NCBI RefSeq assembly: GCF_013170805.1
Contig: NZ_CP051293.1
Span: 3,168,001 to 3,232,000, forward strand
DNA length: 64,000 bases
From: Mesorhizobium sp. NZP2077
GTDB taxonomy: Bacteria > Pseudomonadota > Alphaproteobacteria > Rhizobiales > Rhizobiaceae
Direction: 5' to 3'
Shown: positions 1 through 64,000 of the stretch, piece by piece
Layout: each line of letters opens with the position of its first letter
Position numbering within the stretch: position 1 is the stretch's first letter
The notes under the pieces: generated by a model
What the model was told of the DNA's origin: nothing
The model's input: the letters and a program-made list of their open reading frames with translations, nothing else
The model's database searches: none
Position numbers and translations under genes: made by a program

Positions 1-134
1 TCGCGGGTGGTCGGCAATTTGGCGCCGGCGGCCAGCGCGCCGGTCTCGATCAGCCGCCGCAGTGCCGCATAGAGCTCGCGGCTGCGCGGGCCGTCGCCCG
101 GCAGCACCGGGATCAGCGCCGACCAATCCGGCAT
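1..134 (-). CDS. MocR/PdxR-type GntR regulator, N-terminal part only
   Basis: The gene runs off the left edge; only the first 44 residues are in the window, starting at the ATG complement at 132-134. They begin MPDWSALIPV and continue with SRELYAALRRLIETGAL and KLPTTR, the usual start of the winged-helix DNA-binding domain in MocR regulators (GntR helix-turn-helix fused to an aminotransferase-like domain). The aminotransferase part is not visible, so MocR is inferred. Support comes from the divergent pyridoxamine-phosphate-oxidase-like gene and the repeated ATTGGTC boxes between them, a layout known for PdxR/MocR regulators of vitamin B6 genes. A plain GntR regulator cannot be excluded. Confidence 0.7.
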   Translation of the reverse strand, partial: MPDWSALIPVLPGDGPRSRELYAALRRLIETGALAAGAKLPTTR

Positions 135-180
135 ATTGGTCTGATTTTTATCCACTGGATTGGTCCTTTTATCGACCAAT
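135..180. promoter_or_regulatory. Probable MocR/PdxR operator: repeated ATTGGTC boxes
   Basis: Three copies of a 7-bp box lie in the divergent intergenic region: ATTGGTC at 135-141, ATTGGTC at 159-165 and its inverse GACCAAT at 174-180. The first two are direct repeats 24 bp apart; the last two form an inverted repeat with an 8-bp spacer. Direct plus inverted half-sites in a divergent promoter are typical of MocR/PdxR binding. Binding is inferred. Confidence 0.6.
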
Positions 181-190
181 ATCACAGCGC

Positions 191-943
191 ATGGTTGGCA
201 GGCCAGAGACAAGGATGCAAGCCGTGAACGACGTCGCCGCCAGCTTTCCGACTACCAGCCGCAACCGGGTCAAGCGCCTGCATGAGCGCGGCAGCTACGA
301 TCACGCGGCCGTCTTCGCGGTGCTGGATGCCGGGCTGCTCTGCCACGTCGCCTATACATTCGACGGCCAGCCCTATTGCACGCCGACCATCCACTGGCGC
401 GAGGGCGACATGCTTTACTGGCACGGCTCGTCCGCCAGCCGCATGCTGCGGCAGCTGCGCGGCGGCACGCCGGCCTGTCTCACCGTGTCGCATCTCGACG
501 GGCTGGTGCTGGCGCGCACCGGCTTCAACCATTCGGCGAACTACCGGTCGGCGATGTGTTTCGGCACGGCGCGCATCGTCGACGAGCCGGAGGAGAAGAT
601 GAAGGCGCTGGCCGGCGTCGTCGACCGCTTCTACCCCGGCCGCAGCGAAACCTTGCGGCCGATCTCGGCGCAGGAAGCCAAGGCGACGACGGTCATCGGC
701 ATGCGCATCGAGGAGGCATCGGCGAAAGTGCGCGCCAAGGGCGTCGCCGACGATGAGGAGGATTACGGCCACCCGGTGTGGGCCGGCGTCATCCCGGTGC
801 GCATGGTGATCGGCGCGGCCGAGCCCTGTCCGAGGCTGCTGCCTGATATCGAGCGGCCGGAGAATCTGGCTGGGTATGCCGAGGGTGAAAGGTTGGATCG
901 CGCGCTGATAGAGGCGCAGGCGGTGTATGAGGGCGAGCCATAA
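191..943 (+). CDS. Pyridoxamine 5'-phosphate oxidase family (FMN-binding split-barrel) protein
   Basis: A 250-residue protein if translated from ATG 191; ATG 215 is an equally possible start (MQAVNDVAASF), as neither has a strong ribosome binding site and 191 lies just after the operator boxes. Residues from about 25 on (VKRLHERGSYDHAAVFAVLD, then CHVAYTFDGQPYCTPTIHW) match the flavin-reductase/NimA-like branch of the PNPOx split barrel. These bind FMN and usually reduce or sequester small molecules; true PNPOx activity is not implied. Divergent from a probable MocR regulator, which suggests pyridoxal-phosphate-linked control. Confidence 0.8.
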   Translation: MVGRPETRMQAVNDVAASFPTTSRNRVKRLHERGSYDHAAVFAVLDAGLLCHVAYTFDGQPYCTPTIHWREGDMLYWHGSSASRMLRQLRGGTPACLTVSHLDGLVLARTGFNHSANYRSAMCFGTARIVDEPEEKMKALAGVVDRFYPGRSETLRPISAQEAKATTVIGMRIEEASAKVRAKGVADDEEDYGHPVWAGVIPVRMVIGAAEPCPRLLPDIERPENLAGYAEGERLDRALIEAQAVYEGEP

Positions 944-950
944 CCTGCGC

Positions 951-1110
951 TTCTTCCCTTCTCCCCTTGTGGGAGAAGGTGGCCTCGCGAAGCGAGGTCG
1001 GATGAGGGGTGTTCCAGAAAACACCAACGCCTCACTCCGCTGGAGCACCCCTCATCCGTCTCGGCGCTGCGCGCCGATCCACCTTCCCCCACAAGGGGGG
1101 AAGGAAGGGC
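951..1110. repeat. Intergenic palindromic repeat (RIME-like mosaic element)
   Basis: The whole gap between two genes is a long imperfect palindrome. Its left arm contains CTTGTGGGAGAAGGTGG and GATGAGGGGTG; its right arm contains CACCCCTCATCC and CCACCTTCCCCCACAAG. This composition is familiar from dispersed, non-coding intergenic elements of rhizobia. It encodes no protein and would fold into a large hairpin in either transcript. Confidence 0.65.
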
Positions 1111-1150
1111 GCACCTTGCCGCTGCCAGTGCCTCGCGCTATCCCCCCACC

Positions 1151-1603
1151 ATGATCACCTTCCGCAAGGCGCAAGCCTCCGACCTGCCTGTCATCGTCGC
1201 CATGCTGGCCGACGATCCGCTGGGTGCCGCCCGTGAAGATGCCTCGTTGCCACTGGCGCAAGGCTATGTCGATGCCTTCGACGCGATCGACGCCGATCCC
1301 AACCAGTTGCTGGCGGTGGCCGTGGATGGCGCGGAGGTGATCGGCACGTTGCAGATCACCTTCCTCGCCGGACTGTCGCGCAAGGGCGCCTGGCGCGGGC
1401 AGATCGAGGCGGTTCGTATTGCCGGCCAGCGGCGCTCGGGCGGCATCGGCCGGCTGATGTGCGAATGGGCGATCGATCAATGCCGGGCGCGCGGCTGTAG
1501 TCTTGTGCAACTGACCACCGACAAGGGGCGGGCGGACGCGCACCGCTTCTATGACAGCCTCGGCTTTACCGGCAGCCATATTGGTTACAAGAAAGCACTG
1601 TAG
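1151..1603 (+). CDS. GNAT family N-acetyltransferase
   Basis: A 150-residue single-domain GNAT acetyltransferase, the usual length for the family. It starts MITFRKAQASDLPVIVAML. The acetyl-CoA binding motif A is seen around residues 75-105 (IEAVRIAGQRRSGGIGRLM, the Q/RxxGxG/A signature), and a C-terminal FYDSLGFTGSHIGYKKAL strand-helix-strand completes the fold. The acceptor substrate cannot be read from the sequence. No clear ribosome binding site precedes ATG 1151; the start is chosen because the first beta strand begins there. Confidence 0.85.
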   Translation: MITFRKAQASDLPVIVAMLADDPLGAAREDASLPLAQGYVDAFDAIDADPNQLLAVAVDGAEVIGTLQITFLAGLSRKGAWRGQIEAVRIAGQRRSGGIGRLMCEWAIDQCRARGCSLVQLTTDKGRADAHRFYDSLGFTGSHIGYKKAL

Positions 1604-1675
1604 CGTTCCGCCCCTGCAGCGACTGGCGTATAGCGCAAGGCATTCAGGCACTATTTGAATTGCCTGGCAAAGCGG

Positions 1676-1702
1676 ATATAGGTCAGTCAGGTTGACCTAT
1701 AT
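1676..1702. promoter_or_regulatory. Operator-like perfect inverted repeat before the aminotransferase gene
   Basis: ATATAGGTCA (1676-1685) and TGACCTATAT (1693-1702) form a perfect 10-bp inverted repeat with a 7-bp spacer, ending 25 bp before the aminotransferase start. A symmetrical site of this size and position is most likely bound by a dimeric regulator, which is not encoded next to it. No T-run follows, so it is not a terminator. Confidence 0.6.
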
Positions 1703-1726
1703 GAAAATCGTCTGGGGAGGCGTGAC

Positions 1727-2935
1727 TTGACCCTTATGAACCTCTTGGCTTCGCGCTCGTCGCGCATGAAAGCCTCCGAAATCCGCGAGTTGCTGAAGCT
1801 GCTCGACCAGCCTGACATCATCTCGTTCGCCGGCGGCATTCCCGATCCGGCGCTGTTTCCGGCCGAGGCCATCCGCGATGCCTATGCCGAGGTGCTCGGT
1901 GGTGCCGAGGCCGGGGCGGCGCTGCAATACCAGGTTTCGGAAGGCTATCTGCCGCTGCGGCGCTGGCTCGCCGGGCAGATGGGCAAGCTCGGCGTTGCCT
2001 GCGACGAGGGCAACATCTTCATCACCTCCGGCTCGCAGCAGGCGCTGGACTATCTCGGCAAGCTGTTCCTGTCGCCCAATGACACCGCGCTGGTGACATG
2101 GCCGACCTATCTCGGCGCGCTGCAGGCGTTCAACGCCTATGAGCCGCGCTATGACCGGCTGCGGCCTGAAGGCGGCAACATGACGCCGGATGCCTATCGC
2201 GCGGCGGCAGCGGCGAATGGCGGCAAGGTCAAGTTCGCCTATCTGGTGCCTGATTTCGCCAACCCGACCGGCAACACGCTGGACAAAAAACAGCGCGAAG
2301 CGGTGCTCGACCTTGCCGGCGAACTTGACATCGCCGTCATCGAGGACGCAGCCTATCGCGCGTTGCGTTATGACGGCGAGGGCGTGCCGCCGATCCTGGC
2401 GCTCGACTGCGCGCGCTCCGGCGGCATCGACAAGGCGCGCACGCTCTATTGCGGCTCGTTCTCGAAAATCCTGTCGCCGGGCATGCGCGTCGGCTGGGTG
2501 TGCGCGCCGCGCCATGTGGTGGAGAAACTGGTGCTGATGAAGCAGGCGTCGGACCTGCACAGCCCGTCGATCAACCAGCTGGTCATGCACCGCGTCGCCG
2601 AAGCCGTGTTCGACGGCCAGGTCGAAAAACTCATCGGCGCTTATCGCGAGCGCCGCGATGGCCTGCTTGGCGCGCTCGAAGCCAACATGCCGGAGGGCGT
2701 GAGCTGGAGCCGTCCGGAAGGCGGCATGTTCGTCTGGGCGACGCTGCCGGAAGGGGCTGATGCCACCGAACTCCTGGCACGCTCGGTGAAAGAGGCGCGC
2801 GTCGCCTTCGTGCCCGGCAATGCCTTTTATGCCGACGGCACCGGCCGCAACACGCTGCGGCTATCCTTCACGCTGGCCGACCGCCGCGCGGTGAGCGAGG
2901 GCATTCCAAGGTTGGCGGCGCTGCTGAAGGGGTAA
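1727..2935 (+). CDS. PLP-dependent class I/II aminotransferase (2-aminoadipate-aminotransferase-like)
   Basis: A 402-residue fold-type I aminotransferase. Start TTG 1727 is preferred because GGGGAGG (1714-1720) is correctly spaced; ATG 1736 is the alternative. Visible features are IISFAGGIPDPALFP near the N-terminus, the PLP-ring contact ANPTGNT at residues 178-184, D207 and Y210, the Schiff-base lysine K247 in SGSFSK-type context (YCGSFSKILSPGMRVGW), and a C-terminal NTLRLSFTL arginine for the substrate carboxylate. The N-terminal arrangement resembles LysN/KAT-II and the effector domain of MocR proteins, so 2-aminoadipate or a broad amino donor is likely. It stands alone behind a strong palindromic operator. 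Confidence 0.88.
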   Translation: MTLMNLLASRSSRMKASEIRELLKLLDQPDIISFAGGIPDPALFPAEAIRDAYAEVLGGAEAGAALQYQVSEGYLPLRRWLAGQMGKLGVACDEGNIFITSGSQQALDYLGKLFLSPNDTALVTWPTYLGALQAFNAYEPRYDRLRPEGGNMTPDAYRAAAAANGGKVKFAYLVPDFANPTGNTLDKKQREAVLDLAGELDIAVIEDAAYRALRYDGEGVPPILALDCARSGGIDKARTLYCGSFSKILSPGMRVGWVCAPRHVVEKLVLMKQASDLHSPSINQLVMHRVAEAVFDGQVEKLIGAYRERRDGLLGALEANMPEGVSWSRPEGGMFVWATLPEGADATELLARSVKEARVAFVPGNAFYADGTGRNTLRLSFTLADRRAVSEGIPRLAALLKG

Positions 2936-2954
2936 ATTCCCCCGCCCAAGGGGG

Positions 2955-3848
2955 TCAGGGGCCGTTATGCGTGCCCTTGATGGCGTCGCCTTCAAGCTTG
3001 GTGAACGGCACGAAGGACAGCGTGCCGCCATTGTAGATGTCGGCGCGCGTAACCTGGAACGTCCCATCCGCTTCCTGATGCTTGGTGACTTTCAGCACAT
3101 GCTGGGCGCCGGGCGGGCCGACCGGGATGACCATCATGCCGTTCGGCTTCAGCTGCTGCAGCAGCGGCGGCGGGATGTGGTCGATGCCGCAGGTGACGAT
3201 GATCTTGTCGAACGGCGCTTCTTCATGCCAGCCATAATAGCCGTCGGCGTTGCGGGTGTGGATCGCCTTGTATTCGGAATACCCCCTGGCGATCAGCGCG
3301 TCGTAGAGTGCGCGTGTCCTTGCCGCCAGCGGCTTGATGATCTCGATCGAGAACACCTTGTCGGTGAGGTTGGACAGATAGGCCGACTGGTAGCCGGATC
3401 CTGTGCCGATCTCTAGCACCTTGTCGCCGGGTTTTATCTCGAGCGAATTGGTCATGCGCGCGACGCTATGAGGACCGGTGATCGTCACGCCGTAACCGAT
3501 ATCGAGATAGTGCCATTCATAGGCGCGGCCGAGATTGGCCTTGGTGACGAACTCCTCGCGCGGCGTCATCAGATAGGCGCGCTTGTCGCGCTGGTCCCAG
3601 ACGTCCTTGTGGGAGAGCAGGGCCTGGAAACGGTCCCAGCGCTGGCCGAGGAAGCCGGCATCCTCGCCCCGGTTCTTCTTCATCCAGTCGATGAAGCCGG
3701 CGCGGCTGTCCATCGCCGGCATCGCGTTGGGGTCATAGGGTTCCGGCACATTGGCCATGGCGGGTCTGGCCAGCAGCGCGCCAGCGATGCCGAGCAGGAC
3801 TTGCCGGCGGTCCATGCGCAAGCGCTTGCTGCTGGCCTCGATGGGCAT
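2955..3848 (-). CDS. Exported protein-L-isoaspartate O-methyltransferase (PCMT family)
   Basis: A 297-residue protein from ATG 3848, chosen because AAGGA lies 7 nt upstream; ATG 3863 is possible. The N-terminus carries a twin-arginine-like signal (MDRRQVLLGIAGALLARPAMA, cleavage near residue 32). The mature part has the class I SAM-methyltransferase motif VLEIGTGSGYQSAYLS, then IEIIKPLAARTR and FDKIIVTCGIDHIPPPLL, all diagnostic of PCMT. PCMT normally repairs isoaspartyl residues in the cytoplasm; the signal peptide predicts periplasmic action, which is unusual because SAM is cytoplasmic. Convergent with the aminotransferase gene. Confidence 0.85.
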   Translation of the reverse strand: MPIEASSKRLRMDRRQVLLGIAGALLARPAMANVPEPYDPNAMPAMDSRAGFIDWMKKNRGEDAGFLGQRWDRFQALLSHKDVWDQRDKRAYLMTPREEFVTKANLGRAYEWHYLDIGYGVTITGPHSVARMTNSLEIKPGDKVLEIGTGSGYQSAYLSNLTDKVFSIEIIKPLAARTRALYDALIARGYSEYKAIHTRNADGYYGWHEEAPFDKIIVTCGIDHIPPPLLQQLKPNGMMVIPVGPPGAQHVLKVTKHQEADGTFQVTRADIYNGGTLSFVPFTKLEGDAIKGTHNGP

Positions 3849-4051
3849 CTGTTGATCCTTCATGGCAGCGCATCGCGCGGCCGACAGGCCCCGCCAAGCT
3901 TCGTCCCGATCCGACGGTTTGACAATCGGGCGGTCCATACAATTCGGTAAGGTCACCGAAAGGCGGGGTTCCGTGCCAGGGTCAATGTCCGCGATGCGGG
4001 GCAAAACAAGCCGCGGCTCTCCGGCGCAATGGAACCGCTGCTGAAGGTTCC

Positions 4052-4306
4052 CTATGCCGCCACGTTCATCAGTTGCCGGAGCTTTGTAAGCCTGACGCGC
4101 GCCAGCTCGCGTAGCGATTTCTGGGACCCTGCCTCGCCGGTCTCAACAACGAAAACCAAGGTCTTGAAGTCGAGCATGAACTCATCGATGGCTGCGGTAA
4201 TCTCCTGGGATTTGCCCTTGAACCGGCGCAGCAAGGCGTTGGCTTCGTCGATGCCATCGCCGCCGGCGCTATCGAGCAGCGCTTCGAGCCTCTGAAAACT
4301 GTCCAA
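4052..4306 (-). CDS. Hypothetical 84-residue protein
   Basis: I do not recognise a family. Translation probably starts at TTG 4306 because GGAGG is spaced 7 nt before it; the open frame continues upstream to 4462, but that part has no ribosome binding site and looks non-coding. The product is predicted largely helical and amphipathic (DSFQRLEALL, DEANALLRRFKGKSQEITAA, FMLDFKTLVFVVETGE, LRELARVRLTKLRQLMNV). It has no signal peptide or membrane segment. Confidence 0.5.
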   Translation of the reverse strand: MDSFQRLEALLDSAGGDGIDEANALLRRFKGKSQEITAAIDEFMLDFKTLVFVVETGEAGSQKSLRELARVRLTKLRQLMNVAA

Positions 4307-4479
4307 TTCAAGTCCTCCCGACCGCGTGAGAAAACTCGGGCGGCAGTGGAAGGTTCCAGTGGACGTGGTCCCGCGAAAAGAAATCGCTGCCACCGTTTGA
4401 ATTCCGTGGATTTGAACGAGCCGCCGGCATTCTTTTGTTTCTGGTGGAACCTCTGCGGTCAATAGAAGTTATCACCACG

Positions 4480-4563
4480 TCTGATCCCCCGTCAGATATC
4501 TGAAAGCTGGAAATCAGCTTTCCCAAAGCCCGCCGGATCCCCCTCCTGGCGGGCTTTCGTTTG
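4480..4563 (+). ncRNA. Structured intergenic RNA candidate ending in a terminator
   Basis: The 416-bp gap 4307-4722 holds three consecutive hairpins on the plus strand: TCTGA/TCAGA (4480-4496), GAAAGCTG/CAGCTTTC (4502-4522) and the terminator stem AAAGCCCGCC/GGCGGGCTTT (4525-4534/4548-4557), followed by CGTTTG. There is no plus-strand gene upstream for the terminator to serve, so a short independent transcript is likely. The terminator loop contains CCCCCTCCT, which could pair with Shine-Dalgarno sequences. The tail of the convergent gene pair is an alternative source of the hairpins. Confidence 0.4.
4525..4563 (+). terminator. Rho-independent terminator
   Basis: Perfect 10-bp stem AAAGCCCGCC/GGCGGGCTTT with a 13-nt loop, followed by CGTTTG. 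Functional in the plus direction. Confidence 0.6.
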
Positions 4564-4722
4564 CAAGTCTGCAAGGCCGGTCTTTGCGTTGCCAGATTGA
4601 TGGCCTCAATGCTAACCGTGCAAATGGCGGCGGGAATCGGCATCGAGGCAACGCGCGCCAAAAATTGCTCAATAGAACTCCCGAACTGAGATCCATTACC
4701 TTACAGTCGAGGACTATTTTTT

Positions 4723-5238
4723 ATGCAAAACCCAACCAGGGCGATCTGTGCTGGCGCGCTTCTACTTGTGGCCGGGGCCATCGGTCTGCCCAGAATATCA
4801 TCTGTTGCTTATATTTCGTCAGCGCGGGCTCAGGAGGAATATCTTCCGACCGAGAAGGACTTTGTCGGCAAATGGAAACTGAGCGGCTCCGCCATCCGGC
4901 CGCCGCGCGACATGACCGATGCGCCGACGCCGGAACAGGAAGCGGCGGCCACCGAGTTCCAGCAGACGGTGACCGCCTTCTACGGTGCGTTCGACTATCT
5001 CGAGATCACGGCGGACGGCCGCTACAATTTCCATCAGCCGGGCGACCCGAATTCGGGCGCTTGCGTCTGGTGCGGAACCTGGTCCTTCAGCAAGAGTTCG
5101 CTGTGGCTCGAACTCGACACCGCGCCCAGGCTCGACATCTACGCCAAGGACGGGGATATGCAGATGACGTACACCACTGAGCCCGACGAAAAATCGAAAT
5201 ACGCCTGGCAGGTCTTCGGCTGGACGAAGGTTGAGTGA
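4723..5238 (+). CDS. Secreted hypothetical protein, possibly lipocalin-like
   Basis: A 171-residue protein with a Sec signal peptide (MQNPTRAICAGALLLVAGAI..., cleavage after SARA, near residue 36). The mature part starts EEYLPTEKDFVGKWKLSG and contains alternating strands such as FDYLEITADGRYNF and GTWSFSKSSLWLELDT, with one CVWC pair near residue 114. The FVGKWKL start and short beta strands resemble lipocalin-like/META-type periplasmic proteins, but I cannot assign a family. It stands alone; the start follows an A/T-rich stretch. Confidence 0.65.
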   Translation: MQNPTRAICAGALLLVAGAIGLPRISSVAYISSARAQEEYLPTEKDFVGKWKLSGSAIRPPRDMTDAPTPEQEAAATEFQQTVTAFYGAFDYLEITADGRYNFHQPGDPNSGACVWCGTWSFSKSSLWLELDTAPRLDIYAKDGDMQMTYTTEPDEKSKYAWQVFGWTKVE

Positions 5239-5290
5239 GCGGGGCGCGGCAATCGGAAGCGAATTTCGAAACAGACCTTAAGCGGCTTTT

Positions 5291-5324
5291 CATCAATCTC
5301 GTATTCTCGTATACGAGATTGATG
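5291..5324. promoter_or_regulatory. Operator: overlapping perfect palindromes before the C39-Ddl operon
   Basis: CATCAATCTCGTAT (5291-5304) and ATACGAGATTGATG (5311-5324) form a perfect 14-bp inverted repeat. Inside it TCTCGTATACGAGA (5305-5318) is a second, gapless 14-bp palindrome. The site ends 19 bp before the ATG of the first gene, so a bound regulator would block transcription. The GTATAC core fits GntR-family operators. No cognate regulator is adjacent. Confidence 0.65.
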
Positions 5325-5343
5325 CGAGCAGCCCGAGAAATCC

Positions 5344-5961
5344 ATGAACCCGTTGCCTGAAACCGTGCCGTTTTTCAGCCAGTGGGAGACGCCTGATATG
5401 ACGCTGGCTGTGCTGGCCGACGGCGCCGAGGCGGCACTCAGGCGGGATCCGCTGTGGCGGGGGTCAGGCGCCGCGAGCCTGGACGAATACGCGGTCTGGG
5501 CCGCCAACATCTGCGGCATGGCGTGCCTGAAAATGATCCTGGCGACGCGCGGCGAGATCGTGCCGACGATCGAACTGGCGAGGCGCTGCACCGGATATGG
5601 CGGCTATGTCGTCGGTGAAGGCTCGATCAAGGGGCTGATCTACGCGCCCTTCGTCACCTTCGTGCAGGCGGAATTCGGCCTGCAGGCTGAGGTGATGACC
5701 AATGTCGCGACAGCGGACATTCCGGCTATCCTTGGCCGGTCGCGGTTCTTCATCGCTTCGGTCAGCAGTGCGATCCGCTGGCCAGAGCGCGAGCCGCCGT
5801 CGAAGGGCGGCCACCTGGTGCTGGTGACGGCGGCGTCGGATGAGGGTTTCCGGTTCCACAATCCCTCCGGCCACAACAGCGCCACACAGGCAAACGCAGT
5901 GTTGGCGCCAGCCGATTTCGATCGTTTCTTTGCCAATCGCGGTATTGCCGTCACCATTTGA
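5344..5961 (+). CDS. C39-like papain-fold cysteine peptidase
   Basis: A 205-residue protein with the Peptidase_C39_2 pattern: catalytic Cys57 in NICGMACLKMIL, His157 in KGGHLVLVTAA and Asn173 in FHNPSG as the third residue. No signal peptide, transmembrane segment or ATP-binding domain is present, so it is a free cytoplasmic papain-fold enzyme, unlike the C39 domains of bacteriocin exporters. The next gene, a D-Ala-D-Ala ligase, begins 15 nt after its stop; the two surely form an operon behind the palindromic operator. The pairing suggests a role with a small peptide or peptidoglycan fragment, which is inference. Confidence 0.75.
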   Translation: MNPLPETVPFFSQWETPDMTLAVLADGAEAALRRDPLWRGSGAASLDEYAVWAANICGMACLKMILATRGEIVPTIELARRCTGYGGYVVGEGSIKGLIYAPFVTFVQAEFGLQAEVMTNVATADIPAILGRSRFFIASVSSAIRWPEREPPSKGGHLVLVTAASDEGFRFHNPSGHNSATQANAVLAPADFDRFFANRGIAVTI

Positions 5962-5976
5962 TTTCGAGGGTTTTCA

Positions 5977-7050
5977 ATGACTGAAAAGACAAGGGTTGCC
6001 ATCCTCTATGGCGGGCGCTCGGCAGAGCATGACGTGTCGCGGCTGTCGGCGGCGAATGTGCTGAAGGCGATCGACCGGACGCGCTACGAGGTGGTGCCGA
6101 TCGCCATCACCAGGGACGGCAGATGGCTGCTGCAAAAGTCATCCGAGGCCGGCGGCGACGGGGCAGGGGCTGCGGTGTCGAAGGATGGCGTGGAGGTCGC
6201 CCTGCTGCCCGGCGGCAAGGGCCGGCTGGTGGCTGTCACCAGGGGAGGCGAACAGCTTGGCCCTGTCGATGTCGTCTTTCCCGTGCTGCATGGGCCGTTC
6301 GGCGAGGACGGTTCGGTTCAGGGCTATGCCGAGGTTGCCGATGTTGGCTATGTCGGCTGCGGCATCCTGGCTTCCGCAGCCGCCATGGACAAGGATGCCG
6401 CCAAGCGGCTGCTGCGCGAGGCCGGGCTTGCCGTTGCCCGCTCGGTCACCTTGCGGCGCGGCGAGCCCGTGGCCTTCAAGGATATCGCGGCACGGCTCGG
6501 CCTGCCGGTGTTCGTCAAGCCGGCGCGCCAGGGCTCGTCCTTCGGCGTCAGCAAGGCGACCGACAGCGCCAGCTTCGCCACAGCGGTCGCGGCGGCGTTC
6601 CGGCACGACAGCAAACTGTTGGTGGAAGAATTCGTCGCCGGCCGCGAGATCGAGTGCTCGGTGCTGGAGCGGGCCGATGGCTTACTCACCGTGTCGCCGC
6701 CCGGCGAAATCATCCCGGCCGACAAGCACGGCTTCTACACCTACGAAGCGAAGTATTTCGACGCCGACGGCGCGGTGGTCAAAGTGCCCGCCGACGTACC
6801 GGCCGATGTTGTCGCCAGGACAAACGAGATGGCCACGCAAGCTTTCCGGGCGCTCGGCTGCGAGGCCATGGCGCGCGTCGACTTCTTCCTGCGCGCCGAC
6901 GGTTCGCTGCTGGTCAACGAGGTCAACACACTGCCCGGCTTCACCGACATCTCGATGTACGCCAAGGCGCTGGCGGCGATAGGCATCGGTTACAGCAGCG
7001 TCATCGACGTGCTGATCGAGCATGCGCTGGCCAGGCATGCGGCGCGATAA
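5977..7050 (+). CDS. ddl: D-alanine--D-alanine ligase
   Basis: A 357-residue ATP-grasp ligase with all Ddl landmarks: GGRSAEHDVS at the N-terminus, the HGPFGEDGSVQG loop, MDKDAAKRLL, KPARQGSSFGVSKA, the omega loop FYTYEAKYF with its tyrosine, and the C-terminal Mg/ATP motif NEVNTLPGFT. It joins two D-Ala molecules for peptidoglycan precursors. It is outside any cell-division gene cluster and sits in a two-gene operon with a C39-like peptidase, so it may be a second, specialised copy that acts on another D-amino acid or peptide; the sequence alone does not show this. Confidence 0.88.
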   Translation: MTEKTRVAILYGGRSAEHDVSRLSAANVLKAIDRTRYEVVPIAITRDGRWLLQKSSEAGGDGAGAAVSKDGVEVALLPGGKGRLVAVTRGGEQLGPVDVVFPVLHGPFGEDGSVQGYAEVADVGYVGCGILASAAAMDKDAAKRLLREAGLAVARSVTLRRGEPVAFKDIAARLGLPVFVKPARQGSSFGVSKATDSASFATAVAAAFRHDSKLLVEEFVAGREIECSVLERADGLLTVSPPGEIIPADKHGFYTYEAKYFDADGAVVKVPADVPADVVARTNEMATQAFRALGCEAMARVDFFLRADGSLLVNEVNTLPGFTDISMYAKALAAIGIGYSSVIDVLIEHALARHAAR

Positions 7051-7259
7051 GCTGCCCTGCGCAGCATCATGCCAAGCCTGCCGCCGGCCTTGAAAGGCGA
7101 ATTCCGACGGGCGGATAAGTCATTTCTTTCCATTGCCTTGGGCCGCAGGGAACATACTGGCCCGCCCGGAATTGAAGGGTAGCCAGCGGAATGCCGGCGA
7201 AGGTTGCACGCCGGCTCAATATATCAGACCATGGCCGCCGGCAGGGGGAGAGACATCAA

Positions 7260-9254
7260 GTGGCGGCCAATCGTCGAAACGGGACGGCGTCTCCGGCGCC
7301 TGGGCTGGATGACATTCTTGCGGCCGCGGCACCCCACCCGCGAACCGCGTTGCCCAATGTGGCGACCACCGTCACCACGGTGGCCGCACTCTATTTCGGG
7401 CGCGAGGTGTTCCTGCCGATCGCCATTGCGCTGCTTTTGACCTTCGCGCTGGCGCCGCTTGTCTCGGCGCTCAAACGGGTCGGCATTCCCCGGATCGCCG
7501 CTGTCATCGCCAGTGTGCTCGGCGCCTTCGCGGCCCTTGCCTTGTTCAGCTTCATCGTCGCCACGCAGGTCAGCGAACTGGCGCAGAATATCCCGGTCTA
7601 CCAGACCAACATCCTGGCCAAGATCCGCTCGCTCAAGGAAACCGGCGTCGGCGGCGGGATCATTTCGAGATTGAGCACCGTGGTCGAGCGTGTCGGCCAG
7701 GAGATCGACAAGCAGGACGCCACGCTGCCGGCCGCCACACCGGACAAGCCGCCGCGCGAGCCGGTGCCGGTCGAGATCGTTGCGCGGGAAAGGCCGCTCG
7801 AAGTCCTGCAGAACATCGTCGGCCCGCTGCTCAGCCCGCTCGGCTCGGCGGGGCTGATCATCGTCGTCGTCATCTTCATGCTGCTCGAGCGGGAGGATTT
7901 GCGCGACCGCTTCATCCGGCTTGTCGGCTATGGCGACCTTCATCGCACCACCGAGGCGCTTCGCGATGCGGGAAAAAGGGTCGGTCGCTATCTCTTGATG
8001 CAAACGATGGTCAACATCGTCTACGCCATACCGATCGCGATCGGTCTGTGGGTCCTCGGCATTCCCAATGCCTTGCTGTGGGGGCTGCTGGCGCTGGCGC
8101 TGCGTTTCGTTCCCTATATCGGCCCGGTCATCGGCGCGCTGCTGCCGCTGTTCCTGGCGCTGGCGGTGGCGCCCGGCTGGTCGCTCGTCGCGTGGACGGC
8201 TGCTTTGTTCGTGGTGATGGAACTGGTCACCGGCAATGTCGTCGAACCCTGGCTCTACGGGTCGCGAACCGGACTGTCGCCGCTGGCGATCATCGTCGCG
8301 GCGATCTTCTGGACATGGCTATGGGGGCCGCTCGGGCTGGTGCTGTCGACGCCGCTCACCGTCTGCCTGGTGGTGCTGGGCAGGCACGTGCCGCAGTTCG
8401 AGTTCCTCGACGTGCTGTTTGGCAACGAGCCGGTGCTCGAACCGCATGCGCGGCTCTACCAGCGGCTGTTGGCCGGCGACCCGGACGAAGCCACCGACCA
8501 TGCCGAGGAAATGCTCGAGGAAAAATATCTGGTCGACTTCTACGACAAGGTGGCCATTCCCGCACTTCTTTTGGGCGAGCGCGACCGCGTGCGCGGCGTC
8601 ATGGGCGACCTGCAAAGGCGGCAAGTGGCGGCCAGCGCGCTCGCGCTGGTGGCCAATCTCGACGACGACGCGAAGGAGGAAGCGGGTGAGGAGGATGCGC
8701 CGCACGTCGCAGGGGAGTCCGGGGAGGCGGCCGAGGCCAGCGATGCCGCCGCTGAGGACGCGGCCGACCTGCCCGATGGCACTGGTATGTCGGTGCTTTG
8801 CGCCGGCGGGCGAGGGGAACTCGACGATGCGGCCGCCGCGATGCTGGCGCAGGTGCTGGAAGTCCAGGGTGCGACGGCGTCAAAGGTGGGCTTTGCCGAC
8901 ATGGAGCCGTCAAGCATCCGCGGCCTCGATCTCGAGATCGTCGACACCGTGGTGGTCGGCTTCCTCAACCGCGATTCCGTCAAGCACGCCCGCTTCCTGG
9001 TGCGCCGGCTGAAGCGGGCGAAGGCGGCCCTCAGGGTGGGCATCGTGTTCTGGTCGGAAACCGGCAATGACGACAAGGAAGCGGCCGCCAGGCTGGCGCA
9101 GGACATCAACGCGGATTTTGTCGCGCACGGCATGGTGGACGCCGTGACGGGCGCGCTGTCGAACGAGCCGCCGGTTGCGCTGAAGCTGGTCGCCAAACGC
9201 CGCGCGAGACGGCAGCGGGCGGCGCCGAGGAAGGTTGCGGCGGCGGCGAGCTAA
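7260..9254 (+). CDS. AI-2E/PerM family transporter with long soluble C-terminus
   Basis: A 664-residue protein from GTG 7260, chosen for GGGGGAGA upstream; ATG 7191 is the other candidate. The first ~400 residues hold about eight membrane segments arranged as in AI-2E/PerM transporters (paired N-terminal helices, a periplasmic stretch, then LRFVPYIGPVIGALLPL and WLWGPLGLVLSTPLTVCLVV). The remaining ~260 residues are soluble: a helical part, an acidic Ala/Glu-rich linker, and a domain with FADMEPSSIRGLDLEIVDTV and a basic tail. Transported substrate unknown; family members include autoinducer-2 exporters and Na+(Li+)/H+ antiporters. Confidence 0.85.
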   Translation: MAANRRNGTASPAPGLDDILAAAAPHPRTALPNVATTVTTVAALYFGREVFLPIAIALLLTFALAPLVSALKRVGIPRIAAVIASVLGAFAALALFSFIVATQVSELAQNIPVYQTNILAKIRSLKETGVGGGIISRLSTVVERVGQEIDKQDATLPAATPDKPPREPVPVEIVARERPLEVLQNIVGPLLSPLGSAGLIIVVVIFMLLEREDLRDRFIRLVGYGDLHRTTEALRDAGKRVGRYLLMQTMVNIVYAIPIAIGLWVLGIPNALLWGLLALALRFVPYIGPVIGALLPLFLALAVAPGWSLVAWTAALFVVMELVTGNVVEPWLYGSRTGLSPLAIIVAAIFWTWLWGPLGLVLSTPLTVCLVVLGRHVPQFEFLDVLFGNEPVLEPHARLYQRLLAGDPDEATDHAEEMLEEKYLVDFYDKVAIPALLLGERDRVRGVMGDLQRRQVAASALALVANLDDDAKEEAGEEDAPHVAGESGEAAEASDAAAEDAADLPDGTGMSVLCAGGRGELDDAAAAMLAQVLEVQGATASKVGFADMEPSSIRGLDLEIVDTVVVGFLNRDSVKHARFLVRRLKRAKAALRVGIVFWSETGNDDKEAAARLAQDINADFVAHGMVDAVTGALSNEPPVALKLVAKRRARRQRAAPRKVAAAAS

Positions 9255-9442
9255 GGCAAAATCGGAGCGCTTAGAACGACCGAGTTGGGCCTGAAGCTGG
9301 CTGCAGACGCCGCGTCGCGTAAGAATGTCCGCGCCTCATGATAGTCGTTTGGAACAGTTTCGTCGCCCCTTATGCAGGCGCAGCTCCTGTCTGAAACTGG
9401 AATTGCGGCAGCCGCGAGAGAAGCGCGAATCCGGTTGCCTGC

Positions 9443-10318
9443 CTATCTGATGTGCCTTCTCAGGATGTCGATGAAAGCGGCGACCTTTGGCTTTCTAAAG
9501 GCCGATGGCAACTGGACCGCCTGGATGGCGATCGTCCGCGAGGGAAAGCCTGGCAGGAGATGAACGAGCCTGCCTTGGGCGAGGTCATCACCCAGAAAAA
9601 CATGCGGGCAGATGAAGATGCCCTTGCCTGCCAACGTGGGCAGCAGGCAGGCAGGAGGGCTATTGGCGAGGAAGGGGCCGCTGATCGGTATCTGGACCTG
9701 CTGGCCATCGATGAGGAAGGGCCAGCGGTTGGGGTCGGGATTGTTGGCGTCGCGAATGCAAATGTGAGCCGAGAGTTCGTCGGGGTGGACCGGCGCACCA
9801 TGCCGCTCGATATAGGACGGGGCGGCGACAACCAGCAGCCTTGCTTCGCCGAGCTTTCGGGCAACAAGGCTCGAGTCCTTCAGCGTGCCGATGCGAACAG
9901 CGAGGTCGAAACCCTCCTCGGCAAGATCGACATATTCATCGGATAGTTGCAGTTCGATCGTCACCTCCGGGTGGGTTTCCATGAACTCGAGCGCGGCTGC
10001 GGCGACGGTCGTTTCGCCGAAAGTAAGCGGTGCCGCCACGCGCAGTGTTCCCTTCAAGCCGCGAGAGGATTCGAGCGAGATATCCAGGAGATCGATCTCA
10101 TTCAGAACGCGGCGGCACCCCTCCCGGTAGATCCGCCCGTCATGCGTCAAGGACATCGACCGGGTGGTGCGGTGAAGCAGGTTCATCCCGAGTTCCGCTT
10201 CAAGCGCGGCTATGTATTTGCTGACAAGCTTTCCGGTGATGCCGAGGCGTTTGCTGGCGGCGGCGAACGATCCGGCCTCAACCACCGCGACGAAGGTGCG
10301 CATCCCCTGAATCCTGTC
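9443..10318 (-). CDS. LysR family transcriptional regulator
   Basis: A 291-residue LysR protein from GTG 10318, which has GGAGA correctly spaced and gives the standard start VDRIQGMRTFVAVVEAGSFA. The winged helix occupies residues 1-60 (AASKRLGITGKLVSKYIAALE), and the rest is the periplasmic-binding-like effector domain (GTLRVAAPLTFGETTVA... LSDEYVDLAEEGFDLAVRIG). It is divergent from a VOC-SnoaL-ABM operon and probably controls it; a symmetrical TCGCCA-TTT-TGGCGA site at 10360-10374 lies between them. The effector-domain signature is that of the CrgA/AaeR-like branch. Confidence 0.9.
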   Translation of the reverse strand, partial: DRIQGMRTFVAVVEAGSFAAASKRLGITGKLVSKYIAALEAELGMNLLHRTTRSMSLTHDGRIYREGCRRVLNEIDLLDISLESSRGLKGTLRVAAPLTFGETTVAAAALEFMETHPEVTIELQLSDEYVDLAEEGFDLAVRIGTLKDSSLVARKLGEARLLVVAAPSYIERHGAPVHPDELSAHICIRDANNPDPNRWPFLIDGQQVQIPISGPFLANSPPACLLPTLAGKGIFICPHVFLGDDLAQGRLVHLLPGFPSRTIAIQAVQLPSAFRKPKVAAFIDILRRHIR

Positions 10319-10359
10319 CACCCGATTGTCTCCATAGTGGCGAAACTGATGCGCTATAA

Positions 10360-10374
10360 TCGCCATTTTGGCGA
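10360..10374. promoter_or_regulatory. Probable LysR binding site in divergent promoter
   Basis: TCGCCA-TTT-TGGCGA, a perfect 6-bp inverted repeat with 3-bp spacer, lies between the divergent LysR and VOC genes. The T...A-flanked dyad fits a LysR recognition site. Just upstream GCGCTATAAT could be a -10 for the VOC operon. Confidence 0.45.
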
Positions 10375-10423
10375 ATAATGGCTAGCGCTAGATCAGCGTC
10401 AATACAAGAAATGGAGACCGAAG

Positions 10424-11218
10424 ATGAGTGCTTCCGAAACCCCGCTCTCGATCGGGAGGATTGCTCTGACCGTGAACGACCTGGATGTCGTGGCGGCGTT
10501 TTATGAAGACGTCATCGGCCTGGCCCCGATTGGTCGTGACGGCGAATCCGCGCTTCTGGGAGTGAATGGCCTGCCATTGGTCGAACTGCGCAAAGACATG
10601 GCGGCACAACGCCGCCCGGCCGAAGCGGGGCTGTTTCACACGGCCTTCCTGCTGCCTTCTCGCCGCGATCTTGGCCTTTGGACACGGCACATTCGGCAAG
10701 CCGGTGTGCAGCTTGATGGCGCGTCGGACCATCTCGTCAGTGAGGCGCTCTATCTCAATGACCCGGAAGGGAACGGGATCGAGGTCTATGTCGATCGGCC
10801 TCGGTCCGACTGGATCCGCCACGGTGACGAGATCGAGATGGCCACGTTGCCGCTGGATCTCTCCGATCTCGCCAAAGTTTCGGGCGATTGGGCGAGTGCG
10901 CCGGACGGAACAGTGATCGGCCACGTGCATATGCGGGTGGGTGATGTCGAGACGGCGGATGCCTTCATGACCGGCCCACTCGGCTTGACGCGAACGGCGC
11001 GCTTGCCCTCGGCAGGCTGGTACGGCTCGGGCGGCTACCACCACCACCTTGCAGGCAATGTCTGGCACTCCCGTGGCGCCAAACAGCGTAGTCCAGGATC
11101 GACGGGACTAGCGGAAATAGAACTCCTCGTGCAGCCGCATACCCTGCCTGTCGGTGTGATCGAGGACCCGTGGGGCACGAAATTCACCATCACCGCAGCC
11201 CAAACCCTCACCCTTTGA
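10424..11218 (+). CDS. VOC family protein (two glyoxalase/extradiol dioxygenase-like domains)
   Basis: A 264-residue protein with two VOC halves: residues 8-125 (IGRIALTVNDLDVVAAFYED ... ALYLNDPEGNGIEVYVDRP) and 160-264 (VIGHVHMRVGDVETADAF ... HHHLAGNVWHSRG). The metal-ligand pattern (H or N on strand 1, E in GIEVY, H in GHVHM) is like CatE-type catechol 2,3-dioxygenases of firmicutes and their proteobacterial homologues. It may open an aromatic or quinone ring or merely bind such a compound. First gene of an operon with a SnoaL-SnoaL and an ABM protein, divergent from LysR. Confidence 0.82.
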   Translation: MSASETPLSIGRIALTVNDLDVVAAFYEDVIGLAPIGRDGESALLGVNGLPLVELRKDMAAQRRPAEAGLFHTAFLLPSRRDLGLWTRHIRQAGVQLDGASDHLVSEALYLNDPEGNGIEVYVDRPRSDWIRHGDEIEMATLPLDLSDLAKVSGDWASAPDGTVIGHVHMRVGDVETADAFMTGPLGLTRTARLPSAGWYGSGGYHHHLAGNVWHSRGAKQRSPGSTGLAEIELLVQPHTLPVGVIEDPWGTKFTITAAQTLTL

Positions 11219-11249
11219 ACTCAACCCAGCCCAACTAAAAGGATTGATA

Positions 11250-12026
11250 ATGACCCCGAAGGAAACCGTACTGAGCGCTGTAACCGCCCTCTTCACCAAG
11301 TTTGACCCGGCGTCGGCAAGCCAGCTGCTGAAGGAAGATTACATCCAGCACAACCCCGGTGTGCCGACAGGGGCTGCTCCAATTCTCGGCTTCCTGCCTG
11401 TGCTCAAGGACGCTGGCCTGACCGTGAAGACCCATCGCGCCCTGTCGGAAGGGGATCTGGTGGTCGTGCATTCGACCTATGACAATGCGCAGGCCTTTGG
11501 CGGCCAGACCATGGTGGCGTTCGACGTGTTCCGGGTCGAGGATAACAAAGTCGCCGAGCATTGGGACAATTTGCAGGCAGCGGTCCCAGCATCGAAGACA
11601 GCCAATGGCAATTCGATGACGGACGGCGCGACCGAAATCCAGGATATCGACAAGACCGCCGGGAACCGTGCGCTGGTTGAAGCCTTCGTCAATGACGTCC
11701 TGCTTGGCGCCGCACCACAGAAGATCACCGACTATATCTCGACCACGACCTACACCCAGCACAATCCGATGGTGGGCAATGGGCTTGACGGTCTCGGTGC
11801 CGCGCTCAAGGCGATGGCGGAAGCCGGGCAGGCTTTGGCCTACACCAAGCGGCACCTGATCGTGGCGGAGGGCAATTTTGTCTTCACCGCGTCGGAAGGC
11901 AAGCTGGGTGACACACCGACAGCCTTCTTCGATCTCTTCCGCGTCGAGGGCGGCAAGATCGTCGAGCATTGGGATACGATTTCCGCTATCCCGGCCCAAA
12001 TGGCGCATGGCAACGGCAAGTTCTGA
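11250..12026 (+). CDS. Tandem SnoaL/NTF2-like domain protein
   Basis: A 258-residue protein starting at ATG 11250 (AAAAGGA six nt upstream). Two NTF2-like cone domains follow each other, each with the same landmarks: residues ~5-115 (YIQHNPGVPTGAAPI ... FDVFRVEDNKVAEHWDNLQ) and ~130-250 (YTQHNPMVGNGLDGL ... FDLFRVEGGKIVEHWDTI). SnoaL-like proteins of this kind bind or isomerise small, often polyketide-like or aromatic molecules. The two domains are clearly an internal duplication. Middle gene of the LysR-linked operon. Confidence 0.8.
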   Translation: MTPKETVLSAVTALFTKFDPASASQLLKEDYIQHNPGVPTGAAPILGFLPVLKDAGLTVKTHRALSEGDLVVVHSTYDNAQAFGGQTMVAFDVFRVEDNKVAEHWDNLQAAVPASKTANGNSMTDGATEIQDIDKTAGNRALVEAFVNDVLLGAAPQKITDYISTTTYTQHNPMVGNGLDGLGAALKAMAEAGQALAYTKRHLIVAEGNFVFTASEGKLGDTPTAFFDLFRVEGGKIVEHWDTISAIPAQMAHGNGKF

Positions 12027-12037
12027 GGATGGACATT

Positions 12038-12397
12038 ATGAAATCCGTTCTGTTCGCCAGTCTCATTCTTTTTTCCTCCATGACAGGTGCAGTGATGGCC
12101 CAAGACAAGGGTGTTGTAGAAATCGTGACGATGAATTTGAAAGACGGCGTCTCGGTCGAGGCCTTCGCCCCGGTCGACAAGGCCATCGAGGATCAGCATG
12201 TCAGCAAGCAACCCGGCTTCGTTTCGCGCGAGACGGCCGTCAGCGGGCGCAAGTGGCTCGTTGTCGTGCATTGGAAGTCGGTCGATGCCGCGCAGGCTTC
12301 GATGGACAGCTTCGCCAAGGCACCGGCTGCGGCGAAGTTCATGAGCATGATCGACGCATCCTCAATGACGATGACGCGTTACGACGTCAACCGCTAA
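12038..12397 (+). CDS. Periplasmic antibiotic biosynthesis monooxygenase (ABM)-like protein
   Basis: A 119-residue protein. ATG 12038 is chosen over 12029 since GAGGA is then well spaced. It has a signal peptide (MKSVLFASLILFSSMTG, cleaved after VMA) and one ABM ferredoxin-like domain (VVEIVTMNLKDGVSVEAFAP ... QPGFVSRETAVSGRKWLVVVHWKSVDAAQAS). ABM proteins oxidise or bind quinone-like substrates; the export signal is uncommon. Third gene of the VOC-SnoaL-ABM operon. Confidence 0.75.
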   Translation: MKSVLFASLILFSSMTGAVMAQDKGVVEIVTMNLKDGVSVEAFAPVDKAIEDQHVSKQPGFVSRETAVSGRKWLVVVHWKSVDAAQASMDSFAKAPAAAKFMSMIDASSMTMTRYDVNR

Positions 12398-12572
12398 GCG
12401 CCCGCGCCTGAGCGTTCTTTGGCATCAGGTGGTCGTGTGTCCGCTTCGGCCTTGCGTGCGCTAGCGGCGGACCGTCGGCAGTCGGCACAGATCGAGACGT
12501 CGAGAGCTTTGCGGCAAAGCGCCCGCTCTCGGCGCTCATCGCCCGTTCCGATGAATGGAACGAACTTGAACG

Positions 12573-12830
<258 letters not shown>

Positions 12831-12936
12831 CACCGGGAGCGGTCGATCTTCAGGACACGGCAACGGCCAACCAGGCTCGTAAGGCGTTCATGGACGGCAA
12901 AAACCAATTGCGAAGCTCGGGCGATATGGCCTATAA

Positions 12937-12957
12937 CCGATTGCATAATGCAATCGG
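12937..12957. promoter_or_regulatory. Palindromic operator before the DHFR-like gene
   Basis: CCGATTGCAT-A-ATGCAATCGG is a perfect 10-bp inverted repeat with one central base, 38 bp before the ATG at 12996. Just upstream GGCCTATAAC resembles a -10 element. A dimeric repressor such as a GntR/FCD or MarR protein is likely; none is adjacent in sense orientation. Confidence 0.5.
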
Positions 12958-12995
12958 ATTCACTCGGATACGACGCGCGAGGAAAGGGAGTGAGC

Positions 12996-13526
12996 ATGGC
13001 CAGGCTTGTGTTCGGAATGAACCAGTCGCTGGACGGTTACGTCGACCATACGGGATTCGCGCCAGGCCCTGCGCTGTTTCGACACTTTGTCGAGGAGGCG
13101 GAGCGGCAGGCGGGCAGTGTGTACGGCCGCCAGATTTATGAGGTCATGCGTTACTGGGACGATGATCGTCCCGAATGGAATGCGGATGAGCACGCCTTCG
13201 CGGCGGCGTGGCGCAAGCAGCCGAAATGGGTCGTCTCGCGCACGTTGACATCGGTCGGGCCCAACGCGCGGCTTGTCGAGGGTGATCTGGAGAGCGCGAT
13301 CCGTGCGATCAAGGCCGAGCGCGACGGGGAGATCGAAGTTGCCGGCCCGAACCTGGCGCGAAGCCTCACGGACCTTGGCCTGATCGACGAGTATCGGATC
13401 TACCTGCATCCCGTCGTGCTTGGTGGCGGCAAGCCGTATTTCGCCGGGCCCCGGCCGCCGCTCCGCCTCATTGCTCATGATCGGATTGCCGGGGATGTGA
13501 TCAGGTTGACCTACATTCCCGCTTGA
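12996..13526 (+). CDS. Dihydrofolate reductase / RibD C-terminal family protein
   Basis: A 176-residue protein with a strong ribosome binding site (GGAAAGGGAG) before ATG 12996. It shows the RibD-C fold: MARLVFGMNQSLDGYVDHTG at the N-terminus, YGRQIYEVMRYW, and the NADPH-side motif GEIEVAGPNLARSLTDLGLI followed by DEYRIYLHPVVLGGGKPYF. These small YyaP/YwjB-like reductases occur widely, but their substrates are mostly unknown; folate reductase activity is not implied. It is flanked on both sides by remnants of an aldo/keto reductase, so it probably arrived by a recombination event. Confidence 0.85.
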   Translation: MARLVFGMNQSLDGYVDHTGFAPGPALFRHFVEEAERQAGSVYGRQIYEVMRYWDDDRPEWNADEHAFAAAWRKQPKWVVSRTLTSVGPNARLVEGDLESAIRAIKAERDGEIEVAGPNLARSLTDLGLIDEYRIYLHPVVLGGGKPYFAGPRPPLRLIAHDRIAGDVIRLTYIPA

Positions 13527-13567
13527 TCCTCTACTCGCCGGACGGAACGGATTTCGTGATCGCGTTC

Positions 13568-13632
13568 CGATCCCTACCGGTCGACCATCGCCGCTCGCCA
13601 TAGCGCGGGCAGGAGATTTTCCGGCGCCGGAC
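13568..13632 (-). pseudogene. Short second remnant of aldo/keto reductase 3' end
   Basis: About 65 bp match the last codons of the intact aldo/keto reductase at 14995: GACCATCGCC, GCTCGCCATAGCGCGGGC and TTCCGGCGCC occur in order, with small gaps. It abuts the AraC stop codon at 13635, so it looks like a scar at the edge of an inserted segment. Confidence 0.55.
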
Positions 13633-13634
13633 TA

Positions 13635-14621
13635 TTATTGGAGGCGTCTGGCCCTGGCCAAGGTCAGCGATGGCAGTTCACCAAACGTATCTTGGTAGTC
13701 ATTTGCAAAATGCCCGAGATTCGAAAACCCACAACTCAATGCCACATTGGTGACCGAGGTGGTTTCAGTCGGAGCTTGGAGTAAGTTGTTCGCGTTTTTC
13801 AGCCGAACCATTTTCACATAGCCGAGTGGCGTGTAGCCGCGATGACGTTTGAATGTCGCGAAGATGGTCCGCGCGCCAACCCCACTCACATCGGCAAGTT
13901 TCTCAACGGAGATTGGTAGCTGCCAATGAGCATCGATATACTCCTCGACCCGGCGCACATGTGCGGCCGTATCAATGCTTGGCCGACGATGCAGAAAGTC
14001 ACTGAAGGAGTTTGGAATTGCCTTCAAAAATGCCACCAAAAGCGTGTCTTCAAATTCCCGCGACAAAAAGTGAGGCATTTGAACCCGAGGCGTCGCGAGT
14101 TCTCCGGCCACGAACCGTATCAGGTTTTTGAGACCATCTAGGTGCACATGACCTTTGCCGAGAGTTGAAGCAGAGAATTCCAGGCGACCCCGCGGTTTGG
14201 CGCCAAGCAGAGCAGCAATTCTTTGCTCCATTGCGCCCTGCTCAACACGGATGAGAATCTGCTGGTAACCGGCCCCGAACTCAATCCTGCAGGGGCGGCC
14301 TGCTGGCGTGACGCATGATTGATCAGCACCCACCTCAAAAGCCCGGCCGGCTATAGTGGTCCGCGCGGTGCCAGCAAAAGCGATTTGCAATCTGACAAAG
14401 CCGGCCTCCGAAAAATCTGCCAGCGATCGAGTGGCGTAGGCGCACATTATCAACGACGCCGATCCGAGACCTGCCACCGCGGAACGGCCAAGAAAGTGGT
14501 TCGATTTAGACGACTCAAAATGAGCGGCCCCGTAGCGGGTCATCATAATCTCGCGCATGACCTCGCTATCATGCGTGTCCACGATCGGAAACTGACTTAG
14601 CGATAGGGCTGTGGTTTGCAT
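13635..14621 (-). CDS. AraC family transcriptional regulator
   Basis: A 328-residue regulator from ATG 14621 (MQTTALSLSQFPIVDTHD); an upstream in-frame ATG at 14675 is possible. Residues ~20-200 form an AraC-binding-like domain (FVRLQIAFAGTARTTIAGR). The C-terminal ~100 residues are the double helix-turn-helix (RVEEYIDAHWQLPISVEKLA ... GVGARTIFATFKRHRGYTPL ... VALSCGFSNLGHFANDYQDT). Base composition is clearly more A/T-rich than the neighbours, which suggests horizontal acquisition. Its target is not obvious; a small divergent gene at 14717 is the nearest candidate. Confidence 0.88.
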   Translation of the reverse strand: MQTTALSLSQFPIVDTHDSEVMREIMMTRYGAAHFESSKSNHFLGRSAVAGLGSASLIMCAYATRSLADFSEAGFVRLQIAFAGTARTTIAGRAFEVGADQSCVTPAGRPCRIEFGAGYQQILIRVEQGAMEQRIAALLGAKPRGRLEFSASTLGKGHVHLDGLKNLIRFVAGELATPRVQMPHFLSREFEDTLLVAFLKAIPNSFSDFLHRRPSIDTAAHVRRVEEYIDAHWQLPISVEKLADVSGVGARTIFATFKRHRGYTPLGYVKMVRLKNANNLLQAPTETTSVTNVALSCGFSNLGHFANDYQDTFGELPSLTLARARRLQ

Positions 14622-14716
14622 ATGCCATATCCGAGCCGCAATGCGCTTCTTGAGTAGCAGATTCAGTCGAATCACACCGTCTAATGATCAAATTTATCAT
14701 AGCGGGGTAGACTTCC

Positions 14717-14959
14717 ATGCAGAAATCAACCGTTTTGCTCTCAGACCTTGGCGACCAGATAGACGCCCTAAAACGCCATATCTCATCAATGAGTGACCTG
14801 ATGCTCAAAGCGTTGGCTTTAAGCCTGCCAGCGAAGGCGCCTGCCGGAACCGCCGAGATGTTAATGCTGCTGCTGGTTTATCGAGAGGCGGAAAGCCGAA
14901 GGAGGCACAACGAGGCAGGCGTCTTTACGCCATCCCCAGCCACCCAAGCCCAAAACTAG
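14717..14959 (+). CDS. Hypothetical 80-residue protein
   Basis: A possible small gene divergent from the AraC regulator, in the same A/T-rich segment. The product (MQKSTVLLSDLGDQIDALKR, SSMSDLMLKALALSL, TAEMLMLLLVYREAESRRRH) is predicted helical and soluble. I recognise no family, and no good ribosome binding site precedes ATG 14717. Position and composition rather than homology support it. Confidence 0.35.
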   Translation: MQKSTVLLSDLGDQIDALKRHISSMSDLMLKALALSLPAKAPAGTAEMLMLLLVYREAESRRRHNEAGVFTPSPATQAQN

Positions 14960-14994
14960 CTTTCGTTGGCCGCTCGCCGATTGGAACACCTACG

Positions 14995-16134
<1,140 letters not shown>

Positions 16135-16189
16135 TCATTCAGATGTTGAACGCGGCGCCGCAACTGGAGGGCGCGGCGTCAGAGCGACA

Positions 16190-16495
16190 TTATTGGATCG
16201 AGGCCGGCTGCGAAAAAACATGGGGGCTGATCGCTGGTTCTTCACCATCGACATCGTCGTTTCCAGACAGCGCCAACCCGTTGCCCAAGGCGTCGAATTC
16301 GATCGCCGCGCCAAGCAGTTGGGCAGCCTTTAGCACCAGATACTCGATGTCCTCGAGGGCGACATTCTCGGCCAGATTCCTGACCCTGACCTGTTCGGCC
16401 GTCGCTGTGATGTTGACGATACCTGCCGTCTGGAATGCCCTTTGGACCGCTGAATGGACGTCTTCGCGCAACTGCGCGGAGTATTCGTACCGCAT
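16190..16495 (-). CDS. Hypothetical 101-residue protein
   Basis: A small acidic protein with a good ribosome binding site (GGGAGG, 6 nt before ATG 16495). The sequence (MRYEYSAQLREDVHSAVQRA, ATAEQVRVRNLAENVALEDI, EYLVLKAAQLLGAAIEFDAL) has helix-strand alternation but no recognised family. It lies in its own transcription unit, upstream of the aldo/keto reductase by 190 bp. Confidence 0.6.
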   Translation of the reverse strand: MRYEYSAQLREDVHSAVQRAFQTAGIVNITATAEQVRVRNLAENVALEDIEYLVLKAAQLLGAAIEFDALGNGLALSGNDDVDGEEPAISPHVFSQPASIQ

Positions 16496-16691
16496 TGAAA
16501 CCTCCCGGGGGAACGGTTTTCTGTTCAGGGTGCAAGATGCGTCCGACGCTGATCAATGACAAGTAAAAATCTGTTAAAGAGTCAAATAAATCAATAAGTT
16601 AGTAGAATTACACAAATGCGCGGCCGGCGCTTGACCCGCATCATGAGCGTGATGTGTGGACCACGTAGTGGCCGGTCTTGACGCAATATGA

Positions 16692-16733
16692 GAGTTATCC
16701 TAACTATACGCTGAATGAGTTAGATACTAACTC
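16692..16733. promoter_or_regulatory. Twin operators of the ribbon-helix-helix gene
   Basis: GAGTTAG-ATA-CTAACTC (16717-16733) is a perfect 7-bp inverted repeat. A weaker copy, AGTTA-TCC-TAACT, lies at 16693-16705, with centres 26 bp apart. They sit 33-74 bp before the ATG of a ribbon-helix-helix protein. Tandem short dyads are the typical binding pattern of such proteins, so autoregulation is likely. Confidence 0.55.
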
Positions 16734-16765
16734 GACGTATTTTTGGTCCTGAGCGAGGAAGCGCC

Positions 16766-17005
16766 ATGGCTGAACTGGAACGCCCCGAACGATTGCAGAT
16801 CATGCTCACTGCCGACGAATTGGCGGCGCTGGAAAACTGGCGCTTCGAAAAGCGTATGCCAAGCCGCTCGGCCGCGGTCAGGGAGCTGTTGCGGCGCGGC
16901 CTCGCCTCGGACGGGTTCCTGATGGCCGAACAAGGTGTCAAATCGCAGGATTTCGGCGTGCTGCCCGACGGCGAAGGCAAGACGAACGATCGGCCTTCGG
17001 AGTGA
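16766..17005 (+). CDS. Ribbon-helix-helix (CopG/MetJ-type) DNA-binding protein
   Basis: A 79-residue protein with GAGGAAG upstream of ATG 16766. Residues 8-48 have the ribbon-helix-helix pattern: a strand RLQIMLTADELAALENW, then SRSAAVRELLRRGL, with the typical polar-turn-helix. The remaining tail is short and hydrophilic. No partner toxin gene is adjacent, so it is probably a small repressor and not an antitoxin. Paired palindromes lie in its promoter. The gene stops 79 bp before the start of the PAS-HWE kinase. Confidence 0.7.
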   Translation: MAELERPERLQIMLTADELAALENWRFEKRMPSRSAAVRELLRRGLASDGFLMAEQGVKSQDFGVLPDGEGKTNDRPSE

Positions 17006-17084
17006 ATCCAGCTCCGGTAGTGACGCGCCGCCTGTGCGAATTGCGCCGGGCGGAGATTGCCTTGATCCGCTCGCGCGCTACCTC

Positions 17085-18242
17085 ATGCACATGAGCGACA
17101 TCGTGGCGGCGACAGCTGACATCGCAACAGGCAACCCAAAACAGACCGCGACCGCCGACGCACGCCTCGCGGCGATCGTCGATTCCTCTTTCGACGCCAT
17201 CATCAGCAAGGATCTGACCAGCATCATCACCAGCTGGAACCTGGCGGCCGAACGCATGTTCGGCTACAGCGCGGAGGAAGCGGTGGGCCAGTCGATCCTC
17301 ATGCTCATCCCCGATCACCTCAAGAGCGAGGAGACCGAGATCATCAGCAGGGTCCGCGCCGGCGATCGCGTGGCCAGTTACGAGACGACACGAAAGCGCA
17401 AGGACGGAACGCTTATTTCCGTCTCGCTGACGGTTTCGCCGATCAAGAACGCCCATGGCGAGATCGTCGGGGCTTCGAAGATCGCCCGCGATATTTCCGC
17501 CGCCAAGGAAAGCGAGCGTCGCATCAGGCTCTTGATGCGGGAGGTCAATCATCGCGTCAAGAACCAGTTCGCGGTCATCCTGTCGATGGTCAGGGAAACG
17601 AGCAAGCGCTCGAGCGATCCGCGCGAATTCGAGGAACTGATTCGTGCCCGCATCATGGCGCTGTCGCGTTCTCACGATCTGCTTGTCACCTCGGAGTGGG
17701 CCGGCGCCAGCCTGTTCGACCTGATCCAGGAGCATCTGAAGCCGTTCGGCCGTGAGGAGCAGATCCTGCTTTCCGGCCCGCTGCTGACGCTGCAGTCGAA
17801 TGCGGTGCAGAATCTCGGCATGGCTTTCCATGAGCTTGGCACCAACTCGTCCAAATATGGCGCGCTGGGCTGCGAAGACGGCCACGTCGAGATCACCTGG
17901 ACAATCGAGTCCGGCGCCCAGGACTCAGGTGGTCTGGGCTCCGCTGCCACAAGTACCGGTGCCCAGAGTTCAAGCGTTTCGGGCGGGCGTGAGTTCCAGC
18001 TACTCTGGACCGAGACATCCACGCCGCGTGCCGGAGACCGGTTCGACGACGGCGTGCGCAAGGGGTTCGGCACCGTCGTCCTGCAGCGCGTGGCGCCGCA
18101 GTCGCTGGGCGGCTCGGCCAAACTGGAGCGCTCGCCCGGCCAGCTCAACTGGCGCCTCAGCGCGCCGCTGGCATCGATCATCGTGCCCCAAGCCGGCGTC
18201 GAAGACGACGATGGCGCCTCCGCGCTGGGCTTCGGCATCTAG
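17085..18242 (+). CDS. PAS-HWE sensor histidine kinase
   Basis: A 385-residue cytoplasmic kinase from ATG 17085 (or 17091); no strong ribosome binding site is visible. Residues ~27-140 form a PAS domain (IVDSSFDAIISKDLTSIITS, AAERMFGYSAEEAVGQSIL) ending in a PAC-like segment. The phospho-acceptor is H156 in MREVNHRVKNQFAVILSMV, the HWE/HisKA_2 signature. The ATP site has AFHELGTNSSKYGAL (N box) and a GFGTVVLQRVAPQSLGG G-box. HWE kinases with PAS sensors in this group often feed the PhyR-EcfG general stress pathway. No response regulator is adjacent. Confidence 0.9.
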   Translation: MHMSDIVAATADIATGNPKQTATADARLAAIVDSSFDAIISKDLTSIITSWNLAAERMFGYSAEEAVGQSILMLIPDHLKSEETEIISRVRAGDRVASYETTRKRKDGTLISVSLTVSPIKNAHGEIVGASKIARDISAAKESERRIRLLMREVNHRVKNQFAVILSMVRETSKRSSDPREFEELIRARIMALSRSHDLLVTSEWAGASLFDLIQEHLKPFGREEQILLSGPLLTLQSNAVQNLGMAFHELGTNSSKYGALGCEDGHVEITWTIESGAQDSGGLGSAATSTGAQSSSVSGGREFQLLWTETSTPRAGDRFDDGVRKGFGTVVLQRVAPQSLGGSAKLERSPGQLNWRLSAPLASIIVPQAGVEDDDGASALGFGI

Positions 18243-18247
18243 CCTCT

Positions 18248-18454
18248 TCAGAGAATATTGGTTGTCACCTCGACGACAATGGCGGCGCCTTCCAACGTGC
18301 CGCCGGGGACGTGCACGACACGTGAGACCCGGAGATCCTGCGGACTTCCGTCGACCGACAGCGAAACGCTTTCTCCAATCCGTGGCACCGCCTGGAAAAT
18401 GGCGTCGGTGGCGTCCGGCCGGTTGTCTATGGATATGCGGCAGTTGACGGTCAT
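18248..18454 (-). CDS. Hypothetical 68-residue protein
   Basis: A small protein with GGAGA six nt before ATG 18454 (MTVNCRISIDNRPDATDAIF, then AVPRIGESVSLSVDGSPQDL and VVEVTTNIL). It looks like a compact all-beta domain. Convergent with the HWE kinase gene, 5 bp apart. I do not recognise a family. Confidence 0.6.
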   Translation of the reverse strand: MTVNCRISIDNRPDATDAIFQAVPRIGESVSLSVDGSPQDLRVSRVVHVPGGTLEGAAIVVEVTTNIL

Positions 18455-18666
18455 GAATGTCTCCTGTGTCTGGCCATGCCCGGTGGTCAACGCAGGGTCG
18501 ATGAAATGGTTTCAGGAAGATCGGTTCAAAGCCCGGGGATGCCGCGGAGGGCTGCTCCCCGCTCACCGTAAGCCGGGCCTAACCGGCATGGGGCTGCCGG
18601 CTGACAATTATGTGCTCTATTGCTAATATAGATGAAGCATGCAAACGAAGCAGGTGAGGGCTATCG

Positions 18667-18831
18667 ATGACTGAAGAGCCGGCCACAACCTACGTCGTGA
18701 GCGTCTTTGAAAAGCCTAGCTGGCGTACGGTCTTGACCACCAAGGACAAAACCAAGGCCTTGGCGCTGGCTAAAGAGATCGGCGACAAGGTGCGGGTCGA
18801 CGAGATCACGCCGAAGCCAAGGACGCGTTGA
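18667..18831 (+). CDS. Hypothetical 54-residue protein
   Basis: A short gene with a well-placed ribosome binding site (GGTGAGGG) before ATG 18667. The product begins MTEEPATTYVVSVFEKPSWR and contains KDKTKALALAKEIGDKVRVD, ending in a basic ITPKPRTR. It is charged, has a beta-helix-beta look, and no signal peptide. No family recognised. A GC-rich hairpin at 18934-18962 may end its transcript. Confidence 0.55.
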   Translation: MTEEPATTYVVSVFEKPSWRTVLTTKDKTKALALAKEIGDKVRVDEITPKPRTR

Positions 18832-19374
18832 ATGCGCCCGCCAAAGTGAGCGCTGGAACCACAGGCGGCGTTGAGAGTTATTTTTGCGGCAGGGGTTCCA
18901 ACGCTCCGGCAAGTCCCGCGATCCCTAGGGGCGCCCGCCGCCGCCGTGAATGGGGCGGCGGGTCTATGCCAGCCCGCAAAGCCTGATCACCCTATATTGC
19001 GATTGGATAAAATAACGGAACGTCCAATGGACGATACCGGAACCAAAGCGGTTATGTCAGACCTTTGTGGCAGGGCACCAAGACCTTGGTCCAATAGGAA
19101 AAGCCCGCCACGGGAGCGACCCGCGGCGGGCTTTCTAAGTGGCTACATCCCTGAGGAATCGACCGCTTGTGGTCATACTGTGAACCTCATTGCCGCCCTA
19201 GCCTATGGTGTGATCGCGGAAGCCGGGCTTTGGACTCGGGGGCGGCTTGACGATTTCCGGCAACTTTGTGGATGACGGACTCGTAGATCAATTGGTCGCC
19301 TTTTGTCCCTTGTACCGGGGCGGCTGGCTCGCTGAGATTTCGTTGGGGTTTTCTCGGCGAGCCTGCGGCGGGCT
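18832..19374. other. Gene-free stretch with one terminator
   Basis: No convincing coding sequence. It holds a GC-rich hairpin (CCCGCCGCC/GGCGGCGGG, 18934-18962, no T-run), a terminator at 19100-19136 and a 12-bp stem GGCTCGCTGAGA/TCTCGGCGAGCC near 19321-19360. A plus-strand frame that starts at 19027 reads straight through the terminator and is therefore not believed. An unannotated small RNA ending at 19136 is possible. Confidence 0.4.
19100..19136 (+). terminator. Rho-independent terminator
   Basis: Stem AAAGCCCGCC (19100-19109) / GGCGGGCTTT (19125-19134), loop able to form an inner CGGG/CCCG pair, followed by CT. No recognised gene ends just upstream. Confidence 0.5.
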
Positions 19375-19668
19375 TCAGTCCTTGTGCAGGACGATATACC
19401 GGCTGCTCACGGCATCCGCCCCTTTGCCTCGTGTGACGACAACCGTCCTATAGCCGGCAGGCAGTGAAGCTGTTGCGGATGGGTCGACCGAACGGCACCG
19501 CCCGACCATTTCCCCGTCAGGGGCGCCTGCCAGCCTGGCAGCCAATGCGAGCTGGCACTCGTCGAGCGATGCAAAAGTGGTGGGAGGCATATCGCTCGGC
19601 TTGCAGACGGATGGGGCGCCAGGGTTGCAAGAGAGCAGAACCATCACCGCGGAAGTTGCCAGATCCAT
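19375..19668 (-). CDS. Hypothetical 97-residue, possibly exported protein
   Basis: From ATG 19668 (GGAGC upstream). The N-terminus MDLATSAVMVLLSCNPGAPS is weakly hydrophobic and could be a short signal or lipoprotein-like segment. The rest (TFASLDECQLALAARLAGAP, YRTVVVTRGKG) contains three cysteines; the pattern resembles small secreted proteins of rhizobia with a DECQ...L motif. Family not assigned. Confidence 0.55.
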   Translation of the reverse strand: MDLATSAVMVLLSCNPGAPSVCKPSDMPPTTFASLDECQLALAARLAGAPDGEMVGRCRSVDPSATASLPAGYRTVVVTRGKGADAVSSRYIVLHKD

Positions 19669-19773
19669 TGTTGAAGCTCCATTCGGACGCTTCAACGCGC
19701 TATGGCCCATGTTTGTTGCACCAGGCTGGCGGCCCGCTGGCTCCGGGGTGGCGGGGCCTTTTAAAGGCTGTCG

Positions 19774-19798
19774 GGAACAAGAGGGGAGCGGCCCGGTT
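19774..19798 (+). promoter_or_regulatory. Near-consensus EcfG promoter
   Basis: GGAAC (19774-19778), 16-nt spacer, GGTT (19795-19798). The -35 is perfect and the -10 has one mismatch to CGTT. It lies 25 bp before the small gene at 19823. Confidence 0.35.
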
Positions 19799-19822
19799 TT
19801 CTGAGGATGGGAGGAAGTGGAT

Positions 19823-19984
19823 ATGCCAAACAAGATCAAAGACCCATTGCGACCCGACCCGAAGGAGACACCTGTCCGTCGTCCCGACAAGGAAGCGTCG
19901 CCAGAACCCCGACATGTCGATCCGCCACCGCGAGACGTGCGAGAGGCGCCGTCACCCAATCCAAACGGGGACAAGCAGTCCTGA
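19823..19984 (+). CDS. Small proline-rich, charged protein (53 aa)
   Basis: GGGAGG precedes ATG 19823. The product (MPNKIKDPLRPDPKETPVRR, then PDKEASPEPRHVDPPPRD) is rich in Pro, Arg, Asp and Glu and surely disordered. Similar short, stress-related proteins are common in rhizobia. A near-consensus EcfG promoter is located directly upstream. Function unknown. Confidence 0.55.
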   Translation: MPNKIKDPLRPDPKETPVRRPDKEASPEPRHVDPPPRDVREAPSPNPNGDKQS

Positions 19985-20030
19985 CCGCCGTTCGACGGCT
20001 GAGACGACAAAACCAGTGGTGAGGTTGGCT

Positions 20031-20104
20031 TGGTTCCCGCTCATGGGCTCGAACCACGATTCACGCCTTCAAAGGGCGCTGTCCTACCATTAGACGAAGC
20101 GGGA
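20031..20104 (-). tRNA. tRNA-Gln (anticodon UUG)
   Basis: The minus strand folds into a complete cloverleaf of 74 nt with an encoded CCA. Acceptor stem TCCCGCT/AGCGGGA, anticodon stem GCGCC/GGCGT around the loop CTTTGAA (anticodon TTG), T stem CGTGG/CCATG with loop TTCGAGC. U1-A72 is typical of glutamine tRNA. Confidence 0.93.
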
Positions 20105-20138
20105 GCTGGTACGGTTATGCAGCCGGCACGGCGTGCCG

Positions 20139-20435
20139 TCAATTCGGGAAGTCTATTACCGGTTCGTCGCAGCGGTAAACCGGGCAGTGCCCATCGCGCG
20201 CCGGGATGTAGGCCGACATCGGAATTTCGGGCCGGTCGCATTCATTGCCGAACTGCCTGACATAGCGGTCATAGGTGTTCGGGCCGGTGGTCAGCACCAC
20301 GGCGCGGCGGCTCTGGATCATGGTCTGGATCTCGCCGCAGCTCATGCTGCGGCTGTCGGGCCGCGCCTCGGCCAACCCGGTCGCCGCAAGCACAGCGCCC
20401 AAGGTCATCGACAGGATAAGATGGCGAGCAGACAT
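20139..20435 (-). CDS. Small secreted hypothetical protein
   Basis: A 98-residue protein from ATG 20435 with a signal peptide (MSARHLILSMTLGAVLAATG, cleaved near LAEA). The mature part has four cysteines (SMSCGEIQTMIQSRRAVVLT, FGNECDRPE, HCPVYRCDEPV), probably two disulfides. The pattern of a CGEI...TGPNTYDRYV segment recurs in small exported proteins of rhizobia. Function unknown. Confidence 0.7.
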   Translation of the reverse strand: MSARHLILSMTLGAVLAATGLAEARPDSRSMSCGEIQTMIQSRRAVVLTTGPNTYDRYVRQFGNECDRPEIPMSAYIPARDGHCPVYRCDEPVIDFPN

Positions 20436-20503
20436 GGCGGGCACTCTTCTCTTGACGCAGCTATGTACTGTTCCACAAAACCCGGTACCTGTCCGCTGGT
20501 TCC

Positions 20504-20734
20504 ATGACGGGGCGTCGACCGCGCGTGCCGCGCAACCAAATCACGCGTCGCGCATTGCTGGGCATGGACAGCAGGAAACCTTACGAGACGCCGCAATGGT
20601 GGCCGGGAAACGAAGGCCGCGAAGCCATGTGCTGTTCCTTCTGCGGCAGCCGCGAGCACCGCTACGAGGCGTGCCCGCAAAGAGCCTATCCGCCAGATGT
20701 CCCGTTCCAGGACGACGCAGAGAAATTTCGCTGA
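20504..20734 (+). CDS. Hypothetical protein with a CCxxC motif
   Basis: A 76-residue frame; an internal ATG at 20564 (MDSRKPYETPQWWPGNEGRE) may be the true start. It holds a possible zinc-binding cluster, CCSFCGSREHRYEACPQ, then a short acidic tail. No clear ribosome binding site supports either start. Family unknown. Confidence 0.4.
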   Translation: MTGRRPRVPRNQITRRALLGMDSRKPYETPQWWPGNEGREAMCCSFCGSREHRYEACPQRAYPPDVPFQDDAEKFR

Positions 20735-20853
20735 TCTGACCACCGTTTCTCCTCGCGCACGCTGTGCGCCGCCATAGGCCGTGCGCGCGGATGTCCTCGC
20801 CTTCGCCTTGCAAGCCCCGAGCACCGAATATGACGGCGCAGCCGCCGCGATCC

Positions 20854-21213
20854 TCATCGGACAAACCACTCGGCGAACCATGATATTCCGAGGAAGAACA
20901 CGGCGCCGATAAAGATCAATGGGGTAGCCAGATTTCTGTAGAATCTCGCTCTGGGATCTGCGCCCGGTTTCGTGCCAATGACGCCGTAAGCCAGAACGGC
21001 AAAACCGGCGGCGCCAAGCAGGAGGCAGGCCGAGCCTCCAATTGCCCATATGCCGCGCAGATGGAGATCGCCAAAATGTTTCTGGCGCCAAGTTCCCAGA
21101 CGGTAGAGCATGACCAGGTCGTCTGTGACGATGCCGTGTATCGCGTAGGCGGCAATCGCGATTGCACAAAGATACCCGATAAACTTGCGCAGTTCAGTTG
21201 GCAGAGGCCGCAA
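20854..21213 (-). CDS. Small membrane protein with three transmembrane segments
   Basis: From TTG 21213 (GGGAG seven nt upstream) the product has 119 residues. Three hydrophobic helices are seen: FIGYLCAIAIAAYAIHGI, GGSACLLLGAAGFAVLAYGV and PLIFIGAVFFLGISWFAEW. The gene overlaps the last 20 nt of the WD40 gene, so the two are co-transcribed and probably translationally coupled. ATG 21237 would be an alternative start. Function unknown. Confidence 0.6.
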   Translation of the reverse strand: MRPLPTELRKFIGYLCAIAIAAYAIHGIVTDDLVMLYRLGTWRQKHFGDLHLRGIWAIGGSACLLLGAAGFAVLAYGVIGTKPGADPRARFYRNLATPLIFIGAVFFLGISWFAEWFVR

Positions 21214-22711
21214 ACAGCTTCTCCCATTGCTGGGCATGACCGCTGGCGCGCGCTGCGTCGTCCCATTCCAGCTTCGAGCATTTGCGAAGGGTCTGGCAGT
21301 TGTCAGGATCGCTGGCCATGCACATCGTGCCCTTGCCATCGGCCAGTTTGAACGTCGCCTTGTCCGAAGGATCGGCCGCCAGCGAATGCGCCGCGCCCTC
21401 GAACACGTCGCATGTCATGCCGGCCTTGCAGCGCATGAACTGGCGGGGCTCAAGCAGTTGGTCTTCACCGCCGGCAAGATATTCGACGAGCCCGTCCGGG
21501 TGGATGATATAGGGGCTGGTCGAACAAATGAGGTGCATCACATCCGGAGTGGCGTCGACGTCATCGGGTGGCCCGAAGGCCCACATGCCGGCCATTCCGT
21601 CCGCCAGGTGAATGGCATCTTGCTGCTGCTGCAACGTATAGACGACGCCCATCGTGCCGTGCGGTCTCACCACGATCCTTGCATCGTCAATGAAGCCGAC
21701 GCCGTAGCCTTCGGAGAGACTGTTCAGCTTGACGATCTGCTTCCCGGAACCCGCGTCCCAGATACGCACATATTCGTCCGACGCGCCTGTGGCGATACGG
21801 GCGCCATCCGGGCTGAAGGCTGCGGACAGCACTTTTTCCACGCCGGCTTCCTTCAACGTAACGATCTCTATGCCGCTGGCGGCGTCGAAGACATGCGCCG
21901 CACCGTCGTCCGCGCCGGTCACGATACGCTTGCCGTCACGGTCGAACGCCGCGGCTTCCACGTCAGCCTGGTGCCGCAGTGCCGCGATCTCGTGTCCACT
22001 CGCGGCGTCCCAGACCCGCACGGTCTGATCCCGCCCGATCGTCAGGATGCGCGTTCCATCCGGACTGAAGCTGACGTTGTCGATGGCTTTCTCATGTCCT
22101 TCCAGCTTGGCGATCTTCTTGCCGGCGGCAACGTCCCACACGACCACGGTCTTGTCTTCCGCGGCCGTGGCGACAAGCCTACCGTCGGGACTAAAGCCGG
22201 CATCGGTCAACGCAGCGGAATGTCCATCCAGGATGGCGGCCTGTCGCGGGCCTTCGATCCGCCAGACCGCCGCCGTGTGATCTTGCCTAAGCACGACGAT
22301 GGACTGGCCGTCCGGGCTGAACGGCTCTCGGGGAAGGCCAAAGATGAGAGTCTGCGCATCCCGGGGGATCGCCGCCAATTCCTTTGAGTAATCGGCGACA
22401 TTCCAGAAGCGCAACGCGTCCGCGGTCGCCACCATCAACACCGATCCGTTCGGACTCCAGGCTACGGAGGAGGCCTTGCCCTTCAATTCGGCCACCTGCT
22501 TGCCGTCCAACGTATCGAAGATGATCGTACCGGCGTCGGTGGCGAGTGCGACACGGTCTCCAGCCGGGCTGAAGCGGACGGCATAGACTGTCTCATCCAC
22601 ACTGAACACACGCGATGCATAGATTTCGGCGGCGTTCACGCGGCTTGTGGCGATCGCCGCGCCCAGACATAGGATAGCGGCAGCCAAGACCAGTCCGCAA
22701 AGAGTACGCAT
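21194..22711 (-). CDS. Secreted WD40-repeat beta-propeller protein
   Basis: A 505-residue protein with a signal peptide (MRTLCGLVLAAAILCLGAAI, cleaved near VNAA). Residues ~40-335 hold about seven WD40 blades, for example TDAGFSPDGRLVATAAEDKT followed by VVVWDVAAGKK and RILTIGRDQTVRVWD. The C-terminal ~170 residues are a separate Cys-containing region (MHLICSTSPYI, FMRCKAGMTCDVFEGAA, TMCMASDPDNCQTLRKCS), probably disulfide-bonded. It would act in the periplasm as a protein-binding scaffold. Overlaps a small membrane-protein gene downstream. Confidence 0.85.
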   Translation of the reverse strand: MRTLCGLVLAAAILCLGAAIATSRVNAAEIYASRVFSVDETVYAVRFSPAGDRVALATDAGTIIFDTLDGKQVAELKGKASSVAWSPNGSVLMVATADALRFWNVADYSKELAAIPRDAQTLIFGLPREPFSPDGQSIVVLRQDHTAAVWRIEGPRQAAILDGHSAALTDAGFSPDGRLVATAAEDKTVVVWDVAAGKKIAKLEGHEKAIDNVSFSPDGTRILTIGRDQTVRVWDAASGHEIAALRHQADVEAAAFDRDGKRIVTGADDGAAHVFDAASGIEIVTLKEAGVEKVLSAAFSPDGARIATGASDEYVRIWDAGSGKQIVKLNSLSEGYGVGFIDDARIVVRPHGTMGVVYTLQQQQDAIHLADGMAGMWAFGPPDDVDATPDVMHLICSTSPYIIHPDGLVEYLAGGEDQLLEPRQFMRCKAGMTCDVFEGAAHSLAADPSDKATFKLADGKGTMCMASDPDNCQTLRKCSKLEWDDAARASGHAQQWEKLFAASAN

Positions 22712-22982
22712 GTCTTATTGGCCTCCTGCTGTCTCGTCAGGCTGCTCAATTGCCCGCCGGGAGCGATTGCCACTCGCAATGTAGCATAGCCGGCCTTCAT
22801 GGTCCCGCGCCACCATCATCTGGTAGTAGTCGTCGGGATCGCGGCCCGGATTGTTAATGCGATGGTTTCCCTCCTGGATTCATTGGCCAACCTTTTGGCG
22901 GCGCCAACCTTTTGCGCGGTTGGGCGTTGTCCCTGCGAAGGCAAGGCCGCCGCGGGTGGCCATCGCAGAAAAGGAGGCCGAG

Positions 22983-23270
22983 ATGAAACCTCTCACTATC
23001 GCGTCGCTGATGCTGGCCCTGGCCGTACCTGCGGCCGCGCAGACGCAGCAGAATCCGGCGCAGCAGGCCGACAAATGCCGGATACAGACGGATCAAGGCG
23101 GCAAGCAGCAGTCCGGCAACGGCAATCTGACCGAAAAGCTCAACGATTGCGGCGGGGTGCTGAAGCCGCCGGCCACCGGCGATCAGGGCATGGCCGCGCC
23201 GGCGCCCGACGAAGGCAAGACACCGGTGATCAAGCCGGGCGAAGTTCCGGCACAGCCGCCGAAGCAATAA
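22983..23270 (+). CDS. Small secreted hypothetical protein
   Basis: A 95-residue protein with a textbook ribosome binding site (AAGGAGG, 7 nt before ATG 22983). The signal peptide is MKPLTIASLMLALAVPAAAQ. The mature part is hydrophilic, rich in Gln, Gly and Pro (QQNPAQQADKCRIQTDQGGK, NLTEKLNDCGGVLKPPATG), with two cysteines, and ends in IKPGEVPAQPPKQ. Such short exported proteins are widespread in Mesorhizobium; function unknown. Confidence 0.7.
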   Translation: MKPLTIASLMLALAVPAAAQTQQNPAQQADKCRIQTDQGGKQQSGNGNLTEKLNDCGGVLKPPATGDQGMAAPAPDEGKTPVIKPGEVPAQPPKQ

Positions 23271-23301
23271 AGGACATTACGCGGCATTGTCACCGGGCAA
23301 C

Positions 23302-23326
23302 GGAACCTCGCCCTGCGCGAAACGTT
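23302..23326 (+). promoter_or_regulatory. EcfG (general stress sigma factor) promoter
   Basis: GGAAC (23302-23306), 16-nt spacer, CGTT (23323-23326): an exact match to the GGAAC-N16/17-CGTT consensus. It lies 36 bp before the GTG of the small membrane-protein gene. Confidence 0.65.
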
Positions 23327-23330
23327 TTGT

Positions 23331-23349
23331 TTACGAATTGAATTCGTAA
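23331..23349. promoter_or_regulatory. Perfect palindrome in the 5' leader
   Basis: TTACGAATT-G-AATTCGTAA, a perfect 9-bp inverted repeat with one central base, lies between the EcfG promoter and the AAAAGGA ribosome binding site of the next gene. It could be an operator or a hairpin that masks translation. Confidence 0.45.
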
Positions 23350-23361
23350 AAGGATGGGACC

Positions 23362-23496
23362 GTGAGAGACATTGCCAGCACCGCCACGTTTCTTGCCTCT
23401 ATCGCCATCGTCATCGTCTTGATGTTCATGGCACCGAAGAGTTTCGGCTTCGATACTTCCCGTCCGATCGTGAACGGCGATCTGCCGACGAAATAG
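23362..23496 (+). CDS. Small single-span membrane protein (44 aa)
   Basis: GTG start at 23362 after AAAAGGATGGG. The product has one transmembrane helix (IASTATFLASIAIVIVLMFM) then a short tail ending IVNGDLPTK. It has its own EcfG promoter at 23302 and its own terminator at 23514, so it is a monocistronic stress-induced microprotein. No family recognised. Confidence 0.65.
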   Translation: MRDIASTATFLASIAIVIVLMFMAPKSFGFDTSRPIVNGDLPTK

Positions 23497-23513
23497 CTGG
23501 CAGCGGTTCAGAA

Positions 23514-23548
23514 AAAAAGCAGGCGAGAATCTCGCCTGCTTTTTGTTT
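23514..23548. terminator. Bidirectional rho-independent terminator
   Basis: Perfect 14-bp stem AAAAAGCAGGCGAG (23514-23527) / CTCGCCTGCTTTTT (23531-23544) with a 3-nt loop. Runs of A on the left and T on the right make it work both for the small gene on the left and for the convergent DUF982 gene. Confidence 0.85.
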
Positions 23549-23604
23549 GGTGAGAAGCCGAAATGCCATCCTTCCGGAAACAATAACTGTCTCTTGGCTG
23601 GGCT

Positions 23605-23850
23605 TCAGCGAACCAGCACGCCGGCGTGATCGCAAAGGGCCGTGAAGGCCTCCTGCGCCTGCGCTGCGGCGTCCTTGTTTTCCAGCGCCGCCTCGATCTT
23701 CTCTCGCGCCGCCTGGTAGAAAGGGCCGCGGCTGGCATGCGGCCAGTCGATCAGGATTTCACTGGCGTCCTGAAGCGTCGCCACCTCGCGGATTGTGTCG
23801 GCGCCATGCGGCTTGATCCGCATCGGTGTCGACAGCATTACATCAGCCAT
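23605..23850 (-). CDS. DUF982 domain-containing protein
   Basis: An 81-residue protein from ATG 23850 (GGGAAAG upstream). It has the DUF982 pattern: a first strand (HGADTIREVATLQDASEILI), DWPHASRGPFYQAAREKIEA, then AAAQAQEAFTALCDHAGVLV. DUF982 is a small family largely limited to rhizobia and relatives, with no proven function. It follows a second DUF982 gene and probably shares its EcfG promoter. Confidence 0.8.
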   Translation of the reverse strand: MADVMLSTPMRIKPHGADTIREVATLQDASEILIDWPHASRGPFYQAAREKIEAALENKDAAAQAQEAFTALCDHAGVLVR

Positions 23851-23857
23851 TGTCTTT

Positions 23858-23917
23858 CCCGCTATTGATGTGGGCCCGCTATTGGAGGAGGTAGGCCCAC
23901 TATTGGAGGATGTGGGC
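23858..23917. repeat. Three short direct repeats between two DUF982 genes
   Basis: The unit CCCRCTATTGRWG(G) occurs at 23858, 23875 and 23896. The last copy contains the stop codon and final codons of the upstream DUF982 gene, so the unit seems to be a triplication of that gene's 3' end. Confidence 0.5.
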
Positions 23918-24136
23918 TTCGCGTGCGGCGTCGATCATCGCCCGCATCGCTTTTTCCGGCGGTGTCCAGCCATCCAGCGCGTCGCGGCAGCTGCGCAACG
24001 CCGCCCGGTATTGCCGGCCCTGGCCGGCGGGCCAGTCGCCGAGGCATTCCAGGCCCTCCCAGGCGCTGCGCACCACGCGCTCGCGCTCGGAGGCGAATTT
24101 CAGGCGGATCGGTCGGGGGAACATCTTGTCGTTCAA
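23900..24136 (-). CDS. DUF982 domain-containing protein, second copy
   Basis: A 78-residue protein. TTG 24136 is preferred (GGAGA seven nt upstream, giving LNDKMFPRPIRLKF); ATG 24124 and ATG 24154 are alternatives. Family landmarks are VRSAWEGLECLGDWPAGQG, YRAALRSCRDALDGWTPP and AMRAMIDAAREAHIL. An exact EcfG promoter lies 76 bp upstream on the same strand, so this gene and probably the downstream DUF982 gene are stress-induced. Confidence 0.75.
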   Translation of the reverse strand: MNDKMFPRPIRLKFASERERVVRSAWEGLECLGDWPAGQGRQYRAALRSCRDALDGWTPPEKAMRAMIDAAREAHILQ

Positions 24137-24211
24137 CTGAAGTCTCCGTGGCATGTCGCCCGACAGCGAGCAGCGCTTGTGCAACAACGCCACTCACAAG
24201 GGGCGCCGGAT

Positions 24212-24236
24212 AACGTAGCCGTGAGGGGAGGGTTCC
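24212..24236 (-). promoter_or_regulatory. EcfG promoter driving the DUF982 pair
   Basis: On the minus strand GGAAC (24236-24232), 16-nt spacer, CGTT (24215-24212), an exact consensus. It points to the DUF982 genes. Confidence 0.65.
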
Positions 24237-24255
24237 AGCCCCGAACGACGAAATT

Positions 24256-24711
24256 TCAGTCGTGCGCGACGGCGTCCGACAAAGGTCTCGGCGCCGGCTG
24301 ATCGGCAGCTTCCGGAGTTTGCAGGTCATCGGGCCGGTCATGCTCGAACTGTTCGGTGCCGGGCAAGGCATGCAGCCAGGCCTCGCGGCGGGTGATCCAC
24401 AATTCGTATTGCGGCTCCAGGTCGGTCGGCGCGACATCGAGGCTGCCGAGCATCACCTCGACCTCGGTGTCGCCGACCCACGCGACACGGCTGCCGCAGG
24501 TCGGGCAGAAGCTGCGCGTGCCGTAGCTGGCGACTTCGCCCGATGTCTTGAAGACGTCGCGTGGCCAGATGGCGAAGGCCGAATAGACCGAGCCGCCCGC
24601 CTTGCGGCAGTCCTTGCAGTGGCAAAGACCAACCCGCGTCGGCTGGCCGGTGACGACGAAATGCACGCCGCCGCACAGGCAACTGCCGGTCCTGCGTATG
24701 GTGTCGGACAT
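24256..24711 (-). CDS. GFA family (CENP-V/GFA domain) zinc protein
   Basis: A 151-residue protein with the Zn-binding pattern of the glutathione-dependent formaldehyde-activating family: GSCLCGGVHF, GLCHCKDCRKAGGSVYSA and SFCPTCGSRVAW, seven cysteines in the expected places. The C-terminal tail (PDDLQTPEAADQPAPRPLSD) is extra. True Gfa activity is proven for few members; most are uncharacterised zinc proteins. Monocistronic. Confidence 0.9.
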   Translation of the reverse strand: MSDTIRRTGSCLCGGVHFVVTGQPTRVGLCHCKDCRKAGGSVYSAFAIWPRDVFKTSGEVASYGTRSFCPTCGSRVAWVGDTEVEVMLGSLDVAPTDLEPQYELWITRREAWLHALPGTEQFEHDRPDDLQTPEAADQPAPRPLSDAVAHD

Positions 24712-24868
24712 GGTTGCAGCCTCCCTCAGTCTGGCTTTCGTCAGTCTGGCACGCTACGGGCCGGGCGGGACAGAGGCTCGTCGGCCATTTCGTTCACCCG
24801 CACCGCCAAGCCCGGTCGACCCTTCAACGCCCATGCCGGCGAAATGGTTGCGGCGCGCCACCGCCGTC

Positions 24869-24971
24869 TAAAGCGCGTCGCGTCGCGGCGGATTCATGCG
24901 ACGCGCTTTAGGTCTTTGTTTTTATGCATGTCGTCCCCCCAAAACCGAGGTCACTTTTGGGCTACATGCAT
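24869..24971. repeat. Dispersed rhizobial intergenic repeat element
   Basis: Two nested palindromes: TAAAGCGCGTCGC (24869-24881)/GCGACGCGCTTTA (24898-24910), perfect over 13 bp, and ATGCATGT (24924-24931)/ACATGCAT (24964-24971), joined by GGTCTTTGTTT. I recognise this arrangement as a multi-copy intergenic element of Mesorhizobium and relatives. It touches the stop codon of the DUF3606 gene. Confidence 0.65.
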
Positions 24972-25150
24972 TAGCCGCGCGCGGCCATGTGGTTGTCGAG
25001 CTTCTTGCGCGACGGGCCGTAGCGCTTGATGATGGTCTGGGCCTCGCTCTGCGGGATGCCGTATTTGCGCGCGAAGGCGGCGACCTCATAGGTCTCCTCG
25101 CTTGAAACCAGCTTGCGGTCCTGTTTGATCTTCGATTTGTCGTCGGGCAT
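24971..25150 (-). CDS. DUF3606 domain-containing protein
   Basis: A 59-residue protein from ATG 25150 (GTGAGG upstream). It matches DUF3606: MPDDKSKIKQDRKLVSSEET followed by VAAFARKYGIPQSEAQTIIK and RYGPSRKKLDNHM, a small helical domain typical of stress-induced proteins in alphaproteobacteria. A near-consensus EcfG promoter is found upstream. Confidence 0.85.
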   Translation of the reverse strand: MPDDKSKIKQDRKLVSSEETYEVAAFARKYGIPQSEAQTIIKRYGPSRKKLDNHMAARG

Positions 25151-25220
25151 GGCGTGCCTCACTTTCTGTCAGCCGCACGGTGGCGCGGACACCGGTATAT
25201 GGGATGCCGCGATCAGACAT

Positions 25221-25245
25221 AACAGAGATTTGTGCTGCCGGTTCC
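25221..25245 (-). promoter_or_regulatory. Near-consensus EcfG promoter for DUF3606
   Basis: Minus strand GGAAC (25245-25241), 16-nt spacer, TGTT (25224-25221), one mismatch to CGTT. Located 71 bp before the DUF3606 start, in the right direction. Confidence 0.45.
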
Positions 25246-25832
25246 ACGGCAAGCGGCGGGCGGGCCGAACAAGGCCTGGATGGCAAGCTGCCGATTCAGG
25301 CCGATGGCCGGGTCGCGTCGGCGCCGTGCTGGTCGGTGGCGCCGCAATCGGCGCAAGGCGCGCTGGCGCCAGGACAGCCGCGGTTATGCGTGCCGGCGGG
25401 GCAGCAAAGGCCGTTGGAGCTTGTCCAGCGCGGGCATTGGAAAACCTGCCCGGTGCCGCCGCAGCCGCTACATTCCAGAACCGATGACTGAACCAGATAG
25501 GACTTCGTCCCGAACCTTACGCTCGCGCCCACAACGCAACCCACCCCAATAGCAGCACCCGACATGCCTGTGCATTAGCCCCGGCTTAAAAGTAGCACGT
25601 TGCCGGTTACGAACAAGTTTCTTGATCATTAATTGTTCGTGAATGCCGCACGGCAGGTCAGACGCGCCGGGCTTGCCCCTCTTGCCTCAGGTCGGCCCCA
25701 GCCGCTTGGCGGTGAGACAGATGAGGGCCGAAGCGGCCTGGCCGCTCCCGGCCGGCGGCTTCGACTGGCGCGGAAGGAGTGCGCAGCGCCAACGATCCAG
25801 ACCATGACCCCGAACCCGCGGTTCGGCAGGGA
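25246..25832. other. Stretch without a supported gene
   Basis: Several frames are open because of high GC. One minus-strand frame (25296-25565) has cysteine pairs (LECSGCGGTGQVFQC, CADCGATD) and one plus-strand frame spans 25180-25491, but neither has a ribosome binding site or recognised family. An A/T-rich patch at 25590-25640 could hold a promoter. I call nothing here. Confidence 0.3.
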
Positions 25833-26200
25833 TCATGCTCTTGGTTCAAAGAGCTCGACGACGTTGCCGGACGGGTCTTCGCAAAGGATCTGGCGGCCGC
25901 CCGGGCCGTCGACAATCTCGTTGCGAAACGGCACGCCGGCCTCGCGCATCCGGGCGGCGAGCGCCGGCAGGTCCTGCACCTGCAGCACGATGCGGTTCCA
26001 GCCGCCCAGCTCGGGCGTGCGGCCATCCGGCATCGGCCTTGCCGCCGTGCCATCGGGCCGGCAAGCCAGAACGTCAGGTCGTCGCGCTTGAGGATGGCCA
26101 TCGCTGGACCGAACTGCTGTTGCAGCACGAAATCCAGATGCGTGGTGTAAAATGCTATCGCCAACTCGACATCGTTGACGAGATACCGGACCGTCGCCAT
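25833..26200 (-). pseudogene. Frameshifted VOC (glyoxalase-like) gene
   Basis: The first part from ATG 26200 (MATVRYLVNDVELAIAFYTT ... DDLTFWLAGPM) and the second part ending at 25833 (TPELGGWNRIVLQVQDLPAL ... DPSGNVVELFEPRA) are the two halves of one ~122-residue VOC protein in different frames. They join at about 26045-26060, where one nucleotide appears to be missing. Either a real frameshift mutation or a sequencing error. Confidence 0.75.
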
Positions 26201-26429
26201 CCGCTGGCTCTCCTCATAAAACATCACGCACCCCTTGCGATGAATAGCCTCCGGGGCAGGCGGCGGCAAGCTTGGAGCCCCGGCACGGCGTCCTGTCCGC
26301 GACCGCCAAGGCCGGTGCCGGCATCCGGCGCGGCAGCGCTTGCGGACAAAAAATTTCAGGCCGGTGTCGGAACCGCACAGGGTCGCTCGTCCTTGGGTCG
26401 AAAGCCATCAAAAACCCTGGAGAGACAGC

Positions 26430-26855
26430 ATGCCGGACATCACTCAATCGCCGTGGCAGACCGCGGCCCTACTCATTGCCCGCCTGATCTTTGCCGCCGT
26501 CTTCCTGATGGCGGTGACGTTCAAGTTTATGGGCATGGGCGATACCGCTAGCTTCATCGCCGCCGCAGGCTTTCCCTTCCCGCTCTTCCTCGCCTGGTGC
26601 GCGGCGATCCTGGAGGTGGCGCTGGTGCTGTGTTTCCTGAGCGGCGCCTTCTTCACCCAGGCGGCCCTGGTCGCCGCGGCCTATGTGCTGTTCCTGGGAT
26701 TCTCTTTCCACGGCCCCGGCCACTGGGCCGGCAACCAGGCCGAGTTCGGCTTCTTCGTCGACCATTTTTCGTTCATGGCCGGCCTGCTGTTCGCCGCCGT
26801 GCACGGGCCGGGCAGGGTGCTGGCGCTGAACCTGGGCTGGCCGGGCAGGGCTTGA
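26430..26855 (+). CDS. DoxX family membrane protein
   Basis: A 141-residue protein from ATG 26430 (GGAGAGA upstream). It has four transmembrane helices: ALLIARLIFAAVFLMAVTFK, LFLAWCAAILEVALVLCFL, AALVAAAYVLFLGFSF and FSFMAGLLFAAVHGPG. The pattern matches DoxX/TQO small subunit-like proteins, which sit in the inner membrane and are often linked to redox or stress functions. Monocistronic. Confidence 0.85.
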   Translation: MPDITQSPWQTAALLIARLIFAAVFLMAVTFKFMGMGDTASFIAAAGFPFPLFLAWCAAILEVALVLCFLSGAFFTQAALVAAAYVLFLGFSFHGPGHWAGNQAEFGFFVDHFSFMAGLLFAAVHGPGRVLALNLGWPGRA

Positions 26856-26864
26856 GGCGCGCCC

Positions 26865-27170
26865 CTACAGCTGGTCGTTGTAGGGTTCCTTCATCTTGCC
26901 GACCAGGCGGGCCAGTTTCGAGAAAGAGGGCATGTCGGCCTCGGGCTGGCACTGGTTGGCGAGTTCCAGCAGCCGGATCGGGAAATTGACGGCGTCGCGG
27001 CTGGAGGCCGACATGCCGCCGGATCGCTCCTCACCGGTTTCGCCGGCCTCGGCCTTGCGCAACGCGATGTCGATCTCCTGCGATGTCAGTATACCTTTTC
27101 GGACCAGGACGTGGTTGATCGAGGCGACGGCCATCAGCAGGCCTTCGAGTTGCAGATTGGCGACGTTCAT
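26865..27170 (-). CDS. Hypothetical 101-residue protein
   Basis: ATG 27170 has GGAGAG close upstream. The product (MNVANLQLEGLLMAVASINH, VLVRKGILTSQEIDIALRKA, EAGETGEERSGGMSASSRDA, FPIRLLELANQCQPEADMP) is helical with an SHOCT-like ILTSQEIDIAL pattern. The N-terminal NVANLQLEGLLMA...IN segment occurs in several small rhizobial proteins. Function unknown. Convergent with DoxX. Confidence 0.65.
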   Translation of the reverse strand: MNVANLQLEGLLMAVASINHVLVRKGILTSQEIDIALRKAEAGETGEERSGGMSASSRDAVNFPIRLLELANQCQPEADMPSFSKLARLVGKMKEPYNDQL

Positions 27171-27259
27171 GGTGCTCTCCCTCCATTGACCAAAGGTGAA
27201 ACGCACCAGCGGCGTTTCCGATCCGCAATGGAGGGATGGGGCGCCGGGGTTGGCTCGGC

Positions 27260-27421
27260 TTAGATCCTGTTGGTGAACAGCAGGACCAGCAACACCAGCA
27301 GGATCGCAGCCGAGACGATGGCCGGCCGCCAGGCCCAGCCGCGCGACCACGGCCAGATCGGCAGGACGCCGACCAGGACCAGCATGATTGTGATGATGGT
27401 GAAGGCGCCGGGGACGGTCAT
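27260..27421 (-). CDS. DUF3309 family small membrane protein
   Basis: 53 residues from ATG 27421. Two transmembrane helices (AFTIITIMLVLVGVLP and AAILLVLLVLLFTNRI) flank the family motif LPIWPWSRGWAW. DUF3309 proteins are short inner-membrane proteins of proteobacteria with unknown role. A related gene is at 39912. Confidence 0.75.
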   Translation of the reverse strand: MTVPGAFTIITIMLVLVGVLPIWPWSRGWAWRPAIVSAAILLVLLVLLFTNRI

Positions 27422-27471
27422 CCTCTGTCCGGATGTCGGGAAGGTGGAAGGCGGGCTGAAGGGGAAATAGC

Positions 27472-27741
27472 CTATTCCTGCACCAGGCGCTCGCCATATT
27501 CGCGCCACAGCGCCTTGACGTCCAGGCCGTCGAGGCGCGGGATCGACGGATCGTTGCAGGTGATGGCGACGGCGCTGATGTCGTAGTGGGGAAAGGCACT
27601 GGCGACGAAGCGGATCGCATCGCCGAGCGAGTTCACGCGGACCACAGGATCGGCCTGGCCCTGACCGGTGCTGCGCACACCGGAAACCGAGGCTGGAGCA
27701 TGCCGCATCCTGAACACGGATGCCATGGCTGGTCTGTCCAT
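27472..27741 (-). CDS. Hypothetical 89-residue protein
   Basis: ATG 27741 has GGAGAGG upstream (MDRPAMASVFRMRHAPASVS). The conserved-looking part is DPVVRVNSLGDAIRFVASAF, ISAVAITCNDPSIPRLDGLD and LWREYGERLVQE. The spacing resembles other small rhizobial stress proteins, but no family is assigned. It lies 50 bp upstream of the DUF3309 gene on the same strand and may be co-transcribed. Confidence 0.55.
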   Translation of the reverse strand: MDRPAMASVFRMRHAPASVSGVRSTGQGQADPVVRVNSLGDAIRFVASAFPHYDISAVAITCNDPSIPRLDGLDVKALWREYGERLVQE

Positions 27742-27869
27742 CGTCCTCTCCGACAAAGCGGTGCGACGCGAATCATTCCATGAGCTTCAGCTGATGGTCT
27801 CACAGCCGTCGGTTCATGAAAAGCCGGCTAGCCAATGCGGGGGTGGAGGCGGCCGGTTGGCGCCCATCC

Positions 27870-27958
27870 GGTTGTCGGGTGAGGACAGTTGTGCTACGAT
27901 TTCGTCCATGGTGCTGATTTGCGCCGATGACCCGCCGCCGAGGCGGGTTTTTGTTTTT
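27870..27958 (+). ncRNA. Tandem small RNA candidate, copy 1
   Basis: A promoter-like pair (TTGTCG at 27872, CTACGAT near 27894), a conserved body CCATGGTGCTGATTTGCGCC (27907-27926) and a terminator CCCGCC/GGCGGG (27931-27947) with a long T-run (27948-27959). Predicted transcript ~27906-27957, about 50 nt. The same order recurs 157 bp downstream. The body could instead encode a leaderless peptide starting MVLICADDPPPRRV. Confidence 0.5.
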
Positions 27959-28025
27959 TCCGCGAGCCCGAGCGGGTGCCGGCTGCCTCTTTGCATTGAT
28001 GCCGAAAACGTAATAGGAATTTTTT

Positions 28026-28115
28026 CCTTGACCGGGTGAGGGCAGCCATGCTACATATTTGTCCATGGTGCTGATTTGCGCCAACGACCCGCCGCCGAGG
28101 CGGGTTTTGTGTTTC
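28026..28115 (+). ncRNA. Tandem small RNA candidate, copy 2
   Basis: Second copy: CTTGAC at 28027, CTACAT at 28051, the identical body CCATGGTGCTGATTTGCGCC at 28064 and terminator CCCGCC/GGCGGG (28088-28104) with TTTTGTGTTT. Its -35/-10 pair is close to the alphaproteobacterial consensus. The sequence between the copies is not related. Confidence 0.5.
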
Positions 28116-28226
28116 TGGCGATCCTTTAGGTGACGGCGCTGCCGCTGCCGATCTTGAACGCCGGCAGGACAGAGGGGCGCCGTAGAGCGCTGCCTTTCAT
28201 CTGACGATCCACTCCGCGAGGCCCTC

Positions 28227-28640
28227 ATGTCAACACGCTACGCCACGATCATCACCGACGATGACGGCCGCGAAATCGTCAGTGCCATTGGCGCGTTCGA
28301 GGGTGCGGCGCCGCAGGCGCGGCTGGGTCGTGTCGAACAAGTCGCGCCGAGCGTGTTGATCGGCATGGTGCGCGATGCGGCCGGTGGCTTTTGTTTCGAG
28401 CAACTGGGTGTCGCCAGCCAGGCCGTCGGTCTCGTCATGGCGAGGCTCAAGGCCAAGGCCAGCGTGGCGAAACGTGCCGTCGCGCTAAAACCCGCAGCGG
28501 CGGCAAAGCCGAAGCGCGCCAAGAGGGGCAGAAAGAAAACCGTCCGCTCGAAGAAGTCGGCCAGATCGATGCCGAAGGCGGTCGAGGTTGTTTTCCCCAG
28601 CGATACCGCCGCGAAGGCGATGGACCAGGTCGATGGTTGA
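28227..28640 (+). CDS. Hypothetical protein with Lys/Ala-rich basic tail
   Basis: 137 residues. The N-terminal half (MSTRYATIITDDDGREIVSA, VEQVAPSVLIGMVRDAAGGF) looks globular. Residues ~75-115 are a basic, low-complexity stretch (VALKPAAAAKPKRAKRGRKK), similar to histone H1-like tails, so nucleic-acid binding is possible. The next gene starts inside its last codons, so the two are translationally coupled. No family recognised. Confidence 0.6.
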   Translation: MSTRYATIITDDDGREIVSAIGAFEGAAPQARLGRVEQVAPSVLIGMVRDAAGGFCFEQLGVASQAVGLVMARLKAKASVAKRAVALKPAAAAKPKRAKRGRKKTVRSKKSARSMPKAVEVVFPSDTAAKAMDQVDG

Positions 28641-28962
28641 CGAAGCCGCCCGCGGGCCGGCACGCCGCAAGGCAAGGCCGGCAAGGCGCAAGTCCGCCGG
28701 CGGCGCCTCGGTTGCGCAAGAACCCCGTCCGAAGCGGACGAAGAAAACGCTGGGCGATGATTTCCTCGCTGCCGTTCGCGCCGATTTCCGGGCGCATGGC
28801 GCCGGCGTCATCGCCGAGGTGCGGGCCGGCAAGCCGGACCAGTATCTGAAGATCGTGCTTTCGGTGCTGCCCAAAGATTTCGATGTCGCCATAAACCATC
28901 TGGATGCCCTATCGGATATTCTGTTCGAGGTGATCGTGCGGAAGTTTAGGGCCAACTCCTGA
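28633..28962 (+). CDS. Hypothetical protein with phage-terminase-like C-terminus
   Basis: 109 residues from ATG 28633, overlapping the previous stop. A basic N-terminal arm (ARGPARRKARPARRKS) precedes LGDDFLAAVRADFRAHGAGV, IAEVRAGKPDQYLKIVLSVL and PKDFDVAINHLDALSDIL. The segment "FxxHG...I..VR...P..YL..V.S.LPK" resembles small proteins linked to phage terminase small subunits (DUF5681-like). No other phage genes are nearby, so it may be a domesticated relic. Followed by a strong terminator. Confidence 0.6.
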   Translation: MVDEAARGPARRKARPARRKSAGGASVAQEPRPKRTKKTLGDDFLAAVRADFRAHGAGVIAEVRAGKPDQYLKIVLSVLPKDFDVAINHLDALSDILFEVIVRKFRANS

Positions 28963-28999
28963 GGAATAGCTCCAGGCTTTGTCCTGCGTCCGGGAAGCC

Positions 29000-29036
29000 A
29001 AAGCCCGCCTCGGCTCATGCCGGGGCGGGCCTTTTT
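29000..29036 (+). terminator. Rho-independent terminator
   Basis: AAGCCCGCC-T-CGG / CCG-G-GGCGGGC-C-TT hairpin (29001-29034) with TTTTT. It ends the 28227-28962 gene pair. Confidence 0.75.
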
Positions 29037-29123
29037 GCGTTTGTGGCTCCTGACTGGCCGCTGCTATATCCTGGCGGAAGGCTGCCGAACTGGCGGTGGC
29101 GTTGATCCAGCCCGGGCTATTCG

Positions 29124-29594
29124 ATGCAGATTGAACGATATGACGGGGACCGCGAGGCTTTACGGCCGCTGTTTGCGCTTGCCGACGATTCTCCGACGCA
29201 GATATCCAACTATATCGATAAGGGCGAGGTGCTGGTTGCGCGCGATGGCAACAGGATCGTCGGCCATGTGCAGGTCATCGAGACAGGCGAGGGCGGCGTC
29301 TTCGAACTCAAGAGCCTGGCGGTCCGCCCGGCAAGGCAGAGCGAGGGATTGGGGCGTGCCCTTATCGCGGCGGCAATCACCCGTAGCCGCGAGCGCAACG
29401 GCCGGCGCCTGATCGTTGCGACCGCGACGGCCGATATCGGCAATCTGCGGTTTTACCAAAGACAGGGCTTTCGGATGTGTCGCATCGTGCAGGATGCGTT
29501 CGGACCATCGACCGGTTACCCCAAAGGCTCGGCTGTCAACGGCATTCCGCTGCGCGACCAGGTGATCTTCGAACGCGACCTCGGCGCGGATTGA
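29124..29594 (+). CDS. GNAT family N-acetyltransferase
   Basis: A 156-residue GNAT enzyme. Motif A is FELKSLAVRPARQSEGLGRA (residues ~62-80), followed by LIVATATADIGNLRFYQRQG, which supplies the acetyl-CoA pocket and the tyrosine. The C-terminal end RDQVIFERDL is the usual terminal strand. Substrate unknown. A terminator follows at 29650. Confidence 0.87.
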   Translation: MQIERYDGDREALRPLFALADDSPTQISNYIDKGEVLVARDGNRIVGHVQVIETGEGGVFELKSLAVRPARQSEGLGRALIAAAITRSRERNGRRLIVATATADIGNLRFYQRQGFRMCRIVQDAFGPSTGYPKGSAVNGIPLRDQVIFERDLGAD

Positions 29595-29649
29595 GAGCGG
29601 TGGATCCTTCACCCCTGCGCCCCGGCTTCGGGACAATCGCAGACAATCC

Positions 29650-29686
29650 AATAGCCCATCCCGGTTCGCCAGGCGGGCTATTTTTG
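29650..29686 (+). terminator. Rho-independent terminator
   Basis: AATAGCCC (29650-29657) / GGGCTATT (29675-29682) followed by TTTGCGTTT. It ends the GNAT gene. Confidence 0.7.
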
Positions 29687-29697
29687 CGTTTCTGGGC

Positions 29698-30405
29698 CTA
29701 GGCCAGGATATTGACGGCGCGGGCCGCGACCAGTGCGATCGTCAGCAGCGAGATCATCGCCTCGGCCATCATCAAAAGCTTGGCGCGCTGGGAGAGCGGC
29801 AAGGTGTCGGTCGGCGAAAACGCCGTCGCGTTGGTGAAGGCGAGGAAGAAATAGTCGACGAAGCCCGGCAGCCAGTGGCTAAGCTCGCGGTCATTCAAGG
29901 TCATCTGTGCAAACAGGAAATCGGCCTGCGCCAGCTTCACGAGGCCACAGGTCGGCGGCCCGCCGCGGTCGGTGCTCCAGAACCACAAGGCGAAGACGAT
30001 GACGTTGGTTACCCAGATGTTGAGAGCATCAATCAGCAGCGTGGTGCCGCTGTTGCCGGCATGGCCCTCCAGCAATGCCCGCACCAGCAAGACCAGCGAA
30101 CCGCAATTCATGACGCTGATGATCGCGGTCATGGTCAGAGCCGTCCGGCGAATCATGACGCGAAACTGGCCAATCGCATGCCACTCGTGATCCTCGACCG
30201 CCTTTCTGGTGGCGACCTGCGTCCAGGCCGTCGCCACCGAGAGGGGCAGGAGCAGGGCGGCCTCTAGCGCCGGAGCCAGCCAGCGCGGCCCGAAGGAGAG
30301 GTTGTTGATGACGAGAAGCTGCAGGCAGATGATGACGAGGACGGCCGCACGCGCCATCCAGAAGTCGAGCGCGCGGTAGTGAATGACGGCGTGCTTGTGA
30401 CGCAT
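29698..30405 (-). CDS. Inner membrane protein with ion-channel-like C-terminus
   Basis: 235 residues from ATG 30405 with about six hydrophobic segments (AAVLVIICLQLLVINNL, LEAALLLPLSVATAWT, MTAIISVMNCGSLVLLVRAL, ALNIWVTNVIVFALWFW). The C-terminal part PGFVDYFFLAFTNATAFSPT followed by SQRAKLLMMAEAMISLLTIA is arranged like the pore loop and last helix of small two-helix potassium channels, but without a TVGYG filter. Best described as an uncharacterised membrane protein. Confidence 0.7.
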   Translation of the reverse strand: MRHKHAVIHYRALDFWMARAAVLVIICLQLLVINNLSFGPRWLAPALEAALLLPLSVATAWTQVATRKAVEDHEWHAIGQFRVMIRRTALTMTAIISVMNCGSLVLLVRALLEGHAGNSGTTLLIDALNIWVTNVIVFALWFWSTDRGGPPTCGLVKLAQADFLFAQMTLNDRELSHWLPGFVDYFFLAFTNATAFSPTDTLPLSQRAKLLMMAEAMISLLTIALVAARAVNILA

Positions 30406-30581
30406 TATGGATCCAGAAGCTTCGGACAGGGGTGATGCACAGGCCGTCTTGCCCGGGCGTGGCAGGAAGCGGCGAATGTCCTGCTCAAATTTGGCCCCGC
30501 AATGGCGGTGCAAGTATACATTTTCGTAAGCTTTGATATCGGCACTATTCGGAAAACCGGTCGGTGTGATTTAAGCACCGC

Positions 30582-32150
30582 ATGTCGGGAATTGACGAGT
30601 CCATAGATGGCTGGCTGCCGGCCAGGTCGCCTCTCGCGGGCATAGACCGGTCATCAGTCTGGCGGGGTCTCATCCGTCATCCCTGGTATTTGCTGGCGAT
30701 TTTATGCCTGGTGCAGATCGCCTGCTGGACGGTGGTGCCCGCACTGGTCGACGCCGCGCCGCCTCGCGATGTCGTCGAAGGCTTCATGTGGGGCCGCGAA
30801 TGGGTGCTCTTGACCTACAAGCATCCGCAGCTTCCCGGCTGGCTGCTCGAGACCAGCCATCTTCTGACCGGATCGTTCCGCTGGCCGCAATATCTGCTCG
30901 CCCAGCTGACAATTTCTTCGACCTTCGTGCTGGTCTATCTGCTGGCCCGCGACATGCTTGGGCGAAACCGCGCGTTGGCCGCGGTGCTCTTGATGCCGTC
31001 GATCTATTTCTTCGGTTGGCCGACGCCGCAGTTCAATCACGACTATGCGCAGATGCCGTTCTGGGCGGCCATCTGCTGGCTGCTCTGGCGGGCTGGCCGC
31101 GGTGGCGGGCCGGGCTGGTGGCTGGCGCTCGGACTGGTGTCGGGCGTCGGCCTCTATGCCAAGTTCTCCACCGGCCTGCTGCTTGCCTTCGGTGCTCTCT
31201 GGCTGTTGTCCGATGCGCGTGCACGCGGCCGCCTTGCGACGCCTTGGCCCTGGTTCGGTCTCGCCGTTTTTTTCGCGGTTGCCTCGCCACTGGCCATCGC
31301 GCTCTACCGCATCGATTTCCTGCCGCTGACCTATTTCGCCGACCGTGACCAATGGGTGATGGAGCACCGCGCACGCCTTTATTATATCGGCGTCCAACTG
31401 GCTGGCCTTTCCGGCTTTCTTCTGGTGCTGGCGATATCCGGATTACTGCGACGCTCGCCCGCGCCGGATAAGCCTGTCGAACGCGGCACGCTCGTCTATC
31501 TCACGTGGATGGGGCTTGGACCAGCGATCCTCATTATGGTGGCTTCACTGTTCACCGGTACCGGCGAGGCGTGGGGCGCGCCGATGTACAATCTTGTCGG
31601 TGTCCTGGTGCTCGCCCTTGTGGGTCATCGGCTTGGCGCCATCGAGATGCGAAGGCTGGCGATCTGCGCGCTGATCTGCATCGTCAGCATGTCCGGCGCC
31701 TACGCGGCCATGCGTTGGACGACCTGTAATGTGTGGGGGCACATGGAACCGGTCTGCTGGCCGGCGCAGCCGATCTCGGACGAGGCCGAGGCGGTCTGGC
31801 ACGCGGCGGCACCCGGTCGGCTCGACATCGTCGGTGGTGATGCAGATCTGGCCATGCTGGCGGGCCTCAATGCTTATGACAAGCCGTCGATCTTCACCGA
31901 ACTCGATATGCGGCTCGCGCCCTGGATCACCAGGCAGCGGTTGCGCGAGCACGGCATGCTGATGGTTTGGCCTGGGAATGGCGTACCGCCGCAACTGCAG
32001 GCATGGCTGGGCAACCTCCCGGTCAAGACCGTTCTTTTCAACTGGTCGCGCAAGGCGCCGCCCGTGCCAATCAGTTTTGCCGCCATTCCGCCCGGCACAC
32101 GGTATCTGCCGATCGACGCCGACAGCCGGACCCGGCATCCGCGCAGCTGA
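30582..32150 (+). CDS. Glycosyltransferase family 39 (ArnT/PMT-like) membrane protein
   Basis: 522 residues. The first ~390 contain 10-12 transmembrane helices with PMT_2-type features: acidic residues in the first periplasmic loop (DAAPPRDVVEGFMWGREWV, KHPQLPGWLLE) and YGKFSTGLLL-like loop (LYAKFSTGLLLAFGALWLL). The C-terminal ~130 residues are periplasmic. Enzymes of this type transfer sugars from polyprenyl-phosphate donors to lipids or glycans. No sugar-pathway genes are adjacent, so acceptor and donor are unknown. No ribosome binding site at ATG 30582. Confidence 0.85.
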   Translation: MSGIDESIDGWLPARSPLAGIDRSSVWRGLIRHPWYLLAILCLVQIACWTVVPALVDAAPPRDVVEGFMWGREWVLLTYKHPQLPGWLLETSHLLTGSFRWPQYLLAQLTISSTFVLVYLLARDMLGRNRALAAVLLMPSIYFFGWPTPQFNHDYAQMPFWAAICWLLWRAGRGGGPGWWLALGLVSGVGLYAKFSTGLLLAFGALWLLSDARARGRLATPWPWFGLAVFFAVASPLAIALYRIDFLPLTYFADRDQWVMEHRARLYYIGVQLAGLSGFLLVLAISGLLRRSPAPDKPVERGTLVYLTWMGLGPAILIMVASLFTGTGEAWGAPMYNLVGVLVLALVGHRLGAIEMRRLAICALICIVSMSGAYAAMRWTTCNVWGHMEPVCWPAQPISDEAEAVWHAAAPGRLDIVGGDADLAMLAGLNAYDKPSIFTELDMRLAPWITRQRLREHGMLMVWPGNGVPPQLQAWLGNLPVKTVLFNWSRKAPPVPISFAAIPPGTRYLPIDADSRTRHPRS

Positions 32151-32323
32151 AGCGGTTCTATCCCTGACCGGGTCGTGATATCGTTCGCGCATGGCCGCGT
32201 TCGTTCCATGCGACTGGACGAAGCAGACGAGAATGCCCATCTATTGGGAAATCCAATTTTGTCTGCGCAATTCCGCACGGGAAACCGCTACACTGCTGGG
32301 ATTGCCTTTTGAGGAGACGTGAC

Positions 32324-32842
32324 ATGGCGACTTCGATCGAACGCGCAGTGCTGGCCGGTGGCTGTTTCTGGGGCATGCAGGATCTGATACGGCGTTATCA
32401 CGGCGTCATCTCCACCCGTGTCGGCTATAGCGGTGGAGATGTGCCCAACGCCACCTACCGCAACCACGGCACCCATGCCGAAGCCATCGAGATCAATTTC
32501 GATCCGGCGGTGATCAGCTATCGGATGTTGCTGGAGCGCTTTTTCCAGATCCACGATCCGACGACGCGCAACCGCCAGGGCAACGATGTCGGGATGAGCT
32601 ACCGTTCGGCGATCTACTATACCAGTGACGAGCAGAAGCGCGTCGCCGAAGACACCATCGCCGACGTCGATGCCTCCGGCCTGTGGCCCGGCAAGGTCGT
32701 CACCGAAGTCGCGCCAGTTGGTGCCTTCTGGGAGGCCGAGCCCGAACACCAGGACTATCTGGAGAAATATCCCAACGGCTACACCTGCCATTTCGTCAGG
32801 CCAGGCTGGAAGCTGCCGGTTCGAGAAAAGGCCGTGTCATAA
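32324..32842 (+). CDS. msrA: Peptide-methionine (S)-S-oxide reductase
   Basis: 172 residues from ATG 32324 (GAGGAGACGTG upstream). The catalytic motif GGCFWGMQD puts the reactive Cys at residue 14; [20 protein letters not shown] and [12 protein letters not shown] are MsrA-specific. A second Cys in [10 protein letters not shown] may act in resolution. It repairs oxidised methionine with thioredoxin as reductant. The next gene downstream is a tiny peptide gene, 141 bp away. Confidence 0.95.
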
Positions 32843-32898
32843 GGTTTAGGGGTCGTTTTCGAGGAGCAGGGCGGCGTAATTCCCGTGACCGCGTGAAT

Positions 32899-32955
32899 GC
32901 CAACTGTCAGCCGCCGCCTGGTGATTGACAGTTGGCGGCGTTGCTGGCCAACTGT
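32899..32955. promoter_or_regulatory. Triplicated GCCAACTGT half-sites before the peptide gene
   Basis: GCCAACTGTCA (32899-32909) and TGACAGTTGGC (32926-32936) are a perfect 11-bp inverted repeat with a 16-bp spacer. A third half-site GCCAACTGT is at 32947-32955, 29 bp before the peptide ATG. Likely operator of a dimeric regulator; a transcribed hairpin is the alternative. Confidence 0.5.
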
Positions 32956-32983
32956 GCAGGCTGATTTGCTTCAGGAGATACGC

Positions 32984-33079
32984 ATGAAGAAAGTCTATGA
33001 GAAGCCAGTTCTCGTGAAAGGCGGCCGCCTTTCCGATGTTACCGCCACGGTGCCGTCTTCAATTGTCAAGGCTCCCTGA
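32984..33079 (+). CDS. Putative RiPP precursor with lasso-type leader motif (31 aa)
   Basis: AGGAGA lies six nt before ATG 32984. The peptide begins MKKVYEKPVLVKGGRLSDVT; Y5, P8, L10, G14 and T20 match YxxPxLx3Gx5T, the leader signature recognised by the RRE/B1 protein of lasso peptide systems. The predicted core after T20-A21 is TVPSSIVKAP. It has no Asp/Glu for a macrolactam ring and does not start with Gly, so it is not a classical lasso peptide. No B- or C-type enzyme is adjacent; a formyltransferase gene follows 59 bp downstream. Peptides with this leader are frequent in Mesorhizobium as orphan putative RiPP precursors. Its modification is unknown. Confidence 0.65.
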   Translation: MKKVYEKPVLVKGGRLSDVTATVPSSIVKAP

Positions 33080-33138
33080 CCGACGGACTTACTTTGCAAA
33101 CCGGTCAGGCCAACCGATGAGGCTGGCTTGCCGTCTGA

Positions 33139-34203
33139 ATGCCCGCCGATGGGGATCGGCTTGATGTGCGCCTTGAACGGCTGGCGCTGTTGAGCCCGCA
33201 GACCGGCTCTAGCCGGGTTTCGGCCGTATTCGTACTCGACATAACCCCTTACACCGGGCCGCTACTGGCAGGATGGCTTGAAGCAGGTCATCACATCCGT
33301 GCGATTGTCGTCCCGGGATCCCGGCAACGCCAGAAACATTTCAGCACCAGCAAGTTTCGCCGAAGGCTGAGGCGCAAACTGCTGCTCAAACGCTATATCG
33401 GCAACACGCCGGCAAGGGTGATCGAATTTGGCCGGCCCTATGATTGGGGCACACTCGGCAGCCAATTGTCGGAGGTCAATGCCGATGTGTTGATCTGCTT
33501 TGCGTTTGCGGCCCTCATTCCAGCGGAGTTGCTTGGTGCTTTCCCGAAGGGCGGGCTCAATCTTCATCCAGCGTTGCTGCCCAATTATCGGGGTCCGCAC
33601 CCTATCCATCGCCTGGCCGTCGACGGCCAGCACGCCGTTCATGGTGGTGTGACGCTGCACAAGATGTCTGCCGGTTTCGATGATGGCGACATTCTCGGGC
33701 AAGTGCCGTTTTCCGAAGCAGACTGGGTGTCGCTGCAAGCCCTGACCGACAGCATGGCGACCGCGATGTGCGCGCTGGTGAGCGAGGTAGCGCCCGCCTA
33801 TTGCAAAGGCAGCCTGAAGGGGATGCGGCAGCCGGCCGGCGATTTTGTCTGGGCGCGGCTTGAGGCGGCCCACACAATGATTTCGCCTGACATGTCGGTC
33901 GAGCATGTTGCCCTGATGTGGCATGTGCTGGGCACTGTTCCTGGCATCTATCTCGATGTCGCCGGGCACAAGATCAGGCTGGCGTTCCAGGTCAGACGGC
34001 TAGGCCCGCCGACGGGCAAGGCGCCAGTCCGGCGGTGGGGGATCGTGGAGTTCGATCTTGCCGATGGCAGGGTCCGGTACTTCACCTATGGCCGCCTGCT
34101 CAAACGGCTCGTAAAATTGCATGCTACCTTCGCGCGCCCTCGAGTCAGAAAGCCGTCCCCTGAAATCCGGGTTTTCGGCAAGGCGGAAGATGGGCAGACG
34201 TAA
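33139..34203 (+). CDS. Formyltransferase family protein
   Basis: 354 residues from ATG 33139, although the first ~27 are not conserved-looking and the true start is unclear. The fold begins at VFVLDITPYTGPLLAGWLEA. The formyltransferase centre is complete: N141 and H143 in LNLHPALLPNYRG and D184 in FDDGDILGQV, as in methionyl-tRNA formyltransferase and sugar-nucleotide N-formyltransferases. N10-formyl-tetrahydrofolate is the likely donor. It is too divergent and too isolated to be Fmt. Acceptor unknown; the RiPP-like peptide just upstream is a candidate. Confidence 0.8.
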   Translation: MPADGDRLDVRLERLALLSPQTGSSRVSAVFVLDITPYTGPLLAGWLEAGHHIRAIVVPGSRQRQKHFSTSKFRRRLRRKLLLKRYIGNTPARVIEFGRPYDWGTLGSQLSEVNADVLICFAFAALIPAELLGAFPKGGLNLHPALLPNYRGPHPIHRLAVDGQHAVHGGVTLHKMSAGFDDGDILGQVPFSEADWVSLQALTDSMATAMCALVSEVAPAYCKGSLKGMRQPAGDFVWARLEAAHTMISPDMSVEHVALMWHVLGTVPGIYLDVAGHKIRLAFQVRRLGPPTGKAPVRRWGIVEFDLADGRVRYFTYGRLLKRLVKLHATFARPRVRKPSPEIRVFGKAEDGQT

Positions 34204-34269
34204 CATCTGGCGCAGTGCGCTGAAGAAACGGCTTCCCCTACCGTTCGAATGGTGCTTTAACGCGCCCAT

Positions 34270-34360
34270 CCACAGGGGTGCTCCGTACGGTCGGGGCTGA
34301 GACGGGGGCGGCAAGCCCACAGACCCTAGAAGCTGATCTGGGTAATACCAGCGGAGCGAG
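34270..34360 (+). promoter_or_regulatory. TPP riboswitch (THI element)
   Basis: The leader of the YkoF gene has all THI-box parts in order: CACAGGGGTGC, GGGGCTGAGA, GACCCT, and AGCTGATCTGGGTAATACCA with GCGGAGCG. Thiamine pyrophosphate binding would repress the transporter operon. The last helix ends just before the ribosome binding site of ATG 34368, so control is probably at translation initiation. Confidence 0.9.
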
Positions 34361-34367
34361 GCGGGCG

Positions 34368-34976
34368 ATGTTTTCAGGCGCACAGATTTCCCTATACCCC
34401 ATGACCGACGATTTCGTCGGCGTCATCCTTGGCGCGCTCGGCGCGCTCGATCCCTACCGGGACAGGCTCAGGATCGAGACCGACGACATCTCGACCTTGC
34501 TGGTCGGGCCGCCGGAGGTGCTGTTCCCGGCTTTGCGCGACCTGTTCGTCGCGGCGGCGCTGAGCGGCAAGCATAGCGTGCTGTCGGCGGCCATTTCGCG
34601 CGGCTGCCCGGGCGAGCCGGACGATCCGATCTGCCGCTCCGACGCGTTTGGCGGGCCTGCCGGGCCCCTCGGCCCACGCAAGGAAGCCGCCATCAGCGCC
34701 GTGCGCAACGCCCCTGCCACCGGCCAGCCGGCGGCGGCGCAGTTCTCGCTCTACGTGATGGGCACCGGCGACCACATGGACGAGATCTACGGCTGCATCG
34801 ATTTCCTGAAACAGTCAGGCGTCTACGATCGCTCCAAGAACTTCTGCACCAAACTGCGCGGCGATACGGGCGCGATCTTTTCGGCGCTGAATGAGGCCTT
34901 CTGCCGCTTCGGGCCGGGTGCCGGCCACGTAACCCTTGATGTCACGATTTCGGCCAACAGCCCGTCTGCTGTCTGA
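34368..34976 (+). CDS. YkoF-like thiamine/hydroxymethylpyrimidine-binding protein
   Basis: 202 residues made of two related ferredoxin-like halves, as in YkoF: residues 4-90 (GAQISLYPMTDDFVGVILGA) and 120-200 (AAAQFSLYVMGTGDHMDEIY ... FCTKLRGDTGAIFSALNEAF). YkoF binds thiamine or its pyrimidine part in the cytoplasm. It is the first gene after a TPP riboswitch and before the ThiX-ThiZ-ThiY transporter, which fits a role in delivery of thiamine precursors. Confidence 0.85.
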   Translation: MFSGAQISLYPMTDDFVGVILGALGALDPYRDRLRIETDDISTLLVGPPEVLFPALRDLFVAAALSGKHSVLSAAISRGCPGEPDDPICRSDAFGGPAGPLGPRKEAAISAVRNAPATGQPAAAQFSLYVMGTGDHMDEIYGCIDFLKQSGVYDRSKNFCTKLRGDTGAIFSALNEAFCRFGPGAGHVTLDVTISANSPSAV

Positions 34977-35019
34977 ACAGAACGCGTTTCCTACACGCCG
35001 CCGTCAAGGTTGTCTTCTC

Positions 35020-35838
35020 GTGGTCTCATCGTCAACCAGCTGCCCGCGCCAGCTCGCGGGTTCTCTTGCCAAGGCAGTGCCCGCCGTCATCTCGGTCGGG
35101 TTGCTCCTTGTGGCGTGGGAACTCTACGCCACCTATTCCGGCATCAAACCAACGATCCTGCCGGCGCCGTCACGCGTCTTCGAACAGGCGATGCTCAATC
35201 ATGAGGCGCTCATCTACAACGCCATTCCCACCATCCGCGCCACGCTGGTCGGCTTTGCTTGTTCGCTGAGCGCCGCCTTCGTTCTGTCGATGCTGGTCGA
35301 TTTTTTCCGGCCGTTGCGGCGCGCTTTGTTTCCAGTCTTCATTGTCAGCCAGACCTTGCCGCTGGTGGCGATCGCGCCGCTGGTTGTGTTGTGGTTCGGC
35401 TTCGGGCTGACCCCCAAGATCATGCTGGTGGCGCTGGTCACCTTCTTTCCGATGCTGGTGGCTCTGGTCGAGGGGTATGAGGCGACCGAGGTCGAGATCG
35501 GCCAAATGCTGCGCGCCATGGGGGCAGGGCGGTGGCGCGTCTTCGTGCTGGCACGGCTGCCTTCGGCGCTGCCCTATTTCTTCGCGGGCTTGAGGATCTC
35601 CATCACCTATGCCGTGGTCGGCGCCATCTTCGCCGAATATGCCGGCGCGGCCAAAGGGCTGGGCATCTACATGCTCAACGCCAAGAACAATTTCCGCCCC
35701 GATCTGGTGCTGGCCGCGGTCGGCGTCAGCGCCGCGCTGACGCTCATCCTGTTTGGGCTGACAGTGCTTTTGCAGCGCCTCGCCATGCCTTGGGAGCGGG
35801 TCGGCCGGCAGCCGGCAGAAAATGGGCCGGGGCGATGA
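35020..35838 (+). CDS. thiX: ABC transporter permease, thiamine-precursor type (ThiX-like)
   Basis: 272 residues if translated from GTG 35020. Six transmembrane helices typical of the SsuC/TauC/ThiX family. The EAA loop is VEIGQMLRAMGAGRWRVFVL, followed by ARLPSALPYFFAGLRISITY. It forms the membrane channel for a pyrimidine precursor such as N-formyl-aminomethyl-pyrimidine or HMP. Overlaps the ATPase start by ATGA. The frame also extends upstream to 34936 over the YkoF end; the start is uncertain. Confidence 0.85.
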   Translation: MVSSSTSCPRQLAGSLAKAVPAVISVGLLLVAWELYATYSGIKPTILPAPSRVFEQAMLNHEALIYNAIPTIRATLVGFACSLSAAFVLSMLVDFFRPLRRALFPVFIVSQTLPLVAIAPLVVLWFGFGLTPKIMLVALVTFFPMLVALVEGYEATEVEIGQMLRAMGAGRWRVFVLARLPSALPYFFAGLRISITYAVVGAIFAEYAGAAKGLGIYMLNAKNNFRPDLVLAAVGVSAALTLILFGLTVLLQRLAMPWERVGRQPAENGPGR

Positions 35839-36602
35839 GCCGGCTCGAATTGCGGCATGTGCGCAAGGCGTTTGGCGTGCTCGACGTGCTCGCCGATATT
35901 TCGCTCAACGTCGGTGCCGGCGAATTCGTCTCGATCCTAGGGCCTTCGGGCGCCGGCAAGTCGACGCTGTTCCAGCTTCTGACGGGTGCGGAGCATGGCG
36001 AGGGCGAGATGTTTTTCGACGGCGCGCCACTCCACGACCATGGCAGGCATTTTGCCTTCATGCCGCAGCGCGACGCCCTGATGCCGTGGCGGCGTATCCT
36101 CGACAACGCGACGCTCGGGCTCGAAGTGCAAGGCGTCAGGCGCAAGGCGGCACGGGCGCGCGTCGCGCCGCTGTTTGCCGAGTTCGGGCTTGCCGGCTTC
36201 GAGCGGCATTTTCCGGCACAGCTTTCGGGCGGCATGCGCCAGCGCGCGGCGTTGCTGCGCACGGTGGTGCAGGAGCGCGACATGCTTTTGCTCGACGAGC
36301 CGTTCGGCGCGCTCGACGCACTGACCCGCGCGGCCATGCAGCGCTGGCTCGAGCAGATGTGGCGGTATCATCGCTGGACGGCGCTGCTGATCACGCATGA
36401 TGTGCACGAGGCCGTGTTCCTGTCCGACCGCATCTATGTGCTGTCGGCGCGCCCAGCGCGTGTGTTGCGTGAAATCAGGGTGCCGTTGCCGCGCCCGCGC
36501 GATCCGACCGGCGCCGCCGCGCGCCAGGCCAGCGCACTCGAGGCCGAGATCCTCGACATTTTGCTCGACCCGCAACCCTCCAAAGGACATGACCATGACT
36601 GA
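35835..36602 (+). CDS. thiZ: ABC transporter ATP-binding protein, thiamine-precursor type (ThiZ-like)
   Basis: 255 residues. Walker A GPSGAGKST, Q-loop FMPQRDALMPWRR, signature LSGGMRQRAALLRT, Walker B MLLLDEPFGALDALTR and H-loop LLITHDVHEA are all present. The FMPQ...LMPWR Q-loop is characteristic of the nitrate/sulfonate/HMP branch. Energises the ThiX channel. The start ATG overlaps the permease stop. Confidence 0.9.
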   Translation: MSRLELRHVRKAFGVLDVLADISLNVGAGEFVSILGPSGAGKSTLFQLLTGAEHGEGEMFFDGAPLHDHGRHFAFMPQRDALMPWRRILDNATLGLEVQGVRRKAARARVAPLFAEFGLAGFERHFPAQLSGGMRQRAALLRTVVQERDMLLLDEPFGALDALTRAAMQRWLEQMWRYHRWTALLITHDVHEAVFLSDRIYVLSARPARVLREIRVPLPRPRDPTGAAARQASALEAEILDILLDPQPSKGHDHD

Positions 36603-37611
36603 CTTGACGCGCCGACAGGCCCTGCTGCTTACCCTTGCCAGCGGTCTTCCGCTGATCGCCGGATCGAGCCGCTCCTTCGCGGCAACGCAAAAAGTCACCG
36701 TCGCGCTCGACTGGACCGTCAACACCAACCACGTCGGGCTGTTCGTCGCCCGCGAAAAAGGGTTTTATCGCGAGGCCGGCCTCGAAGTCGACATTCTGCC
36801 CTACAGCGACACCGGCGCCGGCACACTGGTCGCCAACCGTGTCGCCGATTTCGGCATCAACGGCACCATCAGCCTGTTCACCCAGAAGACCGCCGGTGCC
36901 GACTTGAAGGCCGTCTATGCGGTGGTGCAGTCAGAGACCGGCCGAGTGGTGTTCAATGCGGGGCGTAGCGAGATCAAAAGCCCCAGGGACCTTGACGGCC
37001 TGACCTATGGCGGTTTCGGCAGCGCCTGGGAAAATGCGCTGATCTCGACCATCATCCGCCACGATGGCGGTAAGGGCAATTTCGAGACGGTGACGCTCGG
37101 CACCTCGGCCTATGAAGCGCTGGCCAATGGCTCGGTCGATTTCACGCTCGAGGTTTCGACCTGGGAGGGCGTCGAGGCCGAACTCAAAGGCATCAAGCAG
37201 CGAAGTTTCGTTTACGCCGACTACGGCGTGCCCGACGAGCACACGACGCTGATCTCGTCGAGCGAAGCCTATCTCCAGGCAAACCCGGCACTGGCGGCGG
37301 CCTTTGTCCAGGCAACGCGGCGCGGCTATCAGTTCACCGTCGATCATCCCGGGGAAGCCGCGACGCTGCTGATCGCCGCCAACCAGGATGCCCTGACCAA
37401 TCCGGCATTGATCGAGGCGTCGCTGAGCGCGCTGATCGACGGGCACTATCTGCGCGGAGAAAACGGCGCCATCGGCACGATGGACCCGGCCAAGATGGTC
37501 GCGATCGGCGACTATCTCTTCTCAGTTGGCATTTTGCGCGACGCCGATGGCAAAGTCTTGGCGCAGCGCCCTGATTTCGCGGAGTATTTCGCAAATCTAC
37601 ATCTGGGGTGA
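36595..37611 (+). CDS. thiY: ABC transporter substrate-binding protein, thiamine-precursor type (ThiY-like)
   Basis: 338 residues from ATG 36595 (AAAGGA seven nt upstream), overlapping the ATPase end. A signal with twin arginines (TRRQALLLTLASGLPLIAGS) precedes the binding protein. NMT1/THI5 domain features are VALDWTVNTNHVGLFVAREK and GFYREAGLEVDILPYSDTGA. This family includes ThiY, which binds formylaminopyrimidine for salvage into thiamine. The TPP riboswitch at the head of the operon supports that substrate class. Confidence 0.9.
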   Translation: MTDLTRRQALLLTLASGLPLIAGSSRSFAATQKVTVALDWTVNTNHVGLFVAREKGFYREAGLEVDILPYSDTGAGTLVANRVADFGINGTISLFTQKTAGADLKAVYAVVQSETGRVVFNAGRSEIKSPRDLDGLTYGGFGSAWENALISTIIRHDGGKGNFETVTLGTSAYEALANGSVDFTLEVSTWEGVEAELKGIKQRSFVYADYGVPDEHTTLISSSEAYLQANPALAAAFVQATRRGYQFTVDHPGEAATLLIAANQDALTNPALIEASLSALIDGHYLRGENGAIGTMDPAKMVAIGDYLFSVGILRDADGKVLAQRPDFAEYFANLHLG

Positions 37612-37740
37612 GGCTGGATGCCCTTCACTCGGTAGCGCACGGCCCCCGGATTGGCATCTGGGGTGCATCCTCCCCCGCATGTTTCGAGGGCGTTGCCCCT
37701 GTTTGATGCTGATCCGATCTTGCCGGTTAACTGCCCGGCA

Positions 37741-38475
37741 ATGGTTGCGTGCAATGGTCCCTTCGAGGGATCATCGGGGTGCTTGCCTTTGCTCACGTCA
37801 AAAAGTGAAGCGCTTTCGCATAATAACGGGGGCGGGTACTTCTCCGCCGCGCGACGGCGTGACCTGCTGGTCGACCTACGCGAAGGCTTCTTTCGCCTCT
37901 GCGCCCTGGCCTGCGCGGCGCTGTTCGTCTATCGCGGCGTGTATCAGGTCGTGGAGGATCCGACCCGGCTCAACGCCGCGCTGGTGGCGATTTCCGAGAT
38001 ACTCACCTTCACCTGGCTGCTGTTGTCGCGGCGTCCAGTGTCGCGTGACTGGAATCCGCTCACGGTCATCGTCTCCGTGACCGCCAGTTTCGGGGTTGCG
38101 TTGATTAGCCTCGAACCCGGCGTGGTGCTTGTTCCGGTCTACGTTGCTGCGCCGCTGCAGTTGGTTGCGCTGTTGTTTGTCATCTGGGGGAAGATATCGC
38201 TGGGCCGGTCCTTCGCCATCCTGCCGGCCAATCGCGGCGTGATGACGGGCGGTGCATACCGGCTTGTGCGGCACCCGATCTATGCCGGCTACCTTGCCGG
38301 CCATGTGCTCTATCTGCTGTCGGCCTTTTCCTTCCACAACCTCGCGGTCTATGCGGTGATCACCTATCTGCAACTGTATCGTATCCTGCGCGAAGAGGCC
38401 CTGCTTGCCGCCGCGCCGGAGTATCGCGCTTACATGGAGCGTGTGCACTACAGGCTGTTCTACCGGATATTCTGA
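37741..38475 (+). CDS. Isoprenylcysteine carboxyl methyltransferase family membrane protein
   Basis: About 244 residues from ATG 37741; the start is not secure because the first ~35 residues look non-coding. Five hydrophobic helices, then the ICMT/PEMT signature GVMTGGAYRLVRHPIYAGYL and a C-terminal LREEALLAAAPEYRAYMERV. In bacteria such proteins are probable SAM-dependent membrane methyltransferases with lipid or small-molecule substrates. Not clearly part of the thiamine operon. Confidence 0.8.
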   Translation: MVACNGPFEGSSGCLPLLTSKSEALSHNNGGGYFSAARRRDLLVDLREGFFRLCALACAALFVYRGVYQVVEDPTRLNAALVAISEILTFTWLLLSRRPVSRDWNPLTVIVSVTASFGVALISLEPGVVLVPVYVAAPLQLVALLFVIWGKISLGRSFAILPANRGVMTGGAYRLVRHPIYAGYLAGHVLYLLSAFSFHNLAVYAVITYLQLYRILREEALLAAAPEYRAYMERVHYRLFYRIF

Positions 38476-39003
38476 GGACAAGACCGTCGATGAAGAAGGC
38501 TGGAGTGGCTGATCCCATCTGGCTTGGGGTCGGCTAACCGCGCTGCCTCAGGGCGGTTCGCCGTTCACGGAAACGCTGACCGCTCCCTTCCTGTGGGCAA
38601 ACCGGTTCTCACATTTCCTGGGCCTGCTGAGTCGGTCGACTGCCTGGTTGTTCAATGCCTCCCCCGGGTATTGCAGATTGCTGGCGGGCTCGCCATCGTG
38701 GCTGACTCCCAATGCTTACGCTATGCACCAGACGGAGATGTTTGCCGCCGAAGGAGCGAGTTTCCGAGAATCGTTTTTCATTTGATGCGATCGAATATGT
38801 CGATAATATACCTTTCTGGTATAGAATTGTTTCTACATATGTATTAGAGTTTTATTACTGTTAAAGTTTTTGTATTGTATCAATGAATACCATCATTTGC
38901 GCAAGTATGCGCTGATTTGAAACTGAATCTCACCTGCCTCGTGGCTGAATTTACAGCCGGTTGTACGCCGGCTGCCTTAGCGCAACGACAACAGGAGAGT
39001 GTT
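38476..39003. other. Gene-free, A/T-rich intergenic region
   Basis: No supported coding sequence. The last 130 bp (38760-38890) are strikingly A/T-rich compared with the window and contain several TATAAT-like hexamers (GGTATAGAAT at 38818, TTGTATTGTATC at 38870). It is probably the promoter region of the glycine-rich secreted protein. Confidence 0.4.
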
Positions 39004-39612
39004 ATGGCTTTTACCATCAAAACAGTCGCCAGTGTGTTGGCAGGTAGTGCAATGGTCCTCGTTCTTTCCATGCCGGCAAGCTCAGCTGGGCTCGGCGTCG
39101 GCGTGGGTGCCTCCGTGGGCGGCAGCGGCGGCATCAATGCCGGCGTCGGCGCTTCAATCGGTGGCAGCGGCGGCGTCAACGCCGGCGTCGGTGCTTCTGT
39201 CGGTGGCTCGAACGGCGTGAATGCCGGGGCGGGTGCGAATGTTGGCGGCTCGAACGGCGTCAGCGCCGGGCTCGGCGCTTCCGTCGGCGGCAGCAATGGC
39301 GTCAATGCCGGGGTGGGCGCCAATGTCGGTGGCACAGGCGGCGTTACTGCAGGGCTCGGGGCCAATGTCGGCGGCACGGGTGGCATCGGCGTCGGTGTCG
39401 GCGTGGGCATCGGTACCGGAACCAATCCCAGCAATCCGTCCAACCCCAGCAATCCCTCGAACCCGAGCAATCCGAGCCTGCCGGGTGTCGTGGCCCAGAT
39501 GTCCAGCGGCCAGGTGGCGCGCATGAAGAAGCGCTGCGTCGACGTGCTCAGCAGTGAGGGCACCTATGACCGTGACCTGCGTCAGCTCTGCCTGCTGATC
39601 GCCCGCCGCTGA
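39004..39612 (+). CDS. Secreted glycine-rich 14-residue-repeat protein
   Basis: 202 residues from ATG 39004 (AGGAGA upstream). Signal peptide MAFTIKTVASVLAGSAMVLV... cleaved near SSA. Seven tandem units of 14 residues follow (GVGASVGGSGGINA, with N, S or T variation), then a linker of six Asn-Pro-Ser units (NPSNPSNPS...) and a 37-residue basic tail with two Cys (VARMKKRCVDVLSSEGTYDR, DLRQLCLLIARR). The repeats would form a glycine-rich beta solenoid or adhesive surface. The tail resembles the conserved end of other small exported rhizobial proteins. Terminator at 39689. Confidence 0.8.
   Translation: MAFTIKTVASVLAGSAMVLVLSMPASSAGLGVGVGASVGGSGGINAGVGASIGGSGGVNAGVGASVGGSNGVNAGAGANVGGSNGVSAGLGASVGGSNGVNAGVGANVGGTGGVTAGLGANVGGTGGIGVGVGVGIGTGTNPSNPSNPSNPSNPSNPSLPGVVAQMSSGQVARMKKRCVDVLSSEGTYDRDLRQLCLLIARR
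39074..39420 (+). repeat. 42-bp in-frame tandem repeats
   Basis: About seven to eight units of 42 bp, built on GGCGTCGGC-like cores, encode the 14-residue GVGA(S/N)VGGS(N/G)GVNA repeats. Unit-length variation is likely between strains. Confidence 0.75.
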
Positions 39613-39688
39613 GGGCAGGATCGCCAGGAACGGAAGTGCACAACCAGCCGTGAGGCTTGACAGCACTCTCCTGGCCTCCGGCCGGTCG

Positions 39689-39716
39689 GAAAGCCCGCCA
39701 TTTCGGCGGGCTTTCT
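39689..39716 (+). terminator. Rho-independent terminator
   Basis: GAAAGCCCGCC (39689-39699) / GGCGGGCTTTC (39705-39715), 5-nt loop. Ends the glycine-rich protein gene. Confidence 0.75.
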
Positions 39717-39814
39717 GCTGCGTAGGGATTTCAATTCGCTCCCTTATCTACCGCGGGCAATCGGCTCTTTTCCGCGTTAACTTCTTTGGTGCGGATGCGC
39801 TGTCACAATATGGC

Positions 39815-39839
39815 GGAACGGTAAGGCTGCTCGAACGTT
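39815..39839 (+). promoter_or_regulatory. EcfG promoter for the DUF3309 gene
   Basis: GGAAC (39815-39819), 16-nt spacer, CGTT (39836-39839), an exact consensus, 73 bp before the DUF3309 start. Confidence 0.65.
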
Positions 39840-39911
39840 CTGGTCTTCGAAACATCGCATGCGACGATGTTCAAACCGGCGTGTCAGCGCCTACAGGAGC
39901 GGGAAAATACC

Positions 39912-40076
39912 ATGAGCATCGGCACCATCCTCATCATCATTCTTGTCATCGCGCTGCTCGGCGGCTTTAGCGGCTTCGGCGGTGGCCCATTCTATGGCAC
40001 CGGCTACTATGGCGGCGGCGGCCTTGGCCTGGTGCTGCTGATCATCATTGTCCTTGTCGTGCTAGGGCGGATCTAG
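39912..40076 (+). CDS. DUF3309 family small membrane protein
   Basis: 54 residues from ATG 39912. Two hydrophobic helices (IGTILIIILVIALLGGF and GLGLVLLIIIVLVVLGRI) are joined by a Gly/Tyr-rich turn (FGGGPFYGTGYYGGGG). The family motif LPxWPxS is missing, replaced by the Gly/Tyr turn, so it is a divergent DUF3309 member. Controlled by an exact EcfG promoter. Confidence 0.75.
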   Translation: MSIGTILIIILVIALLGGFSGFGGGPFYGTGYYGGGGLGLVLLIIIVLVVLGRI

Positions 40077-40179
40077 ACGTTCGAAAGCCTTCGGACAATC
40101 GCGATCTCGTGACCGCGTCGAGATCGGAACGCACCGGATTGTGATGGAAGCAAGCCGGCTTGTGATCCGAATCCCGGCT

Positions 40180-40292
40180 CGAATCCCGTATGTTGATTTC
40201 GGTCCACACCCCCCGTGGAAACAAGAGGATAGGGTCCCACCCCTTCATCCTCCTCCAAGGCCCGCCCCGGCATGCCGGAGCGGGCTTTTGCG
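40180..40292 (+). ncRNA. Small RNA candidate with anti-Shine-Dalgarno motif
   Basis: A non-coding stretch that ends in a strong terminator contains CCACACCCCCCGTGG (a hairpin) and TCATCCTCCTCC directly before the terminator stem. A UCCUCCUCC motif next to the terminator recalls the alpha-r14 family of rhizobial trans-acting RNAs, which pair with ribosome binding sites. The 5' end (about 40180) is a guess. Confidence 0.4.
40257..40292 (+). terminator. Rho-independent terminator
   Basis: AAGGCCCGCCCCGG / CCGGAGCGGGCTTTT hairpin with CATG loop, followed by GCGTT. Confidence 0.75.
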
Positions 40293-40303
40293 TTGACGCC
40301 GAG

Positions 40304-40328
40304 GGAACCGGCTTGCGTCGAGACAGTT
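40304..40328 (+). promoter_or_regulatory. Near-consensus EcfG promoter
   Basis: GGAAC (40304-40308), 16-nt spacer, AGTT (40325-40328), one mismatch to CGTT, 22 bp before ATG 40350. Confidence 0.4.
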
Positions 40329-40349
40329 GAGTTTGCGGAAGGCTGCCCT

Positions 40350-40523
40350 ATGTCCGCAACACTCAGAACGACACTCTGTGAAATTCGCGATGATCTTCAC
40401 ATCCTGCGGCGGATGGTGGCGGCTCGCGGCCATATAGAGACCATCCAGGGCATAGACGCGTTGATCGGCATAGCGGAAGCTGAGGCTATCAAGGTTATCA
40501 GGCGCATCGATCGCGCGGCCTGA
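40350..40523 (+). CDS. Hypothetical 57-residue protein
   Basis: ATG 40350 has GGAAGG upstream. The product (MSATLRTTLCEIRDDLHILR, RMVAARGHIETIQGIDALIG, IAEAEAIKVIRRIDRAA) is fully helical. It ends 17 bp before the flavin-binding gene at 40541, so the two are likely co-transcribed. Function unknown. Confidence 0.6.
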   Translation: MSATLRTTLCEIRDDLHILRRMVAARGHIETIQGIDALIGIAEAEAIKVIRRIDRAA

Positions 40524-40540
40524 ACAGGAAGAAGGATTGG

Positions 40541-41026
40541 ATGAACATCAAGGAGATGACGCGGCAGGACTGCGTCGCCCTGTTGAAGACGCAGCGCCTT
40601 GGTCGCCTGGCCTGCGTGCGTGACCACAAACCCTATGTGGTGCCGGTCCATTTCGCCTTCGGCGAAAATTCCATTTTCAGTTTCTCGCTTCCCGGCAGGA
40701 AAGTCGACTGGATGCGGGCCAATCCCAATGTCTGCCTTCAAGTCGACGATGTCGGCGGTGTCAATGGCTGGAGCAGCGTTGTGGTGGAAGGCCTGTTCGA
40801 GGAATTGCCCAAAGCGCCTGATCCGGACGCCGGCATGACCGGCGTCGAAAGGATGACCGTTCAGGTCGATGGCGACCGCCGGCTTGCCTGGTCGCTTCTT
40901 GCCGCGCATGCCGATTGGTGGGAGCCGGGAGCGCTGAAGCCCGGCGAGACCCTCGCGCCCTCGGGCAGCCATCTCTTCTATCAGGTCAGGATCGAGGCGA
41001 TGTCGGGAAGACAGGCGTCGTGGTAG
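40541..41026 (+). CDS. Pyridoxamine 5'-phosphate oxidase family (FMN-binding) protein
   Basis: 161 residues with the short PNPOx/NimA-like split-barrel: MNIKEMTRQDCVALLKTQRL, GRLACVRDHKPYVVPVHFAF, FSFSLPGRKVDWMRANPNVC and SSVVVEGLFEELP. It probably binds FMN or haem/F420-like cofactors; the substrate is unknown. Co-transcribed with the small gene upstream. AGAAGGA precedes ATG 40541. Confidence 0.85.
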   Translation: MNIKEMTRQDCVALLKTQRLGRLACVRDHKPYVVPVHFAFGENSIFSFSLPGRKVDWMRANPNVCLQVDDVGGVNGWSSVVVEGLFEELPKAPDPDAGMTGVERMTVQVDGDRRLAWSLLAAHADWWEPGALKPGETLAPSGSHLFYQVRIEAMSGRQASW

Positions 41027-41103
41027 CAGTTACGCTGCGCGCGGTACACGTTGCTGGGGGTCTCCGGAACCGCTGCCTGCATTGAGTTGCATTCGGCGTC
41101 GCA

Positions 41104-41160
41104 TTGACAAGCGTTTTGTCGCCATATATTGAACAGGACTATACAGGTTCACTGAACAGG
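41104..41160. promoter_or_regulatory. Promoter and GntR operator of the 41-48 kb operon
   Basis: TTGACA (41104-41109) and CATATATT (41123-41130) form a promoter. Downstream, GAACAGGACTATACAGGTTC (41131-41150) has the CTATAC centre and GAAC/GTTC ends typical for HutC-type GntR operators; a further GAACAGG follows at 41154. Autoregulation by the next gene is likely. Confidence 0.55.
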
Positions 41161-41167
41161 TATGCAT

Positions 41168-41893
41168 ATGAAGCGGCGCGCGGTTCAACTGTCTCCCGGC
41201 ACGGGCAAGCCCGAGCAGATAGCTACCGTTCTGGAGCATGAAATCCGCTCCGGCGTTCTCGGCTTCGGCGACCGCCTGCAAAGCGAGAACGAGCTCGTCC
41301 AGCGCTTCTCCGTCAGCCGCAACACGGTCCGCAAGGGCCTCGAGGAACTGTCCAGCCGCGGGCTGATCACCACCAAGGTCGGCATAGGCTCCTTCGTCAC
41401 CTTCGACGGCAAGCCGGTCGACGATTCGATCGGCTGGTCACGGGCGCTGGCGAATGCCGGCGCCAATGCCGAGACAAGGACGCTTCGGCTGGAGGTCATT
41501 GAAGACGCCGATCTCGCTGCCTTGCTTGGCATCGAAAGGCCGTTCTTCATCGCCGTCGACCGGGTGCGCACCAATGCCAGCGATGGCCATGCGATCTCGA
41601 TCGAGCGCAGCCGCCTACCGCTGTCACCGGAGCTGGAAGATGTGCCGCTGCGCGGGTTGCGCGAGGGCTCGCTGCACCAGACGCTGCGCGGTGCCGGCCT
41701 TATCCCCGACCATGGCGAGGAATGGGTCGGCATCGAGATGCTCAACGCCGAGGATGCGGCCATCCTCGGTTGCCCGCAAGGCACGCCGTTCCTGCGCGGC
41801 CGCCGGCTGACCCGCGCCGCCGATGACCGGCCGATCGAGTATGTCACCAGCCTGCTCAATCCTGCTCATTTCGCGCTGCATATGAGGTTCTGA
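41168..41893 (+). CDS. GntR family (HutC subfamily, UTRA domain) transcriptional regulator
   Basis: 241 residues; ATG 41168 fits ACAGG upstream better than ATG 41162. The winged helix is at residues 15-75 (VLEHEIRSGVLGFGDRLQSE, NELVQRFSVSRNTVRKGLEE, LSSRGLITTKVGIGSFVTF). The UTRA ligand domain follows (FIAVDRVRTNASDGHAISIE, LPLSPELEDVPLRGL, GRRLTRAADDRPIEYVTSLL). First gene of an operon for a putative N-riboside pathway, and probably senses its substrate or a phosphorylated product. Confidence 0.92.
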   Translation: MKRRAVQLSPGTGKPEQIATVLEHEIRSGVLGFGDRLQSENELVQRFSVSRNTVRKGLEELSSRGLITTKVGIGSFVTFDGKPVDDSIGWSRALANAGANAETRTLRLEVIEDADLAALLGIERPFFIAVDRVRTNASDGHAISIERSRLPLSPELEDVPLRGLREGSLHQTLRGAGLIPDHGEEWVGIEMLNAEDAAILGCPQGTPFLRGRRLTRAADDRPIEYVTSLLNPAHFALHMRF

Positions 41894-41896
41894 GCG

Positions 41897-42940
41897 ATGC
41901 CGGACACGCTTGATCGCGCCATGGGCGCGCTTGTCGGCGGAGCGCTGGGAGACGCGCTCGGCATGCCGACGCAGCTTTTGTCGCCGGCCCGGATTGCAGA
42001 GCTCTACGGCCATGTCGAGGATTTCATCGCGCCCTTCGCCGACCATCCGGTGTCGAAGGGGCTCGCGGCCGGCACCATTACCGATGATACCGAACAGGCG
42101 CTGCTGCTCGGCCGCATCCTGGTTGAGTCCGGCGAGCGTTTCGACCATGCGCGCTGGGTCAACGCGCTGCTCGACTGGGAGCGCGAGGTCAAGGCGCGCG
42201 GCAGCTACGATCTCCTGGGGCCATCGACCAAGCGTGCCATCGATGCCATCAACAATGGCGTGCCGGCGGAGGAGGCGGGACGCAGCGGCGACACCAATGG
42301 AGCGGCCATGCGCATCGCGCCGGTCGGCATCATGATGCCGCTGGAGCCGCTCGATGCATTCGTCGCCAAGGTGGCCGAGACCTGCCGGGCGACGCACAAC
42401 ACCTCGATCGCCATAGCGTCGGCCGCAGCGGTCGCTGCCGCCGTCAGCTGCGGTGTTGCCGGCGGCGACTGGCGCGCCGCCTCCGACACTGCTGTCGCTG
42501 CTGCCAGACGAGGGGCGACGCTTGGCCGTTGGGTGACCGGCGGCGACATCGCCGCGCGTATCGTCTGGGCGCGGGACCTGGTGCGCGGCAATGTGATGAG
42601 GGACGCGATCCGGCTGATCACCGATCTGGTCGGCACCGGCGTCGCCAGCCAGGAATCGGTTCCGGCGGCCTTCGCGGTGCTGGAAGTCGCCGGCGGCGAC
42701 CCATGGCATGCAGCGGTCATCAGCGCCAATCTCGGTGGCGACACCGACACGATCGGCGCCATCGCGGCCGGCATGGCCGGCGCGTGCGCCGGGCTTTCGC
42801 AGTTGCCTGGGGATCGCGTCACCGGCCTCAGGGGTATCGACATGGCACAGGTTCGCGCGCTGGCCGCTGACCTGGTTGAGGCGCGGACGTCCAAAGGCCT
42901 TACGCCAAAAACCGGTTCCGGCAAGGACGCTGCAGCATGA
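41897..42940 (+). CDS. ADP-ribosylglycohydrolase family protein
   Basis: 347 residues of the all-helical, di-magnesium ARH/DraG fold. Metal ligands are seen in GALGDALGMPTQL (Asp), TITDDTEQALLLGR (TDDT motif) and SANLGGDTDTIGAIAAGMAG (GGDTDT). Family members cleave N- or O-glycosidic bonds of ADP-ribose to proteins or small molecules. Here it is 3 nt after the GntR gene and overlaps the PfkB start by ATGA, inside a catabolic operon, so a small N-riboside substrate is more likely than a protein. Confidence 0.9.
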   Translation: MPDTLDRAMGALVGGALGDALGMPTQLLSPARIAELYGHVEDFIAPFADHPVSKGLAAGTITDDTEQALLLGRILVESGERFDHARWVNALLDWEREVKARGSYDLLGPSTKRAIDAINNGVPAEEAGRSGDTNGAAMRIAPVGIMMPLEPLDAFVAKVAETCRATHNTSIAIASAAAVAAAVSCGVAGGDWRAASDTAVAAARRGATLGRWVTGGDIAARIVWARDLVRGNVMRDAIRLITDLVGTGVASQESVPAAFAVLEVAGGDPWHAAVISANLGGDTDTIGAIAAGMAGACAGLSQLPGDRVTGLRGIDMAQVRALAADLVEARTSKGLTPKTGSGKDAAA

Positions 42941-43920
42941 GCGGGCGTCTCGTTCATATCGGTAGCGCGGTGGTCGACTATGTCTACCGCATCGACGCCT
43001 TGCCGGCGCCGGGCACCGAGAAGACGGCATCGAGCTTTGCCCAGGTCGCCGGCGGCGGCTTCAACATGATGGTCGCGGCCACCCGAACCGGCATGACAGT
43101 GGTGTTTGGCGGCCAGCTCGGCAGCGGGCCGAACGGTGATTTCCTGCGCGCTGCCTTCGCCGCCGAGGGCATCGAAACGCTGACGCCGCCATCGCCTGTG
43201 ATGGACAGCGGCAATTGCGTTGCCATGATCTCGAGCGATGCCGAACGCACTTTCGTGTCGTGGCCAGGTGCTGAAAGCGTGCTCAGCCTCGACATGATGG
43301 CGCCGGTATCGGTGGCGCCGGGCGATTGGGTGTTCACCTCGGGCTATACGCTGAGCTATCCGGGCAGCCGCGATGCGCTTACCGACTGGATCGAGGCGCT
43401 GCCGGAAGACATTCCCTTTGTCTTCGACCCGACGCCGGTCATTTCAGACATTCCACGCCCGATCCTATCGCGGGTGCTCGCCCGCACCACATGGCTGAGC
43501 TGCAACACGACGGAAGCCGCCGAGATCGCCGGCCCTGGCGATGTCGAGACCCTCGCGGCGCGGCTGCTTGCCGACCATTGCCCGCAGGCGGCCGGTGTCG
43601 TCATCCGCAGCGCCGCTAAGGGCTGCCATATCAGGCTGGCCGACGGCACGGCGCAGACCATCGCCGGGTTCAAGGTCGACGCCATCGACACCAACGGCGC
43701 CGGCGATACCCATATCGGCGCTTTCGTCAGCGCGCTGGCGCGCGGCGCGCCACCCTTCGAGGCGGCGCGCTACGCCAATGCGGCGGCGTCCATTTCGGTC
43801 ACCCGCCATGGCGGTTCATCGGCGCCGACCGATGCCGAAATCCAGACTTTCCTGAGCCAGGCCAATGGTCCTTCGACCGGCACGCCGGGCCAGAACCAGA
43901 AGGCCCATCAGACAGCCTGA
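42937..43920 (+). CDS. PfkB family carbohydrate kinase
   Basis: 327 residues with ribokinase-fold landmarks: N-terminal GSAVVDYVYRIDALPAPG, GGGFNMMVAATRTGMTVVFG (motif 1), and the anion hole/catalytic base IDTNGAGDTHIGAFVSALA, with Asp as the base. It phosphorylates a sugar or nucleoside. Together with the ADP-ribosylglycohydrolase it could trap the ribose freed from a glycoside as ribose 5-phosphate or a related ester. Confidence 0.88.
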   Translation: MSGRLVHIGSAVVDYVYRIDALPAPGTEKTASSFAQVAGGGFNMMVAATRTGMTVVFGGQLGSGPNGDFLRAAFAAEGIETLTPPSPVMDSGNCVAMISSDAERTFVSWPGAESVLSLDMMAPVSVAPGDWVFTSGYTLSYPGSRDALTDWIEALPEDIPFVFDPTPVISDIPRPILSRVLARTTWLSCNTTEAAEIAGPGDVETLAARLLADHCPQAAGVVIRSAAKGCHIRLADGTAQTIAGFKVDAIDTNGAGDTHIGAFVSALARGAPPFEAARYANAAASISVTRHGGSSAPTDAEIQTFLSQANGPSTGTPGQNQKAHQTA

Positions 43921-43958
43921 CAAGCCCGGGAAGCGGGCAAACAGAGAGAGGAACCAAC

Positions 43959-45020
43959 ATGCGCATGCCAAGACTGACTGCTCTGCTGACGGCGACCGCC
44001 GTCTTCACCACCGCGCTCACGCTGGCCGCCAGTGCCGCTGAAGTGCATGTGCTCAACTGGAAAGGCTACGGCGCCGACGAGCCCTGGGCCGTCGAGGCCT
44101 TCGAGAAAGCGACCGGCAACAAGGTCGTCAACGACTTCTTCAATTCCGAACAGGAAATGCTGACCAAGATCCGGACCAATCCCGGCCTCTATGACGTCGT
44201 CATGATCAACGCCGCCTTCAACGACCAGGCGATGGCGGAAAAGCTGATCCAGCCGATCGATACCTCGAAACTGCCGAACTATGCCGACATCAGCAAGGAC
44301 AAGGCCGGCTCGCCGATGCTCGACCATGACGGCAAGGTCTATGGTGTGCCGTGGGTGTGGGGTCTGACGGCGCTCGCCATCAACGAAAAGTCCTTCGACA
44401 AGCCGCCGACGTCGATCGCGGAAATGTGGGATCCCGCCCACAAGGGCCGCGTCGTCATCCGCGACGACGCCGTCGAGGCGGTGCAGTTCGGTGCCATCGC
44501 CACCGGCCAGAACATCAACGACATCAAGGATATGGATGCGGTCAAGACGAAGCTGACCTCGCTGATGCCGCAGATCAAGACCTTCTGGAGCTCGGAGAAC
44601 GACTGGAACCAGATGGTCGCCTCCAACCAGATCGACATCGGCACCTACTGGAGCGGCTCGGCCGACCGCGCCAAGACCCACTTCAAGCTGCCGGTTTCGC
44701 TGGTCATTCCGCAGGAAGGCGCCGTCGCCTGGCTCGATGCCTTTTCCATTCCGGCCGGTTCCAAGAATGTCGAGGGTGCGCAAGCCTTCATCAACTGGAT
44801 GATCGACCCGAAATTCTATGTCGAATGGGTCACCAAGGTCGGCGCGCCGGTCTCGGCCAACACCAAGGCGGTGGACGCGCTGCCGGAGGATGCCTTCAAC
44901 CGCAAGGTGATGGGTGATCCCGAGGTCGCCAAGCGCATCCAGTTCCAAGCGCCGGTCACCGACGCCCAGCGCGAGGCCTATCTGGCGCTCTGGCAGCAGC
45001 TCAAGGTCGACGTGAAGTAA
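43959..45020 (+). CDS. ABC transporter substrate-binding protein (PotD/spermidine-putrescine type)
   Basis: 353 residues. Signal peptide MRMPRLTALLTATAVFTTAL... cleaved near ASAA. The mature protein starts EVHVLNWKGYGADEPWAVEA, then FFNSEQEMLTKIRTNPGLYD, VYGVPWVWGLTALAINEK and DIGTYWSGSADRAKTHFKLP, all typical of the PotD/PotF group. These bind cationic amines, but also thiamine or other cationic small molecules. The operon context argues for a cationic N-glycoside. GAGAGAGG precedes the ATG. Confidence 0.9.
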   Translation: MRMPRLTALLTATAVFTTALTLAASAAEVHVLNWKGYGADEPWAVEAFEKATGNKVVNDFFNSEQEMLTKIRTNPGLYDVVMINAAFNDQAMAEKLIQPIDTSKLPNYADISKDKAGSPMLDHDGKVYGVPWVWGLTALAINEKSFDKPPTSIAEMWDPAHKGRVVIRDDAVEAVQFGAIATGQNINDIKDMDAVKTKLTSLMPQIKTFWSSENDWNQMVASNQIDIGTYWSGSADRAKTHFKLPVSLVIPQEGAVAWLDAFSIPAGSKNVEGAQAFINWMIDPKFYVEWVTKVGAPVSANTKAVDALPEDAFNRKVMGDPEVAKRIQFQAPVTDAQREAYLALWQQLKVDVK

Positions 45021-45088
45021 AAGTTCGCGTCCGCACCAGCCGGCGGTTCGCGCCGGCTGGTCCTTCAATCCTGGGGAGGAAGGGTGGC

Positions 45089-45958
45089 ATGGCAGCACAG
45101 AGCGCTACCGCATCGCGCAGCGGGTTGAGATCGGCGCTGCCGCTGCTGGCACCGGCCTATCTCTGGCTGACGGTGGCGATCTTCCTGCCGCTGTCGGCCA
45201 TGGTCTTCTTCTCGTTCATGACCGAGCTGCCACTGTCGGGAAAGCCGTGGGCGTTCACGCTTGGCAACTACGCCGCCTTCTTCTCGCAGAGCCTCTATCT
45301 GACACTGCTGCTCGCCTCGCTGCGCCTCGGCCTCGAAGTGACTTTGTGGTGCATCGTCATCGGCTATCCCGCCGCTTACGTACTGGCCAAGGTGCTGAAG
45401 GGGCGCAGCCGCGAAGCGATTTTTCTCCTCGTCATCCTGCCGTTCTGGTCGAACGGGCTGGTGCGCATCTTCTCCTGGGCAATGGTGCTGCGCGAGGGCG
45501 GCATTCTCGATACGGCGCTCAATGCGGTGCTGCCGGTCAAGATCAACATCGATCTCATGTATTCCTATCCCGCCGTCATCATCGGGCTGGTGCACTCTTA
45601 CGTGCCCTACATGGTGCTGACCTGTTATCTCACTTTGCAAGCGATCGACGACTCGCTGATCGAGGCCGGGCGCTCGCTCGGCGCGTCGCGGCTGCAGGTG
45701 CTGAAGCGGGTGATCATCCCGCTGTCGATGCCTGGCCTGGTGGCGGGGGCGGCGCTGATCTTCGTTCCCGTCGTCGGTTCCTTCATGGAGCCGCGCATCC
45801 TCGGCGGCCGCACCGGCACCTTCTACGGCACGGTGATCGAGGACCAATTCGTTGCCGTCTTCAACTGGCCGCTGGGTGCGGCGCTGTCCTTCGTCCTGCT
45901 GGCTGTCGTGCTGGTCATCCTGGCGATTGCCTCGCCGGTGCTGCGGAGGGCTGCGTGA
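45089..45958 (+). CDS. ABC transporter permease (PotB type)
   Basis: 289 residues, six transmembrane helices, N-terminal APAYLWLTVAIFLPLSAMVF. The EAA loop is LIEAGRSLGASRLQVLKRVI followed by IPLSMPGLVAGAALIFVPVV. First of two permeases of the cluster's polyamine-type transporter; its TGA overlaps the next ATG (ATGATG). Confidence 0.92.
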   Translation: MAAQSATASRSGLRSALPLLAPAYLWLTVAIFLPLSAMVFFSFMTELPLSGKPWAFTLGNYAAFFSQSLYLTLLLASLRLGLEVTLWCIVIGYPAAYVLAKVLKGRSREAIFLLVILPFWSNGLVRIFSWAMVLREGGILDTALNAVLPVKINIDLMYSYPAVIIGLVHSYVPYMVLTCYLTLQAIDDSLIEAGRSLGASRLQVLKRVIIPLSMPGLVAGAALIFVPVVGSFMEPRILGGRTGTFYGTVIEDQFVAVFNWPLGAALSFVLLAVVLVILAIASPVLRRAA

Positions 45959-46746
45959 TGATGACGACGCGCATCCTGGAAGGACTTGGCCGCCTCTATA
46001 TCGGACTGCTGCTCGCCTTCCTCTATCTGCCGATCATCATCATGGCGCTGATGTCGTTCAACGTCTCGCCCTTCTACCAGCTGCCGTTCGAGTGGACGAC
46101 GGAATGGTACGCGTCGCTGTGGCAGAACGACCAGCTAATCGCAGCCACCTGGAACAGCCTCGAGATCGCCGCCATCACCACCATCATCAGCGTGGTGCTC
46201 GGCTCGGCGGCGTCGCTGGCGCTTTATCGCTATGAATTCCCAGGCAAGAAAGTGCTGCAGGCACTGCTGTTCCCGCCGATCGCCATTCCGTGGCTGATCA
46301 CCGGCACGGCGATGCTGATCTTCTTCTTCGGCGTCGGCATCGGGCGCGGCCTGTTCGCCATCCTGCTCGGCCATGTCGCGCTGGCGCTGCCCTATGTCAT
46401 CGTCGTCGTCTCGGCGCGGCTGCAGACTTTTGCGCCCGAGTTGGAAGAAGCGGCGCGCTCGCTCGGCGCCAACCAGTGGCAGGTCACAGTGCGCGTCACG
46501 CTGCCGTGGATCATGCCGGGTGTGATCGCCGGCGGGCTGTTTGCCTTCGCCGTGTCGTTCGACCAGTTCGTCGTCTCGTACTTCCTGGCAACGCCTGGAC
46601 AGACGACATTGCCGGTCGAAATCTACGCCGCGATCCGCAAGGGTTTCACGCCCGAGATCAATGCGGTCTCGACCATCATCATTGTCGTGTCGATGGCGCT
46701 GATGCTGCTGACGGCGCGCTTCTTCAAATTCGGCGGAGAGAAATAA
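45958..46746 (+). CDS. ABC transporter permease (PotC type)
   Basis: 262 residues with six transmembrane helices (RLYIGLLLAFLYLPIIIMAL first). The EAA loop is LEEAARSLGANQWQVTVRVT with LPWIMPGVIAGGLFAFAVSF. Its stop overlaps the ATPase start (TAATG). Confidence 0.92.
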   Translation: MMTTRILEGLGRLYIGLLLAFLYLPIIIMALMSFNVSPFYQLPFEWTTEWYASLWQNDQLIAATWNSLEIAAITTIISVVLGSAASLALYRYEFPGKKVLQALLFPPIAIPWLITGTAMLIFFFGVGIGRGLFAILLGHVALALPYVIVVVSARLQTFAPELEEAARSLGANQWQVTVRVTLPWIMPGVIAGGLFAFAVSFDQFVVSYFLATPGQTTLPVEIYAAIRKGFTPEINAVSTIIIVVSMALMLLTARFFKFGGEK

Positions 46747-47813
46747 TGGCCGGTGTGCAGGTATCCAACGTCTCGCGCAGCTTTGGCGCGCACAAGGCGC
46801 TGGACGATGTTTCCATCGATTTCGCCGATGGCGGCTTCTATGCGCTGCTCGGGCCCTCGGGCAGCGGCAAGACCACGCTGCTGCGCCAGATCGCCGGCTT
46901 CGACTTTCCCGACAGCGGTCGCATCGCCATCGGCGGCGAGAGCGTCGAACGGGTGCCGGTCGAGAAGCGGCGCATCGGCATGGTGTTCCAGAACTATGCG
47001 CTGTTTCCAAATATGAGCGTCGCCGACAATGTCGCCTTCGGCCTGTCGGTGCGCGGCGAGGCCAAGGCGGTGATTGCGATGGAAGTGCAGCGCGCGCTCG
47101 ACCTCGTGCAGTTGGGCAAGCTCGGCGTCCGCCGTCCGCACCAGCTCTCCGGCGGCCAGCGTCAGCGCGTGGCGCTTGCCCGCGCCATCGTCACCAAGCC
47201 GCGCGTGCTGTTGCTCGACGAGCCGCTCGGCGCACTCGACAAGGCACTGCGCGTCGACATGCAGATCGAACTCAAGCGCATCCAGCGCGAGATCGGCATC
47301 ACCACCATCTTCGTCACCCACGACCAGGAAGAAGCGCTGACTATGAGCGACCGCATCGGCATCTTGCGCGATGGCCGGCTGGTGCAGGAAGGGCCGCCGG
47401 AGGAAATCTACGACCGGCCGAAGAGCGAATTCGCCGCCACCTTCCTCGGCGACGCCAACATCTTTCGCGGCGACTCGACGGGTAATGGCATCCGGCTGCC
47501 CGATGGCACCGCGATCGTTGCCGGCGTGGGCGCGACGCTTGCCGCCGGCGCCAAGGCGAGCTGTGCCGTGCGGCCGGAGCGCATCCGGATCGCCACAGAT
47601 GCCGGGGTTCCGGATGCCGCCAATGCCAACGTGCTCAAGGGCCAGGTCTCCAAGCGCATCTTCGCCGGCAACAACAGCACGTATTTTGTCGAGCGTGCCG
47701 GCCAGACGCTGAAGGTCATCGTGCAGAACACCGGTGCCGACAGGCTGGCTGAAGGGCAGGATGTGGTGCTGCGCTGGTCGCCGGACAGTACGGTGTTGAT
47801 CGCTGCCAATTAA
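46746..47813 (+). CDS. ABC transporter ATP-binding protein (PotA type)
   Basis: 355 residues. Walker A GPSGSGKTT, Q-loop MVFQNYALFPNMSV, signature LSGGQRQRVALARA, Walker B VLLLDEPLGALDKALR, H-loop IFVTHDQEEAL. A C-terminal TOBE domain follows (CAVRPERIRIATDAG, GQVSKRIFAGNNSTYFVERA). Last gene of the operon; energises the two permeases. Confidence 0.93.
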   Translation: MAGVQVSNVSRSFGAHKALDDVSIDFADGGFYALLGPSGSGKTTLLRQIAGFDFPDSGRIAIGGESVERVPVEKRRIGMVFQNYALFPNMSVADNVAFGLSVRGEAKAVIAMEVQRALDLVQLGKLGVRRPHQLSGGQRQRVALARAIVTKPRVLLLDEPLGALDKALRVDMQIELKRIQREIGITTIFVTHDQEEALTMSDRIGILRDGRLVQEGPPEEIYDRPKSEFAATFLGDANIFRGDSTGNGIRLPDGTAIVAGVGATLAAGAKASCAVRPERIRIATDAGVPDAANANVLKGQVSKRIFAGNNSTYFVERAGQTLKVIVQNTGADRLAEGQDVVLRWSPDSTVLIAAN

Positions 47814-47821
47814 GGCCAACG

Positions 47822-48766
47822 TCACTCGTTGACAGGCCTGACTGGTCCGGCTTGTCCGGCCGAACTTGCCGAGGATACAGCGCACAGCACCATGACGCCA
47901 GCCAACGCGATCAACGCCATTCCGGCAATCGTTGTCAGGTTGGGGACCTCGCCAAAGAACACATAGCCCCAGAATGCCGCGAAGATCAGATAGGCGTAGT
48001 CGAATGTCGCGACAATCTGAGGTTTCGGTGACTGGTAGGCTCGGGCCAACCCGATGCTCACGCTGACGATCAAGGCTGCAAGGATGGCGATGGTTTGCCA
48101 CTCCTGTATGCCCATGGCGGCCCAGCGTCCGAACAGAAAGGGATAGGCGGGCAGAGGCCCGGCAAAGCCAATAACAAGGCTTGCAATGGTCCCGGCCGCC
48201 AGCAGCGTTATGTTTAGCCACAGGGCCATCGTCATGGGCGTTTCCCGCGCGCATTTTGCGCGCGTGACGATCGCCGCAATCGCATAGAGGAACGCGGCGG
48301 CAACGGGTATCAAAGGCAGCGGAGAAAAGGCGACGGCTGTTGGGCGCACGATCAACAGCACACCGGCAAGTCCCAACGCGATGCCTGCCCATTGATACCT
48401 TGCGATCCGCTCGCCGAGCATGAGCGACGACAACAGCACGATGAACAAGGGCGCGGTGTAGAGCGAGGCGGCGATGACCGAAAGATCAAGAACCGGGATC
48501 GCGGCGTAGATCGCGAGATACATCAGCAGGAGCGCGACACTGCGCAGTGCTACCCAACCGAGCGCAACTGGCCAGACGGCACCGCGTGTGAGCAGCAGTA
48601 GGACCGGTGTCGCGATGACGGAGCGCAGGACATAGATCTGCCAGAGCGTGAGATTGGCACTGGAGAACTTCACAAAGGCGTCGGTCAAGGCCATCGCAAA
48701 CACGGTCATGAGAATGACAATCACACCGGTGACCGGCAAAGCGCGTTCGTTCGATTGGGTGGTCAT
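47822..48766 (-). CDS. DMT superfamily (EamA) transporter
   Basis: 314 residues with ten predicted helices and two EamA repeats (GVIVILMTVFAMALTDAFVK; YLAIYAAIPVLDLSVIAASL; TAPLFIVLLSSLMLGERIA; ATFDYAYLIFAAFWGYVFFG). These are exporters or importers of metabolites and amino acids. GGAGG precedes ATG 48766. Divergent from the LysR gene at 48860, which may regulate it. Convergent with the PotA-like gene. Confidence 0.9.
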   Translation of the reverse strand: MTTQSNERALPVTGVIVILMTVFAMALTDAFVKFSSANLTLWQIYVLRSVIATPVLLLLTRGAVWPVALGWVALRSVALLLMYLAIYAAIPVLDLSVIAASLYTAPLFIVLLSSLMLGERIARYQWAGIALGLAGVLLIVRPTAVAFSPLPLIPVAAAFLYAIAAIVTRAKCARETPMTMALWLNITLLAAGTIASLVIGFAGPLPAYPFLFGRWAAMGIQEWQTIAILAALIVSVSIGLARAYQSPKPQIVATFDYAYLIFAAFWGYVFFGEVPNLTTIAGMALIALAGVMVLCAVSSASSAGQAGPVRPVNE

Positions 48767-48859
48767 CGACTGCCTCCAGGGACAATCCGCAGTCTCGCCA
48801 CGGTTGATAAATTCGCCTAGACGCTATTATTGTATCAAAATGATTGGGTTTTTTAATCA

Positions 48860-49831
48860 ATGGCGCGGGTAGAACTGCCTGGCCTCCAGACCTTCCTGGC
48901 CATCGCCGAGCATGGATCGTTGCGAGCGGCGGCGCGCATGCTCGGCGTCAATCCGCCGGCGGTCTCGCTGCAGCTCAAGGCTTTCGAAGACCGGCTCGGC
49001 ACCGCGCTTTTCACTCGCAGCACCCGGTCCGTCACGATGACCGATGCCGGCCGGGCGCTTTTCCTCAGCACGCGTCATCTGGTCGGCGCAATCGAAGACG
49101 CGCTGGATACCACGCGGGAGGTTGGCAAGGCCCGATCGGGGCAATTGCGCATCACGCTGCCTTACCGGGCGTGGCAATTGATCATCGCTCCCCGACTGGC
49201 TGCGTTCGAAGCCGCCCATGCCGGTGTAGAACTGGATCTTTCGATAGACGAGGGGCTGGTCGATATCGTGTCGCGGGGCTTTCACGCCGGGATTCGGCTC
49301 GGCGACCACCTTCAAAACGAAATGATCGCACGGCGGCTGACGCCGCCCCAGCAGGGAGCCTATATTGCCTCGCCCGACTATTTGAACCGGCACGGGAAAC
49401 CCACGAAGCCAAGCGATCTGCTGTCACACCGCTGCATCCGGCACCGGCAAATTTCTTCGGGGCGCATCGCCGAGTGGCGCTTTCTGGTGGATGGGGTCGA
49501 AGTGTCAGTCGATGTGACCGGGCGGCTTGTGCTGAACGATCTGCGCACGATCGTGGAGGCAGCCAAGCAAGGCTTGGGTATCGGCTGGTCGTTGCGCGAG
49601 GGTGTTGCGGAGGATGTGAGGCGAGGGGATCTTGTGGAAGTCTTGCCGACCTATAGCGCAGGCCGTCCTGGTTTCTTCCTGTATTTTCCGAAACCGCTGG
49701 CGCGACTCGGTCTTCTCAGGGCTTTTATCGATCACTTCGGGACTGCAGGCCTGATGTCCGAGTCGTCCTCCGGCTTGCCAAGCGGACTGCAATCCCGGAA
49801 TGCTCAATGGGGGGCTGACGATGACGCTTGA
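48860..49831 (+). CDS. LysR family transcriptional regulator
   Basis: 323 residues. The winged helix is GLQTFLAIAEHGSLRAAARM, GVNPPAVSLQLKAFEDRLG, LFTRSTRSVTMTDAGRALF. Effector domain follows with GQLRITLPYRAWQLIIAPRL. Its C-terminus overlaps the start of the aconitase-X large subunit by 11 nt, so it is co-transcribed with those genes and probably regulates them, and perhaps the divergent EamA gene. The promoter gap is A/T-rich (TTTTTTAATCA). Confidence 0.9.
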   Translation: MARVELPGLQTFLAIAEHGSLRAAARMLGVNPPAVSLQLKAFEDRLGTALFTRSTRSVTMTDAGRALFLSTRHLVGAIEDALDTTREVGKARSGQLRITLPYRAWQLIIAPRLAAFEAAHAGVELDLSIDEGLVDIVSRGFHAGIRLGDHLQNEMIARRLTPPQQGAYIASPDYLNRHGKPTKPSDLLSHRCIRHRQISSGRIAEWRFLVDGVEVSVDVTGRLVLNDLRTIVEAAKQGLGIGWSLREGVAEDVRRGDLVEVLPTYSAGRPGFFLYFPKPLARLGLLRAFIDHFGTAGLMSESSSGLPSGLQSRNAQWGADDDA

Positions 49832-51071
49832 GCTGACCGCACAGGACCGATCCATGCTCGACGGCGGGCAAGGCCCGTCCGCGGCCGCCGCGATGAAGAT
49901 CCTCGTCGCCTTTTCCAACGCCATCGGCGCAGCCAGTCTGCTCGATATATCAGGCGCTCACATCGATGGCTGCCTCTACCATGGCAGGGCCGGTCTCGAT
50001 TTCGTCGAAAGGCTGGTCGAGGGCGGCGGGCGCGTGCAGGTGCCGACGACGCTTAATGTCGGCTCGTTCGACCTGATCCATCCCGGCATGGTGAAAATGC
50101 CGGCGGCGGAAGAGGCGCCGGCGCGGCGGCTGATGAAGGCGCATATGGAGCTCGGCTGCCAGGCGACCTTCACTTGCGCGCCGTATCAGACGCGTTTTCG
50201 GCCCAGTTTCGGGCAACAGATCGCCTGGGGCGAATCCAACGCTATCGTCTTCGCCAATTCGGTGATCGGCGCGCGTACCAACCGCTATGGCGATTTCATC
50301 GATTTGTGCTGCGCCATGACCGGGCGGGCGCCGGCCTGGGGCTTGCATCTCAGCGAAAACCGGCGTGGCCGCACCCTGTTCGGCCTGGACATAGCTGAGG
50401 CCGAACCAAGCGACAGCCTGTTCGTCGGTGTCGGGCTGATCATCGGGCAAACCAGCGGCGACCGTGTTCCAGTGATCGCAGGCCTGCCGCAGCCACGCGA
50501 CGAGGACCAGTTGAAGGCGCTGGGCGCGGCGGCCGCGACGACGGGTGCCGTGGCGCTGTTCCATGCTGTCGGCATCACGCCGGAAGCCAGGACCCTCGAT
50601 GAGGCGTTCCACGGCCAGGTGCCGGAAGAGACAATCCGCATCACCCGTGCCGATCTCGATCATGCGCTTGCAAGGCTGTCGATGGTGCCTGACGGCGCGC
50701 TTCTCTCGGCGGTCTCACTGGGCACGCCGCATTTCTCGCATGAGGAATGGATGCGCCTGTTGCCGCTGCTGCGCGAGACAGCCCCTGGCCGGGGCATCCC
50801 GATCTACGTCAACACCGGTCGCGCGACGCTGACGCGGCTGCAGGAGGAGGGCGCGCTAGCCGGCATGGAGGCTTACGGCCTAATCCCTGTCGCCGACACC
50901 TGCACCTATGTCACCTCCATCCTCGAGCGGCTCGACGGCGTGGTGATGACCAATTCCGGCAAGTGGGCACATTACGCACCGGGCAATATCGGCGTGATCG
51001 TCGCCTTCGCCGAGATGAAGGATTGCATCCGTTCCGCGGCGGCCGGGCATGTCGTGCGGAGCGCCTCATGA
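49821..51071 (+). CDS. Aconitase X catalytic (large) subunit, probable cis-3-hydroxy-L-proline dehydratase
   Basis: 416 residues from ATG 49821 (GGGGGG upstream). Aconitase-X large-subunit pattern: LTAQDRSMLDGGQGPSAAAA, CTFTCAPYQT-type segment (ATFTCAPYQTRFRPSFGQQI), WGESNAIVFANSVIGARTNR and CTYVTSIL near the end, with cysteines able to hold a Fe-S cluster or metal. Split large and small subunits define the type that dehydrates cis-3-hydroxy-L-proline to pyrroline-2-carboxylate. The reductase at 54422 fits the next step. Confidence 0.85.
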   Translation: MTLELTAQDRSMLDGGQGPSAAAAMKILVAFSNAIGAASLLDISGAHIDGCLYHGRAGLDFVERLVEGGGRVQVPTTLNVGSFDLIHPGMVKMPAAEEAPARRLMKAHMELGCQATFTCAPYQTRFRPSFGQQIAWGESNAIVFANSVIGARTNRYGDFIDLCCAMTGRAPAWGLHLSENRRGRTLFGLDIAEAEPSDSLFVGVGLIIGQTSGDRVPVIAGLPQPRDEDQLKALGAAAATTGAVALFHAVGITPEARTLDEAFHGQVPEETIRITRADLDHALARLSMVPDGALLSAVSLGTPHFSHEEWMRLLPLLRETAPGRGIPIYVNTGRATLTRLQEEGALAGMEAYGLIPVADTCTYVTSILERLDGVVMTNSGKWAHYAPGNIGVIVAFAEMKDCIRSAAAGHVVRSAS

Positions 51072-51508
51072 CGCAGCCGGTTGCAACGGGAGCCGTCGAA
51101 CAGTCAGGCACTTTCCAACTTGCCGGCGAGGCCGATGGCCTGGCTCTGGTGTTCTCGCAGCCGCTCAGCTTTTGGGGTGGTATCGATGCCGAGACCGGTG
51201 AGATTATTGACCACTCGCATCCGGGCCTCGGCCAGAATGTCACCGGCAAGATCCTGGTCATGCCGAGCGGGCGGGGGTCGTCCTCCTCGTCCTCGGTTCT
51301 GGCTGAAGCGATCCGCAGGGGCACCGCGCCGGCCGGCATCCTGATGGAACGGCCGGACCCGATCCTGGCGGTGGGGGCGATCGTGGCCGAGTTTCTATAC
51401 GAGATCCGCATGCCGCTGGTCGTGTGCTACATTGCCGGATTTGTTTCCGGCGATCGTATCTCGATCGGTGTCGGCAGGGATGGCAAGGCGATCATCCGCA
51501 AGGTTTGA
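51068..51508 (+). CDS. Aconitase X swivel (small) subunit
   Basis: 146 residues; the ATG overlaps the large-subunit stop. The swivel-domain signature is LSFWGGIDAETGEIIDHSHP, LGQNVTGKILVMPSGRGSSS and SSVLAEAIRRGTAPAGILME. The serine run after GRG supplies the substrate-binding Ser. Forms a heterodimer with the large subunit. Confidence 0.88.
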   Translation: MTQPVATGAVEQSGTFQLAGEADGLALVFSQPLSFWGGIDAETGEIIDHSHPGLGQNVTGKILVMPSGRGSSSSSSVLAEAIRRGTAPAGILMERPDPILAVGAIVAEFLYEIRMPLVVCYIAGFVSGDRISIGVGRDGKAIIRKV

Positions 51509-51603
51509 AGCAACCGTAGTCCGCTTCTGATGGGAAATGATGGTGCGTGCCTTGGCTGATCGGTAAGCCACGGCGCTATATGCTGTCCTCCAGGGAGGAA
51601 TGG

Positions 51604-52072
51604 ATGGCAGGCATGGATTTCGAACCGGATGTGACGGTTCGCACCCGGGAATACCGCATCGGTTGCATCGGCGCCGGCATGATCATGGCCGAATGCCGTC
51701 TTGCCGCCTACGCGCAGGCCGGTTTTCCGGTGGTGGCGATCGCCTCGCGGACGAAGGCCAGCGCCGAGAAGGTGGCGAAACGCTGGGCCATTGCGACCGT
51801 TCACGACACGCCGAAACAACTGATCGAGGACAGTCAGATCGAGATCGTCGATCTGGCGTTCCCGCCGGACCAGCAGCCGGCACTGATCCGCCACGCGCTG
51901 AAGCAGCGACACATCAAGGCGATCCTGGCGCAGAAGCCGCTGGCGCTTTCGGTCGAGGAAGATGCGGATGCGGATGCGGGGCTGACTTTCCGTGGCGTCG
52001 GCGAGTTCATGCGTCAATCTCGCGACCTATCCGGCCAAGATCGAGGCCGGTAAGGTGATGATCCGGATCTGA
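51604..52072 (+). pseudogene. Truncated Gfo/Idh/MocA oxidoreductase with internal deletion
   Basis: GGGAGGAATGG before ATG 51604 and a proper Rossmann start (YRIGCIGAGMIMAECRLAAY ... LAFPPDQQPALIRHALKQRH, AILAQKPLALSVEE) show a real gene. After ~120 residues the sequence jumps; the typical substrate domain (~200 residues) is missing, and a C-terminal-looking tail (ATYPAKIEAGKVMIRI, stop at 52072) follows in another frame. Most likely a deletion relic. Two in-frame stops are possible (52053 or 52072). Confidence 0.7.
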
Positions 52073-52112
52073 CGCGTGGCAACCGATCCAGCATCACAGA
52101 GGGGACGTTTTA

Positions 52113-52916
52113 ATGAGCCGAAAGAGACCGACCGTGGCCGATCTGCGCGCGATGAAGGGCAAGCGCCAGCTGACCATGCTGCGCGTGCTCAACCTGGACG
52201 AGGCGGAGGCCGCCGAACGGGCAGGGGTCGACATCGTCTCGGTGCCACCCGAACTGGTGCTCAACCCCCAGTACCGCGACGCGGCGCCCAGCCTGTTCAC
52301 CATGCCGGGCGAGAATTTCTTCGAGGTAGGCACGGCGGATGATTTTGTCCGCTGGGCCTTCCGGCTCTACAGAGCCAGCGCCGACGCGGTCTATTGCAGC
52401 GCCGGCTACGCCACGATCAAGCGCATGGCCGACGACGCTATTCCCGTCATCGGCCATGTCGGCCTCATTCCATCGCGCGCCACCTGGACCGGCGGCTTCA
52501 AGGCGGTCGGCAAGACCGCCGACGCCGCCATCCAGGTTTTCGAGGCGGTGAAGCAACTGGAGGCGGCGGGCGCCGTCGGCGCCGAGATCGAGGTCGTGCC
52601 GGTCGAGGTGGCCAAGGCGATCTCGGAGCGCACCTCGCTGATCATGCTGTCGATGGGGGCGGGCACCGGCTGCGACGCGCAATATCTGTTCGCCGACGAC
52701 ATTCTTGGCCAGAACCGGGGCCACATGCCTCGCCACTCCAAGGTCTACCGCAACTTCGCCGCCGAATATGACCGGCTGCAGGCCGAGCGGGTAGCGGCAT
52801 TTTCCGAGTATGTCGCCGACGTCAACAGCGGCGCCTATCCCGAGGACAGGCATATCGTGCACATGGACCCGGCCGAGCTCAGCCTGTTCATGAAAAAGGT
52901 GGACGCAAAGAGCTGA
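52113..52916 (+). CDS. PanB-like (ketopantoate hydroxymethyltransferase family) enzyme
   Basis: 267 residues of the PEP mutase/PanB TIM-barrel fold: TVADLRAMKGKRQLTMLRVL, IPVIGHVGLIPSRATWTGGF, QLEAAGAVGAEIEVVPVEVA and LSMGAGTGCDAQYLFADDIL. The GHVGLxP and LEAAGA segments are PanB signatures, but the rest is divergent, and it is far from any pantothenate genes. It probably acts on a different oxo-acid, as part of the aconitase-X locus. AGAGGGGACG precedes the ATG. Confidence 0.82.
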   Translation: MSRKRPTVADLRAMKGKRQLTMLRVLNLDEAEAAERAGVDIVSVPPELVLNPQYRDAAPSLFTMPGENFFEVGTADDFVRWAFRLYRASADAVYCSAGYATIKRMADDAIPVIGHVGLIPSRATWTGGFKAVGKTADAAIQVFEAVKQLEAAGAVGAEIEVVPVEVAKAISERTSLIMLSMGAGTGCDAQYLFADDILGQNRGHMPRHSKVYRNFAAEYDRLQAERVAAFSEYVADVNSGAYPEDRHIVHMDPAELSLFMKKVDAKS

Positions 52917-54425
52917 TTAGTCGGGTTCTTTGCCGACCGCCGCAGCGCCTTGCCATGTTCCATCGGCGAGCATGGCGTGGAGCACCTCGGCGTCGGCCCC
53001 CAGCGACCTGTCCTCTTTGAGCATCGATACGTGCGCGCGCACGGCCGCATAGATCGCACCGGTGCGCGGCGCCAGCGTCAATCCATCACGCAGGTCGACC
53101 GCCTGGGCCGCCGCCATCAGCTCGAAGGCGATCAGCCGCCTCCACAGCGCGATCATTCCGGCGCATTTCGCGACGGCGAGGGGGGACTGGGTCGCGTGAT
53201 CCTCGACGCCTTCCGAAACCGGCAGAAAATCGAGCATCACCGGATTAGCCTTGTGGCGGATGGCGGCCAGGATCGATGTCGCCGTCTTCTGCAGCGGCAC
53301 GAAACCGGCCGACGCGCCGCCGATGGGCGAGAGATATCTGGTCAGGCCGTTGCGGCCCGAGCCGCTGAGCTGGATGAAGCGGGCGACGCTCGCGGCGGCG
53401 CATTGCGCGATCGCCAGGCCGAGCGTCTCGAAGGCAAGCGACAGTGCGGCCGTGTGGAAATTGCCGGTCGACAGCACCAGTTCGTCATCGCCCAGCACCA
53501 GCGGGTTGTCGGCGGCGGCATTGAGCTCGATCTCGACGGCGCGCTTCGCCTGGCCGATCGCCTCGATCAGCGCGCCATGGATCGACGGCATGCAGCGGAT
53601 CGACAGCGGGTCCTGCAAGGTGGTGGGCGCCGGCATCTCGTCGCGGGCTAGAAGGTCGTGCAAGGCTTTCGCCGCCTCCTGCTGTCCGGCGGCCGGCCGC
53701 GCCATCTGCAGGCGCGGATCGAGGATGGTGCGGTTGGCGCCATAACCTTCCATCGTCAGCGCGCCGGCCTGCTGCTGCTGGGCCAGCGCCGACAGCGCAT
53801 CCGTAACGCAAAGCGCGCCACTGCCGGCGGAGACCGCCGAGGCGTTGATCAGCGACAGCCCATCCTTGGGCGCCAGGCTGATGGGTGCGAGGCGGGCCAT
53901 CATCAGCGCCTTGGCCGCAGGCATGCGCCGACCCTGATAGTCGGCTTCGCCTTCGCCGATCAGGACACGGGCAAGCGCCGTCATCAGCACGAGGTCGCCG
54001 GCACCGATCGAGCCGAGCGAGGGCATGACCGGATGGACGCCGGCATTGAGCGCATCGACCAGAGCGACAAAGACGGCGGGCGAAAGGCCGGAGCCGCCGG
54101 CCGACAGCATCGCCAGGCGGGCGAGCATGGTTGCGCGCACCGCCTCGACCGGCAGCGCTTCGCCGACCGCACCGCTGCGGCCCTCCAGCAATTGGCGCTG
54201 GAAGGCGCTGGCGTCGCCTTCAACGGAGGTGCCGAGATTGGCACCGAGGCCGGTGTTCAGGCCATAGATCTGCTGGCCGGAGGCGGCAGCCTGGTCGAGC
54301 ACTTTGCGCGCCTTTTCCAGCTTGGCGACGACATCGGGTCCGATCTCCACCTTGCGGGCTTTGCGGGCGACGCTGGCGACATCGCCGACGCTGACGCCGG
54401 TTCCTGTGAGGACGAGCGCGCTCAT
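52917..54425 (-). CDS. HAL/PAL family ammonia-lyase homologue lacking the MIO serine
   Basis: 502 residues of the aromatic amino-acid lyase fold: QQIYGLNTGLGANLG (the catalytic Tyr loop), LNAAADNPLV, VLSTGNFHTAALSLAFET, and SGRNGLTRYLSPIGGASAGF. The MIO cofactor normally forms from Ala-Ser-Gly in GSxGASGDL. Here residues 138-145 are GSIGAGDL, one residue shorter and without the Ser. The cofactor therefore cannot form in the canonical way. Its ATG overlaps the stop of the ornithine-cyclodeaminase-type gene (ATGA), so the two are one operon. Lyase activity is doubtful; a different reaction is likely. Confidence 0.8.
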   Translation of the reverse strand: MSALVLTGTGVSVGDVASVARKARKVEIGPDVVAKLEKARKVLDQAAASGQQIYGLNTGLGANLGTSVEGDASAFQRQLLEGRSGAVGEALPVEAVRATMLARLAMLSAGGSGLSPAVFVALVDALNAGVHPVMPSLGSIGAGDLVLMTALARVLIGEGEADYQGRRMPAAKALMMARLAPISLAPKDGLSLINASAVSAGSGALCVTDALSALAQQQQAGALTMEGYGANRTILDPRLQMARPAAGQQEAAKALHDLLARDEMPAPTTLQDPLSIRCMPSIHGALIEAIGQAKRAVEIELNAAADNPLVLGDDELVLSTGNFHTAALSLAFETLGLAIAQCAAASVARFIQLSGSGRNGLTRYLSPIGGASAGFVPLQKTATSILAAIRHKANPVMLDFLPVSEGVEDHATQSPLAVAKCAGMIALWRRLIAFELMAAAQAVDLRDGLTLAPRTGAIYAAVRAHVSMLKEDRSLGADAEVLHAMLADGTWQGAAAVGKEPD

Positions 54426-55423
54426 GCGAAACGCAGCCTCTGGCCGATGCCTTTTTCGCCTGCCTTGGCCAGCATCGCCTTGCCCAACGCAATGTCGGAC
54501 AGCGAGAGGCCGCGATGCCAGAACAGGATGGTCTCGTCGTCACTCTGCCGTCCTGGCTTGAGACTGGCGGCGATCTGGCCGAGCTCGGCATGCAGCGTCT
54601 TTTCGCTCAGCCGTCCTGTCTCGACATGGGCGCGCAGCGAACCGAACTTGCCGCCCTTGCATTGGCCCCAGTCGTCGACCACCATTTTCTGCATGATGTC
54701 AGTCAGCGACAGCTCCACCGCGCTTATCGTGCCATAGGGCACGACCAGTGCGCCGGGCTTGATCCATTCGGTCTTCAACAATGGCTGCGGTTCCGGCAGC
54801 CGCGAGGCCTCGACGACGATGTCGGCGCCTTCGATGCAGCTCTTCCAGTCGGCGACGGCCGTCACTGTCTTGCCGAGATCGGCCGAAAGCTTGGCGGCAA
54901 AGCCGTCGCGACTTTCCGGGCGGCGCGAATGGACGCGGATCTCATCGAAGTCGAACAGGTGGTCGAGCAGGCGCACATTCCAGTAGGCGGTGCCGCGCGC
55001 GCCGATATGGGCCAGCACCTTCGAATTCTTGCGCGCCAGGTGTTTGGCGCCGATGGCGGTGACGGCGCCGGTGCGCATGTCGGTGATGACGGTGGCGTCG
55101 AGAATGGCGCGCGGCGTGCCGGTGCGCGGATCGAACAAATTGAGGATGCCGAATTCCGAGGGCAGGCCATGCAGATAGTTGTCGACATAGTCGCCGACGA
55201 TCTTCACGCCCGCCGTGTCGAGCGGCGCCACATAGCCGCGCAGGACATTGAAATGACCATGGAAGGACGGATCCGGTTCGAGATGGACGCGCGGCTCGAT
55301 CACCGCCTGGCCCTTGCCCTGGGCGACGAGACCAGCCTCGACGGCGGCGATGATTTCGCCATCGGTCATATCTAGCGCTTCGATGTCGAGGGCATTGAGA
55401 TAGTCGATGTAGATGGGCTTCAT
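54422..55423 (-). CDS. Ornithine cyclodeaminase / mu-crystallin family reductase
   Basis: 333 residues from ATG 55423 (MKPIYIDYLNALDIEALDMT). Family features: FNVLRGYVAPLDTAGVKIVG (substrate Lys/Arg region), TAIGAKHLARKNSKVLAHIG ARGTAYWNVRL (NAD-binding), and IVVEASRLPEPQPLL. Such enzymes include pyrroline-2-carboxylate reductase (LhpI), which makes L-proline from the aconitase-X product; the neighbouring locus supports that. Ornithine cyclodeaminase or lysine-type cyclases are alternatives. Shares an ATGA overlap with the HAL-like gene. Confidence 0.83.
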   Translation of the reverse strand: MKPIYIDYLNALDIEALDMTDGEIIAAVEAGLVAQGKGQAVIEPRVHLEPDPSFHGHFNVLRGYVAPLDTAGVKIVGDYVDNYLHGLPSEFGILNLFDPRTGTPRAILDATVITDMRTGAVTAIGAKHLARKNSKVLAHIGARGTAYWNVRLLDHLFDFDEIRVHSRRPESRDGFAAKLSADLGKTVTAVADWKSCIEGADIVVEASRLPEPQPLLKTEWIKPGALVVPYGTISAVELSLTDIMQKMVVDDWGQCKGGKFGSLRAHVETGRLSEKTLHAELGQIAASLKPGRQSDDETILFWHRGLSLSDIALGKAMLAKAGEKGIGQRLRFA

Positions 55424-55544
55424 TTTACGCGCGCACTTTCCTCGGTCGCCCCGCCCATCCCATAGCAGGCCGCGGCGCGACACGAAAGTTTGTTGCGCTG
55501 TGTCTGGACGCAGCCGGCCAAATGCTGTTCAAACCGCTACCGTC

Positions 55545-56978
55545 ATGACTGCCATTCCCGAGACTGAAGCCTTAGCAGAAACGGCCACCAATGCGCGGCG
55601 CGTGGCGCTGATCGTCGCCATCGCCTTCTTCATGCAACTGCTGGATTCGACAATCATCTCGACCTCGTTGCCGCAAATGGGGGAATCCTTCGGCGTGCCG
55701 GCAGTGGCGATGAGCATCGGCATCACCGTCTACATGCTGACCATGGCGGTGTTCGTGCCGCTTTCGGGCTGGCTCGCCGACCGGTTCGGCGCACGCAACA
55801 TCTTTCTCACCGCGATCGCGCTGTTCACGCTAGCCTCCCTCGCCTGCGGCTTCTCCGGGAATTTGACCGAATTCGTCGCCGCTCGCGCCGTGCAGGGGCT
55901 GGGCAGCGCGCTGATGACGCCGGTCGGCCGCATTCTCGTCCTGCGCAATGCCTCAAAATCCGAGCTGCTCAACGCCACCGCGCTGATCACCTGGCCGGCG
56001 CTGTTCGCGCCTGTGGTGGGGCCGGTGCTCGGCGGCTTCATCACCACCTATCTGTCCTGGCACTGGAACTTCTTCATCAACATCCCGCTAGGCGTGGTCG
56101 GATTGGCGCTGATCGCCCGGTTCATCCCTGGCGACCGCGACGCCGACCCCAAGCCATTGGACTGGCCAGGTTTCGTGCTGACCTCGCTCGGGCTCGCCTG
56201 CCTGCTCTACGGCCTCGAGCGCATCGCGCATCCGGAGGATGGCGTGCCGCCGACGGTGCTGCTGATCGCCGCCGGCATCGTCATCGGCTGGCTGGCGGTG
56301 CGGCATCTCCGGCGCGCTCCGCACCCGCTGCTAGATCTCTCTTCGTTCAGGGTGCTGACCTTCGCCATCTCGACGCTTGCCGCCGGAACGATCTTCCGGG
56401 TGGCAATCAACGCCACGCCTTTCCTGCTGCCGCTTCTGTTCCAGGTCGGCTTCGGCCTCTCGCCCGTCGATGCCGGCTTGATGATCCTGGCCTATTTCCT
56501 CGGCAATCTCGGCATGAAGACGGTGACGACGCCAACGCTGCGGCGTTTCGGCTTCCGCCCGGTGATGGTGGTCAACGGCATCATCGCCTCGACGTCGATC
56601 ATGGCTTGCGGGGCGATCTCGCCGCAGACGCCGCAGGCGCTGGTGGTGGCGCTGATGCTGATAGCCGGCCTGTCGCGCTCGATGCAGTTCACCGCGCTCA
56701 ACACGCTGGCCTTCGCCGATATCGATGCGGCGCAGCGCAGTTCGGCGGCGACGTTATCCTCGATGCTGCAGCAGGTGGCGATGCTGTTCGGCGTTGCCGT
56801 GGCGGCGGCGATCCTCAATCTGTCGCAGATCGTGAGAGCCAAGCCGGCACTCGACCTCATGGATTTTCGAATCGCCTTTCTCGTCATCGGGGCCATCGGG
56901 CTGGTGGCGGCGCTGCGTTTTCTGGTGTTGCCGTCCGCTGCTGGGGCAGAGGTTTCCGGTCATACGCCGGGGAACTGA
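55545..56978 (+). CDS. MFS transporter, DHA2 (14-TM) family
   Basis: 477 residues with 13-14 helices. Family motifs are IAFFMQLLDSTIISTSLPQM (motif D1), LADRFGARNIFLTAIALFTL (motif A) and LITWPALFAPVVGPVLGGFI (motif C, antiporter). DHA2 proteins usually export drugs or metabolites using the proton gradient. Divergent from the reductase gene (122 bp between starts). Substrate unknown. Confidence 0.9.
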   Translation: MTAIPETEALAETATNARRVALIVAIAFFMQLLDSTIISTSLPQMGESFGVPAVAMSIGITVYMLTMAVFVPLSGWLADRFGARNIFLTAIALFTLASLACGFSGNLTEFVAARAVQGLGSALMTPVGRILVLRNASKSELLNATALITWPALFAPVVGPVLGGFITTYLSWHWNFFINIPLGVVGLALIARFIPGDRDADPKPLDWPGFVLTSLGLACLLYGLERIAHPEDGVPPTVLLIAAGIVIGWLAVRHLRRAPHPLLDLSSFRVLTFAISTLAAGTIFRVAINATPFLLPLLFQVGFGLSPVDAGLMILAYFLGNLGMKTVTTPTLRRFGFRPVMVVNGIIASTSIMACGAISPQTPQALVVALMLIAGLSRSMQFTALNTLAFADIDAAQRSSAATLSSMLQQVAMLFGVAVAAAILNLSQIVRAKPALDLMDFRIAFLVIGAIGLVAALRFLVLPSAAGAEVSGHTPGN

Positions 56979-57246
56979 AGTCGAATTTTTCGGCCTTGGC
57001 GGACATAAGTTCCGCCTCATCCTTTCGCCTTGATGCAACACTTTCGCGAAGTGCTGTGATGGCGCAATTGATTGCCAAAAATGCAGCAGTTTCCAAGCAT
57101 TGCGCCAGTTTCGGCAATCGATGCGTCCACTCGACGAATCTCGGCAAGAAGCGTCGTTCTGAACGCGGATTCATTTGACGAAACGACGCCGAGGCGATTA
57201 GCTCTGCGTTCGGGATGGCAGCGCTGCCATCGGGGCAAATGCAGAC

Positions 57247-58233
57247 ATGAACGCGATTGGCTGGCTAAATCTCAGGAGCCTGAATCAGGAAGGCATTGTC
57301 TTTGCCATCGCGGTGGTGCTGTTCGTTGCCGCGGCCATAGGCCTGCCGGGTTTTATCGACCCCAACAACCTCGTCGCCATCGTCCGTTCGGTGTCGGTGC
57401 TGGGCATATTGGCGCTCGGCATGGCTGTCGTCATCATCGGGCGCGGCATCGACCTGTCGGCGGTGGCGATTATGGCGATGTCGGTCGCCTGGTATCTGCA
57501 ATTGCTCAACACCGGGACCTCGGATGGGCTGGCCTTCGCCTATGTGCTGGCCGGCGTGCTCGCCATCGGCCTGCTCAACGGCTTTCTCGTCGCCTATGCC
57601 GATGTGCCGGCGATCTTCGTGACGCTGGCGACCGGCTCTTTCGTCTTCGGCTATGTGCGCTCACAATTGATCACGCAGGACGCGGTGCCGGTGCCGCAGG
57701 GCCACTGGGTCGAATTGCTCGGCGGCCTGCGCTTCCTCGACATTCCGATCGAAGTGTTCGTTTTCGCCGGGCTTGCCTTCCTGTTCTTCCTGTTCCTGCG
57801 CTACACAAAATGGGGCCGCTACATCTATTTCGCCGGCGACAACCCGGTCGCGGCGCGCAACATCGGCATTCCGGTGCGGCCGATGCTGGTGCTGCGCTAT
57901 GTGCTCTCCGCTTTCGTGGCGCTGATCGCCGGCCTGCTGACGGCAGCCAGCCTGCATTCGATCAACACCCGCATCGTCAATTCGACGCTGCTCTACGACA
58001 TCGTGCTGGTGGCCGTGATCGGCGGCATCGGCTTGTCGGGCGGGCGAGGCGGGGTGCGCAATGTGCTGGTCGGGGCGGCGCTGATCGGCATCCTGCTCAA
58101 CGCCATGACCATCATCGACATTCCGCTGCTCTACCAGAACCTGATCAAGGCGGCGATTCTGCTCGGCGCTATCATCGTCGACGGCATCATCAATCCGCGT
58201 GACGAACAGACTGCGCAACAGGGCGACATTTAG
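57247..58233 (+). CDS. ABC sugar transporter permease (RbsC type)
   Basis: 328 residues with about nine transmembrane helices. RbsC/BPD-2 landmarks are LGMAVVIIGRGIDLSAVAIM, FVTLATGSFVFGYVRSQLI, YFAGDNPVAARNIGIPVRPM and GGIGLSGGRGGVRNVLVGAA. First gene of a transport operon that continues to the window end. No good ribosome binding site is visible at ATG 57247. Confidence 0.9.
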   Translation: MNAIGWLNLRSLNQEGIVFAIAVVLFVAAAIGLPGFIDPNNLVAIVRSVSVLGILALGMAVVIIGRGIDLSAVAIMAMSVAWYLQLLNTGTSDGLAFAYVLAGVLAIGLLNGFLVAYADVPAIFVTLATGSFVFGYVRSQLITQDAVPVPQGHWVELLGGLRFLDIPIEVFVFAGLAFLFFLFLRYTKWGRYIYFAGDNPVAARNIGIPVRPMLVLRYVLSAFVALIAGLLTAASLHSINTRIVNSTLLYDIVLVAVIGGIGLSGGRGGVRNVLVGAALIGILLNAMTIIDIPLLYQNLIKAAILLGAIIVDGIINPRDEQTAQQGDI

Positions 58234-58320
58234 GGCAGATGGGCTAGCCCATCTTGCTCGGGGTACCCGGCGCGATCGCGACGATCGGCCGGCAATGAAA
58301 ACCGAACCAGAGGACGTGAC

Positions 58321-59346
58321 ATGAGACTGATCAAGACACTTATAGCCGCCGCAACGGCGCTCGCCGTTACCGCCTTCGTGGCGCCGACCTTCGCCGCCGA
58401 CGATCCCGGCCCGGCGGCTTACGCGCAGGCGCTCAAGGGCAAGCGCGTCATGCTGGTGCCGCTGGCGATGGGCTTCGACCTGGCGCAGGGCTGGGCGCAT
58501 TACCTGAAGAAGGAAGTCGACGCCTGGGGCGGTACGTTCGAAACGCGCGATCCGAACTGGGTCGTCGATGCCGGTGCGCAGGCGATCACCGACGCGATCT
58601 CGTCGGACACCAGGCCTGACGTGCTGATCATCCACGCGCCGGATCTGAACTCCTATTCCAAGCTGATGAAGAAGGCGCAGGCCGCCGGCACCTACGTCAT
58701 ACTGGTCGACAATCCCGCCAACTTCCCGGCCGATGCCTTCGTCGGCAGCGACTGGGACCGGCTTGGCCAGCTCGAGGCCGAAGCGGCGATCAAGGGTTGC
58801 GGTGAAAACTCGTCGAAGAAGATCGGCCTGGTGCAGGGCGATCAGGCGAACTCCTCCAGTCTCTATCAGTATGCCGGCATCATGAAGGTGCTGGACAAGC
58901 ATCCCGACTTCAAGGTGGTGGCGAAGCCCGACTCCAACTGGGATGCGACGACCTCGCGCAATGTGACGACGACGATGCTGCAGCAGAATCCGGACATCTG
59001 CTCGATCATCGATTTCTGGGATGGTGACGCCACCGGCGCATCGGCCGCGATCCGTGACGCCAAGCTCGACGGCAAGGTGTTCCTGGTCACCACCGGCGGC
59101 GGCGAGAAGGCGGCCGATTGCGACAAGTTGGCCGACGGCACTTATGGCGCTGTTGTAATGACCGATCTTGCCCGCCAGTCGGGCGACATGAACGCCATCA
59201 TCAAGTTCCTGCTGCAGAGCGGCCAGCCGGCCGGCACCTCGCACACCTATATCTACACGCTGGAGAAGGCGACGACCAAAGCCGACCTCAAGCCCGACAG
59301 CTGCTGGGATTTGAAGGCGCTGCAGGCCGAAGCAGCGGCGAAGTAA
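58321..59346 (+). CDS. ABC sugar transporter substrate-binding protein
   Basis: 341 residues. Signal peptide MRLIKTLIAAATALAVTAFV... cleaved near TFA. The mature part is a periplasmic binding protein of the ribose/galactose group (GKRVMLVPLAMGFDLAQGWA, PDVLIIHAPDLNSYSKLMKK, GLVQGDQANSSSLYQYAGIM, CSIIDFWDGDATGASAAIRD). It has five cysteines, unusual for the group. Ligand unknown; probably a sugar, sugar acid or lactone. Confidence 0.9.
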   Translation: MRLIKTLIAAATALAVTAFVAPTFAADDPGPAAYAQALKGKRVMLVPLAMGFDLAQGWAHYLKKEVDAWGGTFETRDPNWVVDAGAQAITDAISSDTRPDVLIIHAPDLNSYSKLMKKAQAAGTYVILVDNPANFPADAFVGSDWDRLGQLEAEAAIKGCGENSSKKIGLVQGDQANSSSLYQYAGIMKVLDKHPDFKVVAKPDSNWDATTSRNVTTTMLQQNPDICSIIDFWDGDATGASAAIRDAKLDGKVFLVTTGGGEKAADCDKLADGTYGAVVMTDLARQSGDMNAIIKFLLQSGQPAGTSHTYIYTLEKATTKADLKPDSCWDLKALQAEAAAK

Positions 59347-59421
59347 GCCGCGCCGTCGAATAGACACCACGAGGTGGCCGGATCAGTTCGGCCACCTCTT
59401 TCTCTTGAGCAGCGGCAGCCA

Positions 59422-61545
59422 ATGTCCTTTCGCGAACGCCTCCAGTCCTGGCGCTACAATCTCGTGCCCGACCATCTGGTCGGCGAGATCCTGACCAAAC
59501 GCTGGACCGACAACGCCATTCCATTCCTGGCGCTGGTGGTGACATTGGCGACCTTCGGCTCGGTCATTCCGGGCTTCTTCAAGCTGAACGCGCTGCAGGA
59601 ATCGACCCGCCAGCTCGGCGAATTCTCGATGGTCGTCACCGGCATGACGGTGGTGATGCTGGGCGGCGGCATCGATCTCTCGGTCGGCTCGATCTTCGCA
59701 CTGTCCTGTTTCTCCGCCGTCTATGTCTTCTTCATTCTCGAACAGTCGATCTGGCTGGCGCTGGCCGCTTCGCTCGCCACCGGTCTCGTCTTCGGCGCCA
59801 TCAACGGCTATCTCGTGGGGTATCTGCGGCTGCGCGCCTTTCTCACCACGCTGGTGACCTTCATTTTCGGCCGGGCGCTGTTCGACATCCTGGTCACCAC
59901 CTATGCGGCTGACGTGCAGCTTTCCCAGGCCACTTCGGACGTGCTCGACTTCATCGGCGACAGCACTTTCTGGGGGCTCTCCGTTTCGGTCTGGCTGGCG
60001 ACCATCCTTGCCATCATCACCCATATCGCGCTGACGCGCTCGCGGCCGGGATGGCATGTGCTGGCGGTCGGCGGCTCCCGGCGATCGGCGCACAATGCCG
60101 GCATCCGCGTGCGCCGCACCGTGTTCATGACCTATGTCTTCTCCGGATTCTGCGCCTCAATCGGCGGCTTCCTCATCGCTTGCCGGCTGAGCGGGGCAGG
60201 GCCGGGCACCGGCCTCAACCTCGAAATCATGGCGCTGACGGCGGCGGTGGTCGGCGGTGTCAGCCTCGGCGGCGGGCGCGGCTCGGTGATCAAGGGGTTG
60301 ATGGGCGCCATCATCGTGCTGACCATGACCAATGGGCTGATCCGGCTTGGCTACGGCACCGGTACCAACCAGATGGTGCTCGGCATCATGCTGGCGGTCG
60401 CGGTGACCATCGACATCCGCTGGCTGAAGAACCGCCACAAGGTGCTCAATGAAGTCTATGTCGCGCCGGTGTATCTCAAGATGGGCGAGACGCAGTCGGC
60501 CGTTCCAGGCTCCGGCACGCCTTACGCGCTCGACAACCGGTTGTCGGCGGCCGACCATATCGGGCTTGGCGAACTGGAAGGGCCGGAAGACGTCATCCTC
60601 GACCGCGACGATAACCTCTATTGCGGCACGCGCCATGGCGAGATCGTCCGCTTCTTCGCGCCCGACTATGTGAAGTCGGAAGTGTTTGCCCACATCGGCG
60701 GTTTTCCGCTGGGCCTGGCCTTCGACAAATCAGGCAATCTGATCAGCTGTGTCGGTGCCATGGGGCTCTATTCCGTCTCGCCTGATCGGGAGGTCAAACG
60801 CCTGTCCGCCGAGACATCGCGCTCCTGGACCTCGATCGTCGACGATGCGCGGCTGCGCGATCCCAATGACTGCGACATCGCACCGGATGGCCGCATCTAT
60901 TTTACCGACTCTACGAAGCGCTATGATGCGCATGACTGGGCGCTGGATTCGATCGAGAACCGCGCCACAGGCCGGCTGCTGGTCTATGACCTGAGGGACG
61001 GGTCTACGAAGACGCTGCTCGACGGCTACCGCTACACCAATGGTGTGTGCATGGCGCATGACGGCAAGTCGCTGTTCTTCGCCGAGAGCTGGGCCTGCCG
61101 CGTGCACCGCTACTGGCTGGAGGGGCCGAAAGCCGGCACCGCCGAATGCGTCATCCGCGACATGCCGGGCTATCCCGACAACATCAACCGCGCGTCCGAC
61201 GGCAATTACTGGATGGCGTGGCTCGGCATGCGCACGCCGAGCTTCGACCTGTCGCTGCGCCATCCCGACATGCGCAAGCGCATGACGCGCCGGCTGCCGC
61301 AGGACGAATGGCTGTTTCCCAACATCAACACCGGCGGCGTGGTGAAATTCAACGAGACGGGCGGCATCGTCGAGGCGATGGGCGACCTCAGCGGCGGCGC
61401 ACATCCCATGGTGACCTCGATGCGCGAGCACAAGGGATATCTGTTCGTCGGCGGCATCCTCAACAACCGCATCGGCCGCTACAAGATTTCGGGCGCCGAC
61501 CCGAACTGGACCAGCTCGGCTTCCTATTGGGGAGCAAAGCCATGA
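59422..61545 (+). CDS. Fusion: ABC sugar permease + SMP-30/strictosidine-synthase-like beta-propeller
   Basis: 707 residues from ATG 59422. Residues 1-~340 are a full RbsC-type permease (MVVTGMTVVMLGGGIDLSVG, VLAVGGSRRSAHNAGIRVRR, GGVSLGGGRGSVIKGLMGAI). After a short linker (NRHKVLNEVYVAPVYLKMGE) residues ~385-707 form a six-bladed propeller (LEGPEDVILDRDDNLYCGTR, GLAFDKSGNLISCVGAMGLY, DPNDCDIAPDGRIYFTDSTK, GYPDNINRASDGNYWMAWLG, GGVVKFNETGGIVEAMGDL). RbsC ends in the cytoplasm, so the propeller should face it. No frame disruption is seen at the joint; the fusion appears genuine. Confidence 0.88.
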   Translation: MSFRERLQSWRYNLVPDHLVGEILTKRWTDNAIPFLALVVTLATFGSVIPGFFKLNALQESTRQLGEFSMVVTGMTVVMLGGGIDLSVGSIFALSCFSAVYVFFILEQSIWLALAASLATGLVFGAINGYLVGYLRLRAFLTTLVTFIFGRALFDILVTTYAADVQLSQATSDVLDFIGDSTFWGLSVSVWLATILAIITHIALTRSRPGWHVLAVGGSRRSAHNAGIRVRRTVFMTYVFSGFCASIGGFLIACRLSGAGPGTGLNLEIMALTAAVVGGVSLGGGRGSVIKGLMGAIIVLTMTNGLIRLGYGTGTNQMVLGIMLAVAVTIDIRWLKNRHKVLNEVYVAPVYLKMGETQSAVPGSGTPYALDNRLSAADHIGLGELEGPEDVILDRDDNLYCGTRHGEIVRFFAPDYVKSEVFAHIGGFPLGLAFDKSGNLISCVGAMGLYSVSPDREVKRLSAETSRSWTSIVDDARLRDPNDCDIAPDGRIYFTDSTKRYDAHDWALDSIENRATGRLLVYDLRDGSTKTLLDGYRYTNGVCMAHDGKSLFFAESWACRVHRYWLEGPKAGTAECVIRDMPGYPDNINRASDGNYWMAWLGMRTPSFDLSLRHPDMRKRMTRRLPQDEWLFPNINTGGVVKFNETGGIVEAMGDLSGGAHPMVTSMREHKGYLFVGGILNNRIGRYKISGADPNWTSSASYWGAKP

Positions 61546-62591
61546 TCCTCGATCCGATCCTGGATATGTTTCGCGGCAAGGCGGTGACAATCCCGCCGCT
61601 CGACGGCGCTTTCCGGCCCAACACGCGGCTGGATGATGCGCCGGCTTTCGCGGAGTTGAGCGAGCCGGACAATCTGCTGGCCGACGGTGACCGGCTGCTC
61701 GCCTCCAGCGGCAACGCCATCTATTCGCTTGCCGCCGGAGCCGAGCCCAAGGTTGTCGAGACCTTTCCGTCTCTGATCACGGCACTGGCTCTGTCGCCGT
61801 TGGGCGAGCTCACGGTTGGGCTGGAAAGCGGCAAGCTGCTGATTGGCGGCAAGGAGTTTTCGTTGCCGGTCGAAGTTCGCTGTATCACCGCGCTTGCCTA
61901 TGCCGAGGACGGCACGCTGTGGCTGGCCAACGGCTCGGCCGAGCATGCGGCGTCGCGATGGGCCGCCGATTTGATGAAGAAGGGCGTCTCCGGTTCGCTT
62001 TGGAAGCGTGACCCAGCAGGCGGCGAGTTCCGCAAGCTGGCCGGCGATATCGCTTTTCCCTATGGGCTTCATCCCGTCGGTAGGGATGTGCTGGTGAGCG
62101 AGAGCTGGCGCCATCAGCTCATCCGTTTCGATGGCGCGACCGGCAACCGCTCGACTGTGTTGACGCATCTGCCTGGTTACCCCGCGCGGCTGTCGCCGTC
62201 CACCGATGGTGGCGCCTGGTTGGCGCTGTTCGCGCCGCGCAACCGGCTGATCGAATTCGTGCTGCAGGAGACGCACTACCGGCAGGACATGATCGACCAG
62301 GTGCCCCCAGCCTACTGGATCGCGCCGGCGCTGGCATCCAGCCGCAGTTTCCTCGAACCGCTGCAATGCGGCGGCATCCGCACCATGGGCATCCACAAGC
62401 CGTGGTCGCCGAGCCGCTCCTATGGGCTGGTGGTTAGGCTCGATCCAAAAATGCAGCCGCAATTCAGCCTGCACAGCCGCGCCAACGGCACGCGCCACGG
62501 CATCTGCAGTGTGGCGGAGAAGGACGGCCGGCTGTTCATCGCTTCCAGGGGCGGCGACTGTGTGCTGGCCGTCGATACGGGAGGTTTCTGA
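61542..62591 (+). CDS. SMP-30/strictosidine-synthase-like beta-propeller protein
   Basis: 349 residues with ATG overlapping the fusion-gene stop. Propeller strands: LSEPDNLLADGDRLLASSGN, RCITALAYAEDGTLWLANGS, YGLHPVGRDVLVSESWRHQL, LPGYPARLSPSTDGGAWLAL, RHGICSVAEKDGRLFIASRG. Related to the propeller half of the preceding fusion. No signal peptide, so cytoplasmic. Likely a lactonase or related hydrolase for the transported sugar derivative; metal ligands are not fully clear. Confidence 0.8.
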   Translation: MILDPILDMFRGKAVTIPPLDGAFRPNTRLDDAPAFAELSEPDNLLADGDRLLASSGNAIYSLAAGAEPKVVETFPSLITALALSPLGELTVGLESGKLLIGGKEFSLPVEVRCITALAYAEDGTLWLANGSAEHAASRWAADLMKKGVSGSLWKRDPAGGEFRKLAGDIAFPYGLHPVGRDVLVSESWRHQLIRFDGATGNRSTVLTHLPGYPARLSPSTDGGAWLALFAPRNRLIEFVLQETHYRQDMIDQVPPAYWIAPALASSRSFLEPLQCGGIRTMGIHKPWSPSRSYGLVVRLDPKMQPQFSLHSRANGTRHGICSVAEKDGRLFIASRGGDCVLAVDTGGF

Positions 62592-64000
62592 TGGAACCGA
62601 TCGTTCGCCTAGAGAATGTCACCAAGAATTATCGTGGCGTACCCGCTGTAAAGAATGTCAGCTTCGAATTGCGCAAGGGCGAAATCCATGCGCTGCTCGG
62701 CGAGAATGGCGCCGGCAAGTCGACCTTGACCAAGATCATCGCCGGTGTCGTCGACGCCACGTCGGGCAAGATGTTCCACAAGGGGCAGGAGATCGCCTAC
62801 GCCTCGCCGCATGCGGCACTCGAGGCCGGCATTGCCATGGTGTTCCAAGAGACCAGCCTGGTGCCGTCGATGACGGTGGCGCAGAACCTCTATCTCGGTA
62901 CCGAAAAATTCCTCAACCGGCTGCGCGGCACGTATATTTCAGCACAGCAATTCCTGCAGTCGCTGAATTTCCCGGTCGATCCGAACGCCATGGTGGCAAC
63001 GCTGGGTGCCGCCAAGCGGCAGATGGTCGAGATCGCGCGCGCGGTGCACCACAATGCCGAGATCATCATCTTCGACGAGCCGACGGCAACGCTGACGCCG
63101 GAGGAGAAGCGCCACTTCTTCGCGCTGATCCGCCGGCTGAAGGCGAGCGGCGTGTCGATCGTCTTTATCAGCCACGCGCTGGAAGAGGCGCTTGCCATCG
63201 CCGACCGCATCACCATTTTGCGCGATGGCGAACTGGTAATCACCGACGACACGTCGGCCTTCGACCGCGACAAGATCGTTGCCGCCATGGTCGGGCGCAC
63301 ACTGTCGGGGCAGATCTATCGCCAGCGCGACGAGGCCAAGCTGCGCAAGGCGGGCAAGAAGGTGCTGTCGGTGCAGGACATTTCGATGAGCAATGTCGTG
63401 CGCAACAACTCCTTCTCGATCTTCGAGGGCCAGATCACCGGTGTGTTCGGGCTGATCGGCTCGGGCCGCACCGAGACCTTCAAGATTGTCTCCGGCATCT
63501 ACAAACGCGACTTTTTGCACGGTGGCGCGATCGAACTGGACGACAAACCGGTGCGCTATCTCGTGCCGAGCGAAGCGGTCGCCGACGGCATCGTCTACGT
63601 CACCGAGGATCGCAAGAGCGAAGGCATTTTCGAGACGATGGGCATCGCCGAAAACTTGTTCGGCGGGCTGCTGGCGGCGGGCCGCGAAAAGGCCTGGGTG
63701 ATTAACCAGCAAGAGATGCGCACGCTGTCAGCCGAATGGACGAAGACGCTGAACATCAAGGCGATCAACGACAATGCCCGCGTGGTCGAGCTCTCCGGCG
63801 GCAACCAGCAGAAGGTTGTGATCGGCAAGGGGCTGGTGCAGCAGCCGCGCATCGTCATCTTCGACGAGCCGACGCGCGGCGTCGATGTCGGCGCGATCGC
63901 CGAGATCCATCAGATCATCAACCGGCTGGCCGACGAGGGATTGGCCGTCGTCGTCATCTCGTCCTACCTGCCGGAGATCATGAACCTGTCGGACCGGATT
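62591..64000 (+). CDS. ABC sugar transporter ATP-binding protein (RbsA type), 3' end missing
   Basis: The gene starts with ATG 62591 overlapping the propeller stop, and runs off the right edge after 470 codons. It is a double ATPase: domain 1 has Walker A GENGAGKST, LGAAKRQMVEIARAV and IIIFDEPTATLTPEE; domain 2 has FGLIGSGRTE (degenerate Walker A), VVELSGGNQQKVVIGKGL and RIVIFDEPTRGVDVGAIAEI. Nearly complete; only some 30 residues should be lacking. It energises the two permeases of this operon. Confidence 0.95.
   Translation, partial: MEPIVRLENVTKNYRGVPAVKNVSFELRKGEIHALLGENGAGKSTLTKIIAGVVDATSGKMFHKGQEIAYASPHAALEAGIAMVFQETSLVPSMTVAQNLYLGTEKFLNRLRGTYISAQQFLQSLNFPVDPNAMVATLGAAKRQMVEIARAVHHNAEIIIFDEPTATLTPEEKRHFFALIRRLKASGVSIVFISHALEEALAIADRITILRDGELVITDDTSAFDRDKIVAAMVGRTLSGQIYRQRDEAKLRKAGKKVLSVQDISMSNVVRNNSFSIFEGQITGVFGLIGSGRTETFKIVSGIYKRDFLHGGAIELDDKPVRYLVPSEAVADGIVYVTEDRKSEGIFETMGIAENLFGGLLAAGREKAWVINQQEMRTLSAEWTKTLNIKAINDNARVVELSGGNQQKVVIGKGLVQQPRIVIFDEPTRGVDVGAIAEIHQIINRLADEGLAVVVISSYLPEIMNLSDRI

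Follow-up and report, generated by a model that had tools for sequence, protein, structure and literature searches.

Dispersed lasso-type precursor peptides in Mesorhizobium, a cyclase-less maturation locus of putative phosphoserine type and a candidate peptide formyltransferase

The window, a 64,000-nucleotide stretch of the Mesorhizobium sp. NZP2077 genome, carries a gene for a 31-residue peptide with a lasso-type leader and, directly after it, a gene for a formyltransferase family protein (FT). Judged from the genes, we lean moderately towards the reading that the peptide belongs to a dispersed, linear, cyclase-less phosphoserine RiPP system and that the FT N-formylates it, most likely on Lys29. 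The parts of this reading differ in firmness: the peptide is very probably a RiPP served in trans by a maturation locus at C1:233683-236595, the FT probably acts on it in some form, and Lys as the site of the FT is an even call. A genus-wide version, in which one cyclase-less lasso-type machine serves dispersed tiny precursors whose cores are hypervariable save for an invariant Ser, tailoring enzymes are acquired locally and the FT makes N-epsilon-formyl-lysine, is put forward tentatively and falls just short of an even call.

The precursor gene (32984..33079, + strand; product MKKVYEKPVLVKGGRLSDVTATVPSSIVKAP) is preceded by a Shine-Dalgarno sequence AGGAG (32973..32977, +), which stands 6 nt ahead of the ATG and is kept in the relatives L031, L032 and L146. 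Translation bears out the first-pass annotation, which had described a 31-residue peptide that matches YxxPxLx3Gx5T (Y5, P8, L10, G14, T20) and carries K29; the pattern has one match in the six frames of the window, and 30 mononucleotide shuffles give a mean of 0.1 and a maximum of 1. The leader, residues 1-21 (32984..33046, +), is delimited by sequence and alignment, contains the YxxPxL RRE-binding motif and ends in VTA. It has both YxxPxL and a Thr at -2, a position that is often Thr, Val or Ala across the family, and by analogy with the specificity of lasso B2 peptidases it would be cleaved after A21. The core TVPSSIVKAP (33047..33076, +) has neither Asp nor Glu, as had been claimed; Ser25 or Ser26 is the likely kinase acceptor and Lys29 the likely formyl acceptor. 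The peptide is sub-threshold for both NCBIfam lasso_leader_L3 (NF033521, 17.5 bits, cut-off 19) and Pfam DUF5972 (19.6 bits, cut-off 22.6), and it is taken as a real precursor because it is conserved directly 5' of the FT in the close relatives L031, L032, L033, L034 and L146 and because the same genome has 13 further profile matches, which is decisive. In an alignment of 24 precursors Y5, P8, L16 and A21 are invariant, while G14 is not conserved; none of the refuting outcomes named in the first-pass annotation was observed.

The conserved neighbours of this gene pair, both assigned by family scan and neither counted in the system, are MsrA upstream (32324..32842, +) and a YkoF-family protein downstream (34371..34976, +). 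A strong hairpin with a 12-bp outer stem (window 32899-32936, z -3.65) lies between msrA and the peptide gene and is possibly an msrA terminator or a leader structure. By a weak method, no promoter-like site was found, and no terminator-like site in the gap between peptide and FT.

The FT gene (33139..34203, +) starts 59 bp after the precursor stop when read from ATG 33139; the database copy has 345 aa, which fits a start at the alternative GTG 33166, and the first nine residues from the ATG are uncertain. The product scores 70.1 bits against PF00551 (cut-off 26.1), which places it in the formyl transferase superfamily with Asn-His-Asp, and N141, H143 and D181, presumably catalytic as in Fmt and PurN, are invariant across 26 aligned FTs. 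The earlier description of a formyltransferase 59 bp on, with an intact Asn-His-Asp centre and not obviously an Fmt, thus holds. TIGR00460 (Fmt) is its top NCBIfam match at 89.1 bits, below the cut-off of 201.5, and a separate true Fmt (259.5 bits) is encoded elsewhere in the genome; the Fmt reading is rejected on these two grounds, and a housekeeping Fmt is unlikely.

Among 119 same-genus genomes the FT is present in 27 (E <= 1e-20), all of which also encode the maturation-locus kinase (hypergeometric p=3.7e-6); among the 16 genomes whose FT is unlinked to the kinase, the co-occurrence has p = 1.0e-3. Scanned with the FT alignment, the species-genome collection yields 27 loci, all in Mesorhizobium or Rhizobiales/Hyphomicrobiales, by two strict peptide patterns of the FT that more distant relatives would escape, and a protein search with the FT gives 87 matches at E <= 1e-30, the organisms among the matches listed being Mesorhizobium. 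The FT occurs in three contexts. In the first (n=12, including the window) MsrA, preceded by a PMT_2 gene, is followed by peptide, FT and mostly YkoF. In the second (n=4) the FT adjoins genes that appear from their sequences to be rsmI- and yraN-like, and the peptide is directly upstream on the opposite strand. In the third (n=11) the FT lies between the nucleotidyltransferase (NTase) and the kinase of the maturation locus itself. The FT tree unites these cluster FTs in a single group (support 94/93) and pairs the window FT with that of M. huakuii (98/98).

The first-pass annotation had staked its idea on a co-occurrence of the two families, and a precursor does lie beside the FT or its operon in 23 of 27 FT loci. 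At 14 of the 16 unlinked FT loci a precursor adjoins the FT gene (L040 and L044 have none), and the precursor is divergent from the NTase-FT pair in 9 of 11 clustered loci (L046 and L047 have none). An adjacent precursor is absent from the FT loci of G061, G118 and M. comanense (L154), and no precursor was found on the NTase side in G101, G102 and strain CU3 (L168). A distant FT with 29% identity to a cluster FT (G090:C1:4548084-4548998) is found in a genome without a B2 match and probably has another function. In G391, a genome of another genus, an FT that is only 25% identical but shares the catalytic pattern lies in a cluster of the same type.

The maturation locus of the window's genome is composed of NTase, kinase, B2 and B1 genes, has no FT and is located 2.96 Mb from the window peptide, so the RRE and the protease, which according to the first-pass annotation must act in trans or not at all, have been located and would serve the peptide from there. 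The NTase matches PF14907 with 88.8 bits, B2 matches NF033537 with 67.6 bits (cut-off 33) and B1 is a PqqD-like RRE. The HprK-like kinase retains His-Thr-Ala-Gly, the P-loop GTGKS and Asp-Asp, and the His, P-loop and Asp-Asp residues are reported as important in BsfK (PMC10368454). The context-3 cluster has, besides the FT, an NTase (PF14907, 94 bits), an HprK-like kinase (TIGR04352, 29 bits, below the cut-off of 200), B2 (NF033537, 72.7 bits, cut-off 33) and a PqqD-like RRE (PF05402, 41.8 bits). An Asn-synthetase-like cyclase C was recognised neither in the maturation locus nor in the context-3 clusters, and no exporter or signal-peptidase-like gene was recognised in the window-genome locus or its immediate flanks. 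Family scans ruled out a 455-aa neighbour as Asn synthetase, as it is the HprK-like kinase, and a 635-aa neighbour as transporter, as it is propionate-CoA-ligase-like. The locus is flanked by this propionate-CoA-ligase-like gene and by DhaK (dihydroxyacetone kinase), and an Acyl_transf_3 gene (L087 17528-17821) lies downstream. A separate canonical lasso cluster, about 22 kb away (C1 ~258,900-262,000; L088 16904-19895, into L089), holds its own precursor MENKTEKQEYEAPSLTVHGSIETITQGTGGDTALDGVFPIHTPKGQLTFS, B1, B2 and an NF033535 cyclase (763 bits); its next ORFs, of 340 and 614 aa, are kinase- and ABC transporter-like in appearance.

The genome has 14 dispersed precursors in all, the window peptide included; this goes beyond the first-pass annotation, as do the kinase and nucleotidyltransferase of the trans locus. 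A profile built from 24 precursors, the window peptide among them, gives 14 strong matches (E <= 2e-5) between 0.84 and 3.2 Mb of the window's genome; the other 13 were outside the profile, and one of these is degenerate. Precursors are found in all 80 kinase-positive genomes of the genus (3-20 each, median 8; kinase E <= 1e-20, n=119), and the 39 kinase-negative genomes have zero, except for a single match each in G112 and G114, so that 0/39 have three or more. The median number of precursors is 11 in FT-positive genomes and 7 in FT-less kinase-positive ones (119 genomes, p=3e-5 with ancestry ignored). A family-level search matched 15 of 297 genomes, 10 of them outside the genus, and in seven of the eight non-genus genomes examined the precursors (1-10 copies) and all four enzymes lie no more than about 6 kb apart; in the eighth, G382, none of the four was found on the two stretches examined. 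In L362, 10 tandem precursor genes occupy about 1.8 kb (8317-10103) and adjoin B1, B2 and the kinase. An AMP-dependent ligase and a GNAT are encoded near the nucleotidyltransferase in L362 (10258-12480, with an acyl-carrier-like protein) and in L370 (11859-13882), the two clusters scanned for them, and from their sequences they are possibly an alternative N-acyl module that replaces the FT.

Around the other 13 precursors of the window's genome, 16 flanking ORFs at nine places were family-scanned, and most are housekeeping-like (LepA, aldehyde dehydrogenase, solute-binding protein, RsgA, IalB, polymerase IV-like). The view that these neighbours are only housekeeping genes was overturned by three candidate tailoring enzymes, which are an Acyl_transf_3 protein (L215 2973-4685) beside precursor C1:2915311, a radical-SAM protein with a lysine-2,3-aminomutase C-terminal domain (L219 4747-5841) divergent from C1:3025042, and a GNAT (L216 4081-4653) about 0.6 kb from the three precursors at C1:2940849-2941164. 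Six precursors of this genome, C1:840673, 2107695, 2915311, 2940849, 2940967 and 2941164, have two-Cys cores (CPISQPC, CTPSTC, CPISQC, CLSVC and CTPSNPC).

Ser is present in all 183 distinct Mesorhizobium cores of up to 20 residues, and shuffles of residues among the cores give a mean of 142 and a maximum of 154. In 157 of the 183 the first Ser falls on core position 3-5, and in other genomes 19 of 19 distinct Cys-pair cores have a Ser between both Cys. The search profile spans some core positions and may therefore be biased toward Ser; this is countered by the same profile having recovered Ser-free cores in other genera (8 of 34, all eight with Thr). PMC10368454 and PMC13381572 report Ser3 phosphorylation for BsfA and LppA, respectively, and since the Ser is invariant and a kinase of the same kind is present, the core Ser is, by analogy, the probable phosphoacceptor of the HprK-like kinase.

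Beside unlinked FTs, 18 of 19 distinct precursors (three of which share one core) have a core Lys, which is kept while the rest of the core varies, as in TVPSSIVKAP, LIPSSQIKT, AGPLSPKPG, VNQSLPPKELP and VTGSPPTKTPA. The proportion is 11/87 in FT-less genomes (Fisher p=6e-12), 19/102 for non-adjacent precursors of FT-positive genomes (p=2e-10) and 1/18 on the B1 side of maturation loci (p=2e-8), and these tests ignore shared ancestry, with about four independent FT contexts. In FT-less genomes core Lys is counted in 3/20 precursors of maturation loci (NTase side 3/8, B1 side 0/12; the background is 39 loci, 18 of them with a precursor) and in 8/67 scattered ones; for the non-adjacent precursors of FT-positive genomes the counts are 17/94 scattered, 1/6 on the B1 side and 1/2 at a maturation locus with the FT elsewhere. 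Other genera without FT have 7/34. On the NTase side, core Lys is present in 9 of 12 precursors with a clustered FT vs 3 of 8 FT-less (p=0.11, not significant), the three Lys-free ones in FT clusters being extra tandem copies, and by locus in 10/10 vs 3/7 (p=0.015), so the like-for-like contrast inside the maturation locus is weak.

A strict need of core Lys for the FT is ruled out, as core-Lys precursors are found also in FT-less genomes (in four of the six whose precursors were nearly all read), and it is adjacency to an unlinked FT that discriminates. The Lys-free exception next to an FT is L038/L150, with core LASPSTQPT, and its genome, G094, has no core-Lys precursor among its three. G061 and G118, which have no adjacent precursor, and G101 and G102, which have none on the NTase side, do have a core-Lys precursor elsewhere in the genome. 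In the G391 cluster a Ser or Thr is next to the Lys in both precursors.

From the genes, their conservation and co-occurrence, the invariant Ser, the Lys retention and the intact catalytic motifs, we infer the following chemical steps and their order. The YxxPxL leader of the window precursor would be bound by the discrete RRE (B1) encoded 2.96 Mb off, and the HprK-like kinase would phosphorylate the invariant core Ser. The NTP_transf_5 enzyme would put a further group, nucleotidyl or hexose, onto the phosphate, and the FT would N-formylate the peptide, most likely at N-epsilon of Lys29, with 10-formyl-tetrahydrofolate as the donor. The B2 peptidase would then cut the leader off after Ala21 and leave a linear 10-residue product.

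A less likely alternative is that the FT formylates an amino- or nucleotide-sugar, which the NTP_transf_5 enzyme then sets on the phosphoserine while the peptide amine remains untouched. The related PsmN places hexoses on the phosphoserine of pseudomycoidin (PMC9266682). ArnA is among the closest solved structures to the FT (78 bits), and in 12 loci a PMT_2 glycosyltransferase-like gene is the second gene upstream of the FT. Acyl_transf_3-type enzymes are usually sugar-directed, and such genes are found near the maturation locus and, as an Acyl_transf_3-SGNH gene (L369 5237-7399), adjoining the G391 FT. However, the FT is far under the cut-off of the equivalog models for sugar-nucleotide and related formyltransferases (PRK08125 ArnA 61.5/777, PRK06988 55.4/316 and PRK07579 19.3/238 bits). 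No amino-sugar pathway and no explicit sugar-nucleotide context, which the first-pass annotation had named as contrary evidence, was recognised near the FT, where the neighbours in relatives were mostly judged by eye, and the retention of core Lys beside unlinked FTs would be left unexplained.

It is rather improbable that the acceptor of the formyl group is not the Lys but the N-terminal amine that B2 cleavage exposes on the core. Such an acceptor would account for the Lys-free FT-adjacent precursor of L038 and would fit L362 and L370, of other genera, which have an AMP-ligase and a GNAT instead of the FT and few core Lys; the F domain of linear gramicidin synthetase is, in addition, in the superfamily of the FT (47 bits). 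The core N-terminus is variable beside unlinked FTs, though, where 18 of 19 precursors keep the Lys. The FT might instead have nothing to do with its neighbour, or be a surplus Fmt-like enzyme, its adjacency an inherited coincidence. This would agree with its top match to TIGR00460 and with the lack of an adjacent precursor at two of the 16 FT loci that lie outside the maturation locus, yet the true Fmt is elsewhere in the genome, the maturation-locus kinase is present in 27/27 FT genomes and the association is repeated in three contexts plus one distant genus, so we regard it as quite improbable.

A decaying relic without product is very improbable: the FT frame is broken by a frameshift in L056/L172 (Mesorhizobium sp. 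CA14) and in L171 (M. qingshengii Jales19), but in the window the reading frames, Shine-Dalgarno sequence and catalytic residues are intact, and synonymous and replacement changes from the window number 4:2 to L031, 6:3 to L032, 4:4 to L146, 8:15 to L033 and 9:15 to L034. Hardly credible, finally, is that the cyclase encoded in the separate cluster near C1:259-262 kb acts in trans and turns the peptide into a true lasso. This reading is rejected in spite of that cyclase with its B1 and B2: the 10-residue core is short and lacks Asp and Glu, at positions 7-9 as elsewhere, an acidic residue at these core positions is found in one of the 19 precursors next to unlinked FTs, and the distribution of the precursor family follows that of the kinase from the locus without cyclase.

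The proposed linear, cyclase-less pathway resembles several described systems. The linear polyphosphorylated peptides (LPP) of Bacillota (PMC13381572) share the YxxP lasso-type leader, the discrete RRE, the HprK-like kinase acting on core Ser (Ser3), the NTP transferase and a core set without cyclase, and are often co-resident with a lasso cluster, as is the Mesorhizobium locus. The peptidase of LPP systems is the signal-peptidase-like LppS whereas it is B2 in Mesorhizobium, an MsbA-like exporter is present whereas none was recognised in the Mesorhizobium locus, the leader is YxxPxVLxHQ, and the precursors have 35-200 aa and are in the cluster while those of Mesorhizobium have about 30 aa and are dispersed in the genome. 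An FT is part of the Mesorhizobium system only, and PMC13381572 does not contain the word "formyl".

The bsf system of Bradymonas sediminis (PMC10368454, with kinase action on core Ser3) and the paeninodin and pseudomycoidin pathways (PMC9266682) share B1, B2, the HprK-like kinase and the nucleotidyltransferase, but they have a C cyclase and make lasso peptides, and the word "formyl" is absent from both papers. Albusnodin (PMC9266682) is a lasso peptide with N-epsilon-acetyl-Lys, and its cluster acyltransferase AlbT is tied to a conserved core Lys as the FT is here; AlbT is an acetyltransferase acting on a real lasso, whereas Mesorhizobium has a formyltransferase and no cyclase. The prochlorosins resemble the present system in having a single promiscuous maturation enzyme, ProcM, for many precursors, and differ in lanthionine chemistry and an unrelated leader. 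Prochlorosin precursors are also scattered over the genome.

The Mesorhizobium system, known here from its genes, appears to be a linear phospho-RiPP variant that is a member of neither the LPP nor the lasso family. It is set outside LPP because it has B2, no signal-peptidase-like enzyme or exporter in the locus, dispersed precursors and an FT, and outside lasso systems because the cyclase and the ring residue are missing; a lasso product is unlikely. In the open-licence PMC literature, a scope that leaves most subscription papers outside, we found no report of an FT acting on this type of RiPP, none of the dispersed Mesorhizobium precursor system among the best-ranked matches, and N-epsilon-formyl-lysine for no RiPP. 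Lasso peptide and formyltransferase are co-mentioned there, once each, in one work on Acetobacteraceae genomes.

The invariant Ser amid otherwise variable cores gives a testable substrate rule for HprK-like peptide kinases and for the unexplained NTP_transf_5 enzymes, and genome mining based on clusters would probably miss precursors that are far from the maturation locus. If the proposed reading is true, formylation would join the enzymatic modifications of RiPPs, and Mesorhizobium, a genus known for its legume symbionts, would have a lasso-type machine freed of its cyclase that serves 3-20 precursor genes per genome.
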